DNA of 32,658 nt from a virus: positions 1-32,658 of IMG/VR virus record IMGVR_UViG_3300009285_001064. The stretch is one strand, 5' to 3'. Below are positions 1 through 32,658 of the stretch, in pieces. The position numbers and the translations under genes are program-made. How positions within the stretch are numbered: position 1 is the first letter of the stretch; each line of letters starts with the position of its first letter. The notes under the pieces are model-generated. The model saw only the letters and a program-made list of their open reading frames with translations. It searched no databases and had not been told where the DNA came from.

Positions 1-1416
1 GACGTAACGAGAACGACGCTCAACACGCTGCTAGCCGGGAAACAGGACGCAGGCACCTATCTGGTTCCCTCGGACACAAACACGGTCCTGAAACGCGCGG
101 ATACCTCATGGGTGATGACGCATGACTACATCGGGGATTTTGCAACGGCAGAGCACAATCACACAGGAGTCTATCTTGCGGTCGGGGATTCGGCGGGGAG
201 GATGATGCGAGCAGACACGAGCTGGATTTTGCACGAGTACCTCGATGACTACTCGGCGGTGGAGCATGACCACTCAGGGACATATCAACCCGCCGGAACA
301 TATCTGGTTCCGTCTGATTCCACGACGCTCAAGAACGCCCTGCTCAAGAACGCAGACAGTACTTCGATCAGAAACTATTCGGGTGCGTTGTATCTGAAAA
401 ATGCTGACTCGACAACACTCAAAAATGCCCTGCTCAAAAATGCGGATTCGACCTCAATCCGTAATTACTCCGGCGCACTGTACGAAGGGAAAGTTACGGG
501 GACAGGCCAGGCGGATTATGTCCCTAAGTGGTCTACCGCAGCCGGTGGCCCCGTCTGGAGACCGGACTCTACTGGCGGCTCCGGGGCTTCGGACGGACAG
601 AACGCGGACTCGATCCAGGGGAAACCGGTGAACGCTTCGAGGCCGGATTCCAACTCTACACTGGTCTATGATGTTGCAGCGGGGGAGTACCAACACATAG
701 AGACCGCCGAAATGGACTCTGCCGGATTCGCAACCGCAGACTCCACGACTCAGATGCTCGTACCCCATCAGGGTGTGGTCTACATTTCCAACCGTTCAGC
801 CGGCGGGATTTCTGCCGCAACGGCGGCGGGCATGATTGCAGACTCCGTGGCTGCAAGGGCAAATGATTATACTACGGTGGAGCATGGGCTACAACTTTCT
901 GATTCTGTAGATCAGGCAATCTCAACACTGAGAACGGTGGCTCAGGTGGCGGCCCAGATTGCGGATACTGCCTCTGCTCGCGCTAACGACTACACAACAG
1001 TAGAGCATGGCCTCCGCCTCTCAGACTCCGTGGATACGGCCTTGAGCACTGCGATCCTAAAATCCACCATTCTCATGCAGGGCGGGGTGGGAACGGATTC
1101 TGTCCTCATCAACACGGACTATCGTATCCCATTAGGGTATTCAACGGGAGTGGTGATTGATACCATTGTCTATATCGGCATGGCGGGGACTGGGCGGCAG
1201 GTCAAGTTCCAGCTTTCCTACGGCACGGACTATTCAGGCGCGGGGACGTTGATAGACACGACCACGGTAACGAGCAACACGACAGTTACAAAACAGGCGG
1301 GCGCGAACATCGACCAGGCCACCGTCCCGGCAGGTGTGACGGTATGGCTCACGTTCCCTACGGTGACTTCGGCGTTCAAGACCGTCATGGCAATCGTCCT
1401 GGGGCACAAACAATGA
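1..1416 (+). CDS. Tail fibre / receptor-binding protein, 5'-truncated
   Basis: The frame is open from the first base, so the start lies outside the window and 471 residues are visible. The sequence is rich in Ser, Thr, Asp and Asn and has two H-x-H motifs, EHNHTG and EHDHSG. H-x-H motifs of this kind bind metal along fibre shafts in phages such as T4 (family knowledge). Two internal repeat pairs follow (319-483 and 853-1050). The C-terminal ~110 residues look like a beta-rich tip domain. The gene overlaps the next by ATGA. A virion fibre is the best reading because of the composition, the shaft motifs and the neighbouring beta-helix protein. The receptor cannot be inferred. Confidence 0.7.
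   Translation, partial: DVTRTTLNTLLAGKQDAGTYLVPSDTNTVLKRADTSWVMTHDYIGDFATAEHNHTGVYLAVGDSAGRMMRADTSWILHEYLDDYSAVEHDHSGTYQPAGTYLVPSDSTTLKNALLKNADSTSIRNYSGALYLKNADSTTLKNALLKNADSTSIRNYSGALYEGKVTGTGQADYVPKWSTAAGGPVWRPDSTGGSGASDGQNADSIQGKPVNASRPDSNSTLVYDVAAGEYQHIETAEMDSAGFATADSTTQMLVPHQGVVYISNRSAGGISAATAAGMIADSVAARANDYTTVEHGLQLSDSVDQAISTLRTVAQVAAQIADTASARANDYTTVEHGLRLSDSVDTALSTAILKSTILMQGGVGTDSVLINTDYRIPLGYSTGVVIDTIVYIGMAGTGRQVKFQLSYGTDYSGAGTLIDTTTVTSNTTVTKQAGANIDQATVPAGVTVWLTFPTVTSAFKTVMAIVLGHKQ
319..483 (+). repeat. Two 25-residue identical protein repeats with shuffled codons
   Basis: Bases 319-393 and 409-483 encode the same 25 residues, beginning STTLKNALLKNADSTS and ending IRNYSGALY, separated by five residues. 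Twenty of the 25 codons differ, all synonymously (for example AGT/TCG, AGA/CGT, TTG/CTG). The repeat is therefore exact in protein but strongly diverged in DNA. Confidence 0.9.
853..1050 (+). repeat. Second codon-shuffled repeat pair in the tail fibre
   Basis: Bases 853-927 and 976-1050 both encode 25 residues starting ARANDYTTVEHGL and continuing LSDSVD. Only three residues differ (Q/R, Q/T, I/L), yet nearly every codon has changed at a silent site. The unit shares the VEH motif with the HxH shaft motifs upstream. Confidence 0.85.
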
Positions 1417-2132
1417 AACGACTCATAAGACTTGTGTTTTTCATGCTGCTCTTCGTTTCGGTTCAGGCCTACGCCCAGACATCGGCGCACTTTATTCTTT
1501 CGGGGACTCCGGCTGCGGGGACGGCTTGGGCGAAGGTCGGCACAACGACTCAGGCGGAGATGCCGCAATATCAATCTTCGTATTCGTTCAGCCACACAAC
1601 AGGAACGGGAACGACGATACTCATTGTGGCGATCGCAACGTTAGACGCAGACGCGGTTACGGGTGTCACGTTCAACAGCGACGCTCTTACAAAATCCGTT
1701 GATTCCTACGATACCGACCCTTCAATTTGGAGAGTGCAAATTTGGTATCTGGTGTCTCCCGACATCGGGGATTACACTCTTGCGTTTACGTTCTCCGGCG
1801 CGATTGCCGATCTGGTCGTAGGCGCGACGAACTATTCAGGCATATCGACAAGCTCTCCGGCCTACGCTGCAACATCTACGTCGGGGACAAGCACAAGCCC
1901 TGCGATCACAGCCACAGGTTGCACGGCGGATGATCTTGTCTACGGCGTTGTGCTCGTGAACGGCGGCACGCTTTCGACCTCAAGCACCGAGGACTGGGAA
2001 GAATATCACGACGCAGACAACATAATCGGCGGAGGGGCGTACAAACTCGCCACGACAGGAAACAATACGATCACCTGGACGAGCGGCAACGAATTGTGGT
2101 TTACGGCTGTAACGGCGTTTGTAAAGCAATGA
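1413..2132 (+). CDS. Secreted beta-sandwich protein in the tail-fibre region
   Basis: The product is 239 aa and starts at the ATG that overlaps the fibre stop (ATGA). It begins with a clear Sec signal peptide: MKR, a hydrophobic core to about residue 17, and an A-Y-A site before Q. The mature part has short beta-rich segments (SFSHTTGTGT, VTGVTFNSDALTK, IWYLVSPDIGDYTL, GATNYSGIS). This resembles a beta-sandwich family that I know from secreted bacterial proteins and some phage tail loci. No catalytic residues are evident. It could be a tip or adhesion protein, or a protein exported from the infected cell. A signal peptide is odd for a virion part assembled in the cytoplasm. Confidence 0.6.
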   Translation: MKRLIRLVFFMLLFVSVQAYAQTSAHFILSGTPAAGTAWAKVGTTTQAEMPQYQSSYSFSHTTGTGTTILIVAIATLDADAVTGVTFNSDALTKSVDSYDTDPSIWRVQIWYLVSPDIGDYTLAFTFSGAIADLVVGATNYSGISTSSPAYAATSTSGTSTSPAITATGCTADDLVYGVVLVNGGTLSTSSTEDWEEYHDADNIIGGGAYKLATTGNNTITWTSGNELWFTAVTAFVKQ

Positions 2133-3859
2133 ACTTGGCAACGATGAAACACATGCTCATTCTGATGCTAATGTTTCCGTCTCTGGCGTGCAGTCAGATC
2201 ATTTTCGGCCACAGGGTCAACCGTCAGGCATCGGCGGGAAACCCGGACAGCCTGACCGCAGGGGACTACATCGTTACAGACGACGCAGAGTTGACAACAG
2301 CTCTCGCAGCAGCCGGGGCGGGGGATACGGTGCTTCTGCGCGCAGGGACGTACACCGTGGCACTTGCGCCTTCGGGAGAAGGGGCCGAGGGAAACCCGTT
2401 GGTGTTTTCAAGCTACGGCATGGAGGTCTGTAGTCTCTACACCTCGACCAGTGCGGTCAGTTTGTCGGGGCAGGATTACGTTTACATCCAGGGGCTAAGG
2501 CTGAGGACTTCACCCGAGTGTACCGGGCCGGTTGTGGCTCTCGTAGACGCTCATCACAACATGATAAAATCCTGTCGGCTGTGGGGAGGGTCTACATTCG
2601 ATGACCCTTTATCCTATGGGACGGCGAATGCAGTTGAACTTGACAGTTCAAACTACAATCGGATACTCAGATGCAGGCTTGACAGACTTGATACGGCGAT
2701 AACGGCAGATGAAAACAGGGGAGAGGGTTTTTTTGTCGGGCAGGCATCGTACTACAACATTCTTGAACAGGACACGGCAGTTCATGTCAGTCATTTTGCT
2801 TTTGTCGTGCCGAGGGGTCCGGCGACGAATCAGGATGAAATTTCCATGCGGCATACAACGAGAAACATCGTTCGGAACTGCATAGCATACGATTCTCACG
2901 TGGGATTCGGCTCAACGGACTATGCAAACGGAGTGATGTTTGAAGCCTGTACCGGATACTCTCCGGGGTTAGCGAATACCTACCGTGACGGGCTTGCGTT
3001 TGAGGGCACGTCAAGAAACGGTATCTATCGGTTCAACAAATGGTATAGAGATTCGGTGGCCACGGTCGTTCCGACTAATATCGAAGCAACCAATTCTGTT
3101 TCAACCCAATCGTGGGGAGGGGTGAACTGGAACAATAGATACTACCATAACGCTTTCATGGGCGGCGTGATGACCGTACCGGAGAAGATGTCTGCGTTGC
3201 ATCTGATTAACGATTCAGGGGATCAGGATTCTCTCGGACGAGATGTCTTTGTCAACAACATCTTCACCACGTACCGAGCACATGGCGTATGTCTGAAATG
3301 GCAAGAGGCCGGGATATTGGTCCCCGATACGTTCAGAAATAATCTGATGTGGGGCGGTGCTGTTGGTGACACGCTAGGGGAGAGTGACCCCGGAGGCCCG
3401 CAGTACATAGCCACGATGCAATCCGGTGCTTCGCATGGATTAATGCTTGAGGCGACAAACTTCGAGGCTTCGCCGCTCTGGGTGGACTCTAACTCTGTTA
3501 GGGAGGCGAGGTCGTTTGAGCTTTCAGCTTCTTCGCCTTGCGTGGATGCTGGCGTAGCGTTGACTCTCGTTGCAAGTGGATCGTCGGGAACGTCAGTCAC
3601 TGTCGGGGATGCAGGATATTTCCACTACGATTGGGGCGCGAGTCCTTACGACCGGGGAGATTCGGTTTTGATCGGTACCGATAGGCGGGAGATTGATTCT
3701 GTAGACTACACAAACAATAGACTACTTTTGACCGGGGCCGTGACGGTTTCTGCGGGAGTGGAAATCCATATCATAGCTACTTGGTCTCATGTTTCAGACG
3801 CATACATCCCGAGACTGTACGGCTCGGCTCCGGATGTCGGACCGTACGAAAAACCATGA
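2129..3859 (+). CDS. Secreted right-handed beta-helix protein (pectate-lyase-like fold)
   Basis: The product is 576 aa from the ATG at 2129, overlapping the previous stop; an internal ATG at 2144 is an alternative start. The N-terminus is a signal peptide with hydrophobic core HMLILMLMFPSLA and a likely cut near C-S-Q. The body shows repeated coils typical of parallel beta-helices (YIQGLRL, NMIKSCRLWGG, NRILRCRLD, NILEQD, NIVRNCIAY), and it ends in DVGPYE, common at the end of such proteins. Beta-helices in tail loci often bind or cut polysaccharides (family knowledge). I cannot assign catalytic residues, so depolymerase activity is only inferred. The gene overlaps the next by ATGA. Confidence 0.65.
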   Translation: MNLATMKHMLILMLMFPSLACSQIIFGHRVNRQASAGNPDSLTAGDYIVTDDAELTTALAAAGAGDTVLLRAGTYTVALAPSGEGAEGNPLVFSSYGMEVCSLYTSTSAVSLSGQDYVYIQGLRLRTSPECTGPVVALVDAHHNMIKSCRLWGGSTFDDPLSYGTANAVELDSSNYNRILRCRLDRLDTAITADENRGEGFFVGQASYYNILEQDTAVHVSHFAFVVPRGPATNQDEISMRHTTRNIVRNCIAYDSHVGFGSTDYANGVMFEACTGYSPGLANTYRDGLAFEGTSRNGIYRFNKWYRDSVATVVPTNIEATNSVSTQSWGGVNWNNRYYHNAFMGGVMTVPEKMSALHLINDSGDQDSLGRDVFVNNIFTTYRAHGVCLKWQEAGILVPDTFRNNLMWGGAVGDTLGESDPGGPQYIATMQSGASHGLMLEATNFEASPLWVDSNSVREARSFELSASSPCVDAGVALTLVASGSSGTSVTVGDAGYFHYDWGASPYDRGDSVLIGTDRREIDSVDYTNNRLLLTGAVTVSAGVEIHIIATWSHVSDAYIPRLYGSAPDVGPYEKP

Positions 3860-4137
3860 AACGGAAACGCCCAATGACCCAGATCACATATACCCGATTG
3901 GACGAAAAGCTGGACAAGGTTCTCACTACTATCGGCGAGGTCAACACGGCAGTTGGAGTGTTGAGGACTCACCGAGAGCATGACTGCGAGAGGCTTGAAG
4001 AGATAGCGATCGCGGTGCAAAAGACGGGCGAGAAGGTCAACCGGAACTCGAAGAAGATCGCATGGATCATCGGAGTGGGGTCAGGCATTTCGGGTGGCGG
4101 TATGTTTGCGGCGGTCAAATCGTGGTTAGGGTTGTAA
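3856..4137 (+). CDS. Small membrane-anchored protein, XhlA-like layout
   Basis: The product is 93 aa from an ATG overlapping the beta-helix stop; MTQITYTRL at 3874 is an alternative start. About 60 polar, charged residues with helical and probably coiled-coil character (LDEKLDKVLTTIGEVN, then CERLEEIAIAV) are followed by one C-terminal hydrophobic segment (IAWIIGVGSGIS to the end). Haemolysin XhlA-type proteins beside holins have this layout, so a lysis accessory role is plausible. The assignment rests on architecture and position, not on a recognised sequence motif. Confidence 0.5.
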   Translation: MKRKRPMTQITYTRLDEKLDKVLTTIGEVNTAVGVLRTHREHDCERLEEIAIAVQKTGEKVNRNSKKIAWIIGVGSGISGGGMFAAVKSWLGL

Positions 4138-4164
4138 ATCAAAAAACAACATAGAGAGGTTGTT

Positions 4165-4359
4165 ATGCAGGCAATTCTGGAATGGCTCCGTGGGCGGAAG
4201 ACCTACATCGTCGTCATCGTCGGCGCGATTGTCAACGTGCTCATCACCCTCGAGGTGATCCCGGCTGACGGCACGGTCGTGCAACTCGTCAACTTCATCT
4301 TCCTCGCCTTGTTCGGTGCGGCTCTTAGGGCGGGTGTGACGAAGAGCGGCCCGCAGTAG
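4165..4359 (+). CDS. Holin-like protein
   Basis: The product is 64 aa, from an ATG preceded by AGAGAGG. It has a basic N-terminal stretch (LRGRKTY), a first membrane segment (IVVIVGAIVNVLITL), a short turn with Pro and Asp, and a second segment (VVQLVNFIFLALFGAAL) before a polar tail. Size, two membrane segments and position in a run of lysis-type genes fit a small phage holin, which would make holes in the inner membrane to release or trigger lysis enzymes. The stop shares one base with the next GTG start. Confidence 0.6.
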   Translation: MQAILEWLRGRKTYIVVIVGAIVNVLITLEVIPADGTVVQLVNFIFLALFGAALRAGVTKSGPQ

Positions 4360-4874
4360 TGAAGCAATCCTTGCTGTGGGGCGCGTTGATCCTCGCCCTC
4401 ATCGTTGCCGTTGGGGTCGCGTGTTTCCAGTGGGGCAAGACCATCGCAGAAAAGCGGGCGGCTTCTGCCCCACGAGAAACTACCTACGTCCAGATTCCGG
4501 GGCGGATTGATACGGTCAGAGTTTGGCCTAATCCAGCCCCGGCCCGGACGGTGGAAAACCCTGAGACTCTACGCAGGGTTGACTCGCTCGTTGCTACCTT
4601 GAAAAATCGGGACTCGACGCTGAGATTTCTATGTCTGCCCAAAGCCTCGGATCAATCTTGGTCGGCTGTTTCACCTGACGGCATCAGACTTCGGGGCGAG
4701 CTTTCGATTCTCCATGATCCAATTACGCAGGACTTTTTCACGCGGGTCACGGCGGACTCCGTGAGCATCCGGGAGAAGATCGTTACAATCCACGAGTACC
4801 TTGAAACGACGAACTGGCTCTGGACCTCGTGGATCGCCGTAGCGGCTTTTCTCATCGGGGCACTAGCCCTTTGA
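4359..4874 (+). CDS. Membrane protein with N- and C-terminal TM segments, possible spanin
   Basis: The product is 171 aa from GTG, sharing one base with the upstream TAG. An N-terminal membrane segment (ALILALIVAVGVACF) is followed by about 115 periplasm-type residues including an LRRVDSLVATLKNRDSTLR helix, then a C-terminal membrane segment (WIAVAAFLIGALAL). Its position after the holin-like gene suggests an envelope-disrupting role such as an Rz-like or unimolecular spanin. The Cys near residue 22 is not in a good lipobox. Function is inferred from layout only. Confidence 0.45.
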   Translation: MKQSLLWGALILALIVAVGVACFQWGKTIAEKRAASAPRETTYVQIPGRIDTVRVWPNPAPARTVENPETLRRVDSLVATLKNRDSTLRFLCLPKASDQSWSAVSPDGIRLRGELSILHDPITQDFFTRVTADSVSIREKIVTIHEYLETTNWLWTSWIAVAAFLIGALAL

Positions 4875-4887
4875 CCTTGGAGAAAAG

Positions 4888-5322
4888 GTGAAAATCCTCC
4901 TCACTCGCGAGTGGGCCGATGACATTTGCACCATCGGTCGAATGTGGATAGACGGGGAGTTTGAATGTTTCACACTCGAAGACCCTATCCGCCCCTACCC
5001 CGACAAGATCAGAAAAAAGACTTGCATCTGGGGGGACACCACCTACCGTCTCACGATTGACCACTCTCCCAAATACGGCCGGCCGATGCTTCACGTCCTG
5101 GATGTCCCTTTGTTTACCGGAATCAGGATTCACTCCGGGAACGACGCGGAAGACACTGAAGGCTGTATTCTCGTCGGCAAGGAACGCGGAGAAAGGTCTG
5201 TCTGGAAGTCCCGTGAAGCCCTGCTCTCGCTTTTCTCGAAAGTTGAAATTGCTCTCCAGGCCGGCGAAGACGTGCGTTTAGTCATCGCCAATCCCCTCCA
5301 CAAACTAGAGGCCGCTGGATGA
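4888..5322 (+). CDS. DUF5675 family protein, possible cell-wall enzyme
   Basis: The product is 144 aa from GTG at 4888, with GGAG eight bases upstream. It opens with LLTREWADDICTIGRMW and FTLEDP and has a central IRIHSGN...DTEGCILVG segment. These are features I associate with the DUF5675 family found in phages and bacteria. The H-x-G-N and S/T-x-GC arrangement recalls the His/Cys active site of L,D-transpeptidases, so peptidoglycan chemistry is possible, but the biochemistry is unproven. No classical lysozyme or amidase occurs nearby, making this the best endolysin candidate in the window. It overlaps the next gene by ATGA. Confidence 0.65.
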   Translation: MKILLTREWADDICTIGRMWIDGEFECFTLEDPIRPYPDKIRKKTCIWGDTTYRLTIDHSPKYGRPMLHVLDVPLFTGIRIHSGNDAEDTEGCILVGKERGERSVWKSREALLSLFSKVEIALQAGEDVRLVIANPLHKLEAAG

Positions 5323-6191
5323 CGTTTGACGAACTACACAAAGAGCGCGAGAAGGCTTTTTGTGCGGCGTTCCAAATCCCATACCCTTACGTACCGCCGC
5401 CCTCGAAGTTCTCGCCTATTATTGACCCCAGAGAGATTCTTGTGCTATCCGATCCGCACGAACCCTATGCAGCAGAGTATGTCTACCAAGACGCTTTGGC
5501 GAATCATCACACGGCCGCAATGGTCGTAGTCCCCGGAGACCTGGGGGACTACTACTCCAAGTCGAGGTTCAAAAAACCGAAGCCGGGGAATTTCCGCGAT
5601 GAAGTCCGGGCGGTCTTTTACCGTATGGAGTGGCTGTCTCAACACTGGCATACGGTCAAGATCATGCTAGGGAACCACGACAACAGACCGGAGAAGAAGA
5701 TACAAAATCTCTTGGACGCTGACCCCGAGCTTCTGATTCTGACCGAACAAAACCTCTTGCTTCATCTCGCGTGTTACTTCCCGAACATTGAGATAGTCCA
5801 GCACCGGATTGAAAACACCTCCCTCGGTTTGACGTATCTCTGGCAATTCGGGGACATGGTTTTCACTCATGGAGAAATCTCGCGCGCGCAACCGACTGCC
5901 ACGCTTGAGTACATTTCGAACTGGCTTCATCGGTGGGGAGAGCTGGCCGGGATCAAGGACTATCGGTTGATCTGTCAGGGGCACAATCACCAGAGCCTGA
6001 AAAGGGATGTTGACGGCGAAACGTGGATGATGCTGCCGGCTATATCCGATCCGTTTTCACTGGGCTCTGAGTACGTCTGGAGCGGCCGGCTCTACAGGTG
6101 GCCCCCGGTAGTGGGGTATTCGGTTCTCTACCACGACGAAGGACGAGTTTCGACGAACGAATGCACGAACATCGTATTGAGGACGCGATGA
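5319..6191 (+). CDS. Calcineurin-like metallophosphoesterase
   Basis: The product is 290 aa and carries the full metal-binding set of the family: SDPH (residues 44-47), GDLGD (73-77), GNHD (118-121), THGE (183-186) and GHNH (221-224). Such enzymes use two metal ions to hydrolyse phosphate mono- or diesters, including nucleotides and nucleic acid ends. The substrate cannot be read from the sequence. There is no signal peptide, so it acts in the cytoplasm. It starts at an ATG overlapping the DUF5675 stop and overlaps the next small gene by ATGA. Confidence 0.85.
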   Translation: MTFDELHKEREKAFCAAFQIPYPYVPPPSKFSPIIDPREILVLSDPHEPYAAEYVYQDALANHHTAAMVVVPGDLGDYYSKSRFKKPKPGNFRDEVRAVFYRMEWLSQHWHTVKIMLGNHDNRPEKKIQNLLDADPELLILTEQNLLLHLACYFPNIEIVQHRIENTSLGLTYLWQFGDMVFTHGEISRAQPTATLEYISNWLHRWGELAGIKDYRLICQGHNHQSLKRDVDGETWMMLPAISDPFSLGSEYVWSGRLYRWPPVVGYSVLYHDEGRVSTNECTNIVLRTR

Positions 6192-6415
6192 CCATAGATG
6201 ATGATTTGAGACTATTGGCTCACGACGAGAGGGTGTTTGATGAGGACGCTAAATCAATCGCTGAGTGTCTACCATTTTTCCCTGCTCTAAAACGGAGCGC
6301 CGTTGAGGATCGTTTGCACGCCGCCGTACAGGCTGGTACGTGGGAACAGGTCTACAAACACGGCGGGAGCGGGCGGGTTGTGAAAGCCTACCGACCCACT
6401 CGCAGGGTACCCTAA
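6188..6415 (+). CDS. Small hypothetical protein, possible winged helix
   Basis: The product is 75 aa from the ATG overlapping the phosphoesterase stop. The N-terminal half is acidic (IDDD, FDEDAKS). The C-terminal half (AVEDRLHAAVQAGTW, then RVVKAYRPTRR) looks like a helix followed by a basic beta-hairpin wing. That pattern occurs in small phage winged-helix proteins, so DNA binding is a reasonable but weak guess. It is the last gene before a 194-base gap with regulatory features, so it may close the lysis operon. Confidence 0.45.
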   Translation: MTIDDDLRLLAHDERVFDEDAKSIAECLPFFPALKRSAVEDRLHAAVQAGTWEQVYKHGGSGRVVKAYRPTRRVP

Positions 6416-6426
6416 ATCCTTCCCAG

Positions 6427-6447
6427 GATCGCGCAGGACGGGCGATC
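6427..6447 (+). terminator. GATCGC hairpin after the lysis block
   Basis: GATCGC (6427-6432) pairs perfectly with GCGATC (6442-6447) around a 9-base loop, just after the stop at 6415. It is followed by C-rich rather than T-rich sequence, so it is at best a weak or factor-dependent terminator. Confidence 0.3.
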
Positions 6448-6498
6448 TCCCCCTAACCCATAAGTTGTACACCTCCCCTCAATATGTCCACGTCGGGT

Positions 6499-6536
6499 AC
6501 ATGATTCTGGCACGACTTTTGATTCTGGTGTCATGT
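6499..6536. promoter_or_regulatory. Operator-like nested repeats upstream of the early promoter
   Basis: ACATGA (6499-6504) and TCATGT (6531-6536) form an inverted repeat that encloses two direct copies of TGATTCTGG (6502-6510 and 6520-6528) with an 18-base period. The element lies about 40 bases upstream of the promoter at 6576, where an activator or repressor could bind. The binding protein is unknown. Confidence 0.35.
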
Positions 6537-6575
6537 AAACCTCGACATTAATTTTTCTTAATCCGCCCTTTGCTC

Positions 6576-6604
6576 TTGACAATACCCGAAATGTTCTTTA
6601 CCGT
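6576..6604 (+). promoter_or_regulatory. Sigma70-type early promoter
   Basis: A perfect -35 (TTGACA, 6576-6581), a 17-base spacer and TACCGT (6599-6604), which keeps the three most conserved -10 positions. An AT-rich stretch at 6548-6562 could act as an UP element. The predicted transcription start falls at about 6610-6612, at or next to the ATG of the first early gene, implying a leaderless or nearly leaderless mRNA. Confidence 0.55.
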
Positions 6605-6609
6605 TGACT

Positions 6610-6792
6610 ATGGCAAACAAGATCAGTAGACAAAGACGCTGGCAGATCGAGCGCAAGGTTCTCGGCCTCTGTACCCGCTGCGGGAAGAAAAGCGACGGGT
6701 ACGGTTGGTGCCCCGACTGCCGGAGAAAACGCAGAGAGCGTTACCGCCTCAGAGTCACCCTACCACCAATCCAGCAGGAGGACACGCCATGA
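6610..6792 (+). CDS. Small zinc-ribbon protein
   Basis: The product is 60 aa. It carries C-x2-C (CTRC) and a second C-x2-C (CPDC) 14 residues later, followed by a very basic stretch (RRKRRERYRLR), so it probably binds one zinc ion and perhaps nucleic acid. I chose ATG 6610 over the in-frame TTG at 6604 because neither has a Shine-Dalgarno site and the promoter geometry puts the mRNA 5' end near 6610. It is first in the early operon and ends in QEDTP because its tail is read through the ribosome-binding cassette of the next gene. Confidence 0.55.
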   Translation: MANKISRQRRWQIERKVLGLCTRCGKKSDGYGWCPDCRRKRRERYRLRVTLPPIQQEDTP

Positions 6793-6956
6793 AACCTACG
6801 AACGCAACCCGCGTTGAAGTCACTCAACGTCAACGCGAGAAAACGGCGGATGTCATTCTCAGGATCGCCCGTCTCCGCGTTGAAGCATTGGGGTTGAGCG
6901 ATACGCCCGAAGAATATATTCAGAAGTGCATCAGGCGGCAGGAGGACACGCCATGA
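6789..6956 (+). CDS. Small hypothetical helical protein
   Basis: The product is 55 aa from ATG 6789, with the strong site CAGGAGGACACGCC directly upstream. The sequence is charged and helical (VTQRQREKTADVILRIARL, then TPEEYIQKCIRRQ). It also ends in QEDTP because its tail runs through an identical copy of the initiation cassette. No family is recognised. The short helical pattern would suit a small DNA- or protein-binding factor. Confidence 0.5.
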   Translation: MKPTNATRVEVTQRQREKTADVILRIARLRVEALGLSDTPEEYIQKCIRRQEDTP

Positions 6957-7456
6957 CCTTTGACGAACTCAGCAAACGTATGGGAGGTAATCGGTCTCCC
7001 TCGGACTGGCACCAGCATCCCAACGGGGGCGGGTGGGTATACAAAGCTGCCACAGTAGAGGAGTCCGCATACGTCGGGGGGAACGCTATTGTCTCCGGCG
7101 ATGCGCAGGTCTCCGGCAATGCGCGGGTCTCCGGCAATGCGCTGGTCTCCGGCGATGCGTGGGTCTACGGCAATGCGTGGGTCTACGGCAATGCGCGGGT
7201 CTACGGTGATGCGCGGGTCTACGGTGATGCGTGGGTCTACGGCAATGCGTGGGGAACGTCCCCGCTGTTTATCGTCGGCTCCCATCATAGTCTGACGAAT
7301 TGCAAACACGGTTACATTCAGATAGGATGTCATTGCATGACATTCAACGACTGGCAGGAGAAGGGCGAGGCGTTAGGCCGGAAAGATGGATACTCGGACG
7401 CGGAGATCGAGGAATACCGCGCATACGTGGAACTGTTTGCCAAAATCGGGAAGTGA
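6953..7456 (+). CDS. Hexapeptide-repeat (left-handed beta-helix) protein
   Basis: The product is 167 aa. After an N-terminal ~40 residues it contains about ten near-perfect six-residue repeats V-[S/Y]-G-[D/N]-A-x (residues ~40-100), the signature of left-handed parallel beta-helices seen in hexapeptide acyltransferases and in many small phage and bacterial proteins of unknown role. A C-terminal domain follows with NCKHGYIQIGCHCMT (two Cys, two His) and an acidic helical tail. No acyltransferase active site is recognisable. The repeat could be a trimerising scaffold. It overlaps both neighbours in the early operon. Confidence 0.6.
   Translation: MTFDELSKRMGGNRSPSDWHQHPNGGGWVYKAATVEESAYVGGNAIVSGDAQVSGNARVSGNALVSGDAWVYGNAWVYGNARVYGDARVYGDAWVYGNAWGTSPLFIVGSHHSLTNCKHGYIQIGCHCMTFNDWQEKGEALGRKDGYSDAEIEEYRAYVELFAKIGK
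7091..7252 (+). repeat. Nine tandem 18-bp repeats
   Basis: Nine in-frame 18-base units of the form GTCT[C/A]CGG[C/T][A/G]ATGCG, each coding one V-[S/Y]-G-[D/N]-A-x coil of the hexapeptide protein. The first four units code VSG and the last five VYG, suggesting expansion in two blocks. Copy number is likely to vary between relatives. Confidence 0.9.
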
Positions 7457-7465
7457 GGACAAGCC

Positions 7466-7615
7466 ATGACGTGTGAATTTTGGGAACTGTTTATCAGTTT
7501 TGGCGTAGGCGTTATCGTCGGCGGACTAGTGATGATCGTCTGGAGTCTGTGTTGCATCTCCGCCCGGAGTGAGCACATGGAGCAAGTGATACGCAGGGGC
7601 CGGAGGGCGAAGTGA
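7466..7615 (+). CDS. Single-span membrane micro-protein
   Basis: The product is 49 aa, beginning MTCEFWELF. A long hydrophobic segment (FISFGVGVIVGGLVMIVW) is followed by a basic tail (RRGRRAK). GAGGACAAGCC immediately precedes the ATG, a cassette reused at 16564. It sits ten bases after the hexapeptide-repeat gene and overlaps the next gene by GTGA. Role unknown. Small early membrane proteins of phages often alter the host envelope or block superinfection, but nothing here shows that. Confidence 0.5.
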   Translation: MTCEFWELFISFGVGVIVGGLVMIVWSLCCISARSEHMEQVIRRGRRAK

Positions 7616-7773
7616 CACCCGCATTACTTGACCTCACGTTCTGGATCGTGGTAGGACTCGCCGCTCTGATTCTCGTCGCGCTCTTGCTCAAGTACGGATT
7701 TCGAGGTACGGAGGTAGATCCAGAGACGAGCGACAGATTGCGCCGCGCAATAGGAACACGGAGGAAACGATGA
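7612..7773 (+). CDS. Single-span membrane micro-protein
   Basis: The product is 53 aa from GTG 7612, overlapping the previous stop, with CGGAGGG upstream. A membrane segment (FWIVVGLAALILVALLL) near the N-terminus is followed by a charged tail ending GTRRKR. It overlaps the next gene by ATGA. Together with the preceding 49-aa protein it makes a pair of small membrane proteins that may act together. Confidence 0.45.
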   Translation: MTPALLDLTFWIVVGLAALILVALLLKYGFRGTEVDPETSDRLRRAIGTRRKR

Positions 7774-7904
7774 AAGACTCGGAGGAGGAGGTCGAGCGCA
7801 AGCTCCAGGAATTTTCATTTTGGCTATCCTGCCAGCATTTCAAGCTGGTGCTCCTGTCTCTCAGCATCAGACTCAAATTCGACACTACGCCATCGTTAAA
7901 CTAG
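7770..7904 (+). CDS. 44-aa hypothetical protein
   Basis: The product begins MKDSEEEVERKLQEF and has a moderately hydrophobic second half (FKLVLLSLSI). The start is supported by CGGAGG eight bases upstream and by the ATGA overlap with the previous gene. No family is recognised, and the small size keeps confidence low. Confidence 0.35.
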   Translation: MKDSEEEVERKLQEFSFWLSCQHFKLVLLSLSIRLKFDTTPSLN

Positions 7905-7913
7905 GAGGACACA

Positions 7914-8141
7914 ATGACACACGAAGAGTTGTACGCTGCCGCAAGGATCGTAACGCCGACAGACCTGAATCTTTCGGTCACATACGAGTTGGCCTCGTAT
8001 AAATACCCGCAGTGGTGCATAACGTCGAGTAAGGTTAGCGACCCCGCCGCGGGCGTTGTCGTTTGGGGTGAAACGCCCCTAAAAGTCCTAGCGGCTTTCT
8101 TGCAGCGCATGATCGAAAAAGAAACGGAGGCGACACAATGA
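7914..8141 (+). CDS. Hypothetical early protein
   Basis: The product is 75 aa from an ATG preceded by TAGGAGGACACA. It begins MTHEEL, almost the same as the next gene (MTHDEV), and the two share the initiation region ACACAATGACACACGA. The central part (YPQWCITSSKV, GVVVWGETPLKVLAAFL) looks like a small alpha/beta fold, reading like a short protein that scores a substrate, but no family can be named. Confidence 0.5.
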   Translation: MTHEELYAAARIVTPTDLNLSVTYELASYKYPQWCITSSKVSDPAAGVVVWGETPLKVLAAFLQRMIEKETEATQ

Positions 8142-8431
8142 CACACGACGAAGTTGAACGACGGCTTGGCAGGGAGTATAACGTAATGAAGTTTGCCAAG
8201 AGCCACGTCACGCCTGACGAACCGAACGAGGCGGTATGCCAGAACCCGCAATGCCACGACGTGTACGAATCGGACGACACGATCCCGGACGACGACCCGG
8301 ATTCCGTGTTGTGCCCTGATTGTCGTTTCGAGCTTGAGCCGGTGGAAAAATGGAATATTCGCTACGCCTGCGAGAACGGCCTTGAGTCGGGGCAGATTCT
8401 CCGGGCGGTAATGAACGGAGGTGCAAAGTGA
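8138..8431 (+). CDS. Small zinc-binding protein
   Basis: The product is 97 aa, overlapping the upstream gene by ATGA. It has C-x4-C (CQNPQC) and C-x2-C (CPDC) separated by an acidic loop (DDTIPDDDPDS), consistent with a zinc ribbon. The N- and C-terminal parts are charged and helical. It lies directly before the nuclease gene and overlaps it by GTGA, so it may be translated with the recombination set. No named family. Confidence 0.5.
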   Translation: MTHDEVERRLGREYNVMKFAKSHVTPDEPNEAVCQNPQCHDVYESDDTIPDDDPDSVLCPDCRFELEPVEKWNIRYACENGLESGQILRAVMNGGAK

Positions 8432-9189
8432 AGATCGAACTCCGCAAGACAAAAGAGAACGGGTGGGTACAGATCACAACGCTCGACGAAAGATTCTATC
8501 TCCGAGAGTCCGATGAAAAGCTATTCCCTTCCGTGACGTGGATCGCAGGGTCTTATCCGAAGGGCATTGAATACTTCAAATGGCTGGCCTCGAAAGGATG
8601 GGACGAAGCCCTTGCGATCCGCGATTCAGCCGGGGAGAAAGGCCGGAGAGTCCACCGGGCGATTGAACAACTGCTCGAAACGGGCAAGGTCAAAATGGGG
8701 GACACCTTCCCCGTAGGGGATACGGACACATTCTCGGAACTCTCCGTTGAGGAGTACGAATGTGTCATGGCGTACCACGCATGGCACAAAGAGACGAACC
8801 CGAAGATTCTCGCGATTGAAACCGTCTGCTATAACGAACAGGAGGTCTACGCAGGAACGATTGACTTGAAGGCGGAGATCGGGGGAGAGGTTTGGCTCAT
8901 TGACATCAAAACGGGTCAGAACGTCTGGCGTGAGCACGAGCTGCAGATTTCCGCCTACAGGCATACGCCGCAGGGGGAGTCTCAGCATGGAGCGATTCTC
9001 CAGGTGGGCTATCGCCGGAACAAGAAGCTGTACAAGTTCACGGAGATAGACGATCAGTACGATCTGTTCCTTGCAGCCAAGAAAATCTGGCATGCGGAGA
9101 ACGACGGCGTAAGCCCCAAACAAAAAGACTATCCACAGGAACTCACAATCACAATACCAACGGAGGCAAAGGATGCCCAGAACTTCTGA
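8428..9189 (+). CDS. PD-(D/E)xK exonuclease (RecB/Cas4-like)
   Basis: The product is 253 aa from GTG 8428. It shows the RecB-type nuclease motifs in order: an H in GRRVHRAIEQLL, AGTIDLKAEI, LIDIKTG (D-x-K catalytic pair) and ELQISAY (the Q-x3-Y motif). Members of this superfamily are metal-dependent DNA nucleases used in recombination and end processing. The following genes (probable ssDNA-associated, NinB-like and DUF1064 proteins) make a phage recombination module likely. There is no iron-sulphur Cys cluster as in many Cas4 proteins. It overlaps the next gene by 17 bases. Confidence 0.75.
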   Translation: MKIELRKTKENGWVQITTLDERFYLRESDEKLFPSVTWIAGSYPKGIEYFKWLASKGWDEALAIRDSAGEKGRRVHRAIEQLLETGKVKMGDTFPVGDTDTFSELSVEEYECVMAYHAWHKETNPKILAIETVCYNEQEVYAGTIDLKAEIGGEVWLIDIKTGQNVWREHELQISAYRHTPQGESQHGAILQVGYRRNKKLYKFTEIDDQYDLFLAAKKIWHAENDGVSPKQKDYPQELTITIPTEAKDAQNF

Positions 9190-9523
9190 AATGATCCCCT
9201 CACGGTTTCTCAAAAGGGGAGACATCGGCGTAGGGCAGCTTTACACAATCAAGAACGTTGAATTGGTGACGTTCAACGAAGGCAAACCCGAAGAGGAATC
9301 GAGGTGGGTGATCCACTTCACCGAAACCGAAAAGGGAATGTCTTTGAACAACACGAACATCAAGCTGATCGAAAAGATCACCGGCTCCGACAACACGGAT
9401 GACTGGATGGGGAAGTCTATCGTTTTGTACTGGGATGACACGGTGGACTACATGGGCCAGATCGTCGGCGGGATTCGTGCCCGCGCACCGAAGTCACAGG
9501 CGGAGAAGGATCTCCCGTTCTAA
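9173..9523 (+). CDS. Conserved phage recombination-locus protein, probable OB-fold
   Basis: The product is 116 aa from ATG 9173, preceded by CGGAGGCAAAGG. Its pattern (MPRTSEMIPSRFLK; WVIHFTETEKGMSLNNTN; GSDNTDDWMGKSIVLYW; GGIRARAP) matches, from memory, an uncharacterised phage family found beside annealing proteins and exonucleases. The beta-rich layout suggests an OB-fold that could bind single-stranded DNA; this is inference. It follows the nuclease and precedes a structured intergenic element. Confidence 0.6.
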   Translation: MPRTSEMIPSRFLKRGDIGVGQLYTIKNVELVTFNEGKPEEESRWVIHFTETEKGMSLNNTNIKLIEKITGSDNTDDWMGKSIVLYWDDTVDYMGQIVGGIRARAPKSQAEKDLPF

Positions 9524-9530
9524 GTAATTC

Positions 9531-9586
9531 GCCGGGGCACTCCGCAACACTTGCGGAGCAAGCGAGTTCCTCCCTCGCGCCCCGGC
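9531..9586 (+). ncRNA. Candidate three-way-junction RNA element
   Basis: Three perfect helices nest in 56 bases: P1 GCCGGGGC (9531-9538) with GCCCCGGC (9579-9586), P2 CTCCGC (9540-9545) with GCGGAG (9553-9558), and P3 GCGAG (9562-9566) with CTCGC (9574-9578). The P3 loop reads TTCCTCC, complementary to a Shine-Dalgarno site. There is no T-run after P1, so it is not a simple terminator. It lies in the 141-base gap between the probable ssDNA-associated gene and the NinB-like gene. Confidence 0.5.
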
Positions 9587-9617
9587 CTTCACATCAGGAC
9601 GCTGTTGGTGGCAGCGT

Positions 9618-9642
9618 GGGGCGGGAGAGCGTGCCCCGCCCC
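9618..9642 (+). other. GC-rich hairpin before the NinB-like gene
   Basis: GGGGCGG (9618-9624) pairs with CCGCCCC (9636-9642) around an 11-base loop, 22 bases before the ATG at 9665. It leaves the ribosome-binding site AAAAAGGAAAC free. It may act with the upstream junction as a leader structure. Confidence 0.45.
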
Positions 9643-9664
9643 GTACCTGAAAAAGGAAACGACA

Positions 9665-10084
9665 ATGAGCAAACGAGTTTTAGCATCTGGCAGATTTGAG
9701 AACGGAACGGTCCGGTTCAAGAAGCGCGAGCACTTTGACGCTTGGCTCAAGCGCGAGTTCCGTGAGGGCGAGGACGTAATGGTGACTGTCCAAAAATCCA
9801 CACGGACGCTGAGACAGAACGCCCTGCTTTGGTTGTATAACACAATGATCGGTAGGGAGCTTGGCTGGACACCCGAAGCCGTCCACGAATACGACAAGGG
9901 GAGAATCAACCCGGAGCATCTGACCCGGACAAACCCAAAGACCGGCGAGTTGATTGAGGTCAGTGTTCCACGCACCACGCATGATATGCCCCTAGATGAG
10001 TTTACTGAGATGCTCGATGAGAAGAAGAGGTTGTGGGCTGAAGAGGGCTACATACTCCCCGATCCTAACGACATGGATTTCTAA
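9665..10084 (+). CDS. NinB/Orf-like recombination protein
   Basis: The product is 139 aa from ATG 9665, preceded by AAAAAGGAAAC. The segment VMVTVQKSTRTLRQNALLW followed by a helical part and VSVPRTTHDMPLDEFTEML matches the layout of lambda NinB (Orf), a recombination mediator that binds single-stranded DNA and helps load annealing proteins (family knowledge). The size is near the usual ~145 aa. It sits between the ssDNA-associated and DUF1064 genes, in keeping with a recombination role. The assignment is by pattern memory; similarity beyond the core is weak. Confidence 0.6.
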   Translation: MSKRVLASGRFENGTVRFKKREHFDAWLKREFREGEDVMVTVQKSTRTLRQNALLWLYNTMIGRELGWTPEAVHEYDKGRINPEHLTRTNPKTGELIEVSVPRTTHDMPLDEFTEMLDEKKRLWAEEGYILPDPNDMDF

Positions 10085-10447
10085 ATGTACCGCGAAAAGA
10101 AATGGAAATACGCTAAGACGCGGACGAAGTACAGGAACAAGCCGCAGGACGCGGGCGGGTATACCTATCATTCAATCAAAGAAGCGAAGTACGCTCGTGA
10201 TCTTGAACTGCGAAAGAAGGCGGGGGACATCAAGGACTGGGCGCGTCAGGTGAAGATTGAGCTCTACGGAGAGAATGGCGGACATATTTGCGACTACCAC
10301 GTAGACTTCCGCGTTGAGCACAACGATGGCACGATTGAATATGTCGAGGTGAAGGGTTTTGAGACGCGGGACTGGCGCATAAAGTGGAAGCTCTTTGAGG
10401 ACAAGATGCGCGACAAACATGATGTTACACTCACAATCATTCGTTGA
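10085..10447 (+). CDS. DUF1064 family nuclease-like protein
   Basis: The product is 120 aa, starting immediately after the upstream TAA. It shows KYRNKPQDAGGYTYHSIKEAKYA, an LRKKAGDIKDW segment, CDYHVDFRVE and IEYVEVKGFETRDW. This is the DUF1064 arrangement, related to Holliday-junction-resolvase-type PD-(D/E)xK nucleases, with catalytic residues expected in the E of SIKEA, D of YHVDF and ExK of VEVKG. It probably acts on branched DNA or as a nickase. The gene's last codons and stop lie inside a 28-base perfect palindrome. Confidence 0.75.
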   Translation: MYREKKWKYAKTRTKYRNKPQDAGGYTYHSIKEAKYARDLELRKKAGDIKDWARQVKIELYGENGGHICDYHVDFRVEHNDGTIEYVEVKGFETRDWRIKWKLFEDKMRDKHDVTLTIIR

Positions 10448-10467
10448 AGTATATATACTTCAACGAA
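10440..10467. promoter_or_regulatory. 28-bp perfect palindrome
   Basis: TTCGTTGAAGTA (10440-10451), TATA, then TACTTCAACGAA (10456-10467): a perfect dyad with no mismatch, overlapping the TGA of the DUF1064 gene and ending 20 bases before the next ATG. As DNA it looks like an operator for a dimeric repressor. As RNA it would form a 12-bp hairpin. No T-run follows, so termination is unlikely. Confidence 0.7.
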
Positions 10468-10487
10468 CAGAAGAACGGGAGGAAGGC

Positions 10488-10697
10488 ATGAACGATCCAA
10501 AGACTGTCGGTGTGATCGGGATTCTCATTCTGGTCGTGTACTTTGCGCTTGCAATCGTAGCGATAGAGCTGCATGTCGGCATCGGCATGTTGCTTGTCTT
10601 CCCCGGAATCGTCATCCCCGCCCTAGGGTTTTGGTGTGTAAGCTCCCCACAGGAGGTCGTTGAGTGGTACCAAAAACAATACGGAGGCAAGCCATGA
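10488..10697 (+). CDS. Two-span small membrane protein
   Basis: The product is 69 aa. The ATG at 10488 is preceded by CGGGAGGAAGGC, a strong site that decides the start. Membrane segments GVIGILILVVYFALAIVAIE and GIGMLLVFPGIVIPALGFW are separated by a short loop, and the tail is polar (VVEWYQKQYGG). It is the first gene after the palindrome and so may be the target of any regulator binding there. Function unknown. Confidence 0.5.
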   Translation: MNDPKTVGVIGILILVVYFALAIVAIELHVGIGMLLVFPGIVIPALGFWCVSSPQEVVEWYQKQYGGKP

Positions 10698-10873
10698 TGA
10701 TCAAGCTTGTTGTGACAAGGATAGAGCCGCACCCGAAGGCAGGGCAGCGCAACTTAAACGTATACGGGAATGATGTATTCCCTGAGACCGTTGAGCGAGA
10801 AGTCTTGGCCGTCGAACTCACAGAAGAGGAATACGCGGCAGTCAAGAGGGCCGTGTTGGAGGTGAAGCCATGA
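10694..10873 (+). CDS. Small hypothetical protein
   Basis: The product is 59 aa from ATG 10694 (double ATG), overlapping the upstream stop, with ACGGAGGCAAGCC upstream. It begins with a beta-type stretch (MMIKLVVTRIEPHP), includes LNVYGNDVFPETVEREVLAVELTEEEY and ends in a helix (AAVKRAVLEV). A compact alpha/beta protein with no family recognised. It overlaps the next gene by ATGA. Confidence 0.45.
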   Translation: MMIKLVVTRIEPHPKAGQRNLNVYGNDVFPETVEREVLAVELTEEEYAAVKRAVLEVKP

Positions 10874-11073
10874 CCTACTCATCCATACCCCTATCCGACC
10901 CTCGCTGTCTCACCCTCGGTCGCTACCGTGACCCCGGAGAGGAGAATGTCTACTACTGCCCGCTTTGCGGGGCCGTGTTGACCGACGAGAACACGGACGA
11001 GAACACGGACGGCGTGTTGGTCCACTCCGAATGTGTAGGATCGGACTTCTTCGGAGACCTCGATGGTGATTGA
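10870..11073 (+). CDS. Small zinc-binding protein with a tandem ENTD repeat
   Basis: The product is 67 aa. CPLC and a later H-S-E-C could bind zinc. Between them is a direct repeat of four codons (ENTD twice, bases GAGAACACGGAC duplicated). The C-terminus is acidic (DFFGDLDGD). It overlaps the next gene by 11 bases. No named family. The duplication is probably recent, since the two units are identical in DNA. Confidence 0.45.
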   Translation: MTYSSIPLSDPRCLTLGRYRDPGEENVYYCPLCGAVLTDENTDENTDGVLVHSECVGSDFFGDLDGD

Positions 11074-11293
11074 ATTCGAGACAACGCTCCGGGTGAAAGT
11101 CAGGGCAGAGGTAGACCCGACAGCTCAGACGGCGGAGATACTCGAGCTGTTGATTGTCGAGTTGACCGACCGTGAGAGGAACACGCTCGAAGGATTCGCC
11201 CTGCATGAGTATTACGAACAAATGGGACAGTTCACGGACAGAGCAAAGAAGTTCAGGGAAAGGATTGACAAAAATGCAGACAAATCTCTTTGA
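11063..11293 (+). CDS. Hypothetical protein
   Basis: The product is 76 aa. Its beta-type N-terminus (MVIEFETTLRVKVRAEV) is followed by a long charged helix (LTDRERNTLEGFALHEYYEQ, then RAKKFRERIDK). No family is recognised. It overlaps the next gene by 20 bases, typical of this tightly packed operon. Confidence 0.45.
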   Translation: MVIEFETTLRVKVRAEVDPTAQTAEILELLIVELTDRERNTLEGFALHEYYEQMGQFTDRAKKFRERIDKNADKSL

Positions 11294-11552
11294 CCTTCCG
11301 CCTCACGCTCCGTACCAGTGGAACCGCAGCTCAATAGACGGCGCGAAGAAAGCAAACCAATCGAACGCGGAGAAAGTCCTTGCGTTCATCCGTGCTTCAG
11401 GCGGAGCCACACGGCGGGAGATTTCCGAAGCCACCGGACTTCCGATCAACATAGTCACAGGTAGAGTTCGTGAGTTGATGGACCGTAAAGAGGTGAGGGT
11501 TGACGGTACGCGGCTCTCGCCCTACGGCGTGGCGGTGGAGGTGCTGAGGTGA
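11274..11552 (+). CDS. Winged-helix DNA-binding protein
   Basis: The product is 92 aa from ATG 11274, chosen because AGGGAAAGGA lies just upstream and the N-terminus MQTNLFDLPPHAPYQ reads like a real start. The core NAEKVLAFIRASGGATRREISEATGL then VTGRVRELMDRKEVRV is a helix-turn-helix followed by a wing. Small phage proteins of this type act as regulators or as helicase- or transposase-associated DNA binders. The operator is unknown; the palindrome at 10440 is one candidate. It overlaps the methyltransferase gene by GTGA. Confidence 0.6.
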   Translation: MQTNLFDLPPHAPYQWNRSSIDGAKKANQSNAEKVLAFIRASGGATRREISEATGLPINIVTGRVRELMDRKEVRVDGTRLSPYGVAVEVLR

Positions 11553-12796
11553 TCCTACACGGCGACTGCCTTGAGATCATGCCTACGCTTGCGGATAACC
11601 CCGTGGATGCGATAATTACAGATCCGCCTTATGGCCTGAAGTTCATGGGCAAGGACTGGGACCATAGTATCCCAGGCGTTCACTTCTGGCTTGAGGCGTT
11701 GAGAGTAGCTAAGCCGGGGTGTCACCTGCTGGCTTTCGGAGGTACAAGGACATTTCACAGACTCGCTTGTGCGATTGAGGATGCAGGGTGGGAGATCAGG
11801 GATACGGTGATGTGGGTGTACGGGTCGGGGTTTCCGAAATCTCACGATGTGGGCAAGGCCGTTGACAAGTCGCAGGGCAACAATAGGGAAGTCTTGGGAG
11901 AAGTTAGAAAATTGCAAAGTTATGGGTACGAAGGGAACAGTGTTTTCGGCGGGGACGTGGACAGACAAGGCAAAATGAAAATTACCAGAGGTACTTCTGC
12001 GTGGGAGGGATGGGGCACAGCCCTAAAGCCCGCATGGGAGCCGATCATACTCGCAAGGAAGCCGATAGAGGGCACGGTTGCGGAGAACGTCCAGAAGTGG
12101 GGATGCGGAGCTTTGAACATAGACGGATGCAGAGTGGGTGTATCCGAGCAGGATAGGGTGGCGGCAAAGAATAGTACAAGGGGGCCGGTTGCTGGCAGGG
12201 GATATGTCGGGGACTTCGGATTGAAGTGCAATTATGAATCTGTCCAATACCATAAGTCTGGCCGTTGGGCTGCCAATCTGATCCACGACGGCTCGGACGA
12301 AGTACTGGAGTTGTTTCCTCAGAGCAAAAGTACGGGGGGAATAAATCCGATAACTACCAACACAAAATTTGGGCAAACCTCAAATAGACCACAGGTACCG
12401 TTCAACTTCGCCGACTCTGGCTCCGCGGCCCGATTCTTTTACTGTGCCAAAGCGTCGAAGGCCGATAGGGACGAAGGGTGTGAGGGGATGGAATTAGTCA
12501 CGAAGCCAGCGCACATGAGAACGGCAAACGGGACAGGTGAAAAGTCAATGAAGGAAGGCGGCTTCCCTGAAACGATTAGGCACAATCACCACCCAACCGT
12601 CAAACCGATTGCCCTCATGCGCTACCTTTGCCGACTCGTCACACCCCCCGGTGGGCTCGTGCTCGATCCGTTCTGTGGTTCGGGTTCAACGGGGAAAGCC
12701 GCAGCTTTGGAGGGCTTCCGCTTTATCGGGATCGAGAAAGAGCTTGAGTACGTAGAGATAGCCAAGAGGCGTATATCCTGCGTGGAGTTCAAATGA
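11549..12796 (+). CDS. DNA amino-methyltransferase (N6-adenine or N4-cytosine)
   Basis: The product is 415 aa from GTG 11549. Catalytic motif IV is TDPPYG (residues 24-29), followed by HLLAFGGTRTFH. A long variable middle (about 100-350) would hold target recognition, and the SAM-binding motif I, LDPFCGSGSTG (372-382), comes near the end. That order (catalytic first, SAM-binding last) marks a beta-type enzyme. DPPY is most common in adenine methyltransferases. No restriction partner is adjacent, so it probably protects phage DNA or alters gene control. It overlaps the next zinc-ribbon gene by ATGA. Confidence 0.85.
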   Translation: MILHGDCLEIMPTLADNPVDAIITDPPYGLKFMGKDWDHSIPGVHFWLEALRVAKPGCHLLAFGGTRTFHRLACAIEDAGWEIRDTVMWVYGSGFPKSHDVGKAVDKSQGNNREVLGEVRKLQSYGYEGNSVFGGDVDRQGKMKITRGTSAWEGWGTALKPAWEPIILARKPIEGTVAENVQKWGCGALNIDGCRVGVSEQDRVAAKNSTRGPVAGRGYVGDFGLKCNYESVQYHKSGRWAANLIHDGSDEVLELFPQSKSTGGINPITTNTKFGQTSNRPQVPFNFADSGSAARFFYCAKASKADRDEGCEGMELVTKPAHMRTANGTGEKSMKEGGFPETIRHNHHPTVKPIALMRYLCRLVTPPGGLVLDPFCGSGSTGKAAALEGFRFIGIEKELEYVEIAKRRISCVEFK

Positions 12797-12921
12797 AAAA
12801 GCCCAAGCCCGAGCCAAAGCCCTGCCCACACCTTGACCGTAAGCTGGTAGGTTACACATCGGAGGGCCGCCGTCCGATCTGGCATTGCGAGAAGTGCGGT
12901 AAGGTGTTCACGGACAAATGA
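12793..12921 (+). CDS. 42-aa zinc-ribbon protein
   Basis: A micro-protein from the ATG overlapping the methyltransferase stop. It begins with a Lys/Pro repeat (KKPKPEPKP), then C-P-H, and later HCEKCGKVF. C-x-H plus C-x2-C can bind one zinc. Its partner may be the neighbouring methyltransferase; this is inference from position. Confidence 0.45.
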   Translation: MKKPKPEPKPCPHLDRKLVGYTSEGRRPIWHCEKCGKVFTDK

Positions 12922-12933
12922 GGAGAACAATCC

Positions 12934-13122
12934 ATGACTGACATCAACGCAACCGTTAACCTGATCGTTTACGCAGTCCTCTGGGTTGCCTGCGGAGGTC
13001 TCTCCGGGGCACTCGCCGGCGTGAAGGGGTTTGACAAGACCACCTGGTTCATGGCGGGCCTGTTCTTCGGCCCCGTGGGGTTGATCGCAGCTGCGGGGTT
13101 GCCGGACAGGAGGGCGAAATGA
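12934..13122 (+). CDS. Two-span small membrane protein
   Basis: The product is 62 aa from an ATG preceded by AGGAGAACAATCC. Hydrophobic segments LIVYAVLWVACGGLSGALAG and WFMAGLFFGPVGLIAAAGL are separated by VKGFDKTT, and the tail is basic (DRRAK). Gly-rich double-span proteins of this type are common in phages and bacteria without a known role. It overlaps the next gene by ATGA. Confidence 0.5.
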   Translation: MTDINATVNLIVYAVLWVACGGLSGALAGVKGFDKTTWFMAGLFFGPVGLIAAAGLPDRRAK

Positions 13123-13538
13123 AAGCACTCGCGGTTATAGCCCTTTGCCTGCTAGCCCTTCCTCTCCGCGCGGATGTGACCGTGGGACATGGCCTATCGG
13201 GGTTCGCCCTTTCTGCGAGCGTTGCGAAGCTCTCCGGGTGCGACAATCAAACCTCGAGGGTGATCGGCATTGTCGGCGGGATCCTCGGGATGTTGCCCGA
13301 CGTGGCGGGGGCCGTGGGGAACGTCCAGGGGGATAGATGGCAGACATACGGCAGGTGGCACCGAGGAGACCTGGCCATTTCGTTCCTGCCGCCGATTCGG
13401 TTGCACCTGGCCATAGACGGTCTCTACCACAAGCCGGGAGGCGGGTGGGCCTGGGATCGCTGGCCGCTATTCGTCACGATCTTCGTCGTTGAAGCTGTAC
13501 TCGCGTATCTGGTGTGGCAGTGGACGGCGGGAAAATAG
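13119..13538 (+). CDS. Exported or inner-membrane YdjM-like protein
   Basis: The product is 139 aa with a signal peptide or N-terminal anchor (MKALAVIALCLLALPLRA) and a C-terminal membrane segment (LFVTIFVVEAVLAYLVW). Between them, GHGLSGFAL, GGILGMLPDV, WHRGDL and LHLAIDGLYH place His and Asp residues much as in the YdjM-type membrane metal-dependent hydrolases, so a metal-binding envelope protein is possible. Similarity is by pattern only. It is the last gene before the 512-base region that carries a strong promoter. Confidence 0.45.
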   Translation: MKALAVIALCLLALPLRADVTVGHGLSGFALSASVAKLSGCDNQTSRVIGIVGGILGMLPDVAGAVGNVQGDRWQTYGRWHRGDLAISFLPPIRLHLAIDGLYHKPGGGWAWDRWPLFVTIFVVEAVLAYLVWQWTAGK

Positions 13539-13541
13539 TCC

Positions 13542-13571
13542 TTGACAAGTGCGCCCCTTTTTTCGTATCAT
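13542..13571 (+). promoter_or_regulatory. Strong sigma70-type promoter
   Basis: TTGACA (13542-13547), an 18-base spacer and TATCAT (13566-13571): perfect -35 and five of six -10 positions. It is the strongest promoter by eye in the window and starts just after the stop of the YdjM-like gene. It would produce RNA from about 13578 into the helix-rich region and the methyltransferase operon. Confidence 0.75.
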
Positions 13572-13578
13572 GTAGGGA

Positions 13579-13648
13579 GAAAGGAAGTCATGGGAAACGA
13601 GATTCAACATATTGTGCCCCGGCGAGCCGTTCGCCCCGTCTTCCTTTC
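13579..13648 (+). other. Helix that would bury the ribosome-binding site
   Basis: GAAAGGAAG (13579-13587) pairs perfectly with CTTCCTTTC (13640-13648), enclosing GGCGA (13621-13625) with TCGCC (13631-13635). The 5' strand is the Shine-Dalgarno region of the ATG at 13590, so the fold would block its translation, or the region is a non-coding RNA domain. Confidence 0.45.
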
Positions 13649-13880
13649 ACGTGACGGTGTTTCCCTATCGGACGGACGGTTCATCGGGGCTCACTATTTT
13701 TACGCGGCACGGCTCATTCAGGGTCGTGCCGCTTTCGTTATGGGAATGAGATCGCCCAAATCAAAAGGATCGAAATGTGCTCAACGTGCCGGTACAGATT
13801 CGTCTCTGACTCAATCCGTGGAGTTGCCGGACGCGAGGTATAACATGAAGAGGTTTGTTGTGACGGGTTCTCTTTCTTAG
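13590..13880 (+). CDS. Doubtful 96-aa frame inside the helix-rich region
   Basis: The frame starts MGNEIQHIVPRRAV with GGGAG ten bases upstream and is Arg/Ser/Gly-rich. It resembles no family. It contains two perfect RNA stems (13579-13648 partly, 13704-13732) and lies between a strong promoter and a 150-base inverted-repeat domain, so it may not be translated. A second frame across 13740-13820 gives a CSTC motif with no good start. I list it so that the region is not left blank; a non-coding RNA is at least as likely. Confidence 0.25.
   Translation: MGNEIQHIVPRRAVRPVFLSRDGVSLSDGRFIGAHYFYAARLIQGRAAFVMGMRSPKSKGSKCAQRAGTDSSLTQSVELPDARYNMKRFVVTGSLS
13704..13738 (+). terminator. GC-rich hairpin with short T-tract
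   Basis: GCGGCACG (13704-13711) and CGTGCCGC (13725-13732) form an 8-bp stem with a 13-base loop, followed by TTTCGTT. It could terminate part of the transcription from the promoter at 13542, giving an RNA of about 160 nt, or be one helix of a larger RNA. Confidence 0.4.
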
Positions 13881-14030
13881 CCGGACTTGCTCTCCCGTAA
13901 ACTTGGAATCGCGGCGATTCTGGGTTTATAACCAACACGACAGACTGAATCGCGATAGCCGCCTCAAATAAAAGTCAGCATCTTTTCGGGATTCGCCTCG
14001 GACTCGTATCCAAGAAAAGAGCAAGTCCGG
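13881..14030 (+). ncRNA. Candidate structured RNA closed by a 13-bp helix
   Basis: CCGGACTTGCTCT (13881-13893) and AGAGCAAGTCCGG (14018-14030) are exact reverse complements 124 bases apart. Inside, 13897-13911 and 13915-13929 form a 15-bp stem with four G-U wobbles and a CGG loop (core GAATCG/CGATTC). A further hairpin joins TTTTC (13983-13987) with GAAAA and GGAT (13989-13992) with ATCC (14008-14011); it overlaps the closing helix by one base. G-U pairs argue for selection on RNA, not only on palindromic DNA. It ends 20 bases before the ATG at 14051, so it may be a leader element of that operon or a free RNA. No known class was recognised. Confidence 0.6.
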
Positions 14031-14050
14031 ACTATGGGAAAAAGGAACAC

Positions 14051-14314
14051 ATGACAGCGAGCATGGAGGATTTGATCAGTAGGCGGGTACGGTCAATGTA
14101 TGCCTTGGCTCGTAAGCGAGGCGTTACACATGAGGAGGTTTTGGGGTTTATTGAAAAGGAGTATGGGGTGGAGTCGTCACTTAAACTTAACATTGAACAG
14201 ATCGATCGCGTGCGGGCAGTACTGAGAGTGCTGCAGGTTGTGGATAAAAGCAAACGCCCACCCGTTGTTCACAAGGTGCATGAGTGGAGGAAAGAGTGCC
14301 AAAATCAAGAATAG
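14051..14314 (+). CDS. Hypothetical helical protein
   Basis: The product is 87 aa from an ATG preceded by GGGAAAAAGGAACAC. It is charged and helical (SMEDLISRRVRSMYALARK, THEEVLGFIEKEYGV, NIEQIDRVRAVLRVLQVV). The pattern resembles the short C-terminal helical domains of phage recombination proteins, but no name is justified. It is the first gene downstream of the structured RNA region and overlaps the next. Confidence 0.45.
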   Translation: MTASMEDLISRRVRSMYALARKRGVTHEEVLGFIEKEYGVESSLKLNIEQIDRVRAVLRVLQVVDKSKRPPVVHKVHEWRKECQNQE

Positions 14315-14664
14315 CTCACTACGAAATGTGTCGCGTGTTTAAGAGTCTATATGAGGAGAAGTTCGGCGGGTTCTACTGCATCACCCCCGTGGATGCGAAG
14401 ATGGCGCATGAGTTCTGGGTATTAAACGGTGAGCTTGTAGAGGAACAAATCAGGCCGTATGTGATGAACTTCTTTGCTGATGAATTTGAAGGTTGGAGTC
14501 AACGTCGCTGGCCTGCCTGGCTGTTCTTCAAGCACTTCAATTCGTTCGCTCCGAGAATCGAGAAGCCGGCGGCGAAGGTCGGCCAGCATACACACGAGTT
14601 GGTGATCCACTGCACCCGTTGCAACAGAAACCACAGAGCAGACGGAGACTGTGAAACACCTTGA
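14296..14664 (+). CDS. Hypothetical protein with C-terminal CCHC-like tail
   Basis: The product is 122 aa. GTG 14296 is preferred because GGAGG lies five bases upstream; an in-frame GTG at 14284 would place that site inside the gene. The body is aromatic-rich (KFGGFYCITPVD, FFADEFEGWSQRRWPAWLFFKHF), a layout seen in small phage proteins of unknown role. The end, CTRCNRNHRADGDC, has C-x2-C-x3-H-x5-C spacing close to a zinc knuckle and is encoded by the repeated module also present at 15417 and 16198. It overlaps the cytosine methyltransferase start by 14 bases. Confidence 0.5.
   Translation: MPKSRIAHYEMCRVFKSLYEEKFGGFYCITPVDAKMAHEFWVLNGELVEEQIRPYVMNFFADEFEGWSQRRWPAWLFFKHFNSFAPRIEKPAAKVGQHTHELVIHCTRCNRNHRADGDCETP
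14615..14659 (+). repeat. RNHRAD junction repeat, copy A
   Basis: About 42 bases, core CCACAGAGCAGACGGAGA, matching copy C (16198-16240) with about four mismatches. It codes CNRNHRADGDC at the end of the 122-aa protein and contains the GTG start of the next gene. Confidence 0.8.
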
Positions 14665-15460
14665 TCTTTTTTCCGGCATTGGTGGTTTCGCCCTTGCATG
14701 CTCTTGGGTGTGGGGCGAAGAATATGAAAACGTAGGACACTCGGAGGTTGAGCTGTATGCGTGTAAAGTTTATCACAGACATTTTCCAGAATCGGAGTGC
14801 TTGGGTGACATCACGAAAATCAACTGGGCAGAAGGGCAGGCTGATCTCATCACCGGGGGATTCCCATGCCAGCCCCATAGTCTTGCAGGAAAACGTAGAG
14901 CAAGTGCAGATGAGCGGGATTTGTGGGGGGAGTGTGTTAGAGCCATACGCACAGTACGACCCAGATACGCACTCCTTGAGAACGTTCCAGATCTGCTTAG
15001 TTCTGAACGAGGGGGATTCTTTAACAGGGCCCTTAGTGACCTGGCAGCGGCAGGGTATGATGCGTGGTGGGAAGTTGTTTCGGCGTGCGCCGTTGGTGCG
15101 CCACACACACGGGAGCGGGTGTGGATTGTTGCCCACCCCAACGAAGTCAGATGGGACTTCACCGCTCAAGCAAACTTTACGGAAGGAAGAAACCTGGGAA
15201 ACAATATCCAGCCTTACAGGAAAAATTGTTGCCATGCAGCTTGGGTTGACTGGGAAACAGAATCTATCTCCAAAGAATTGGGTGGTGAACCCCTTATTGA
15301 TCGAAAGAATGATGGGCTACAGGGATGGGTGGACAGAGACGCAGGGCTTGGAAACGCAATCGTCCCCCAAGTGGCATTTGTAATTCTCGACGCAATCCGC
15401 AGGGCAGATGCCATGACCCGCTCGAACCGTAACCACAGAGCAGATGAGGAATGCAAATGA
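14651..15460 (+). CDS. DNA cytosine-5 methyltransferase
   Basis: The product is 269 aa from GTG 14651. All main motifs are present: I DLFSGIGGF (5-13), IV GFPCQPHS with catalytic Cys73, VI LENVP (109-113), VIII GAPHTRERVWIVA (149-161) and X GLGNAIVPQV (232-241). The variable target-recognition part between VIII and X is only about 70 residues, so the enzyme is short, probably with a simple target. It probably protects phage DNA from restriction. Its last residues, SNRNHRADEEC, come from the repeated junction module. A second long frame (14757-15383) overlaps most of the gene. Confidence 0.9.
   Translation: MKHLDLFSGIGGFALACSWVWGEEYENVGHSEVELYACKVYHRHFPESECLGDITKINWAEGQADLITGGFPCQPHSLAGKRRASADERDLWGECVRAIRTVRPRYALLENVPDLLSSERGGFFNRALSDLAAAGYDAWWEVVSACAVGAPHTRERVWIVAHPNEVRWDFTAQANFTEGRNLGNNIQPYRKNCCHAAWVDWETESISKELGGEPLIDRKNDGLQGWVDRDAGLGNAIVPQVAFVILDAIRRADAMTRSNRNHRADEECK
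14757..15383 (+). CDS. Overlapping frame inside the cytosine methyltransferase gene
   Basis: The frame is +1 relative to the methyltransferase, open for 208 codons from ATG 14757, with GGAGG nine bases upstream. The predicted protein has YAQYDPDTHSLRTFQ, a GMMRGGKLFRRAPLVRHTHG stretch, GSGCGLLPTPTKSD and MGYRDGWT followed by LETQSSPK. From memory these match a common phage-encoded family with W-K/R-T-S-Q, G-S-G-x-L-P-T-P-T and MGxPxGWT motifs, often annotated as or near DNA methyltransferases. Each motif lies opposite a methyltransferase motif (VI, VIII, X). It may be a real overprinted gene, or a family created by reading methyltransferase genes in the wrong frame. Confidence 0.45.
   Translation: MRVKFITDIFQNRSAWVTSRKSTGQKGRLISSPGDSHASPIVLQENVEQVQMSGICGGSVLEPYAQYDPDTHSLRTFQICLVLNEGDSLTGPLVTWQRQGMMRGGKLFRRAPLVRHTHGSGCGLLPTPTKSDGTSPLKQTLRKEETWETISSLTGKIVAMQLGLTGKQNLSPKNWVVNPLLIERMMGYRDGWTETQGLETQSSPKWHL
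15417..15459 (+). repeat. RNHRAD junction repeat, copy B
   Basis: The most diverged copy. AACCGTAACCACAGAGCAGA is shared with copy C, but the Cys codons are lost (it codes SNRNHRADEEC). It forms the end of the cytosine methyltransferase and holds the start of the next methyltransferase. Confidence 0.75.
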
Positions 15461-16197
15461 TCGAGGATATGCTCGGCAAAATCTACTGCGAGGATTGTCT
15501 TGAGACCATGAGCCGGATGGAGGACAAGTCCATTGATCTGATTGTAACAAGCCCACCCTACAACATGGGGGGAAAGTCCTTGGGTTGTCATCCAAGATCA
15601 ACCATTGGGGACAGATTTTATTCTGCGTATTCCGACAACCTATCATCTGATGAATACGTGGATTTCTGCCGGAGGGTGATTATGGAATCGCTTAGGGTGT
15701 CACGGTATGTCTTCTGGAACGTTCAGTGGACGGAAACAACGCGATATGCGGTTCACGACATCCATAAGACGTTCAGCGAGAACATGAAAGACATATTCGT
15801 TTGGCACAAGCAGGCTGTTGCGCAAATCGCTCGCGGTCGAACCGCGAGCGGACACGAGTTTGTATTTATGCTCGGAGAGAATGGGAACCGGAACTTCGCC
15901 TACCACAACTTCCCTGACAATGGATATGTCCCAAATATCCAAACGTGGTACAAGAAGGAGTCGTTCCGGGAGCACCACGCAACATTCCCCGTGGAGTTGC
16001 CACTGTACTTTGTCGAATACTTCACAAAGCCTAATGATATTGTCTATGACCCGTTCTTAGGGTCTGGGACTACCGCAGTGGCTTGTGAACGATTGCACCG
16101 CGAATGGATAGGGTCAGAGATAGACCCAGCATACGTCACGCTTGCCGAGAAGCGAATTGCCGCCGAACGCGCACAGATGAAGATGGTGTTCAAGTGA
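15457..16197 (+). CDS. DNA amino-methyltransferase (TSPPY type)
   Basis: The product is 246 aa. ATG 15457 overlaps the upstream stop and has GAGGA at a fitting distance; ATG 15451 is too close to it. Catalytic motif TSPPYN (31-36) is near the start and SAM-binding DPFLGSGTT (198-206) near the end, again beta-type order. TSPPY occurs in N4-cytosine and some N6-adenine enzymes, so the base is undecided. Compact size and no nuclease partner suggest an orphan protective enzyme. It is the third methyltransferase within 5 kb. Confidence 0.85.
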   Translation: MIEDMLGKIYCEDCLETMSRMEDKSIDLIVTSPPYNMGGKSLGCHPRSTIGDRFYSAYSDNLSSDEYVDFCRRVIMESLRVSRYVFWNVQWTETTRYAVHDIHKTFSENMKDIFVWHKQAVAQIARGRTASGHEFVFMLGENGNRNFAYHNFPDNGYVPNIQTWYKKESFREHHATFPVELPLYFVEYFTKPNDIVYDPFLGSGTTAVACERLHREWIGSEIDPAYVTLAEKRIAAERAQMKMVFK

Positions 16198-16265
16198 TCC
16201 GTTGCAACCGTAACCACAGAGCAGACGGAGATTGTGACACACTAACAACAGGAGAAACACAATGA
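16194..16265 (+). CDS. 23-residue mini frame carrying the RNHRAD module
   Basis: GTG 16194 overlaps the methyltransferase stop (GTGA) and the TGA overlaps the next ATG, exactly like real genes here. It encodes MIRCNRNHRADGDCDTL plus six residues. It may be a relic left by the repeat at 16198-16240, a translation-coupling linker, or a free zinc-knuckle-like peptide. Too short to decide. Confidence 0.3.
   Translation: MIRCNRNHRADGDCDTLTTGETQ
16198..16240 (+). repeat. RNHRAD junction repeat, copy C
   Basis: TCCGTTGCAACCGTAACC continuing into CACAGAGCAGACGGAG. Closest to copy A. It is the only full copy not attached to a larger protein. A fragment, CCACAGAGCAGAC, recurs at 16542-16554 ahead of the coiled-coil gene. 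Confidence 0.8.
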
Positions 16266-16528
16266 TACAACTCGGATCGTATGTGCGTGATAAAATCACG
16301 GGGATAGAGGGCTATGCAATGGGGAGGACCGAATACCTCACTGGGTGCGCCCACGTAGGCATCCAGCGACCCGGTCTGTCGAAGGACGACAAGACGTTTG
16401 AGTGGGAGTGGGTGGATGAAACCCGGGTGGATCTCGTCAAAAGCAAGAAGCCGTTGCGGCTGAATGCTCCAGCCCAACAACGATCTGATCGAGCGGGTGG
16501 ACCAGCACCTAACGCGCCGCAACTGTAA
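16262..16528 (+). CDS. Conserved small phage protein (LGSYVRDKITGIEG family)
   Basis: The product is 88 aa from an ATG preceded by CAGGAGAAACACA. The N-terminal 60 residues (LGSYVRDKITGIEGYAMGR, YLTGCAHVGIQRPGL, FEWEWVDETRVDLV) match a small beta-rich family I have seen in many phages and some bacteria, of unknown function, SH3-like in appearance. The Pro/Ala-rich tail looks unstructured and overlaps an alternative upstream start of the next gene. Confidence 0.6.
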   Translation: MIQLGSYVRDKITGIEGYAMGRTEYLTGCAHVGIQRPGLSKDDKTFEWEWVDETRVDLVKSKKPLRLNAPAQQRSDRAGGPAPNAPQL

Positions 16529-16574
16529 CGGGCTCAGTCTGCCACAGAGCAGACCAACAATGCGAGGACAAGCC

Positions 16575-17108
16575 ATGAGTGATATACTAGACATGGAAGA
16601 ATTGCGGAACGACCCCATTCGATTGCGGGGGGTCATTTCGCAATTGTCATTTGATGCAAAGCTTGAACGGGGCCTCCGGGCCAACGCCGAAGAAGAGGTC
16701 AACCGTCTCGCCACCGAGAACGCCACCCTCACCCGCGAGAGGGATGAACTGAAGAAACGGCTTGAGGCTGCTGACGGAGTAGACAGATGGATGAATGAGG
16801 TTGTGCATCTGGCTGCCGAGGTGGAGGCCCTCTGTGAGGAAATCGAACGCCTGGACAAAACTATTAAAGCTCTCACAGACGAGAGGGATGAACTGAAACG
16901 CAGGTTGGACGAGGCAGAGAATCGAGCCATGCACGCCGAGGCCGCGCTGGACGATGAACGCGAAGCGCACCAACATTGCGCCATCACGCTTACCAGCGAG
17001 AGGGATGAACTGAAGGAGGAAATCGAACGCCTGAACAAGACCGTCGAAGCCCTCACGAACGACAACGCCAGGCTTCTGCTCCAGATCAATCAGATGGGGG
17101 AAGGGTGA
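16575..17108 (+). CDS. Coiled-coil protein
   Basis: The product is 177 aa from ATG 16575, which has the cassette GAGGACAAGCC; an upstream in-frame ATG at 16464 overlaps the preceding gene and reads through a broken junction repeat, so I prefer 16575. Nearly the whole protein is heptad-patterned coiled coil. ERDELK occurs three times, EEIERL twice and a K-T-[I/V]-[K/E]-A-L-T unit twice, pointing to internal duplication. Probably a homo-oligomeric structural or scaffold protein; function unknown. Confidence 0.55.
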   Translation: MSDILDMEELRNDPIRLRGVISQLSFDAKLERGLRANAEEEVNRLATENATLTRERDELKKRLEAADGVDRWMNEVVHLAAEVEALCEEIERLDKTIKALTDERDELKRRLDEAENRAMHAEAALDDEREAHQHCAITLTSERDELKEEIERLNKTVEALTNDNARLLLQINQMGEG

Positions 17109-17191
17109 TAGTATTTTACGCCTATGTTGTTCTCATGGTTCTGGCTGTGTTTTTGGCCGCCGTCTATGTTCTAGCCCGGAGAGATAGATGA
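17105..17191 (+). CDS. 28-aa single-span membrane peptide
   Basis: GTG 17105 overlaps the upstream stop and the TGA overlaps the next ATG; GGGGGAAGG precedes it. The peptide is almost entirely a membrane helix (VFYAYVVLMVLAVFLAAVYVL) with a basic end (ARRDR). Positive-inside logic puts the C-terminus in the cytoplasm. Role unknown. Confidence 0.4.
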   Translation: MIVFYAYVVLMVLAVFLAAVYVLARRDR

Positions 17192-17874
17192 CCTCGGTTT
17201 GTGCTGTCGCGCCCATGCTCAATGAGTCCCGGTTTGTCCGGGCCTGGTGTGCCAACGTGCGGCGGTGGGCGGATGATGCTGTTGTGATCGACACCGGGTC
17301 TACCGATGGAACAGTTGAAACTCTTGAGTCTAACGGGGTGAAGGTCTACCACGAGGAAGTCAAAACCCCGTTTGTTTGGCCCGAGGCGGAGATCCGAAAC
17401 AGGTTTAGAGGGTTGACGTTGTGCGACTGGATTGTATACATGGATGCCGATGAACTTGTTGGGGAGAAATTCATCGGTGAGCTTCCCGTCCGTGTGCTTG
17501 AAAGGCTACCATTCGTCAGATTCCCGCAGCTCACGTTTTGGGGTGGCATGGACACATTGCGAGTCCGTACGTTGAGGTCGTTTGACGAATGGAGGCATTG
17601 GTATCCCTCAAATACAAAAGTCAAAATGTATCGTCGTTCGACCTGTTCGTGGGCCGGAGGGCACAGCGTCAACGGCTGCAATCCGTATTTGCGATGGCGG
17701 GATTTTGGGAAGTGGTCTCAGAGGATTTGCGCCTATTCCGAGGCCCCATTCTACCACTACCACTATGCGTTCCCGAGGAAGCGGGGGGATTTGCGTGCCG
17801 GGGGGATTGATCCTGCGATCAGAAAATATCATGGAGTCCATCCTACGGAGGCGGAGCTAATTGATAGATCGTAA
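17188..17874 (+). CDS. Family 2-type glycosyltransferase
   Basis: The product is 228 aa from an ATG overlapping the 28-aa peptide. GT-A motifs are clear: an APMLNESRFV start, VIDTGSTDGTVE (nucleotide-sugar binding) and DWIVYMDADELV with the metal-binding D-A-D. The short C-terminal half has FYHYHYAFPRKRGD. It transfers a sugar from a nucleotide donor; the acceptor could be phage DNA, a virion protein or host surface glycan. It pairs with the SAM methyltransferase downstream (14-base overlap), so sugar transfer and methylation may be sequential. Confidence 0.8.
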   Translation: MTSVCAVAPMLNESRFVRAWCANVRRWADDAVVIDTGSTDGTVETLESNGVKVYHEEVKTPFVWPEAEIRNRFRGLTLCDWIVYMDADELVGEKFIGELPVRVLERLPFVRFPQLTFWGGMDTLRVRTLRSFDEWRHWYPSNTKVKMYRRSTCSWAGGHSVNGCNPYLRWRDFGKWSQRICAYSEAPFYHYHYAFPRKRGDLRAGGIDPAIRKYHGVHPTEAELIDRS

Positions 17875-18517
17875 AATCTACCGGGCCGTTTTGAGCGGCG
17901 GGTCTGGTTTTGGTCTCCCGGAGCGTGTGGTAGAGCTGCGGTATCTGACGCATCTCCTCGGCTCGTGCAACGGCGCGATCCTCGATGTTGGATATGCACA
18001 TGCCATGAAATGTCACTACAGGATTCTTGCCAGGTACAAAAAAAAGAACGTCCTCGTCGGCGTTGATCCTGCACCGCGTCGCGCGTGGGTACACCGCGTC
18101 TATGATTGGACCGCACAGTACGACGTTTGTAACATGGGATTCCCGGACGCGATGTTCGATTTGGTTGTGTGCATTTCAACGCTTGAACATATAGGGCTGG
18201 ACGGATACGGTGTTACATCGAGCGGCACCGCGCGAAAAGCCGTTGAGGAGATGTGCCGCGTCCTGCGGCCCCGGGGGAGGATACTGATTACCGTCCCATT
18301 CGGGCGGGCCAGGGATTACGGATGGTTCAGGGTATACGACACGGTGGCACTGTTGGACTACATACAGGTGATACCCAACCCGCGTATCATGTGTCATGCT
18401 CACACCGATGCCGGGTGGGTTAGGACTGATGCCGAAGCATTGGCCGACGTAGACTACTACTCGCAGAATAACGCGGGGGCTGCTGCTGTCGCAATCATAA
18501 TCGGGAACAAAACATGA
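17861..18517 (+). CDS. Class I SAM-dependent methyltransferase
   Basis: The product is 218 aa from TTG 17861, with GGAGGCGGAG upstream and a 14-base overlap with the glycosyltransferase. AILDVGYAHA (motif I), VGVDPAP (acidic end of beta-2), FDLVVCISTLEHIG (motif IV of small-molecule type) and RVLRPRGRILITVPFG follow the Methyltransf_11 layout. It is not a DNA base methyltransferase. A sugar or small molecule is the likely substrate, given the adjacent glycosyltransferase. Confidence 0.75.
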   Translation: MIDRKIYRAVLSGGSGFGLPERVVELRYLTHLLGSCNGAILDVGYAHAMKCHYRILARYKKKNVLVGVDPAPRRAWVHRVYDWTAQYDVCNMGFPDAMFDLVVCISTLEHIGLDGYGVTSSGTARKAVEEMCRVLRPRGRILITVPFGRARDYGWFRVYDTVALLDYIQVIPNPRIMCHAHTDAGWVRTDAEALADVDYYSQNNAGAAAVAIIIGNKT

Positions 18518-18753
18518 CCTGCCAGTACTGTAACCGATCCATGATCCGCCGGGATGCCGTGGGGTCCTACGCCGATGAAGACAGAACCTACATCTGTCGG
18601 TGGTGCTACGAAACGATCCTCCGGGAGAGGGTTGAGAGGATCCACTCGCTCCCCTTTTACCTCCAGCCCGAGACGGTGGAAGAGCGGGCCCGGCTAAGCG
18701 TGATCGAGAATCGTTTGTGGTGGGTTGTGAACAAAAAAAAGTGCTTGCGTTGA
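18514..18753 (+). CDS. Small zinc-finger protein
   Basis: The product is 79 aa, overlapping the methyltransferase by ATGA. It has CQYC and CRWC pairs 25 residues apart (a treble-clef or ribbon type) and a basic, helical tail (VIENRLWWVVNKKK). It is the last gene before the terminase promoter region and could be a late-gene regulator, but that is a positional guess. Confidence 0.5.
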   Translation: MTCQYCNRSMIRRDAVGSYADEDRTYICRWCYETILRERVERIHSLPFYLQPETVEERARLSVIENRLWWVVNKKKCLR

Positions 18754-18774
18754 TACCCTTTATTTGTATATTAT
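18745..18774 (+). promoter_or_regulatory. Promoter before the packaging genes
   Basis: The very AT-rich block TTTGTATATTATAG contains TATATT (18767-18772) and TATTAT (18769-18774). TTGCGT (18745-18750) is the matching -35 at 16 or 18 bases. An alternative is TTGATA (18750) with TATAGG. The start would fall near 18779-18784, at the first base of a hairpin. Confidence 0.55.
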
Positions 18775-18780
18775 AGGGTT

Positions 18781-18869
18781 GGTGACGTAGGCCAACGTTA
18801 CCCGGTTGACATAAGTGGTTAAGGATTCACTCAGCCCGTCCCTCGAGGGGAGACGGGCCTTTTCATTTT
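18781..18869 (+). ncRNA. Candidate small RNA or attenuator leader
   Basis: From the predicted start there is GGTGACGT (18781-18788) pairing with ACGTTACC (18795-18802, one G-U), then an unpaired middle, then a terminator hairpin. GTTGG (18778-18782) with CCAAC (18792-18796) is a competing fold. Promoter plus two hairpins plus terminator in under 130 bases is the design of a small RNA or an attenuated leader. Confidence 0.45.
18834..18869 (+). terminator. Intrinsic terminator before the terminase genes
   Basis: GCCCGTC (18834-18840) pairs with GACGGGC (18852-18858), with an inner CCTCGAGG palindrome in the loop, followed by CTTTTCATTTT. It is the best rho-independent terminator by eye in the window. 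It would stop early transcription or the short RNA described above, so late genes would need read-through or antitermination. Confidence 0.65.
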
Positions 18870-18900
18870 ACGGGCCGGTAGGAACCGGAAAGGAGCGACA

Positions 18901-18954
18901 ATGTCTGACAAACGGCTACCTGTTCCGTGGCCGGCCCCGATTTCAGGATGGTAA
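18901..18954 (+). CDS. 17-aa peptide upstream of TerS, leader or frameshifted start
   Basis: AAAGGAGCGACA, a near-perfect site, precedes ATG 18901. The frame MSDKRLPVPWPAPISGW ends at TAA 18952-18954. The TerS frame (+1) continues directly as K-C-L-N-E-K-R. Either this is a leader peptide coupled to a TTG start at 18959, or TerS begins here through a +1 shift at the TAA, or one base is wrong in the assembly. A hairpin, CCGGT/ACCGG (18875-18888), lies just ahead. Confidence 0.4.
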   Translation: MSDKRLPVPWPAPISGW

Positions 18955-18958
18955 GTGC

Positions 18959-19339
18959 TTGAACGAGAAACGCAAATATGCAAAACGCGGGCTTGCCCTC
19001 CGGGCCGTACTCGATACCCCCGAAGGGCAGCTTGTGTATTTGGCACAGCTCAACCGGGAGCTGATGGCCGGGAAGATCAAACCGGACCTTGCCCGCACGT
19101 CCGTGTCGATCGTGGATGCCGCCCGGAGGGTGCTTGAGTTCCGCGATGGCCAGAAGATCAAAGTCGATCACTCCGGGACAATCGGTCTCCGAGCAGCAGA
19201 CAAATGCTTTGACCGCGTTTTTGGCAACGGTCAAACGCCGGATGCTGAGCTACCAACTGGCGTGGATCCTGGACCGGAGCCGGATGCGGGTGTGGCGCAA
19301 GGGCCGTCAGATCGGCGGATCGACGGCGATAGCGTTTGA
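18959..19339 (+). CDS. Small terminase subunit-like protein
   Basis: The product is 126 aa from TTG 18959, or longer if joined to the upstream 17-aa frame. Helical, basic N-terminus (EKRKYAKRGLALRAVLD), LNRELMAGKIKPDLA and TSVSIVDAARRVLEFRDG followed by KVDHSG resemble TerS proteins, which bind the packaging site on DNA and start packaging with TerL. Position directly before TerL supports this. The last ~65 residues overlap the TerL frame and are low-complexity, so the true end may be functionally unimportant. Sequence evidence alone is moderate. Confidence 0.5.
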   Translation: MNEKRKYAKRGLALRAVLDTPEGQLVYLAQLNRELMAGKIKPDLARTSVSIVDAARRVLEFRDGQKIKVDHSGTIGLRAADKCFDRVFGNGQTPDAELPTGVDPGPEPDAGVAQGPSDRRIDGDSV

Positions 19340-20429
19340 ATGCGTATTCGAGGCGGGTATCCGGGGCGTTGATTGCCTGATCTGCTCAGCCGCAGAGAAA
19401 AACGCACAGGAGGTATTGAGCAAGTGCCGCGGGTTTGTCGACGTAGCAAGGGCCGCCGGGCTGGATTTGAAACTCACTACGGATGCAAGGGGTGAGCTTG
19501 GATTTGCAAACGGTAAGAAAATTCTCTCGCTGGCCCAAAACCCTGCTACCGTCCGCGGCTTCACCGGACACCTCTACCTCGATGAGTTTTCCCACCATCC
19601 TCAGGACCATTTTATCTACCAGGCGGGTATGCCTGTTGTCACTCGTGGTCATCGTTTGTCTGTACTGTCTACGCCTATGGGCCAATCGGGGGAGTATTAC
19701 AAGTGCTGGCAAGAGCGACCAGACTTCTCCCGGCATGATACAAACATCCTCGCCGCTGTTGACGCGGGACTCTGTGTTGACGTTGAACTCCTCAGACGCA
19801 ACATGGATGACGAGTCCTTCCGACAGGAGTACCTTTGTGAGTTCATCGACGAGTCATCGGCCTACTATCCATACGACCTCATTCGAGGCGCAATCGGGGA
19901 CTGTCCAGAGGACAGCGGGGCACGCCATCTCGGTATTGATGTCGGGCGAAAACGAGACCTCACGGTGCTATACACTGTGGGACAACTAAACGATATGCAC
20001 TACACTGTTGACGTTGATGTGTTGGACCGCCAGCCGTTTGACGTGCAGAGGATGGCGATAGTCAGCAAGGCTCAACGGTACAACGTCCAGAGCATAGCGA
20101 TTGACGCGACGGGGATTGGTGCACAGCTTGCAGAGCAGATACAGGGTGACATTGCAGGGGTCGAGGCCGTAGTGTTCAACGAGCAGAACAAGCGCGACAT
20201 GGTGATCGGCGTGAAGCGTGCGCTTGAGGCCAGGCGGTTGCAGATTCCCGACGACCCGAAACTGATCGGTGACATACATTCCATCCGTCGTACAGTCACG
20301 GCGGCCAATAACGTGAGGTTCGACGCGGAACGGACGGCAGAGGGTCATGCCGATAGGTTCTGGGCTCTCGCTCTTGCGATGAGAGCAGCATCGGATCGGA
20401 GCGGATTCAGGGTACTGTTCGAGTGCTAG
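19146..20429 (+). CDS. terL: Large terminase subunit
   Basis: The product is 427 aa if started at ATG 19146; ATG 19242 is an alternative, and neither has a good ribosome-binding site. ATPase motifs: a deviant Walker A, RKGRQIGGST (51-60), with Lys early and no GK[S/T], as in some terminases; Walker B LYLDEF (143-148); coupling motif STPMG (175-179). The RNase-H-type nuclease has acidic residues in LGIDVGRKRD, SIAIDATGIG and HADRFW. It drives DNA into the prohead and cuts it. It overlaps TerS by 194 bases in another frame. Confidence 0.85.
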   Translation: MARRSKSITPGQSVSEQQTNALTAFLATVKRRMLSYQLAWILDRSRMRVWRKGRQIGGSTAIAFECVFEAGIRGVDCLICSAAEKNAQEVLSKCRGFVDVARAAGLDLKLTTDARGELGFANGKKILSLAQNPATVRGFTGHLYLDEFSHHPQDHFIYQAGMPVVTRGHRLSVLSTPMGQSGEYYKCWQERPDFSRHDTNILAAVDAGLCVDVELLRRNMDDESFRQEYLCEFIDESSAYYPYDLIRGAIGDCPEDSGARHLGIDVGRKRDLTVLYTVGQLNDMHYTVDVDVLDRQPFDVQRMAIVSKAQRYNVQSIAIDATGIGAQLAEQIQGDIAGVEAVVFNEQNKRDMVIGVKRALEARRLQIPDDPKLIGDIHSIRRTVTAANNVRFDAERTAEGHADRFWALALAMRAASDRSGFRVLFEC

Positions 20430-20431
20430 CT

Positions 20432-21772
20432 ATGAAGCCATTGGAGATCAAGACCGCCGTCATCACTCCCTACATGCTCGAGCAGTACGTCTACGAGCAC
20501 AAAAACAGAGTCCTCACGACGGCGGATGCTTTCAACACGGTGCCCTTGATTTACCGGGCGGTCCGCCTCAGGTGCAATGCGTTGGTCAGGGTCCCCAGGT
20601 ATATTTATCCCCTGGGGTCAGACGAGCCGATTGACGAGTATCCGTTTGAGGACACGCTGCCCCTCAGGTCGTGGCTTTGGCTGACCGAGGCTGCGCTGTT
20701 GCTCAGGGGTGCGAGCTTCACGGTCCGGCTGATGAACGAGTCCGGGAGAGCTACAGGAGAGATACAGTTCATCAATCCATTCACGGTGTCAATGGGCAAA
20801 TCCCGGAATGGATCGCTCACGTTCAAACAATCCGTTGACGGTCAGACTCGTGAGTGGTCCGAGGAGGAGATGTTCTACGTCCGGGACTACGCGCCGGATT
20901 CCGACATTGGGTTCGGGACGTGCCCAACTGAGGTAGCTTTGGGATCGGCGCAGCTCCAGCATTACGTCACGCGGTTTGCGTCGAAATTCTTTGAGTCGGG
21001 GGCGATGCCGTTTGTTGCGTTGAGTCTCCCTCCGGGAGTCGGAAAGGCCGAGCAAGACCGGGTCGAGGGATTCTTCAAACGGGCGGTCGGGGGGATCAGG
21101 AATGCGTTTCGGGTTGTGGCCGTATCGGGGGAGATAAAGCCGACGATCATTACTCCGCCGATCAACACGCTGGACCTGCCCGGCGTGAAACTGACGGCTG
21201 TCGAGAATGTCGCGTGGGCATTCGACATTCCCAAAACGATCCTCACGGCTGACTCTGCAAACAGAGCTACAGCAGACACGGAGTACAAGATTTTCACGGA
21301 GGAGACAATCCTCCCGAGGTGCGAGTTCATGGAGTCGGTGCTCAATCCGTTCCTGGCAGAGTACGGGGTTGAGATTGCGTTTGCTCCGGAAGAGTTGACG
21401 GTGATGCAGGAGGACGAGAACCAGAGGGCGGAGGCGTTTTCGACTTACGTAGCTGCCGGGATGAACCGTGACCTTGCGGCGGAGATGCTGGGGATTGACA
21501 TACCAGAGACGTACAAGGGCGAGAGGTGGGACGAGAAACAAGCCGACCCGGTGAAGCCTGACCCGGTGAAACCGAAGCCGCAGCTACAGGCCGAGGCGGA
21601 GATGAAGAAGTGGATGAAGAAAGCGCTCAAGCGGCTGCAGGAGGGGAAGGCTGCTCAAGTCGAATTTGAATCAGACGCATTGCCGGATGAACTCAAGAGC
21701 GTGACGTTTAACGCTTTGGCAATCGCAAAGAGCGAGGACGATGTGAAACTCATATTTCGAGGTGCGCGATGA
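20432..21772 (+). CDS. Portal protein, HK97-type
   Basis: The product is 446 aa. ATG 20432 is used; GTG 20423, overlapping the TerL stop, is possible. FNTVPLIYRAVRLRCNALVRVP at the start, AALLLRGASFTVRLMNESG, FYVRDYAP, a SGAMPFVALSLPPG loop and the VENVAWAFDIPKTILTAD segment are typical of Phage_portal (HK97 gp3-like) proteins. It forms the dodecameric ring for DNA entry and tail attachment. The C-terminus carries a Lys/Pro-rich duplication (DPVKPDPVKPKP). It overlaps the protease-capsid gene by ATGA. Confidence 0.85.
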   Translation: MKPLEIKTAVITPYMLEQYVYEHKNRVLTTADAFNTVPLIYRAVRLRCNALVRVPRYIYPLGSDEPIDEYPFEDTLPLRSWLWLTEAALLLRGASFTVRLMNESGRATGEIQFINPFTVSMGKSRNGSLTFKQSVDGQTREWSEEEMFYVRDYAPDSDIGFGTCPTEVALGSAQLQHYVTRFASKFFESGAMPFVALSLPPGVGKAEQDRVEGFFKRAVGGIRNAFRVVAVSGEIKPTIITPPINTLDLPGVKLTAVENVAWAFDIPKTILTADSANRATADTEYKIFTEETILPRCEFMESVLNPFLAEYGVEIAFAPEELTVMQEDENQRAEAFSTYVAAGMNRDLAAEMLGIDIPETYKGERWDEKQADPVKPDPVKPKPQLQAEAEMKKWMKKALKRLQEGKAAQVEFESDALPDELKSVTFNALAIAKSEDDVKLIFRGAR

Positions 21773-23547
21773 ACGATGACATGCTGTGTGCTTACGGCTC
21801 CGAGGTCAAGGCTGGTGAAAACGGACACCTGACGGGATTGCTGGTGAGATTCTCCGGGCCCGAGTCTCCGGATTCCACCGGAGACTACTTCACATCCTCA
21901 ACCGATTTCGGCCTTGAGAATGTGTCGAAGGTTCCCCTGTATTTCCACCACACCCTCCCATTGAAGAGCCGCGCCGGGAAACGGATACAGGTCAAGGAGC
22001 AGATCGGTGAGGGGACGTTGAGCCTGGCGGAGGAGGGTATCCTGATTGATGCCATCATGTACAATCACTCCCGGTACAAGGCGGCGATAGAGAAGGCCAT
22101 CAAAAGCTTGGGCTGGTCTTCCGGATCGGCTCCGCATCTAGTCGAACGTGAGGTTGTCGGGAAAGCGACGCACATCAAACGCTGGCCCCTGGGGTTGGAC
22201 GCTTCTCTCACACCGACTCCTGCGGACATCAAAAACGTGGTAGAACTCAAGAGCATTGACATTGAATCAGACATTGAACTGGAACCGGAGGCCGGGGCAG
22301 AGGGCAGCAATGCCGCCGCGGCGGTGCCAGAAACAGAACCAGAAACCAAACCAAACGAGGTAGAGATGACAAAGGAAGAGTTGGAGAAGGCTGTAACCGA
22401 TCAGGTCGCCGCCGAACTCGAAGCCCGCAAGGAAGCGGAGAAGAAAGCAGCCGAAGACAAGGCCGCTTTCGACGCTGCTGTTGCGGACGGGGTGAAGGCC
22501 GCGACCGACAAAACGGCGGTCAACGGCGGGATCAAATCGGCGAACCTGAACCTGAAGGCTCCGAAGGGTGACGACGCGAACACCGCGATGAACCACTGGA
22601 TCAAAACCGGTGACAACGGTGGATTGCGTGCGAACCCAGCCTACAAAACAGACTACAATCTGTTGGGCGGGACGCAGTATCAGGGGCAGGAACTCGTGCC
22701 GACTGAGATCATCAACCGCATCTGGGAGTTGCGTCAGCCGCTCTCGATTGCGCGGGCAGCCGGAGCGATGGTGATTCCGGTCGGGAGCCGGACGGCGTGG
22801 GTGCCCGTCGAAAAGATCGCACCTGAGGTCTGGGTGGTGACGGCAGAGGAGGCGTCGTATGACCTTCCCTCGGCTCAGCCCTTGGACAAGAAGATCGTGT
22901 CGATCCAGAAGTACACCCGGACGGTCAATATTGCGGAGGAGCTGATCGAAGACTCCGTGGTGGACATTGTGCCGTGGTGGGAGAACTACATTGCTCGTGG
23001 ACTCGCCCTGACGGAGAATCAGGAGTTCTTGATCGGCGATGGAACGAGCAATGCTCTGGGGATTCACACCGTGACGACCGGCCACACGGCTGGCGTTACG
23101 GCTGCATCTGCAACAGCGGTGACGGGGCCGGAGATTATCCAGCTTTACTACAGTCTCCCGGCTGAATACCGTGGCGGGAAGGTCGCATGGACAATGGCTC
23201 CTGCGACCGAGGCTGCAATCCGTGGACTCCAGGCATCTGATTTCTCGTTCCTCCCGACACCTGCAGGTAATGGCGGGTTGGCTCAGGGGACGGGGTATCT
23301 GGTGGCCTCGAATGCTGCGGTGTACAACTCCGGGTCGTGTCCGGCAGCAACCGCTGCGTTGATCCCGATTGTGGTCGGGAACTTCGAGGCGGGGTATGTG
23401 ATCTGCGAGCACCGAGGGATGACGGTCATGCGTGATCCGTTCTCCGGTGCATCGACGGGTCAGCTCAAGCTCCATGCGTCGGCTCGGTTTGGCGGGACGG
23501 TTGCAAACGTCCTGGCATTCCGGGGTCTGACAATGGCCACGGGCTAA
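21769..23547 (+). CDS. Fused prohead protease, scaffold and major capsid protein
   Basis: The product is 592 aa in three parts. Residues 1-160 resemble HK97-type prohead proteases: YFHH with the likely catalytic His, LGWSSGSAPH with the likely Ser, and LDASLTPTPAD. Residues ~160-255 are acidic then Ala/Glu/Lys-rich coiled coil, like a scaffold (delta) domain. Residues ~270-592 read as an HK97-fold major capsid protein (LVPTEIINRIWELRQPLS, an NIAEELIEDSV stretch, a CEHRGMTVMRDPFS stretch). Self-cleavage around 255-290 is expected to release the capsid subunit. No separate capsid gene exists here. Confidence 0.8.
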   Translation: MNDDMLCAYGSEVKAGENGHLTGLLVRFSGPESPDSTGDYFTSSTDFGLENVSKVPLYFHHTLPLKSRAGKRIQVKEQIGEGTLSLAEEGILIDAIMYNHSRYKAAIEKAIKSLGWSSGSAPHLVEREVVGKATHIKRWPLGLDASLTPTPADIKNVVELKSIDIESDIELEPEAGAEGSNAAAAVPETEPETKPNEVEMTKEELEKAVTDQVAAELEARKEAEKKAAEDKAAFDAAVADGVKAATDKTAVNGGIKSANLNLKAPKGDDANTAMNHWIKTGDNGGLRANPAYKTDYNLLGGTQYQGQELVPTEIINRIWELRQPLSIARAAGAMVIPVGSRTAWVPVEKIAPEVWVVTAEEASYDLPSAQPLDKKIVSIQKYTRTVNIAEELIEDSVVDIVPWWENYIARGLALTENQEFLIGDGTSNALGIHTVTTGHTAGVTAASATAVTGPEIIQLYYSLPAEYRGGKVAWTMAPATEAAIRGLQASDFSFLPTPAGNGGLAQGTGYLVASNAAVYNSGSCPAATAALIPIVVGNFEAGYVICEHRGMTVMRDPFSGASTGQLKLHASARFGGTVANVLAFRGLTMATG

Positions 23548-23562
23548 TTCAATCCATAGGGG

Positions 23563-23583
23563 GGGCGGGGATCGCCCGTCCCC
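23563..23583 (+). terminator. GC-rich hairpin after the capsid gene
   Basis: GGGCG (23563-23567) pairs with CGCCC (23573-23577), with flanking G and C runs that can extend or shift the stem, followed by TCTTGTG. Probably a weak terminator or RNA-stability element giving extra capsid mRNA. Confidence 0.4.
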
Positions 23584-23608
23584 TCTTGTGTAACGAGATG
23601 GAGTCATC

Positions 23609-23905
23609 ATGCTAAACCCTGGGATGTTGATTAGGTTCAAGACCTCTGTTGCCTCAAGCGTTTACGGGACTCACAATGCGGGGTCTGTCATGCCGGACGG
23701 TCTTGGTGTTTACCGGGTGACGGAGCGGAATGTCGAGTTCATGGAAGGCGAGGTTCGTTGTGGCCACGCCGAGGTATTCAACGCGCCGAAGGAAGGTCAT
23801 CATGCGCCTGTTAACGTTCTGCCCGTATCTGCACCTGCACCCGGAGTCGTGGCAGTCGATCCTCCGGCAAAGCGCAAGCCCGGGCGACGTGCTGTTCAGC
23901 CATGA
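23609..23905 (+). CDS. Small hypothetical protein in the head module
   Basis: The product is 98 aa from an ATG preceded by GAGATGGAGTCATC. The first 60 residues look folded and beta-rich (GMLIRFKTSVAS, GVYRVTERNVEFMEGEV). The tail is Pro/Ala/Lys-rich and is read through 104 bases of the next gene in another frame. Position right after the capsid gene suggests a decoration or assembly role, not provable here. Confidence 0.45.
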   Translation: MLNPGMLIRFKTSVASSVYGTHNAGSVMPDGLGVYRVTERNVEFMEGEVRCGHAEVFNAPKEGHHAPVNVLPVSAPAPGVVAVDPPAKRKPGRRAVQP

Positions 23906-24389
23906 CAATCCCTACGGCGATCCCTGGGTTGGGGACCACCGGAATATACAGCATCAGTACGAGAGGATGAGATTGACGGTGCTCGCAGGATTTGACAAGG
24001 TGTGGATCGTGGAGTCTGATATGATCGTGCCAGAGGATGCGCTTGAGAAACTGTCCGAGGTTGACGCTCCGGTCGTTTCGGGAGTCTACCGGTTGAGGCA
24101 CGGCGGGGATCACCCGAATCTCTCAGACGCGAACGGGAACGTTTTGACGTGGGAGAAACTGCGTAGGGCGGCGAGTCCGCTTGAGGTGGGAGGCGGTGCA
24201 ATGGGGTGTTTGCTCGTGGATCGGTCCGCTCTTGAGGGGTTTTCGTTTCTCACCGGGGGCAACTCCGCGCCGGACGGGCCGTTCATGCGCCACTTGCGGG
24301 CGAACGGGATCAAACAGGTGGCGAGGATTGATGTGCAATGCGGTCACATCTCCCCTACGGGTGAGACGTTATGGCCGAGGATCAATTAA
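23802..24389 (+). CDS. Glycosyltransferase-like protein in the head module
   Basis: The product is 195 aa from ATG 23802, with AAGGAAGG upstream. FDKVWIVESDMIVPEDALEK holds an acidic E-S-D triad like the DxD of GT-A enzymes. VVSGVYRLRHGG, GGGAMGCLLVDRSAL and APDGPFMRHLRANG follow the pattern of small phage glycosyltransferases with an anp1-like fold. No membrane segment. It overlaps the previous gene by 104 bases. Its place between capsid and connector genes hints that a virion protein is the acceptor; this is inference. Confidence 0.6.
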   Translation: MRLLTFCPYLHLHPESWQSILRQSASPGDVLFSHDNPYGDPWVGDHRNIQHQYERMRLTVLAGFDKVWIVESDMIVPEDALEKLSEVDAPVVSGVYRLRHGGDHPNLSDANGNVLTWEKLRRAASPLEVGGGAMGCLLVDRSALEGFSFLTGGNSAPDGPFMRHLRANGIKQVARIDVQCGHISPTGETLWPRIN

Positions 24390-24412
24390 CAGTGTCAGTC
24401 ATGGAGAACAAA

Positions 24413-25114
24413 ATGAAACGAATCACGCTTTTGCTCGCGCTTGTGCTGTGCGTCTCTCTTGGGCTGGCACAAGATTTCGTTACAGTCACCCCGGCGATTT
24501 CGACCGAGGCCGTGGACAGTTGTACCGTCACGGCAGGCAATGACACGGTGACGGCGCCTACCGCGTCGTTTGCGAATCTCTACGCCGGGCTTTCGGTCTA
24601 CGGACCGATGATCCCGGAGGGAACTCAGATACTCGCAACGGACTCTTCGACGTACGTAGTGCTCTCGGAGACCCCGGCCGATGACGACGTGACGGTGCTC
24701 AATTTCGGGGTGGTCGCTCTGTACACGACCTATGCAGACGGAGACTGGTTCGGACTGCCGTTCAGGATTCTGTATAATCCCGGGATGGGTGATACCAGGA
24801 CCTTAAACTCCATTGTCATCACCGACAACTCGGATCAACTCGGGAACACGGAGGTCATGTTGTTCAACGCATTTTCCGACACCCTGGGTCAGGACTCCTC
24901 GGCGATGGCTATTGTGGCAAGCGAGGCGCACAAAGTGATTGGATACATCGCGCTCACGTCTGCGGTTGATCTTGGAACAGGGAGAGTCCTCACGTCGAAA
25001 GACATTGCTCTCACGGTTCCTAAAGGGGGGTTGTGGGGGCGCATGGTAGCCGGGGCGGCGTTCGTGCCTACGGCAGTTGACAACATCAAAATCAGGTTTG
25101 GGTTTGGACGATGA
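24413..25114 (+). CDS. Virion-type protein with a signal peptide
   Basis: The product is 233 aa from ATG 24413 (GGAG upstream; 24371 and 24401 are in-frame alternatives). MKRITLLLALVLCVSLGLAQ is a textbook Sec signal peptide. The C-terminal two thirds (TYADGDWFGLPFRI, TLNSIVITDNSDQLGN, ALTVPKGGLWGRMVAGAAF, IKIRFGFG) resemble, from memory, a beta-sandwich family in phage head modules that often starts YASGD. The middle TVTAGNDTVTAPTASF to VLSETPADDD looks like a small bacterial beta domain. Cytoplasmic virion protein and export signal are in conflict. Confidence 0.6.
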   Translation: MKRITLLLALVLCVSLGLAQDFVTVTPAISTEAVDSCTVTAGNDTVTAPTASFANLYAGLSVYGPMIPEGTQILATDSSTYVVLSETPADDDVTVLNFGVVALYTTYADGDWFGLPFRILYNPGMGDTRTLNSIVITDNSDQLGNTEVMLFNAFSDTLGQDSSAMAIVASEAHKVIGYIALTSAVDLGTGRVLTSKDIALTVPKGGLWGRMVAGAAFVPTAVDNIKIRFGFGR

Positions 25115-25734
25115 GTCTCTCAACGCGGTCGATCGTAACGCTGAACGAGGTCAAGAACTACCTCAAGCTCTCAACCGGTGCGTCTGATCTGGACACGGTG
25201 ATTGAGGATTTCATCGACCTCGTGTCGGGGAAGTGGGAATCGGAGACGCACAACAAGTGCATCCTCCAGGACGTTGAGGAGATTCTTGACGGCCCGAGGG
25301 ACGACTTTTTGATGACGACCTATTTCCCGATCTACGCTCTTTACGGCGAGTCGGCGGCTGAGCGGCTGGCCAACCTGCAATACCGGGAGAGTCCGACAGA
25401 CGCATGGGTTGACCTCACCGACGACGAGGACTATATCTACATCTCCGACGACGAGGCTGTGGGAGTGCAACTGCTTTCTCCGGCGGTCTACATCTGGGGG
25501 AAGAAAAATACGCGGGTCCATTACTGGGTCGGGACAGCGAGAGAGTCTGTGCCTGCGGACATTCGGAAAATCGTGCTCGAGGCGGTGGCTGTTATGTGGA
25601 AAGAATCCGGACAGGGGGACGGGCGGTTAGGTCTCTCATCTCAGTCGGGGACAATATCGGGCGGCAGCACGGGGTACGAGGACCTTGCGAGGCGGTGGGA
25701 CGCGGTTGTGTCCAGACACAGGAGGCTGGTATGA
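25111..25734 (+). CDS. Head-tail connector protein (gp6-like)
   Basis: The product is 207 aa, overlapping the previous gene by ATGA. TLNEVKNYLKLSTGASDLDTVIEDFIDL at the start, a beta-rich middle and PADIRKIVLEAVAVMWKES are the usual layout of HK97 gp6-type adaptor proteins, which form a ring under the portal. The position two genes before the tail-completion proteins fits. The tail (GLSSQSGTISGGSTGYE) is flexible. Confidence 0.65.
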   Translation: MSLSTRSIVTLNEVKNYLKLSTGASDLDTVIEDFIDLVSGKWESETHNKCILQDVEEILDGPRDDFLMTTYFPIYALYGESAAERLANLQYRESPTDAWVDLTDDEDYIYISDDEAVGVQLLSPAVYIWGKKNTRVHYWVGTARESVPADIRKIVLEAVAVMWKESGQGDGRLGLSSQSGTISGGSTGYEDLARRWDAVVSRHRRLV

Positions 25735-26084
25735 GACTGGGACTGATTGCAGCTCTCTTCTTGGTCGTCTCTGTTGCGAGCGGTCAGATAACGGATCAGG
25801 TCGTACAGACCTCGAACGGGTCGGGGTATCTTGAGACCACGTGGGAGAAAATCCAATTCTCCTCGGCGTACTACCGGATAGTCCAGGCTGATATTGACTA
25901 CGACACGACGAGCGCACACCGGAGCCCGCTGTTGTACTACGCATTCAATAACGACACATCGTCGACCAAAATAATGATCCTGCGTCCGGGCGATGCCGTG
26001 AGGCATACGGGACTTGGTCTGACGCACATCTACATCAAAGCGTCGGCGGACTCGCTCCCGTACAGAGTAGCTATATACAGGTAG
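25731..26084 (+). CDS. Small secreted beta-rich protein among connector genes
   Basis: The product is 117 aa from the ATG overlapping the connector stop. The signal peptide MRLGLIAALFLVVSVASG is followed by Q, the same style as the other exported proteins here. The mature part is beta-rich (YYRIVQADIDYDTT, TKIMILRPGDAVRHTG, LPYRVAIYR) and resembles a single structural beta-sandwich. Either exported by the infected cell or a virion part whose N-terminus only looks like a signal. Confidence 0.5.
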   Translation: MRLGLIAALFLVVSVASGQITDQVVQTSNGSGYLETTWEKIQFSSAYYRIVQADIDYDTTSAHRSPLLYYAFNNDTSSTKIMILRPGDAVRHTGLGLTHIYIKASADSLPYRVAIYR

Positions 26085-26096
26085 GAGACTCATCTG

Positions 26097-26543
26097 ATGG
26101 CAATGACAACGGTAACCAAAACGCTTGTGGACGCACTCCCTGCCGATCCGGCGACGAGCGAAACCTCGCTGGCTAATCATGCGTCGCACCACAACGCCAT
26201 ACACGACGCATTGCAGGAGATTTACGGCGTGACGGCGTATGAGGGATATTTCACCCAATCCACAGCAGAGGCACCGGTGGCTGCGACGGCAGCGGTGAAT
26301 ACGACGGGCGCGACAATCACTCCGTCGTATGATAACATCGGTTTGTACACATTGACGTTTAGCTCCGCTGTGCTTACGAGTGCTGCGAAGACCAAAATCA
26401 CAATCACGTCAATGTACGCAGACGCACGCATCGTTTATATCCGGTGGGCAAGCACGGCAACGATTGTGATCCAGTGCTATAACCACGCTGGCGATGCTGC
26501 GAACGGCAATGCTTTCTGGCTCACGGTTGAGATCTATCCATGA
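26097..26543 (+). CDS. Small structural protein
   Basis: The product is 148 aa from ATG 26097 (TAGGAG upstream; ATG 26103 is possible). The motif SLANHASHHNAIHDALQEIYG is of the H-x2-HN-x-I type common near the N-terminus of phage fibres and virion proteins. The remainder is Thr/Ala-rich beta (TLTFSSAVLTSAAKTKITIT). Probably a head or neck fibre or decoration protein. It overlaps the next gene by ATGA. Confidence 0.5.
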   Translation: MAMTTVTKTLVDALPADPATSETSLANHASHHNAIHDALQEIYGVTAYEGYFTQSTAEAPVAATAAVNTTGATITPSYDNIGLYTLTFSSAVLTSAAKTKITITSMYADARIVYIRWASTATIVIQCYNHAGDAANGNAFWLTVEIYP

Positions 26544-27091
26544 CGACGTATGCCAACGCATATTTCGGCTACTCGTCACGGCGGCTTTCCTACGTCGGGG
26601 CGATTCTTTCTTCGAGGCGCGAGCTGGTGAGGGACTGGATCGCTGCGGCCTTCGAGGCAATAGACTCGGACGAAGGATTCAGAACCGACCCGGAGGTCCA
26701 CAAGCATTTTCTCTACCCGGCTGCGACTTCGGGGGGGACGCACATTTGCGTCATCCTCGAAAACGAAACGATGACCGCCCATGATGACAATGAGACGGTG
26801 TTCGATTCGGACATCAAAGTCGTTTGCCTCGGACGCTTCAACGCAACGCTGAGCTTTTCGGGAACCGAGCCCGTGTCGGGGTCAGAGACCGACGGGGAGT
26901 ATCTCTTGGATGACATGAAGCGCGTGGTCTACACGCTCATGCTCTCGGATGTAAACCTTGCCTCGAACCGGAAACTGATCCTAGGGAAAAGGGGTGTGAA
27001 TATGTTCGGTCCGACGTACTACCCGGGGAATCAGGGTGAGGTGAGGCTTGAGTTCTGGGTGAGAATCTACGCGCAGGACGGGGAGTTCTGA
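26540..27091 (+). CDS. Probable neck or tail-terminator protein
   Basis: The product is 183 aa. It has AILSSRRELVRDWIAAAFEA, then beta-rich parts (THICVILENETMTAHDDN, LRFEF-like LEFWVRIYAQ at the end). Size and place between the connector and the gpG/HK97-gp10-like protein match tail-terminator or head-closure proteins. No decisive motif. Confidence 0.45.
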   Translation: MTTYANAYFGYSSRRLSYVGAILSSRRELVRDWIAAAFEAIDSDEGFRTDPEVHKHFLYPAATSGGTHICVILENETMTAHDDNETVFDSDIKVVCLGRFNATLSFSGTEPVSGSETDGEYLLDDMKRVVYTLMLSDVNLASNRKLILGKRGVNMFGPTYYPGNQGEVRLEFWVRIYAQDGEF

Positions 27092-27534
27092 TGCTTGATA
27101 TTGAAATCAACGCGACAATGCCGGAGCTAAACCCTGAGGACTGGGGCGAGGTCGCAAAGCGCGTTGCCCAGATCATGCTTGACGGCGTGAGGGAGCAGTT
27201 TGTCCGAGGCGGTATTCCGGGATGGCAGCCGCTCAAATCCGGCGGGCCGTCGTATCTGTACCAGGGTGGGGCACTCCTCCAGGGGATTGAATCCTCGACC
27301 GGATCGGACGGGTCGGAGTTTTGGGCGATGGTCGCAACGACCGGTGGGCTTCCGTATGCGTCCATTCATCAGTTCAGCGGGTGGGCCGGGAGAGGGCACA
27401 AAGCGTATATCCCCGCCAGACCTTACATGGTGATGACGGATGAGACCCAAAGTGAAATCATTCAAGAGGCAGCCGGCATGATCGTTGAGTTTCTAAACGC
27501 AGAACCGGAAAACCGAAAGGGCGGAAAAGAATGA
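27091..27534 (+). CDS. Virion morphogenesis / tail completion protein (Mu gpG or HK97 gp10 type)
   Basis: The product is 147 aa. FVRGGIPGWQPLKSG, YLYQGGALLQGIESS, YASIHQFSG and YIPARPYMVM are the ordered motifs of the phage virion morphogenesis family (Phage_tail_S, HK97 gp10-like). These proteins sit at the head-tail junction and complete tails. It begins in a TGATG overlap and ends overlapping the chaperone start. Confidence 0.75.
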   Translation: MLDIEINATMPELNPEDWGEVAKRVAQIMLDGVREQFVRGGIPGWQPLKSGGPSYLYQGGALLQGIESSTGSDGSEFWAMVATTGGLPYASIHQFSGWAGRGHKAYIPARPYMVMTDETQSEIIQEAAGMIVEFLNAEPENRKGGKE

Positions 27535-27878
27535 GCGCGGAAATCACCATCGACGGGAAAACGTACACGGCAAAATTGGCTACGCTGGAAACCCTGTTGA
27601 GGTGTGAGGATATTGAGAAGGCTATGGTCAAGGCACGCGAGGCGAAGGACTACACGCTGTACAGGGACTTGACCGTGCAACGGTGCGAGCTGTTTCTTGA
27701 GGGGGATGTGCGCGACCTGGCGAGCGACAGGATAGCACCGTCTGACATGCAGGAGCTGGACAGTTTTTTCGTCAAGTGTCTGGCACGCAATCTGAAAGTG
27801 TCAGACGGGTCGAACGCGACTTCGGAAAATTCGTGCTCGGTTCCGGGCGGGCCGACCTCCCTCGGGGTTACGAGCTGA
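27531..27878 (+). CDS. Tail assembly chaperone, G-type product
   Basis: The product is 115 aa, helical after a beta start (SAEITIDGKTYTAKLATLETLLRC in two short strands and a helix), with a disordered C-terminus after about residue 90. It is the unshifted product of a chaperone pair directly before the tape measure gene, where siphoviruses encode G and G-T proteins that coat the tape measure during tail assembly. Confidence 0.7.
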   Translation: MSAEITIDGKTYTAKLATLETLLRCEDIEKAMVKAREAKDYTLYRDLTVQRCELFLEGDVRDLASDRIAPSDMQELDSFFVKCLARNLKVSDGSNATSENSCSVPGGPTSLGVTS

Positions 27879-28009
27879 AATATTTGGCGTACATACTCTC
27901 CAGCAGTTCGGCGTGGGATCGCGAGGCCGTGTTGAAGATGACGTACCCGGAGGCGATTGAGTGGCTGCACTTCAAGGGCTTTGAACAGTGGAAAGTGAAA
28001 AATGGCTGA
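27531..28009 (+). CDS. Tail assembly chaperone G-T fusion by -1 frameshift
   Basis: Ribosomes slipping back one base at T-TTT-TTC (27764-27770) would join 80 codons of the G frame to 79 residues in the -1 frame, reading on as RQVSGTQSESVRRV to FKGFEQWKVKNG and stopping at 28009: 159 aa in all. The T part (LKYLAYILSSSSAWDREAVL, TYPEAIEWLHFKGFE) looks like a genuine chaperone domain with no start of its own. Lambda gpG-gpGT is the model. Confidence 0.7.
27764..27770 (+). other. Slippery heptamer TTTTTTC
   Basis: T TTT TTC in the zero frame of the chaperone gene, the X XXY YYZ pattern of -1 frameshifting. The -1 frame is open from here to 28009. Confidence 0.75.
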
Positions 28010-29435
28010 AGTAGAGATCAAAGTAACGATGAGTGGAGGGCAGACTCAGAAGGAGCTTGAGAAACTTCTGCGCTCTGCGAGAGAAGCCCGGAAGGAATCC
28101 AGGATCGGCTCCGACGAGTTCAAGAAGAACGCGACGGAAGAGATACGCTTGAAGAATCAGCTTCACGGGTTGAACCTTCAGGCGATGGGGGATGCGGGGA
28201 AGATCAAGGAGGCGTATTTCAATTCCGGTTCGGCTCTGCGTCAGTTTTACATGCAGCAGAGAGTCGGGGACCGGACGATGCGGGAGTCCGCCCAGACGGT
28301 CAAGCTGTTCGCCGGAGCGTTTGGGATAGAGGGACTGACGGGTGGAGTTGAGCAGGCGTTCGGCGCGTTTCAACAGATGGAGTTTGCCACAAATTCTCTC
28401 GGCATCGCAGCCCAATCAGCAGGAGGAAAAACTGCCGAGCTTGGTAAATCACTTCTGGCCATGGTCGGTCCGCTTGCAGCCGCCGGTGCTGTCGGCGCGG
28501 CGGTAGGATTTATCGTCTCAGAGTTCAAGCGGTTGAACAAAGAGCTGGAGGAGTCAGCCGACAAGCTCCTGAAATTACGCGAGGAACTCGGCGAGGTGAG
28601 CAAGCTCGGACGGTTGAACCGTCAGGCGGCTGCTGCGGCTCGAGCAACGCCGGAGGTCGGGATATGGGATCAGATCCTGGGCGGGATAGGGATGATGATT
28701 GGGGATTACGAGCCGATGATGTCCGCCGCCGGGAAGGCGGTGATTGATGTTGACATCCAACGTAGGCAAGCACAGCTTGAGCGGGAGAGATTTTTTGAAG
28801 AGAAGTACGGAATGACGATCACAGGCACCCGTGGCGGGACGGGAGGAGGCGGAGGAGGATTCCCCGGTGCGCGGTTCGGCGCAATCGGCAAGTGGGGCGT
28901 CAGCACCGGCATCACAGCGCAAGGGGCAAACATCCCCGGACAGTTGCCGGGTGTCGCAGCTAAACCCATGACATGGGGACAAGCCTCTCCGGCGAAACTG
29001 GCGATGGAAGACCTGACGCAATCAGAGCGGGTGTTTACATCCTCGATGCTCAACTCCGTTGCAACCATAGCCATGACGATCCAGCAGGATGTCGGCAAGG
29101 CGTGGGAAAATGTCTTCGGAGAGGCTAACAGTCTTTTGGAGATGTTTGCAAAACAACTCGGGCAGACTCTCGTTGGTGGGTTCGCACAATGGGGTATATC
29201 CTCGATCATTTCAATGATCCCCGGCCTGGGGTTCATCGCCCCATTCATCGGCGGGGCTTCTTCCTCGGCAATCGGATCGGTGGAATCAACAAGCGGGGCC
29301 GGGGGTCTGTCGGGTGAGATTCGTGGACTGAGGGCTGACATGAGGCGGGGGGTATTCAAGATTCAAGGCGGAGATTTGGCAATGACGGTGAGCCGGGCTG
29401 AACAGGTCAGGTCCGGTATGCTGATAGGCGGATAG
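28002..29435 (+). CDS. Tape measure protein (short)
   Basis: The product is 477 aa. The N-terminal ~130 residues are helical and charged (KELEKLLRSAREARKES, then EEIRLKNQLHGLN). A hydrophobic stretch SLLAMVGPLAAAGAVGAAV (about 150-172) and further helices follow, then a Gly-rich linker, and near the end a second hydrophobic region (ISSIISMIPGLGFIAPFIGG). Position after the chaperones is diagnostic. At about 0.15 nm per residue, the usual rule, the tail would be roughly 70 nm. It overlaps the chaperone stop and abuts the hub gene. Confidence 0.75.
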   Translation: MAEVEIKVTMSGGQTQKELEKLLRSAREARKESRIGSDEFKKNATEEIRLKNQLHGLNLQAMGDAGKIKEAYFNSGSALRQFYMQQRVGDRTMRESAQTVKLFAGAFGIEGLTGGVEQAFGAFQQMEFATNSLGIAAQSAGGKTAELGKSLLAMVGPLAAAGAVGAAVGFIVSEFKRLNKELEESADKLLKLREELGEVSKLGRLNRQAAAAARATPEVGIWDQILGGIGMMIGDYEPMMSAAGKAVIDVDIQRRQAQLERERFFEEKYGMTITGTRGGTGGGGGGFPGARFGAIGKWGVSTGITAQGANIPGQLPGVAAKPMTWGQASPAKLAMEDLTQSERVFTSSMLNSVATIAMTIQQDVGKAWENVFGEANSLLEMFAKQLGQTLVGGFAQWGISSIISMIPGLGFIAPFIGGASSSAIGSVESTSGAGGLSGEIRGLRADMRRGVFKIQGGDLAMTVSRAEQVRSGMLIGG

Positions 29436-31160
29436 ATGGCACGCACGTTTATGACATTTGATGCAATGACTCTCCCGACGGGAACTCTGACCGTACGGCT
29501 GGACTACGCCGATACGATCAGTCTAACAAACCCCGGAAGCATGGGGCCGTTTGAGATCGGGGAGTTTTCAGAGAGGGTCGAAATCAAATCGGGCACAATC
29601 GAAATGCCGTCCGTACAACTCACAGTTGCGGAGAACTATTCGACACATGCCGAAGGGTTTTGGTTTAAGCTTTTCACCCAATCCGTTGATCTTGAGCTTC
29701 CGACACTGAGGTTCTACCTCAACGAAGGTTCGGGGGATACGTTCCTTTTCTGGGGCGTTGTGGATTTGACAACGGTACAGACGGACGAAATGTACATCAG
29801 CGGGTCAACGTACAAACGCCCGGTCGTCAGGTTCACAATCATTTCAAACCTCAAGCTCCTTGAGGCGATAGACGCGGCGACATACATCGCTGCTGTTGCG
29901 ACTCATGCAGTTGACGAAAACCTGCTGGCCCAGGTTTCCGATCTTGGTTACACGGTCACAGGTGGAGCCGCAGGGACATACGGTTATCGTGTAGCAGTGA
30001 GAGACACAAACTACGAGTTTGTGTGGTGTGACGAGCTTGTGATAACGGACGGCCCCACGACTCTTGACGCAACTCACTACATTGATCTGTCATGGACGGG
30101 AATTGGAGGCGCGGCCAATTACGCGATCTACAGGACTCAGGGCGGACCGGATCAGGGATTCATCACGGCCGGAGCGGGTAACTCATTCCACGACGACGGA
30201 GTTGCGGCTGCTACCGTAGGATCAACTCAGTCCCAAAGATCATGCAGGCAGTTTGTTTCTCTCGCTGATTTTTTCCGTGAGGCGGTCGTTCAAGGACTTG
30301 GATCTACATACGTAACGTCTTTACTCACGCTCGATACTCACGACGTGAGACCAATGTACGACTCAACAAGCTACGATGTTGAGAGCATATACATACTCAT
30401 CAAGGACAACTATGGCACAGCTTCCGGGCCGGATTGGGTCTATACGCCATACTGGGACACCGCAGACGGAGAGTGCCTACTGACCCGGTTCGGGAGCATC
30501 TTGAGTTTGCTCGGTCATCTCTGCAATCACTTTGCGTACTATCCGAGGTACTACTACGACATTGCTACATCGAGGCACAAAATCGAGTTGCTGACAAGGG
30601 GCCGCGCGGGGAGTACGATCACGTTAGACGGAGGACTGGCCTCATCCCTTCAGAGCGTTGCGGCTTACATGCTCCCCCGGTCGATAGGGATTTCAAGGGC
30701 GAGGCAGGACAAAGACCTCCCCCAGGAATATGCCTACGAAGGAATCAACGAGGAGTTCGATCTTCAGTTTGCACTTTCATTCGTCTGCTATCATGCAGAC
30801 TCAACGGCAGATGACTACGAGTATCTGTACTATCTCGATGACGCGGCGGGGATCATTACAGGCCTCCCGATGAACGGCGCGTATTTCTACAACTACTCGA
30901 CCCCTGATTACGAGTCTGTAACGACCGGGCACATTCTGCAAAGAGCATTAGGACTTTACTGGTACAACCTGACCTATCGTAAGCGTCGGATGTACGAGCG
31001 GGATTATTTCTCGATCAAATCCTCGGGGTCTCATGCCGGGGTCAAGGTCCTTGCAAGGACTCAGATCACAGACGGGGTTGATACAATGACGTTCTACGCC
31101 AACGAGGTCCGCAAGGACATCACGACAAACATGCTACATATCCAATGGTTTGAACAATAG
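29436..31160 (+). CDS. Tail hub / distal tail protein with FnIII-like insert
   Basis: The product is 574 aa, starting immediately after the tape measure stop. The N-terminal ~160 residues look like a distal-tail (Dit-like) beta domain (IGEFSERVEIKSGTIEMPSV, LFWGVVDLTTVQ). Residues about 165-270 are a fibronectin-III-like insert (GAAGTYGYRVAVRD, YIDLSWTGIGGAANYAIYR). The rest has a mixed fold with many aromatic residues and reads like a hub or baseplate part. It probably closes the tail tube and anchors fibres. No lysozyme motif was seen. Confidence 0.6.
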   Translation: MARTFMTFDAMTLPTGTLTVRLDYADTISLTNPGSMGPFEIGEFSERVEIKSGTIEMPSVQLTVAENYSTHAEGFWFKLFTQSVDLELPTLRFYLNEGSGDTFLFWGVVDLTTVQTDEMYISGSTYKRPVVRFTIISNLKLLEAIDAATYIAAVATHAVDENLLAQVSDLGYTVTGGAAGTYGYRVAVRDTNYEFVWCDELVITDGPTTLDATHYIDLSWTGIGGAANYAIYRTQGGPDQGFITAGAGNSFHDDGVAAATVGSTQSQRSCRQFVSLADFFREAVVQGLGSTYVTSLLTLDTHDVRPMYDSTSYDVESIYILIKDNYGTASGPDWVYTPYWDTADGECLLTRFGSILSLLGHLCNHFAYYPRYYYDIATSRHKIELLTRGRAGSTITLDGGLASSLQSVAAYMLPRSIGISRARQDKDLPQEYAYEGINEEFDLQFALSFVCYHADSTADDYEYLYYLDDAAGIITGLPMNGAYFYNYSTPDYESVTTGHILQRALGLYWYNLTYRKRRMYERDYFSIKSSGSHAGVKVLARTQITDGVDTMTFYANEVRKDITTNMLHIQWFEQ

Positions 31161-31169
31161 GAGAATCAA

Positions 31170-32057
31170 ATGGCAATCACACGCGCGAACATTCTTGGCG
31201 GAGGCGTTGAGTCCTGGAAAGTCAAATGGGGAATCGACGAAACTCCCGACGATGCGTACTACTCTCTCGGTGCTCTGGCTGATGCGAGCGTCCGCGTCGA
31301 TGTTATGCAGGGACTTTCCGGGGAGGCGGGCGAAAACCGTCCGACCTGGTGCAAACTCGAAGCAACGGCAAAAATGCTTTGCACGGACAAGACGACCGTG
31401 CTTGAGCTCTTGCACAACCTCGGCAATGCCTACCTCGCACACAAGATCACGGCGAAAAACGGTACGACGTTCAAGGGGAATTTCGGGATGGGCTGGAGGT
31501 TCGACTCCTCCTCGGATTTCGGCGGCAACAGATTCATCGAAGTCCGGGCGGTGCATAACTTCCTTCTTGCTCATGCCTCGCTCGAGGACCTTGCCGACGT
31601 GCTCGATACTCCTGCGGCGGACGGGACACCGGATGCAGGGGACGTGCTCTACACCTGGAGTGCAGCCACGAAATTCCCCGCAGGCGTGACGACGATCACC
31701 GTTGATCCTACGGGGTCTCCGGCGCACCCCGGGGTGTACAACAATGCACGGTTCATCGCAGAGTGCAACATGACCTCGGATGGACTGGGAAGAAACATCG
31801 GAAACAACACAATCCGTCTGACCTCGGAGTTTGACTGTCTCCAGACCTACACGGAGTTGGCTCTCATGGGGTCATTGATTGTCGCTACCGATGACAATGT
31901 GATGACGCTCGCCGATGGAACGGTTATCACAATGAGCGGGCTCATGTATCCGCTCAATGTCTACACGCTCCCCAGCGGGATGGAGAACACGGCAACGATG
32001 CGCTACGCGATGACCAAGGTCATCAAATCGAGTGAGTGGGCGGGGATCGTATCGTGA
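31170..32057 (+). CDS. Virion protein, candidate tail tube protein
   Basis: The product is 295 aa from an ATG preceded by TAGGAGAATCAA. It has MAITRANILGGGVESWKVKWG, a central AKMLCTDKTTVLELLHNLG, FKGNFGMGWRFDSSSDFGGN and later beta-rich segments. No tail tube gene was found in its usual place before the chaperones, and this beta-rich protein of fitting size is the best candidate, but it could be another hub-associated protein. It overlaps the last gene by GTGA. Confidence 0.4.
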   Translation: MAITRANILGGGVESWKVKWGIDETPDDAYYSLGALADASVRVDVMQGLSGEAGENRPTWCKLEATAKMLCTDKTTVLELLHNLGNAYLAHKITAKNGTTFKGNFGMGWRFDSSSDFGGNRFIEVRAVHNFLLAHASLEDLADVLDTPAADGTPDAGDVLYTWSAATKFPAGVTTITVDPTGSPAHPGVYNNARFIAECNMTSDGLGRNIGNNTIRLTSEFDCLQTYTELALMGSLIVATDDNVMTLADGTVITMSGLMYPLNVYTLPSGMENTATMRYAMTKVIKSSEWAGIVS

Positions 32058-32658
32058 GCATCTGGTTAGGGCATACGTCTCTGACGGTTGAGAATTGCGA
32101 GGACGCATGGAATGAGTCCTCGCATGCGGACATAACGTCCAGTCTCAACTCGTCGGACTACATGGTCGGATCGGGGTCTGCGTCTTTGGTTGCAGGCGCG
32201 AACATCGCGACGGGGAATCTGCTCGCTACCGAGGTTGTGGCTCTTGACCTATCGGCGTATACACATCTCTGCCTCTGGGTCAAATCCTCGGCTACACAGG
32301 TGGCGGGTGCTCTCAAGTTTGTCATGGACGAAGACGCTTCTTGCGCTTCTCCGTCTGAGACGCTCGATCTCCCGGCACTCGTTGCTAACCAATGGACGGC
32401 GTGTGTACTGACGTTTGCCGCTGCGACTTCAACGCGGAACGCCATCATATCCGTAGGTCTGAAATCCGGCGCAACGATTACGAGCGGCACGGCGATTCTC
32501 CTCGATGATCTTCGGGCGTTGACCGCTAGGCAGTTTAGTCCGATTATCATTCACGGGTTGAACCGGCCTGATGCCGTACAACATTCACGCGCGATGGTCC
32601 AGGAACAGCTCGATGGGAACATGTACGAGTTGACCCCGCAGAAACGGCGAAGAATCAT
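32054..32658 (+). CDS. Jelly-roll (carbohydrate-binding-like) tail protein, 3'-truncated
   Basis: GTG 32054 overlaps the previous stop; the frame is open to the window end (201 full codons), so the gene is cut. Residues ~8-155 follow the pattern of a carbohydrate-binding jelly roll: ENCEDAWNE, GSGSASLVAG, LDLSAYTHLCLWVKSS, LPALVANQWTACVLTF and ISVGLKSG ending AILLDDLRAL. A new segment (FSPIIIHGLNRPDAVQ) starts before the cut. Probably a fibre-base or receptor-contact protein. Confidence 0.6.
   Translation, partial: MSIWLGHTSLTVENCEDAWNESSHADITSSLNSSDYMVGSGSASLVAGANIATGNLLATEVVALDLSAYTHLCLWVKSSATQVAGALKFVMDEDASCASPSETLDLPALVANQWTACVLTFAAATSTRNAIISVGLKSGATITSGTAILLDDLRALTARQFSPIIIHGLNRPDAVQHSRAMVQEQLDGNMYELTPQKRRRI

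Follow-up and report, generated by a model that had tools for sequence, protein, structure and literature searches.

A putative promoter-proximal Shine-Dalgarno switch at the head of an exchangeable gene cassette in a tailed phage

Does a strongly folded region directly behind a phage promoter encode a structured RNA in its own right, or does it control the genes that follow? This question is raised by a locus in the stretch of DNA analyzed here (hereafter the window), which is an entire IMG/VR record of 32,658 bases from a tailed phage. A sequence-only reading had proposed two possibilities, a new type of large phage RNA or a leader that controls a methyltransferase operon. Based on the folding and comparative analyses described below, the locus appears to switch translation of its own genes and does not look like a novel non-coding RNA class. 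Our tentative model, a promoter-proximal Shine-Dalgarno (SD) switch carried on an exchangeable cassette, is given a probability of about 0.45.

Results

A conserved promoter precedes an exchangeable cassette

Packaging and head genes were recognized in the window (terminase, 19089-20429; portal, 20423-21772; major head protein, 21769-23547), and full-length relatives of the terminase among viral contigs, phages, and genomes are mostly ∼25-37% identical. The locus is flanked by a 139-aa frame (13119-13538) on one side and by several small genes and DNA methyltransferases in succession on the other; in the best explanation, it forms the 5' end of a cassette of accessory genes, together with their promoter. 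When viral contigs were scanned with the ORF126 protein, a relative, L055 (IMGVR_UViG_3300009285_000432, 29.9 kb), was found in which this protein is 87% identical. ORF126 was the sole query that retrieved a useful relative: ORF96 and ORF87 found nothing among the viral contigs, and TerL, portal, and methyltransferase queries found just distant or gene-only relatives in which the region is missing. Searches of phages or plasmids with the ORF96, ORF87, and ORF126 proteins gave no match, and a DNA similarity search of phages and plasmids returned 0 matches to the region. Conservation was thus judged from a single relative. The framework of the locus is as follows.

13542-13571, plus strand: sigma-70-type promoter, TTGACA-N18-TATCAT, 11/12 match to consensus, kept in L055
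13572-14296, plus strand: exchangeable cassette, without counterpart in L055
13590-13880, plus strand: ORF96, probable small protein, function not assigned (SD; open-frame P 0.02)
14036-14053, plus strand: ORF87 SD plus start, with 83% identity to 13575-13592
14051-14314, plus strand: ORF87, product function not assigned

The strong promoter that had been proposed from the sequence is present and ranks best among 9 promoter-like sites in a consensus scan of 19 kb. L055 and this phage are mosaic with respect to each other, sharing DNA blocks that are 68-94% identical (most of them at least 78%). The promoter block at 13530-13568 is conserved at L055 3415-3453, with CTTGACAAGTGNNNCCCTTTTTTCGTAT exact in both phages, and the similarity then ends at the -10 region and restarts at 14297, inside ORF126. 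In place of 13572-14296, L055 contains a frame of 40 aa (3489-3611), which overlaps an HNH-like endonuclease (3608-4120; Pfam HNH, E 0.00056, just below the curated cut-off), and further frames. Because the promoter is kept and the segment behind it is replaced, we conclude that 13572-14296 is an exchangeable cassette behind a fixed promoter. This segment had no homologue at the DNA or protein level in the phages, plasmids, viral contigs, and genomes searched. A kinship of ORF96 with the 40-aa frame of L055 was considered and dropped, as no convincing alignment was seen by eye.

The replacement of this segment also bears on the proposed new RNA class. Since the segment is absent from L055 and replaced there, the proposed RNA of 470 nt is not one that phages conserve; this result, the lack of any homologue, and the finding of no terminator-like site between 14030 and ORF87 all argue against a novel class of large phage RNA. 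When Rfam was searched at gathering and relaxed thresholds, no credible family was found in the window or in L055, and the single match in the window was mir-341, which scored 25 bits where 90 are required. The earlier remark that no known RNA class was recognized agrees with the covariance-model search, in which none reached the gathering threshold. Of the two ideas, the operon leader is the better one: leader control is favored, but the cassette is headed by ORF96 and ORF87 and not by the methyltransferase itself.

ORF96 had been called doubtful. It directly follows an SD and the promoter, and 95 codons are open from its ATG (P 0.021); its codon score is intermediate, its codon pattern is flat, and an AlphaFold model made without an alignment was uninformative (pLDDT 33). 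ORF96 is most likely a real 96-aa frame under the control of the leader.

The leader is predicted to close and reopen the SD of ORF96

The predicted elements of the leader, and a later stretch that can pair with either SD, are listed below.

13579-13587, plus strand: arm A, GAAAGGAAG, the SD region of ORF96 (growing-transcript accessibility)
13609-13697, plus strand: long B:B' hairpin whose apex includes A' (fold; inverted repeat)
13640-13648, plus strand: arm A', CTTCCTTTC, the anti-SD, a perfect complement of arm A
13704-13732, plus strand: hairpin of 12 pairs followed by TTTCGTT, a possible weak attenuator
13869-13878, plus strand: second pyrimidine stretch, which can pair with either SD (ORF96 or ORF87)

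The 9-bp helix covering an SD and the 8-bp hairpin at 13704 that had been described from the letters were both recovered, the first as the perfectly complementary arms A and A' and the second as 8 Watson-Crick pairs that extend to 12 when G-U pairs are counted. By itself, the A:A' helix is weak evidence, with a P of 0.03 and a rank of 6 among 43 gene starts. Compared with shuffled controls, the fold of 13578-13740 has a z-score of -4.62 on the plus strand versus -1.79 on the minus strand, and that of 13575-14050 has a z-score of -3.44. The elements of the predicted transcript appear in the order A (with the SD, at the very 5' end), B, A', and B'. In window transcripts that end at ∼13650-13670, the probability that the ORF96 SD is unpaired is near 0, and the formation of B:B' in silico lifts it to about 0.65-0.7.

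The corresponding leader of L055 (3458-3620) is unrelated in sequence and has a z-score of -5.66 on the plus strand versus -3.68 on the minus strand. In both leaders, the SD and ATG come first and are followed by a long hairpin with the anti-SD at its tip, and both have the order A-B-A'-B' with the SD inside A. The L055 A:A' pairing, CTACGCG-(AAACC)-AATAGGAGACGG versus CCGTCTCCTATTCGCGTAG, is a 19-bp bulged helix (shuffle P <0.001), and the B:B' hairpin (3500-3586) contains A' in its apical part. When growing transcripts were folded, the accessibility of the SD in both leaders changed from open to <0.05 at ∼80-110 nt and then to ∼0.65-0.7 near 120-130 nt, and reopening coincided with the completed B:B'; in L055, the SD partly recloses beyond ∼140 nt. 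This open-closed-open course was reproduced with 3 assumed start sites per leader.

Among shuffles that preserved the SD region, the same course was seen in 1/480 and 1/200 for the window (about 0.3%) and in 6/480 and 1/200 for L055 (about 1%), figures that somewhat overstate the case because the statistic was devised after both sequences had been seen. None of the 42 other gene starts in the window (0/42) showed the course when a transcript start was assumed 12 nt 5' of each ATG. The comparison comprises two leaders that share layout and not sequence, and the folding of truncated sequences leaves out ribosomes, pausing, and proteins. Single-sequence folds alone do not prove function (PMC8250186); here they are helped by strand specificity and by a second, unrelated leader, and covariation is missing.

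From these features, we infer the following sequence of events. Transcription from the promoter would produce arm A first, containing the SD and the start of ORF96, and then B, A', and B' in turn. While the polymerase advances, A would pair with A' and the SD would be hidden; once B' is made, the B:B' hairpin would form, A' would be trapped in its apex, and the SD would be freed, so that ORF96 could be translated. An RNA function, which had been proposed for the whole region, is likely for this promoter-proximal part, where the fold is plus-strand specific and the layout recurs in L055.

If the leader folds were instead fortuitous or compositional and had no regulatory role, the locus would be an ordinary promoter with ordinary small genes (ORF96 and ORF87) on a newly acquired cassette. 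Such a reading is in keeping with the SD and improbable open frame of ORF96, with the modest standing of the 9-bp SD helix on its own, and with the weakness of single-sequence folds as evidence (PMC8250186). It is at odds with the plus-strand-specific z-scores (-4.6 and -5.7) of two leaders that share a promoter and are otherwise unrelated, and with the open-closed-open course common to them, and we consider it unlikely, if still deserving of weight.

The same folds could belong to a stand-alone or attenuated non-coding RNA that starts at 13577 and ends either at 13704-13732 (∼160 nt) or past 14030, in which case ORF96 would be spurious. In its favor, no stem in 19 kb is more terminator-like than the hairpin at 13704-13732, which is followed by TTTCGTT; the folds are strong; and the codon pattern of ORF96 is flat, with no homologue found. 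Against these points stand the short U-run after that hairpin, the missing terminator-like site ahead of ORF87, the good SD and ATG at the very 5' end, and the lack of conservation in L055, which together make a non-coding RNA quite improbable. The SD switch is the preferred reading of the leader.

A second folded element separates ORF96 and ORF87

13881-14030, plus strand: second folded element, a 13-bp closing helix with a 15-pair inner stem (13897-13929)

This element had been described as a 13-bp helix closing 150 bases and a 15-bp stem with four G-U pairs, and both descriptions hold. The arms of the helix (13881-13893 and 14018-14030) are 100% complementary inverted repeats. In dinucleotide shuffles, 0.05 perfect 13-bp inverted repeats within 180 nt are expected per window and 1 was seen, and 0.17 stems of at least 15 pairs (G-U allowed) within 45 nt are expected and 2 were seen. 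A 15-pair stem nested in a 13-bp repeat, within the gap between two frames, is well beyond chance. In a z-score scan that took in 786 of 868 stretches of 150 nt (both strands), the one at 13881 came 2nd for its minus strand and 7th for its plus strand. The G-U pairs had been used as an argument for RNA. The pairs are present, but the z-score of 13870-14045 is -4.74 on the minus strand versus -3.97 on the plus strand; because the minus strand folds at least equally well, G-U pairs do not settle the strand here. The arm-gap-arm pattern was absent from the genome and viral contigs, and neither this pattern nor similarity revealed a second copy in the window, phages, plasmids, or viral or genome contigs. 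A 16-mer taken from the inner stem occurred in 13 contigs, approximately the chance number for the size of the collection, with no flanking similarity.

The 13-bp helix starts at the first base past the ORF96 stop codon, and in an outer extension, 13870-13880 pairs with the ribosome-binding region of ORF87. When folded as a full transcript, the ORF87 SD has an unpaired probability of 0.54, which rises to 0.95 when ORF96 is modeled as covered by ribosomes to its stop. Thus, the outer helix could hide the ORF87 SD unless ribosomes reach the ORF96 stop, and the folding suggests that ORF87 may be weakly coupled to ORF96 translation. The element is probably an mRNA processing or coupling structure.

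T7-type intergenic RNase III sites are long stems between the genes of one phage transcript. The element at 13881-14030 shares the long intergenic stems with these sites but exceeds their usual dimensions in its 150-nt size and nested layout. A site for RNase III processing or mRNA stability, in the fashion of T7-type early mRNAs, would fit long stems directly past a stop codon and ahead of the next SD without a terminator, and a similar folded gap occurs at 9523-9664. Any processing here is putative, and the element has no conserved counterpart in L055; we regard this role as somewhat unlikely, though it is a serious candidate.

At the DNA level, the element might be an insertion such as a MITE. 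Its 13-bp terminal inverted repeats are perfect (100%) and each is bordered on the outside by TA, the two strands fold comparably well, and excision would fuse ORF96 in frame to ORF87, an outcome with a chance of 1 in 3. A second copy is lacking from the collections named above, there is no target duplication beyond the TA, and the inner stem depends on G-U pairs, and we hold a mobile insertion to be very doubtful. L055 lacks the whole cassette and hence has no empty site for comparison.

Other features of the genome

A 44-bp repeat, CCGTTGCAACNGNAACCACAGAGCAGACGGAGANTGTGA, is located at the ends of successive genes (14616-14659, 15418-15461, 16199-16242, and 16542-16565) and also occurs in L055 (5700, 6674, 7677, 8184, and 9206). 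It encodes the peptide RCNRNHRADGDC, with a zinc-knuckle-like C-x2-C-x3-H-x5-C. The genes between its copies differ between the phages, with an extra N4/N6 methyltransferase in L055, as if cassettes were exchanged at the repeat. The C5 methyltransferase (14651-15460) matches the relatives L039-L042 in its first 166 and last 40 aa and not in the middle, as expected for an exchanged target-recognition region.

Several other sites were noted. Between a 116-aa frame and a NinB-like gene, 9523-9664 is a folded non-coding stretch with a predicted three-way junction and a second hairpin pair; with 30 shuffles, the z-score of 150 nt at 9531 is -6.35, whereas that of 9510-9690 is -2.6, and 9523-9664 is 91% conserved in L055, though the sequence 3' of it is exchanged. 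Ahead of the packaging genes, 18745-18869 contains a second promoter-like unit, TTGCGT-N18-TATTAT, with a leader of ∼60 nt containing a hairpin and then a good terminator stem (GCCCGTC..GACGGGC followed by CTTTTCATTTT); this unit is 89.5% conserved in L062, terminator included, and resembles an antiterminated late leader. A perfect palindrome with 14-bp arms, TTCGTTGAAGTATA/TATACTTCAACGAA, lies at 10440-10467 at the end of a DUF1064-like gene, and similarity to L055 begins within it, at 10463. A possible early promoter, read by eye, is found at 6577-6611, where TTGACA is followed by a poor -10 (TACCGT); it lies in a ∼190-nt non-coding gap just before a small gene.

Discussion

SD sequestration in phage mRNAs is already well known, and by analogy the leader described here would work like known SD-sequestering leaders, without being claimed as a member of any one group. 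Lambda cIII mRNA has alternative structures (Altuvia et al. 1989, listed among the references of PMC10586365). It reportedly adopts one of two mutually exclusive folds, in which the SD is either accessible or blocked; the folds are in equilibrium, and RNase III takes part in the switch. There is no sequence relation between cIII and this leader, for which an effect of the order of transcription is predicted instead.

Ribosome-binding sites are sequestered in the e, soc, 49, and I-TevI mRNAs of T4 (PMC3014915), and a hairpin of the mobE homing endonuclease gene of phage Aeh1 appears in the reference list of the same paper. Like this leader, these phage mRNAs hold an SD or start codon in a helix; some of them belong to homing endonuclease genes, and L055 has its HNH gene at the corresponding place. 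In T4, the structure is present on the long transcripts made early, and transcripts from a late promoter escape it because they begin within it. Unlike the T4 case, both arms here lie 3' of the promoter, and its transcript would always carry the switch.

Type I toxin mRNAs (aapA3, timP, and hok) also have metastable SD-sequestering hairpins that close the SD during transcription. For aapA3, successive metastable anti-SD hairpins during transcription have been proposed from genetic evidence (PMC6733600), and the timP mRNA has mutually exclusive forms (PMC11228461). Unlike these toxins, ORF96 does not resemble a small membrane toxin, and the state predicted here after B:B' formation is open, not closed. 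A consensus scan for an antisense promoter found no minus-strand promoter-like site at 13000-14700.

GOLLD, ROOL, and OLE are large ornate RNAs, some of them found in phages (PMC12286853). The likeness to this locus is in being long folded RNAs; there is no covariance-model match here, and those classes show conservation of both sequence and structure, but this segment is not kept even in the nearest relative found.

A broader proposal is that the lineage holds one promoter as a landing site and that interchangeable cassettes each bring an independently evolved co-transcriptional SD switch with the order A-B-A'-B'. We consider this extension of the model improbable at present. If the cassette-switch reading is true, the RNA would be a folding timer that delays the translation of newly acquired accessory genes, and selection would act on structure and logic, not on sequence. 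An RNA switch layout would then be selected without sequence conservation and would be invisible to homology-based RNA searches, and this locus would provide a compact, testable model for the translational delay of freshly acquired phage accessory genes.

Follow-up and report, generated by a model that had tools for sequence, protein, structure and literature searches.

Results

Organization of the methyltransferase locus

The window analysed here, i.e., a 32,658-base IMG/VR virus record taken as a whole, contains an intact open reading frame for a C5 cytosine methyltransferase (alpha), inside which a second frame (beta), shifted by +1, is also open (Table 1). Alpha matches PF00145 in Pfam (2.6e-44 over residues 1-174) as well as phrog_363, and its profile matches in the PDB cover only residues 12-181 of M.HhaI; it meets the C5 methyltransferase criteria for motifs I, IV (PCQ), VI (ENV), VIII, and X, while the motif IX criterion is unmet. 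The +1 frame is open from 14736 to a stop codon at 15381-15383 and has two candidate start codons, TTG at 14748 and ATG at 14757; the GGAGGT at 14743-14748 lies eight bases ahead of the latter. A sequence-only reading of this DNA had pointed to a 208-codon +1 frame with its own GGAGG and ATG, had matched its motifs to a phage family often listed near or as DNA methyltransferases, and had noted that its motifs are out-of-frame readings of methyltransferase motifs. All three observations hold: the ORF matches phrog_1008, which carries the name 'DNA methyltransferase', at 3.6e-18 (profile positions 19-158 of 329), and LLENVPD, GAPHTRERVW, and GLGNAIVPQ are read, by exact frame-shift, as SLRTFQI, HTHGSGCGLL, and GLETQSSPK, respectively.

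Table 1. Features of the double-coded methyltransferase locus (window coordinates)
Feature	Position	Strand	Description or basis
Alpha ORF, C5 cytosine methyltransferase	14651..15460	+	GTG start, 269 aa; motifs I-VIII and X, without motif IX
Alpha motif I (DLFSGIGG)	14663..14686	+	Sequence; columns invariant in alignment of relatives
Shine-Dalgarno-like GGAGGT for beta	14743..14748	+	Sequence; 6-nt match
Beta ORF (+1 frame), 208 aa, phrog_1008	14757..15383	+	Overprinted N-terminal part, putative target-recognition region, motif IX
Alpha motif IV (GGFPCQPHS, catalytic Cys)	14855..14881	+	Sequence and alignment of relatives
Alpha motif VI (ENVP)	14978..14989	+	Sequence and alignment of relatives
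Alpha motif VIII region (HTRERVWIVA)	15104..15133	+	Sequence and alignment of relatives
Putative target-recognition region; alpha frame filler-like, beta frame constrained	15143..15295	+	Codon-position divergence, 25 pairs
Beta motif IX-like segment (NPLLIERMMGYRDGWT)	15288..15335	+	Same as the motif IX that single-chain relatives have in frame; hhalign
Alpha motif X (LGNAIVPQ), conserved	15347..15370	+	Sequence; alpha-type codon-position signature
Next gene, N4/N6 DNA methylase	15451..16197	+	PF01555, 8.6e-36

The +1 ORF had no match in Pfam or NCBIfam, the beta profile had none among PDB sequences, and searching viral contigs with the +1 ORF as a single protein returned nothing, so that an alignment was needed as query to recover relatives. 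AlphaFold models of beta alone were poor (pLDDT 62, pTM 0.3) and a Foldseek search with the beta model gave no PDB match; these structure predictions are too poor to be used and were excluded from the evidence. An inserted HNH endonuclease of the ShiLan type was considered and rejected, as the +1 ORF has no HNH match in Pfam, NCBIfam, or PHROGs.

The N4/N6 DNA methylase gene that follows probably belongs to the same modification cassette as alpha and beta. A 44-nt repeat (CCGTTGCAACMGWAACCACAGAGCAGACGGAGAYTGTGA) is present at 14616-14659, 15418-15461, and 16199-16242, with a 24-nt part of it at 16542-16565; it marks successive gene boundaries around both methyltransferase genes and could be a cassette-exchange boundary or a shared initiation element. 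The ORF at 16464-17108 contains repeated coiled-coil-like segments (CGAGAGGGATGAACTGAAG) at 16724-17062.

Selection on the +1 frame

Relatives were collected through beta (80 viral and 80 genome loci) and, without selection for beta, through alpha alone (80 viral loci); as null model, synonymous codons were shuffled within each alpha gene, which keeps the protein and its codon usage. In the window gene alone, the longest +1 run is 215 codons against 105 expected (p=0.003), and in similarity to eight relatives the +1 protein scores z 2.5-6.5 above the mean of the shuffles, with seven of the eight comparisons beating all 200 shuffles. The 75 usable genes of the alpha-selected set have a mean longest +1 run of 226 codons (101 expected), as opposed to a +2 run of 51 codons (55 expected), and in 73 of 74 alpha-selected relatives the +1 translation, scored against a five-sequence beta profile, beats all 100 synonymous shuffles.

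The sequence-only reading had proposed comparing +1 openness in homologues with a codon-preserving null model, and had named stops at the chance rate as an outcome that would refute an overprinted gene. Among 179 non-redundant alphas, +1 stops number 330 observed versus 317 expected over residues 1-60, 53 versus 829 over residues 61-230, and 224 versus 144 from residue 231 on, while +2 stops over residues 61-230 number 2041 versus 1951; the refuting outcome thus fails to materialize over residues 61-230. This set mixes beta-selected and alpha-selected loci, all with the intact alpha frame that was required, and the alpha-selected set alone leads to the same conclusion. E. coli dcm and six HhaI-like phage enzymes, used as controls, show no +1 excess (p 0.11-0.95); an excess is present in the beta-bearing genes of an E. 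coli prophage, an Acinetobacter plasmid, and Paenibacillus phage BN12 (p 0.01 or less). On the strength of these sequence comparisons, the +1 frame is a real overprinted gene, with both frames under selection.

Distribution of constraint between the two frames

Since the first codon position of alpha coincides with the third of beta, divergence by codon position indicates which frame is constrained. In 25 close pairs of relatives whose target regions could be aligned, alpha positions 1/2/3 diverged by 0.117/0.052/0.320 over residues 1-60, 0.189/0.089/0.227 over residues 101-164, 0.372/0.155/0.112 in the target region between motifs VIII and IX, 0.180/0.058/0.070 in the motif IX segment, and 0.122/0.088/0.399 in motif X. 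This pattern identifies alpha as the sole coding frame at both ends of the gene, both frames as coding in its middle, and the +1 frame as the constrained one in the target-recognition region; a role of beta in target recognition is inferred from position, variability, and constraint. Between motifs VIII and X, the alpha frame has the look of filler in which stops are avoided: across the beta target region, only 15 alpha stops were found, versus 297 expected under a beta-preserving shuffle. Fourteen of these 15 stops fall in five loci (L020, L048, L051, L058, and L117). In four of them (L020, L048, L058, and L117), translations place motif X in the beta frame, and alpha therefore need not continue; L051 is cut by a contig end and is not among the four.

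Motif IX and arrangement of the conserved motifs

Single-chain relatives (L165, L112, L114, L138, and L121) carry the beta segment LNPxWVEWLMGFPxGWT in their alpha frame, between motifs VIII and X. A motif IX profile detected nothing significant in the alpha frames of six overlapping types (including the window, L001, L002, L047, and L095). Two classical enzymes match this profile weakly, at LSPRECARLMGYPD and LTERECLRLMGFPD, and in hhalign comparisons of beta with classical C5 methyltransferases only the motif IX-like segment aligns (E 0.024, low probability); the weak statistics of both matches are in keeping with a length of only 17 residues.

Motifs IX and X are distributed in three arrangements. 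In arrangement A (the window and most phage and proteobacterial loci), alpha has motifs I-VIII and X, and beta has the target region and motif IX. In arrangement B (Streptomyces and relatives), alpha has motifs I-VIII and IX-X and beta the target region only; the beta stop is often created exactly at motif IX, and the beta coding signature is retained (0.308/0.193/0.202, 19 pairs). In arrangement C (L048, L058, L117, and L020), alpha has motifs I-VIII and beta the target region together with motifs IX and X; by eye, mycobacteriophage VohminGhazi also falls here. In the latter phage (L249, 1233-2232), gene 88 is annotated from 1921, but the open beta frame reaches well back into gene 89; the start given for gene 88 is probably too late.

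Several further loci were recorded. Streptococcus phage P0095 (L259) has a C5 methyltransferase at 301-1164, with motifs IX and X in frame, and a nested +1 ORF at 452-871 (phrog_16143, 139 aa, +1 run p=0.000) that has a TRD-like SLSDILEEQVEDKYFLS segment at its end and only a weak phrog_1008 match; it may be an independent, or a very distant, instance of this design. The E. coli PT62 prophage (L250, 1042-2028) has a second, divergent methyltransferase, which also has a 307-codon +1 frame (121 expected, p=0.000). Single indels swap the frames in L003, L007 (Mycobacterium phage Seabastian), L162, L087, L063, and L223, fusing the alpha N-terminus to the beta C-terminus or the reverse; in Seabastian and relatives (Llama and others) the swapped locus is annotated as two methylase genes. 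These indels may represent natural inactivation, sequencing error, or functional fusion.

Internal starts and annotation of beta

An internal start whose Shine-Dalgarno match spans at least 4 nt is present in 134 of 178 genes (69 expected), and one with at least 5 nt in 65 (21 expected); these starts cluster at alpha residues 51-65 and 84-87. A single conserved beta start codon was sought among the relatives, and none is common to all. Both nested coding sequences are annotated in the deposited record of Paenibacillus phage BN12, gp63 of which matches phrog_1008 at 1.6e-74, whereas in the E. coli prophage and Acinetobacter plasmid records alpha alone is annotated.

Discussion

A probable two-subunit enzyme encoded in overlapping frames

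We consider it highly probable, from sequence alone, that the locus encodes an overprinted two-subunit C5 cytosine methyltransferase, i.e., an alpha/beta heterodimer with beta made from its own internal start. Alpha would bind SAM and perform catalysis through motifs I-VIII and would supply motif X at its end; between motifs VIII and X, the sole demand on its frame would be to stay open. Beta, initiated internally in the +1 frame, would begin with an N-terminal extension over alpha motifs IV-VIII and continue with the target-recognition region and then motif IX, and alpha and beta would assemble into one active enzyme. Translation of beta, formation of the heterodimer, target recognition by beta, and protection of phage DNA from restriction are all inferred, without peptide, ribosome-profiling, or enzyme data. 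That beta is a subunit of the same enzyme is an addition of the present analysis and was not part of the sequence-only reading.

Of the two outcomes which that reading had left standing, a true overprinted partner and a database-wide false family read in the wrong frame, the former is supported by the codon-preserving null, the sharp boundaries, the codon-position divergence, and the enriched internal start signals. A false family, with a +1 frame that is open and similar merely through conservation of the methyltransferase protein, can draw on the facts that some beta motifs are partly forced by alpha (GMMxxG from GYDAEW) and that all relatives examined lie within methyltransferase genes. No beta relative outside a methyltransferase gene was found among those examined, which is as expected for a nested subunit as well, and the synonymous-shuffle nulls, the sharp boundaries, the wobble pattern of the +1 frame, and the lack of excess in classical enzymes leave this explanation with virtually no credence; a database artefact was likewise considered and rejected. 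Programmed frameshifting, by which the ribosome would make a single polypeptide by leaving alpha for the +1 frame past motif VIII and, in the arrangement of the window, returning before motif X, would account for the change in coding signature from alpha to +1 and back to alpha along the gene, and one shift would complete the enzyme in L048, L058, L117, and L020. We nevertheless regard it as improbable: the +1 frame is stop-free and constrained from about residue 61, i.e., 100 codons ahead of the switch, the alpha frame is kept open across a region that the ribosome would skip, and the enrichment of internal starts with Shine-Dalgarno matches, together with a beta frame open from that same residue, favours an independent subunit.

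It is very improbable, in our assessment, that beta is an independent protein (e.g., a regulator or anti-restriction factor) that merely shares the DNA and is no subunit. The N-terminal part of beta has no known homologue outside phrog_1008 and is retained in actinobacteria, where beta stops before motif IX, both of which would suit such a protein; the target-recognition region, however, is absent from the constrained alpha sequence and present in beta, and beta holds motif IX, or IX and X, in two of the three arrangements. The remaining alternative accepts the family as real and takes the window copy as a decaying or non-functional member. In window beta, the nearly invariant P of motif IX is an R (MGYR instead of MGFP) and the target region is short, and the copy could thus be weakened, but both frames are intact, the Shine-Dalgarno sequence is strong, and the similarity of the +1 protein to relatives reaches the upper z value given above (6.5); we consider decay unlikely without dismissing it.

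Implications

Beyond the window, it appears likely, although with less assurance than for the heterodimer itself, that a large group of C5 methyltransferases from phages and bacteria keeps the target-recognition region on a subunit of its own, overprinted in the +1 frame, that what looks like the recognition region of the annotated methyltransferase is filler, that motifs IX and X move between frames in the three arrangements, and that specificity is set in trans by a usually unannotated protein. If this is true, the overlapping-gene arrangement is in common use by the C5 methyltransferases of phages and prophages. The same double-coded gene is present in many phages and bacteria, for which annotation usually gives one protein only. 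Where only alpha is annotated, as in the E. coli prophage and the Acinetobacter plasmid, a recoded clone of the annotated gene alone may be inactive, and a specificity prediction based on the annotated TRD would, if our reading is true, rest on meaningless sequence. With approximately 170 codons in double use, these genes also represent a rich natural case of overprinting, in which constraint can be measured in both frames.

Comparison with known systems

M.EcoHK31I and M.EaeI are YGGCCR C5 methyltransferases that form alpha/beta heterodimers, and Lee, Kam and Shaw reportedly described in 1995 that the M.EcoHK31I small subunit is encoded within the large-subunit gene in another frame. We know of this overlapping-gene arrangement only from M.EcoHK31I and its isoschizomer; our literature search, which did not include the 1995 paper, found no paper on the overprint. 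As is said of M.EcoHK31I, window beta is nested in another frame, and it is under protein selection. New here are how widespread the overprint is, the placement of the target-recognition region in beta, and the three arrangements of motifs IX and X.

In M.EcoHK31I, two polypeptides share the motifs, with I-VIII and X in the large subunit and IX in the small one (PMC3404938); window alpha and beta resemble it in this motif layout. Its predicted TRD has been assigned to the large subunit (PMC3404938); by contrast, the constrained target-recognition region here lies in beta, and more than 150 loci, from phages, prophages, plasmids, and bacteria, show the arrangement. M.AquI is a split C5 methyltransferase whose small polypeptide has the distal target region and motifs IX-X (PMC3404938). 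The arrangement C loci L048, L058, L117, and L020 and VohminGhazi resemble it and represent an overlapping form of M.AquI; the window differs in that motif X stays in alpha, so that the criterion of a small subunit with IX and X is unmet, and in that beta overlaps alpha motifs IV-VIII in the +1 frame. The window +1 ORF belongs by profile to phrog_1008, a family whose name hides its out-of-frame position relative to the catalytic methyltransferase. Finally, the ShiLan domain is a hidden HNH endonuclease ORF that lies out of frame in a methylase gene of a cluster F1 mycobacteriophage (PMC11855218); beta is likewise an out-of-frame ORF inside a methylase gene, but while ShiLan is an inserted homing element, window beta overprints the conserved methyltransferase core.
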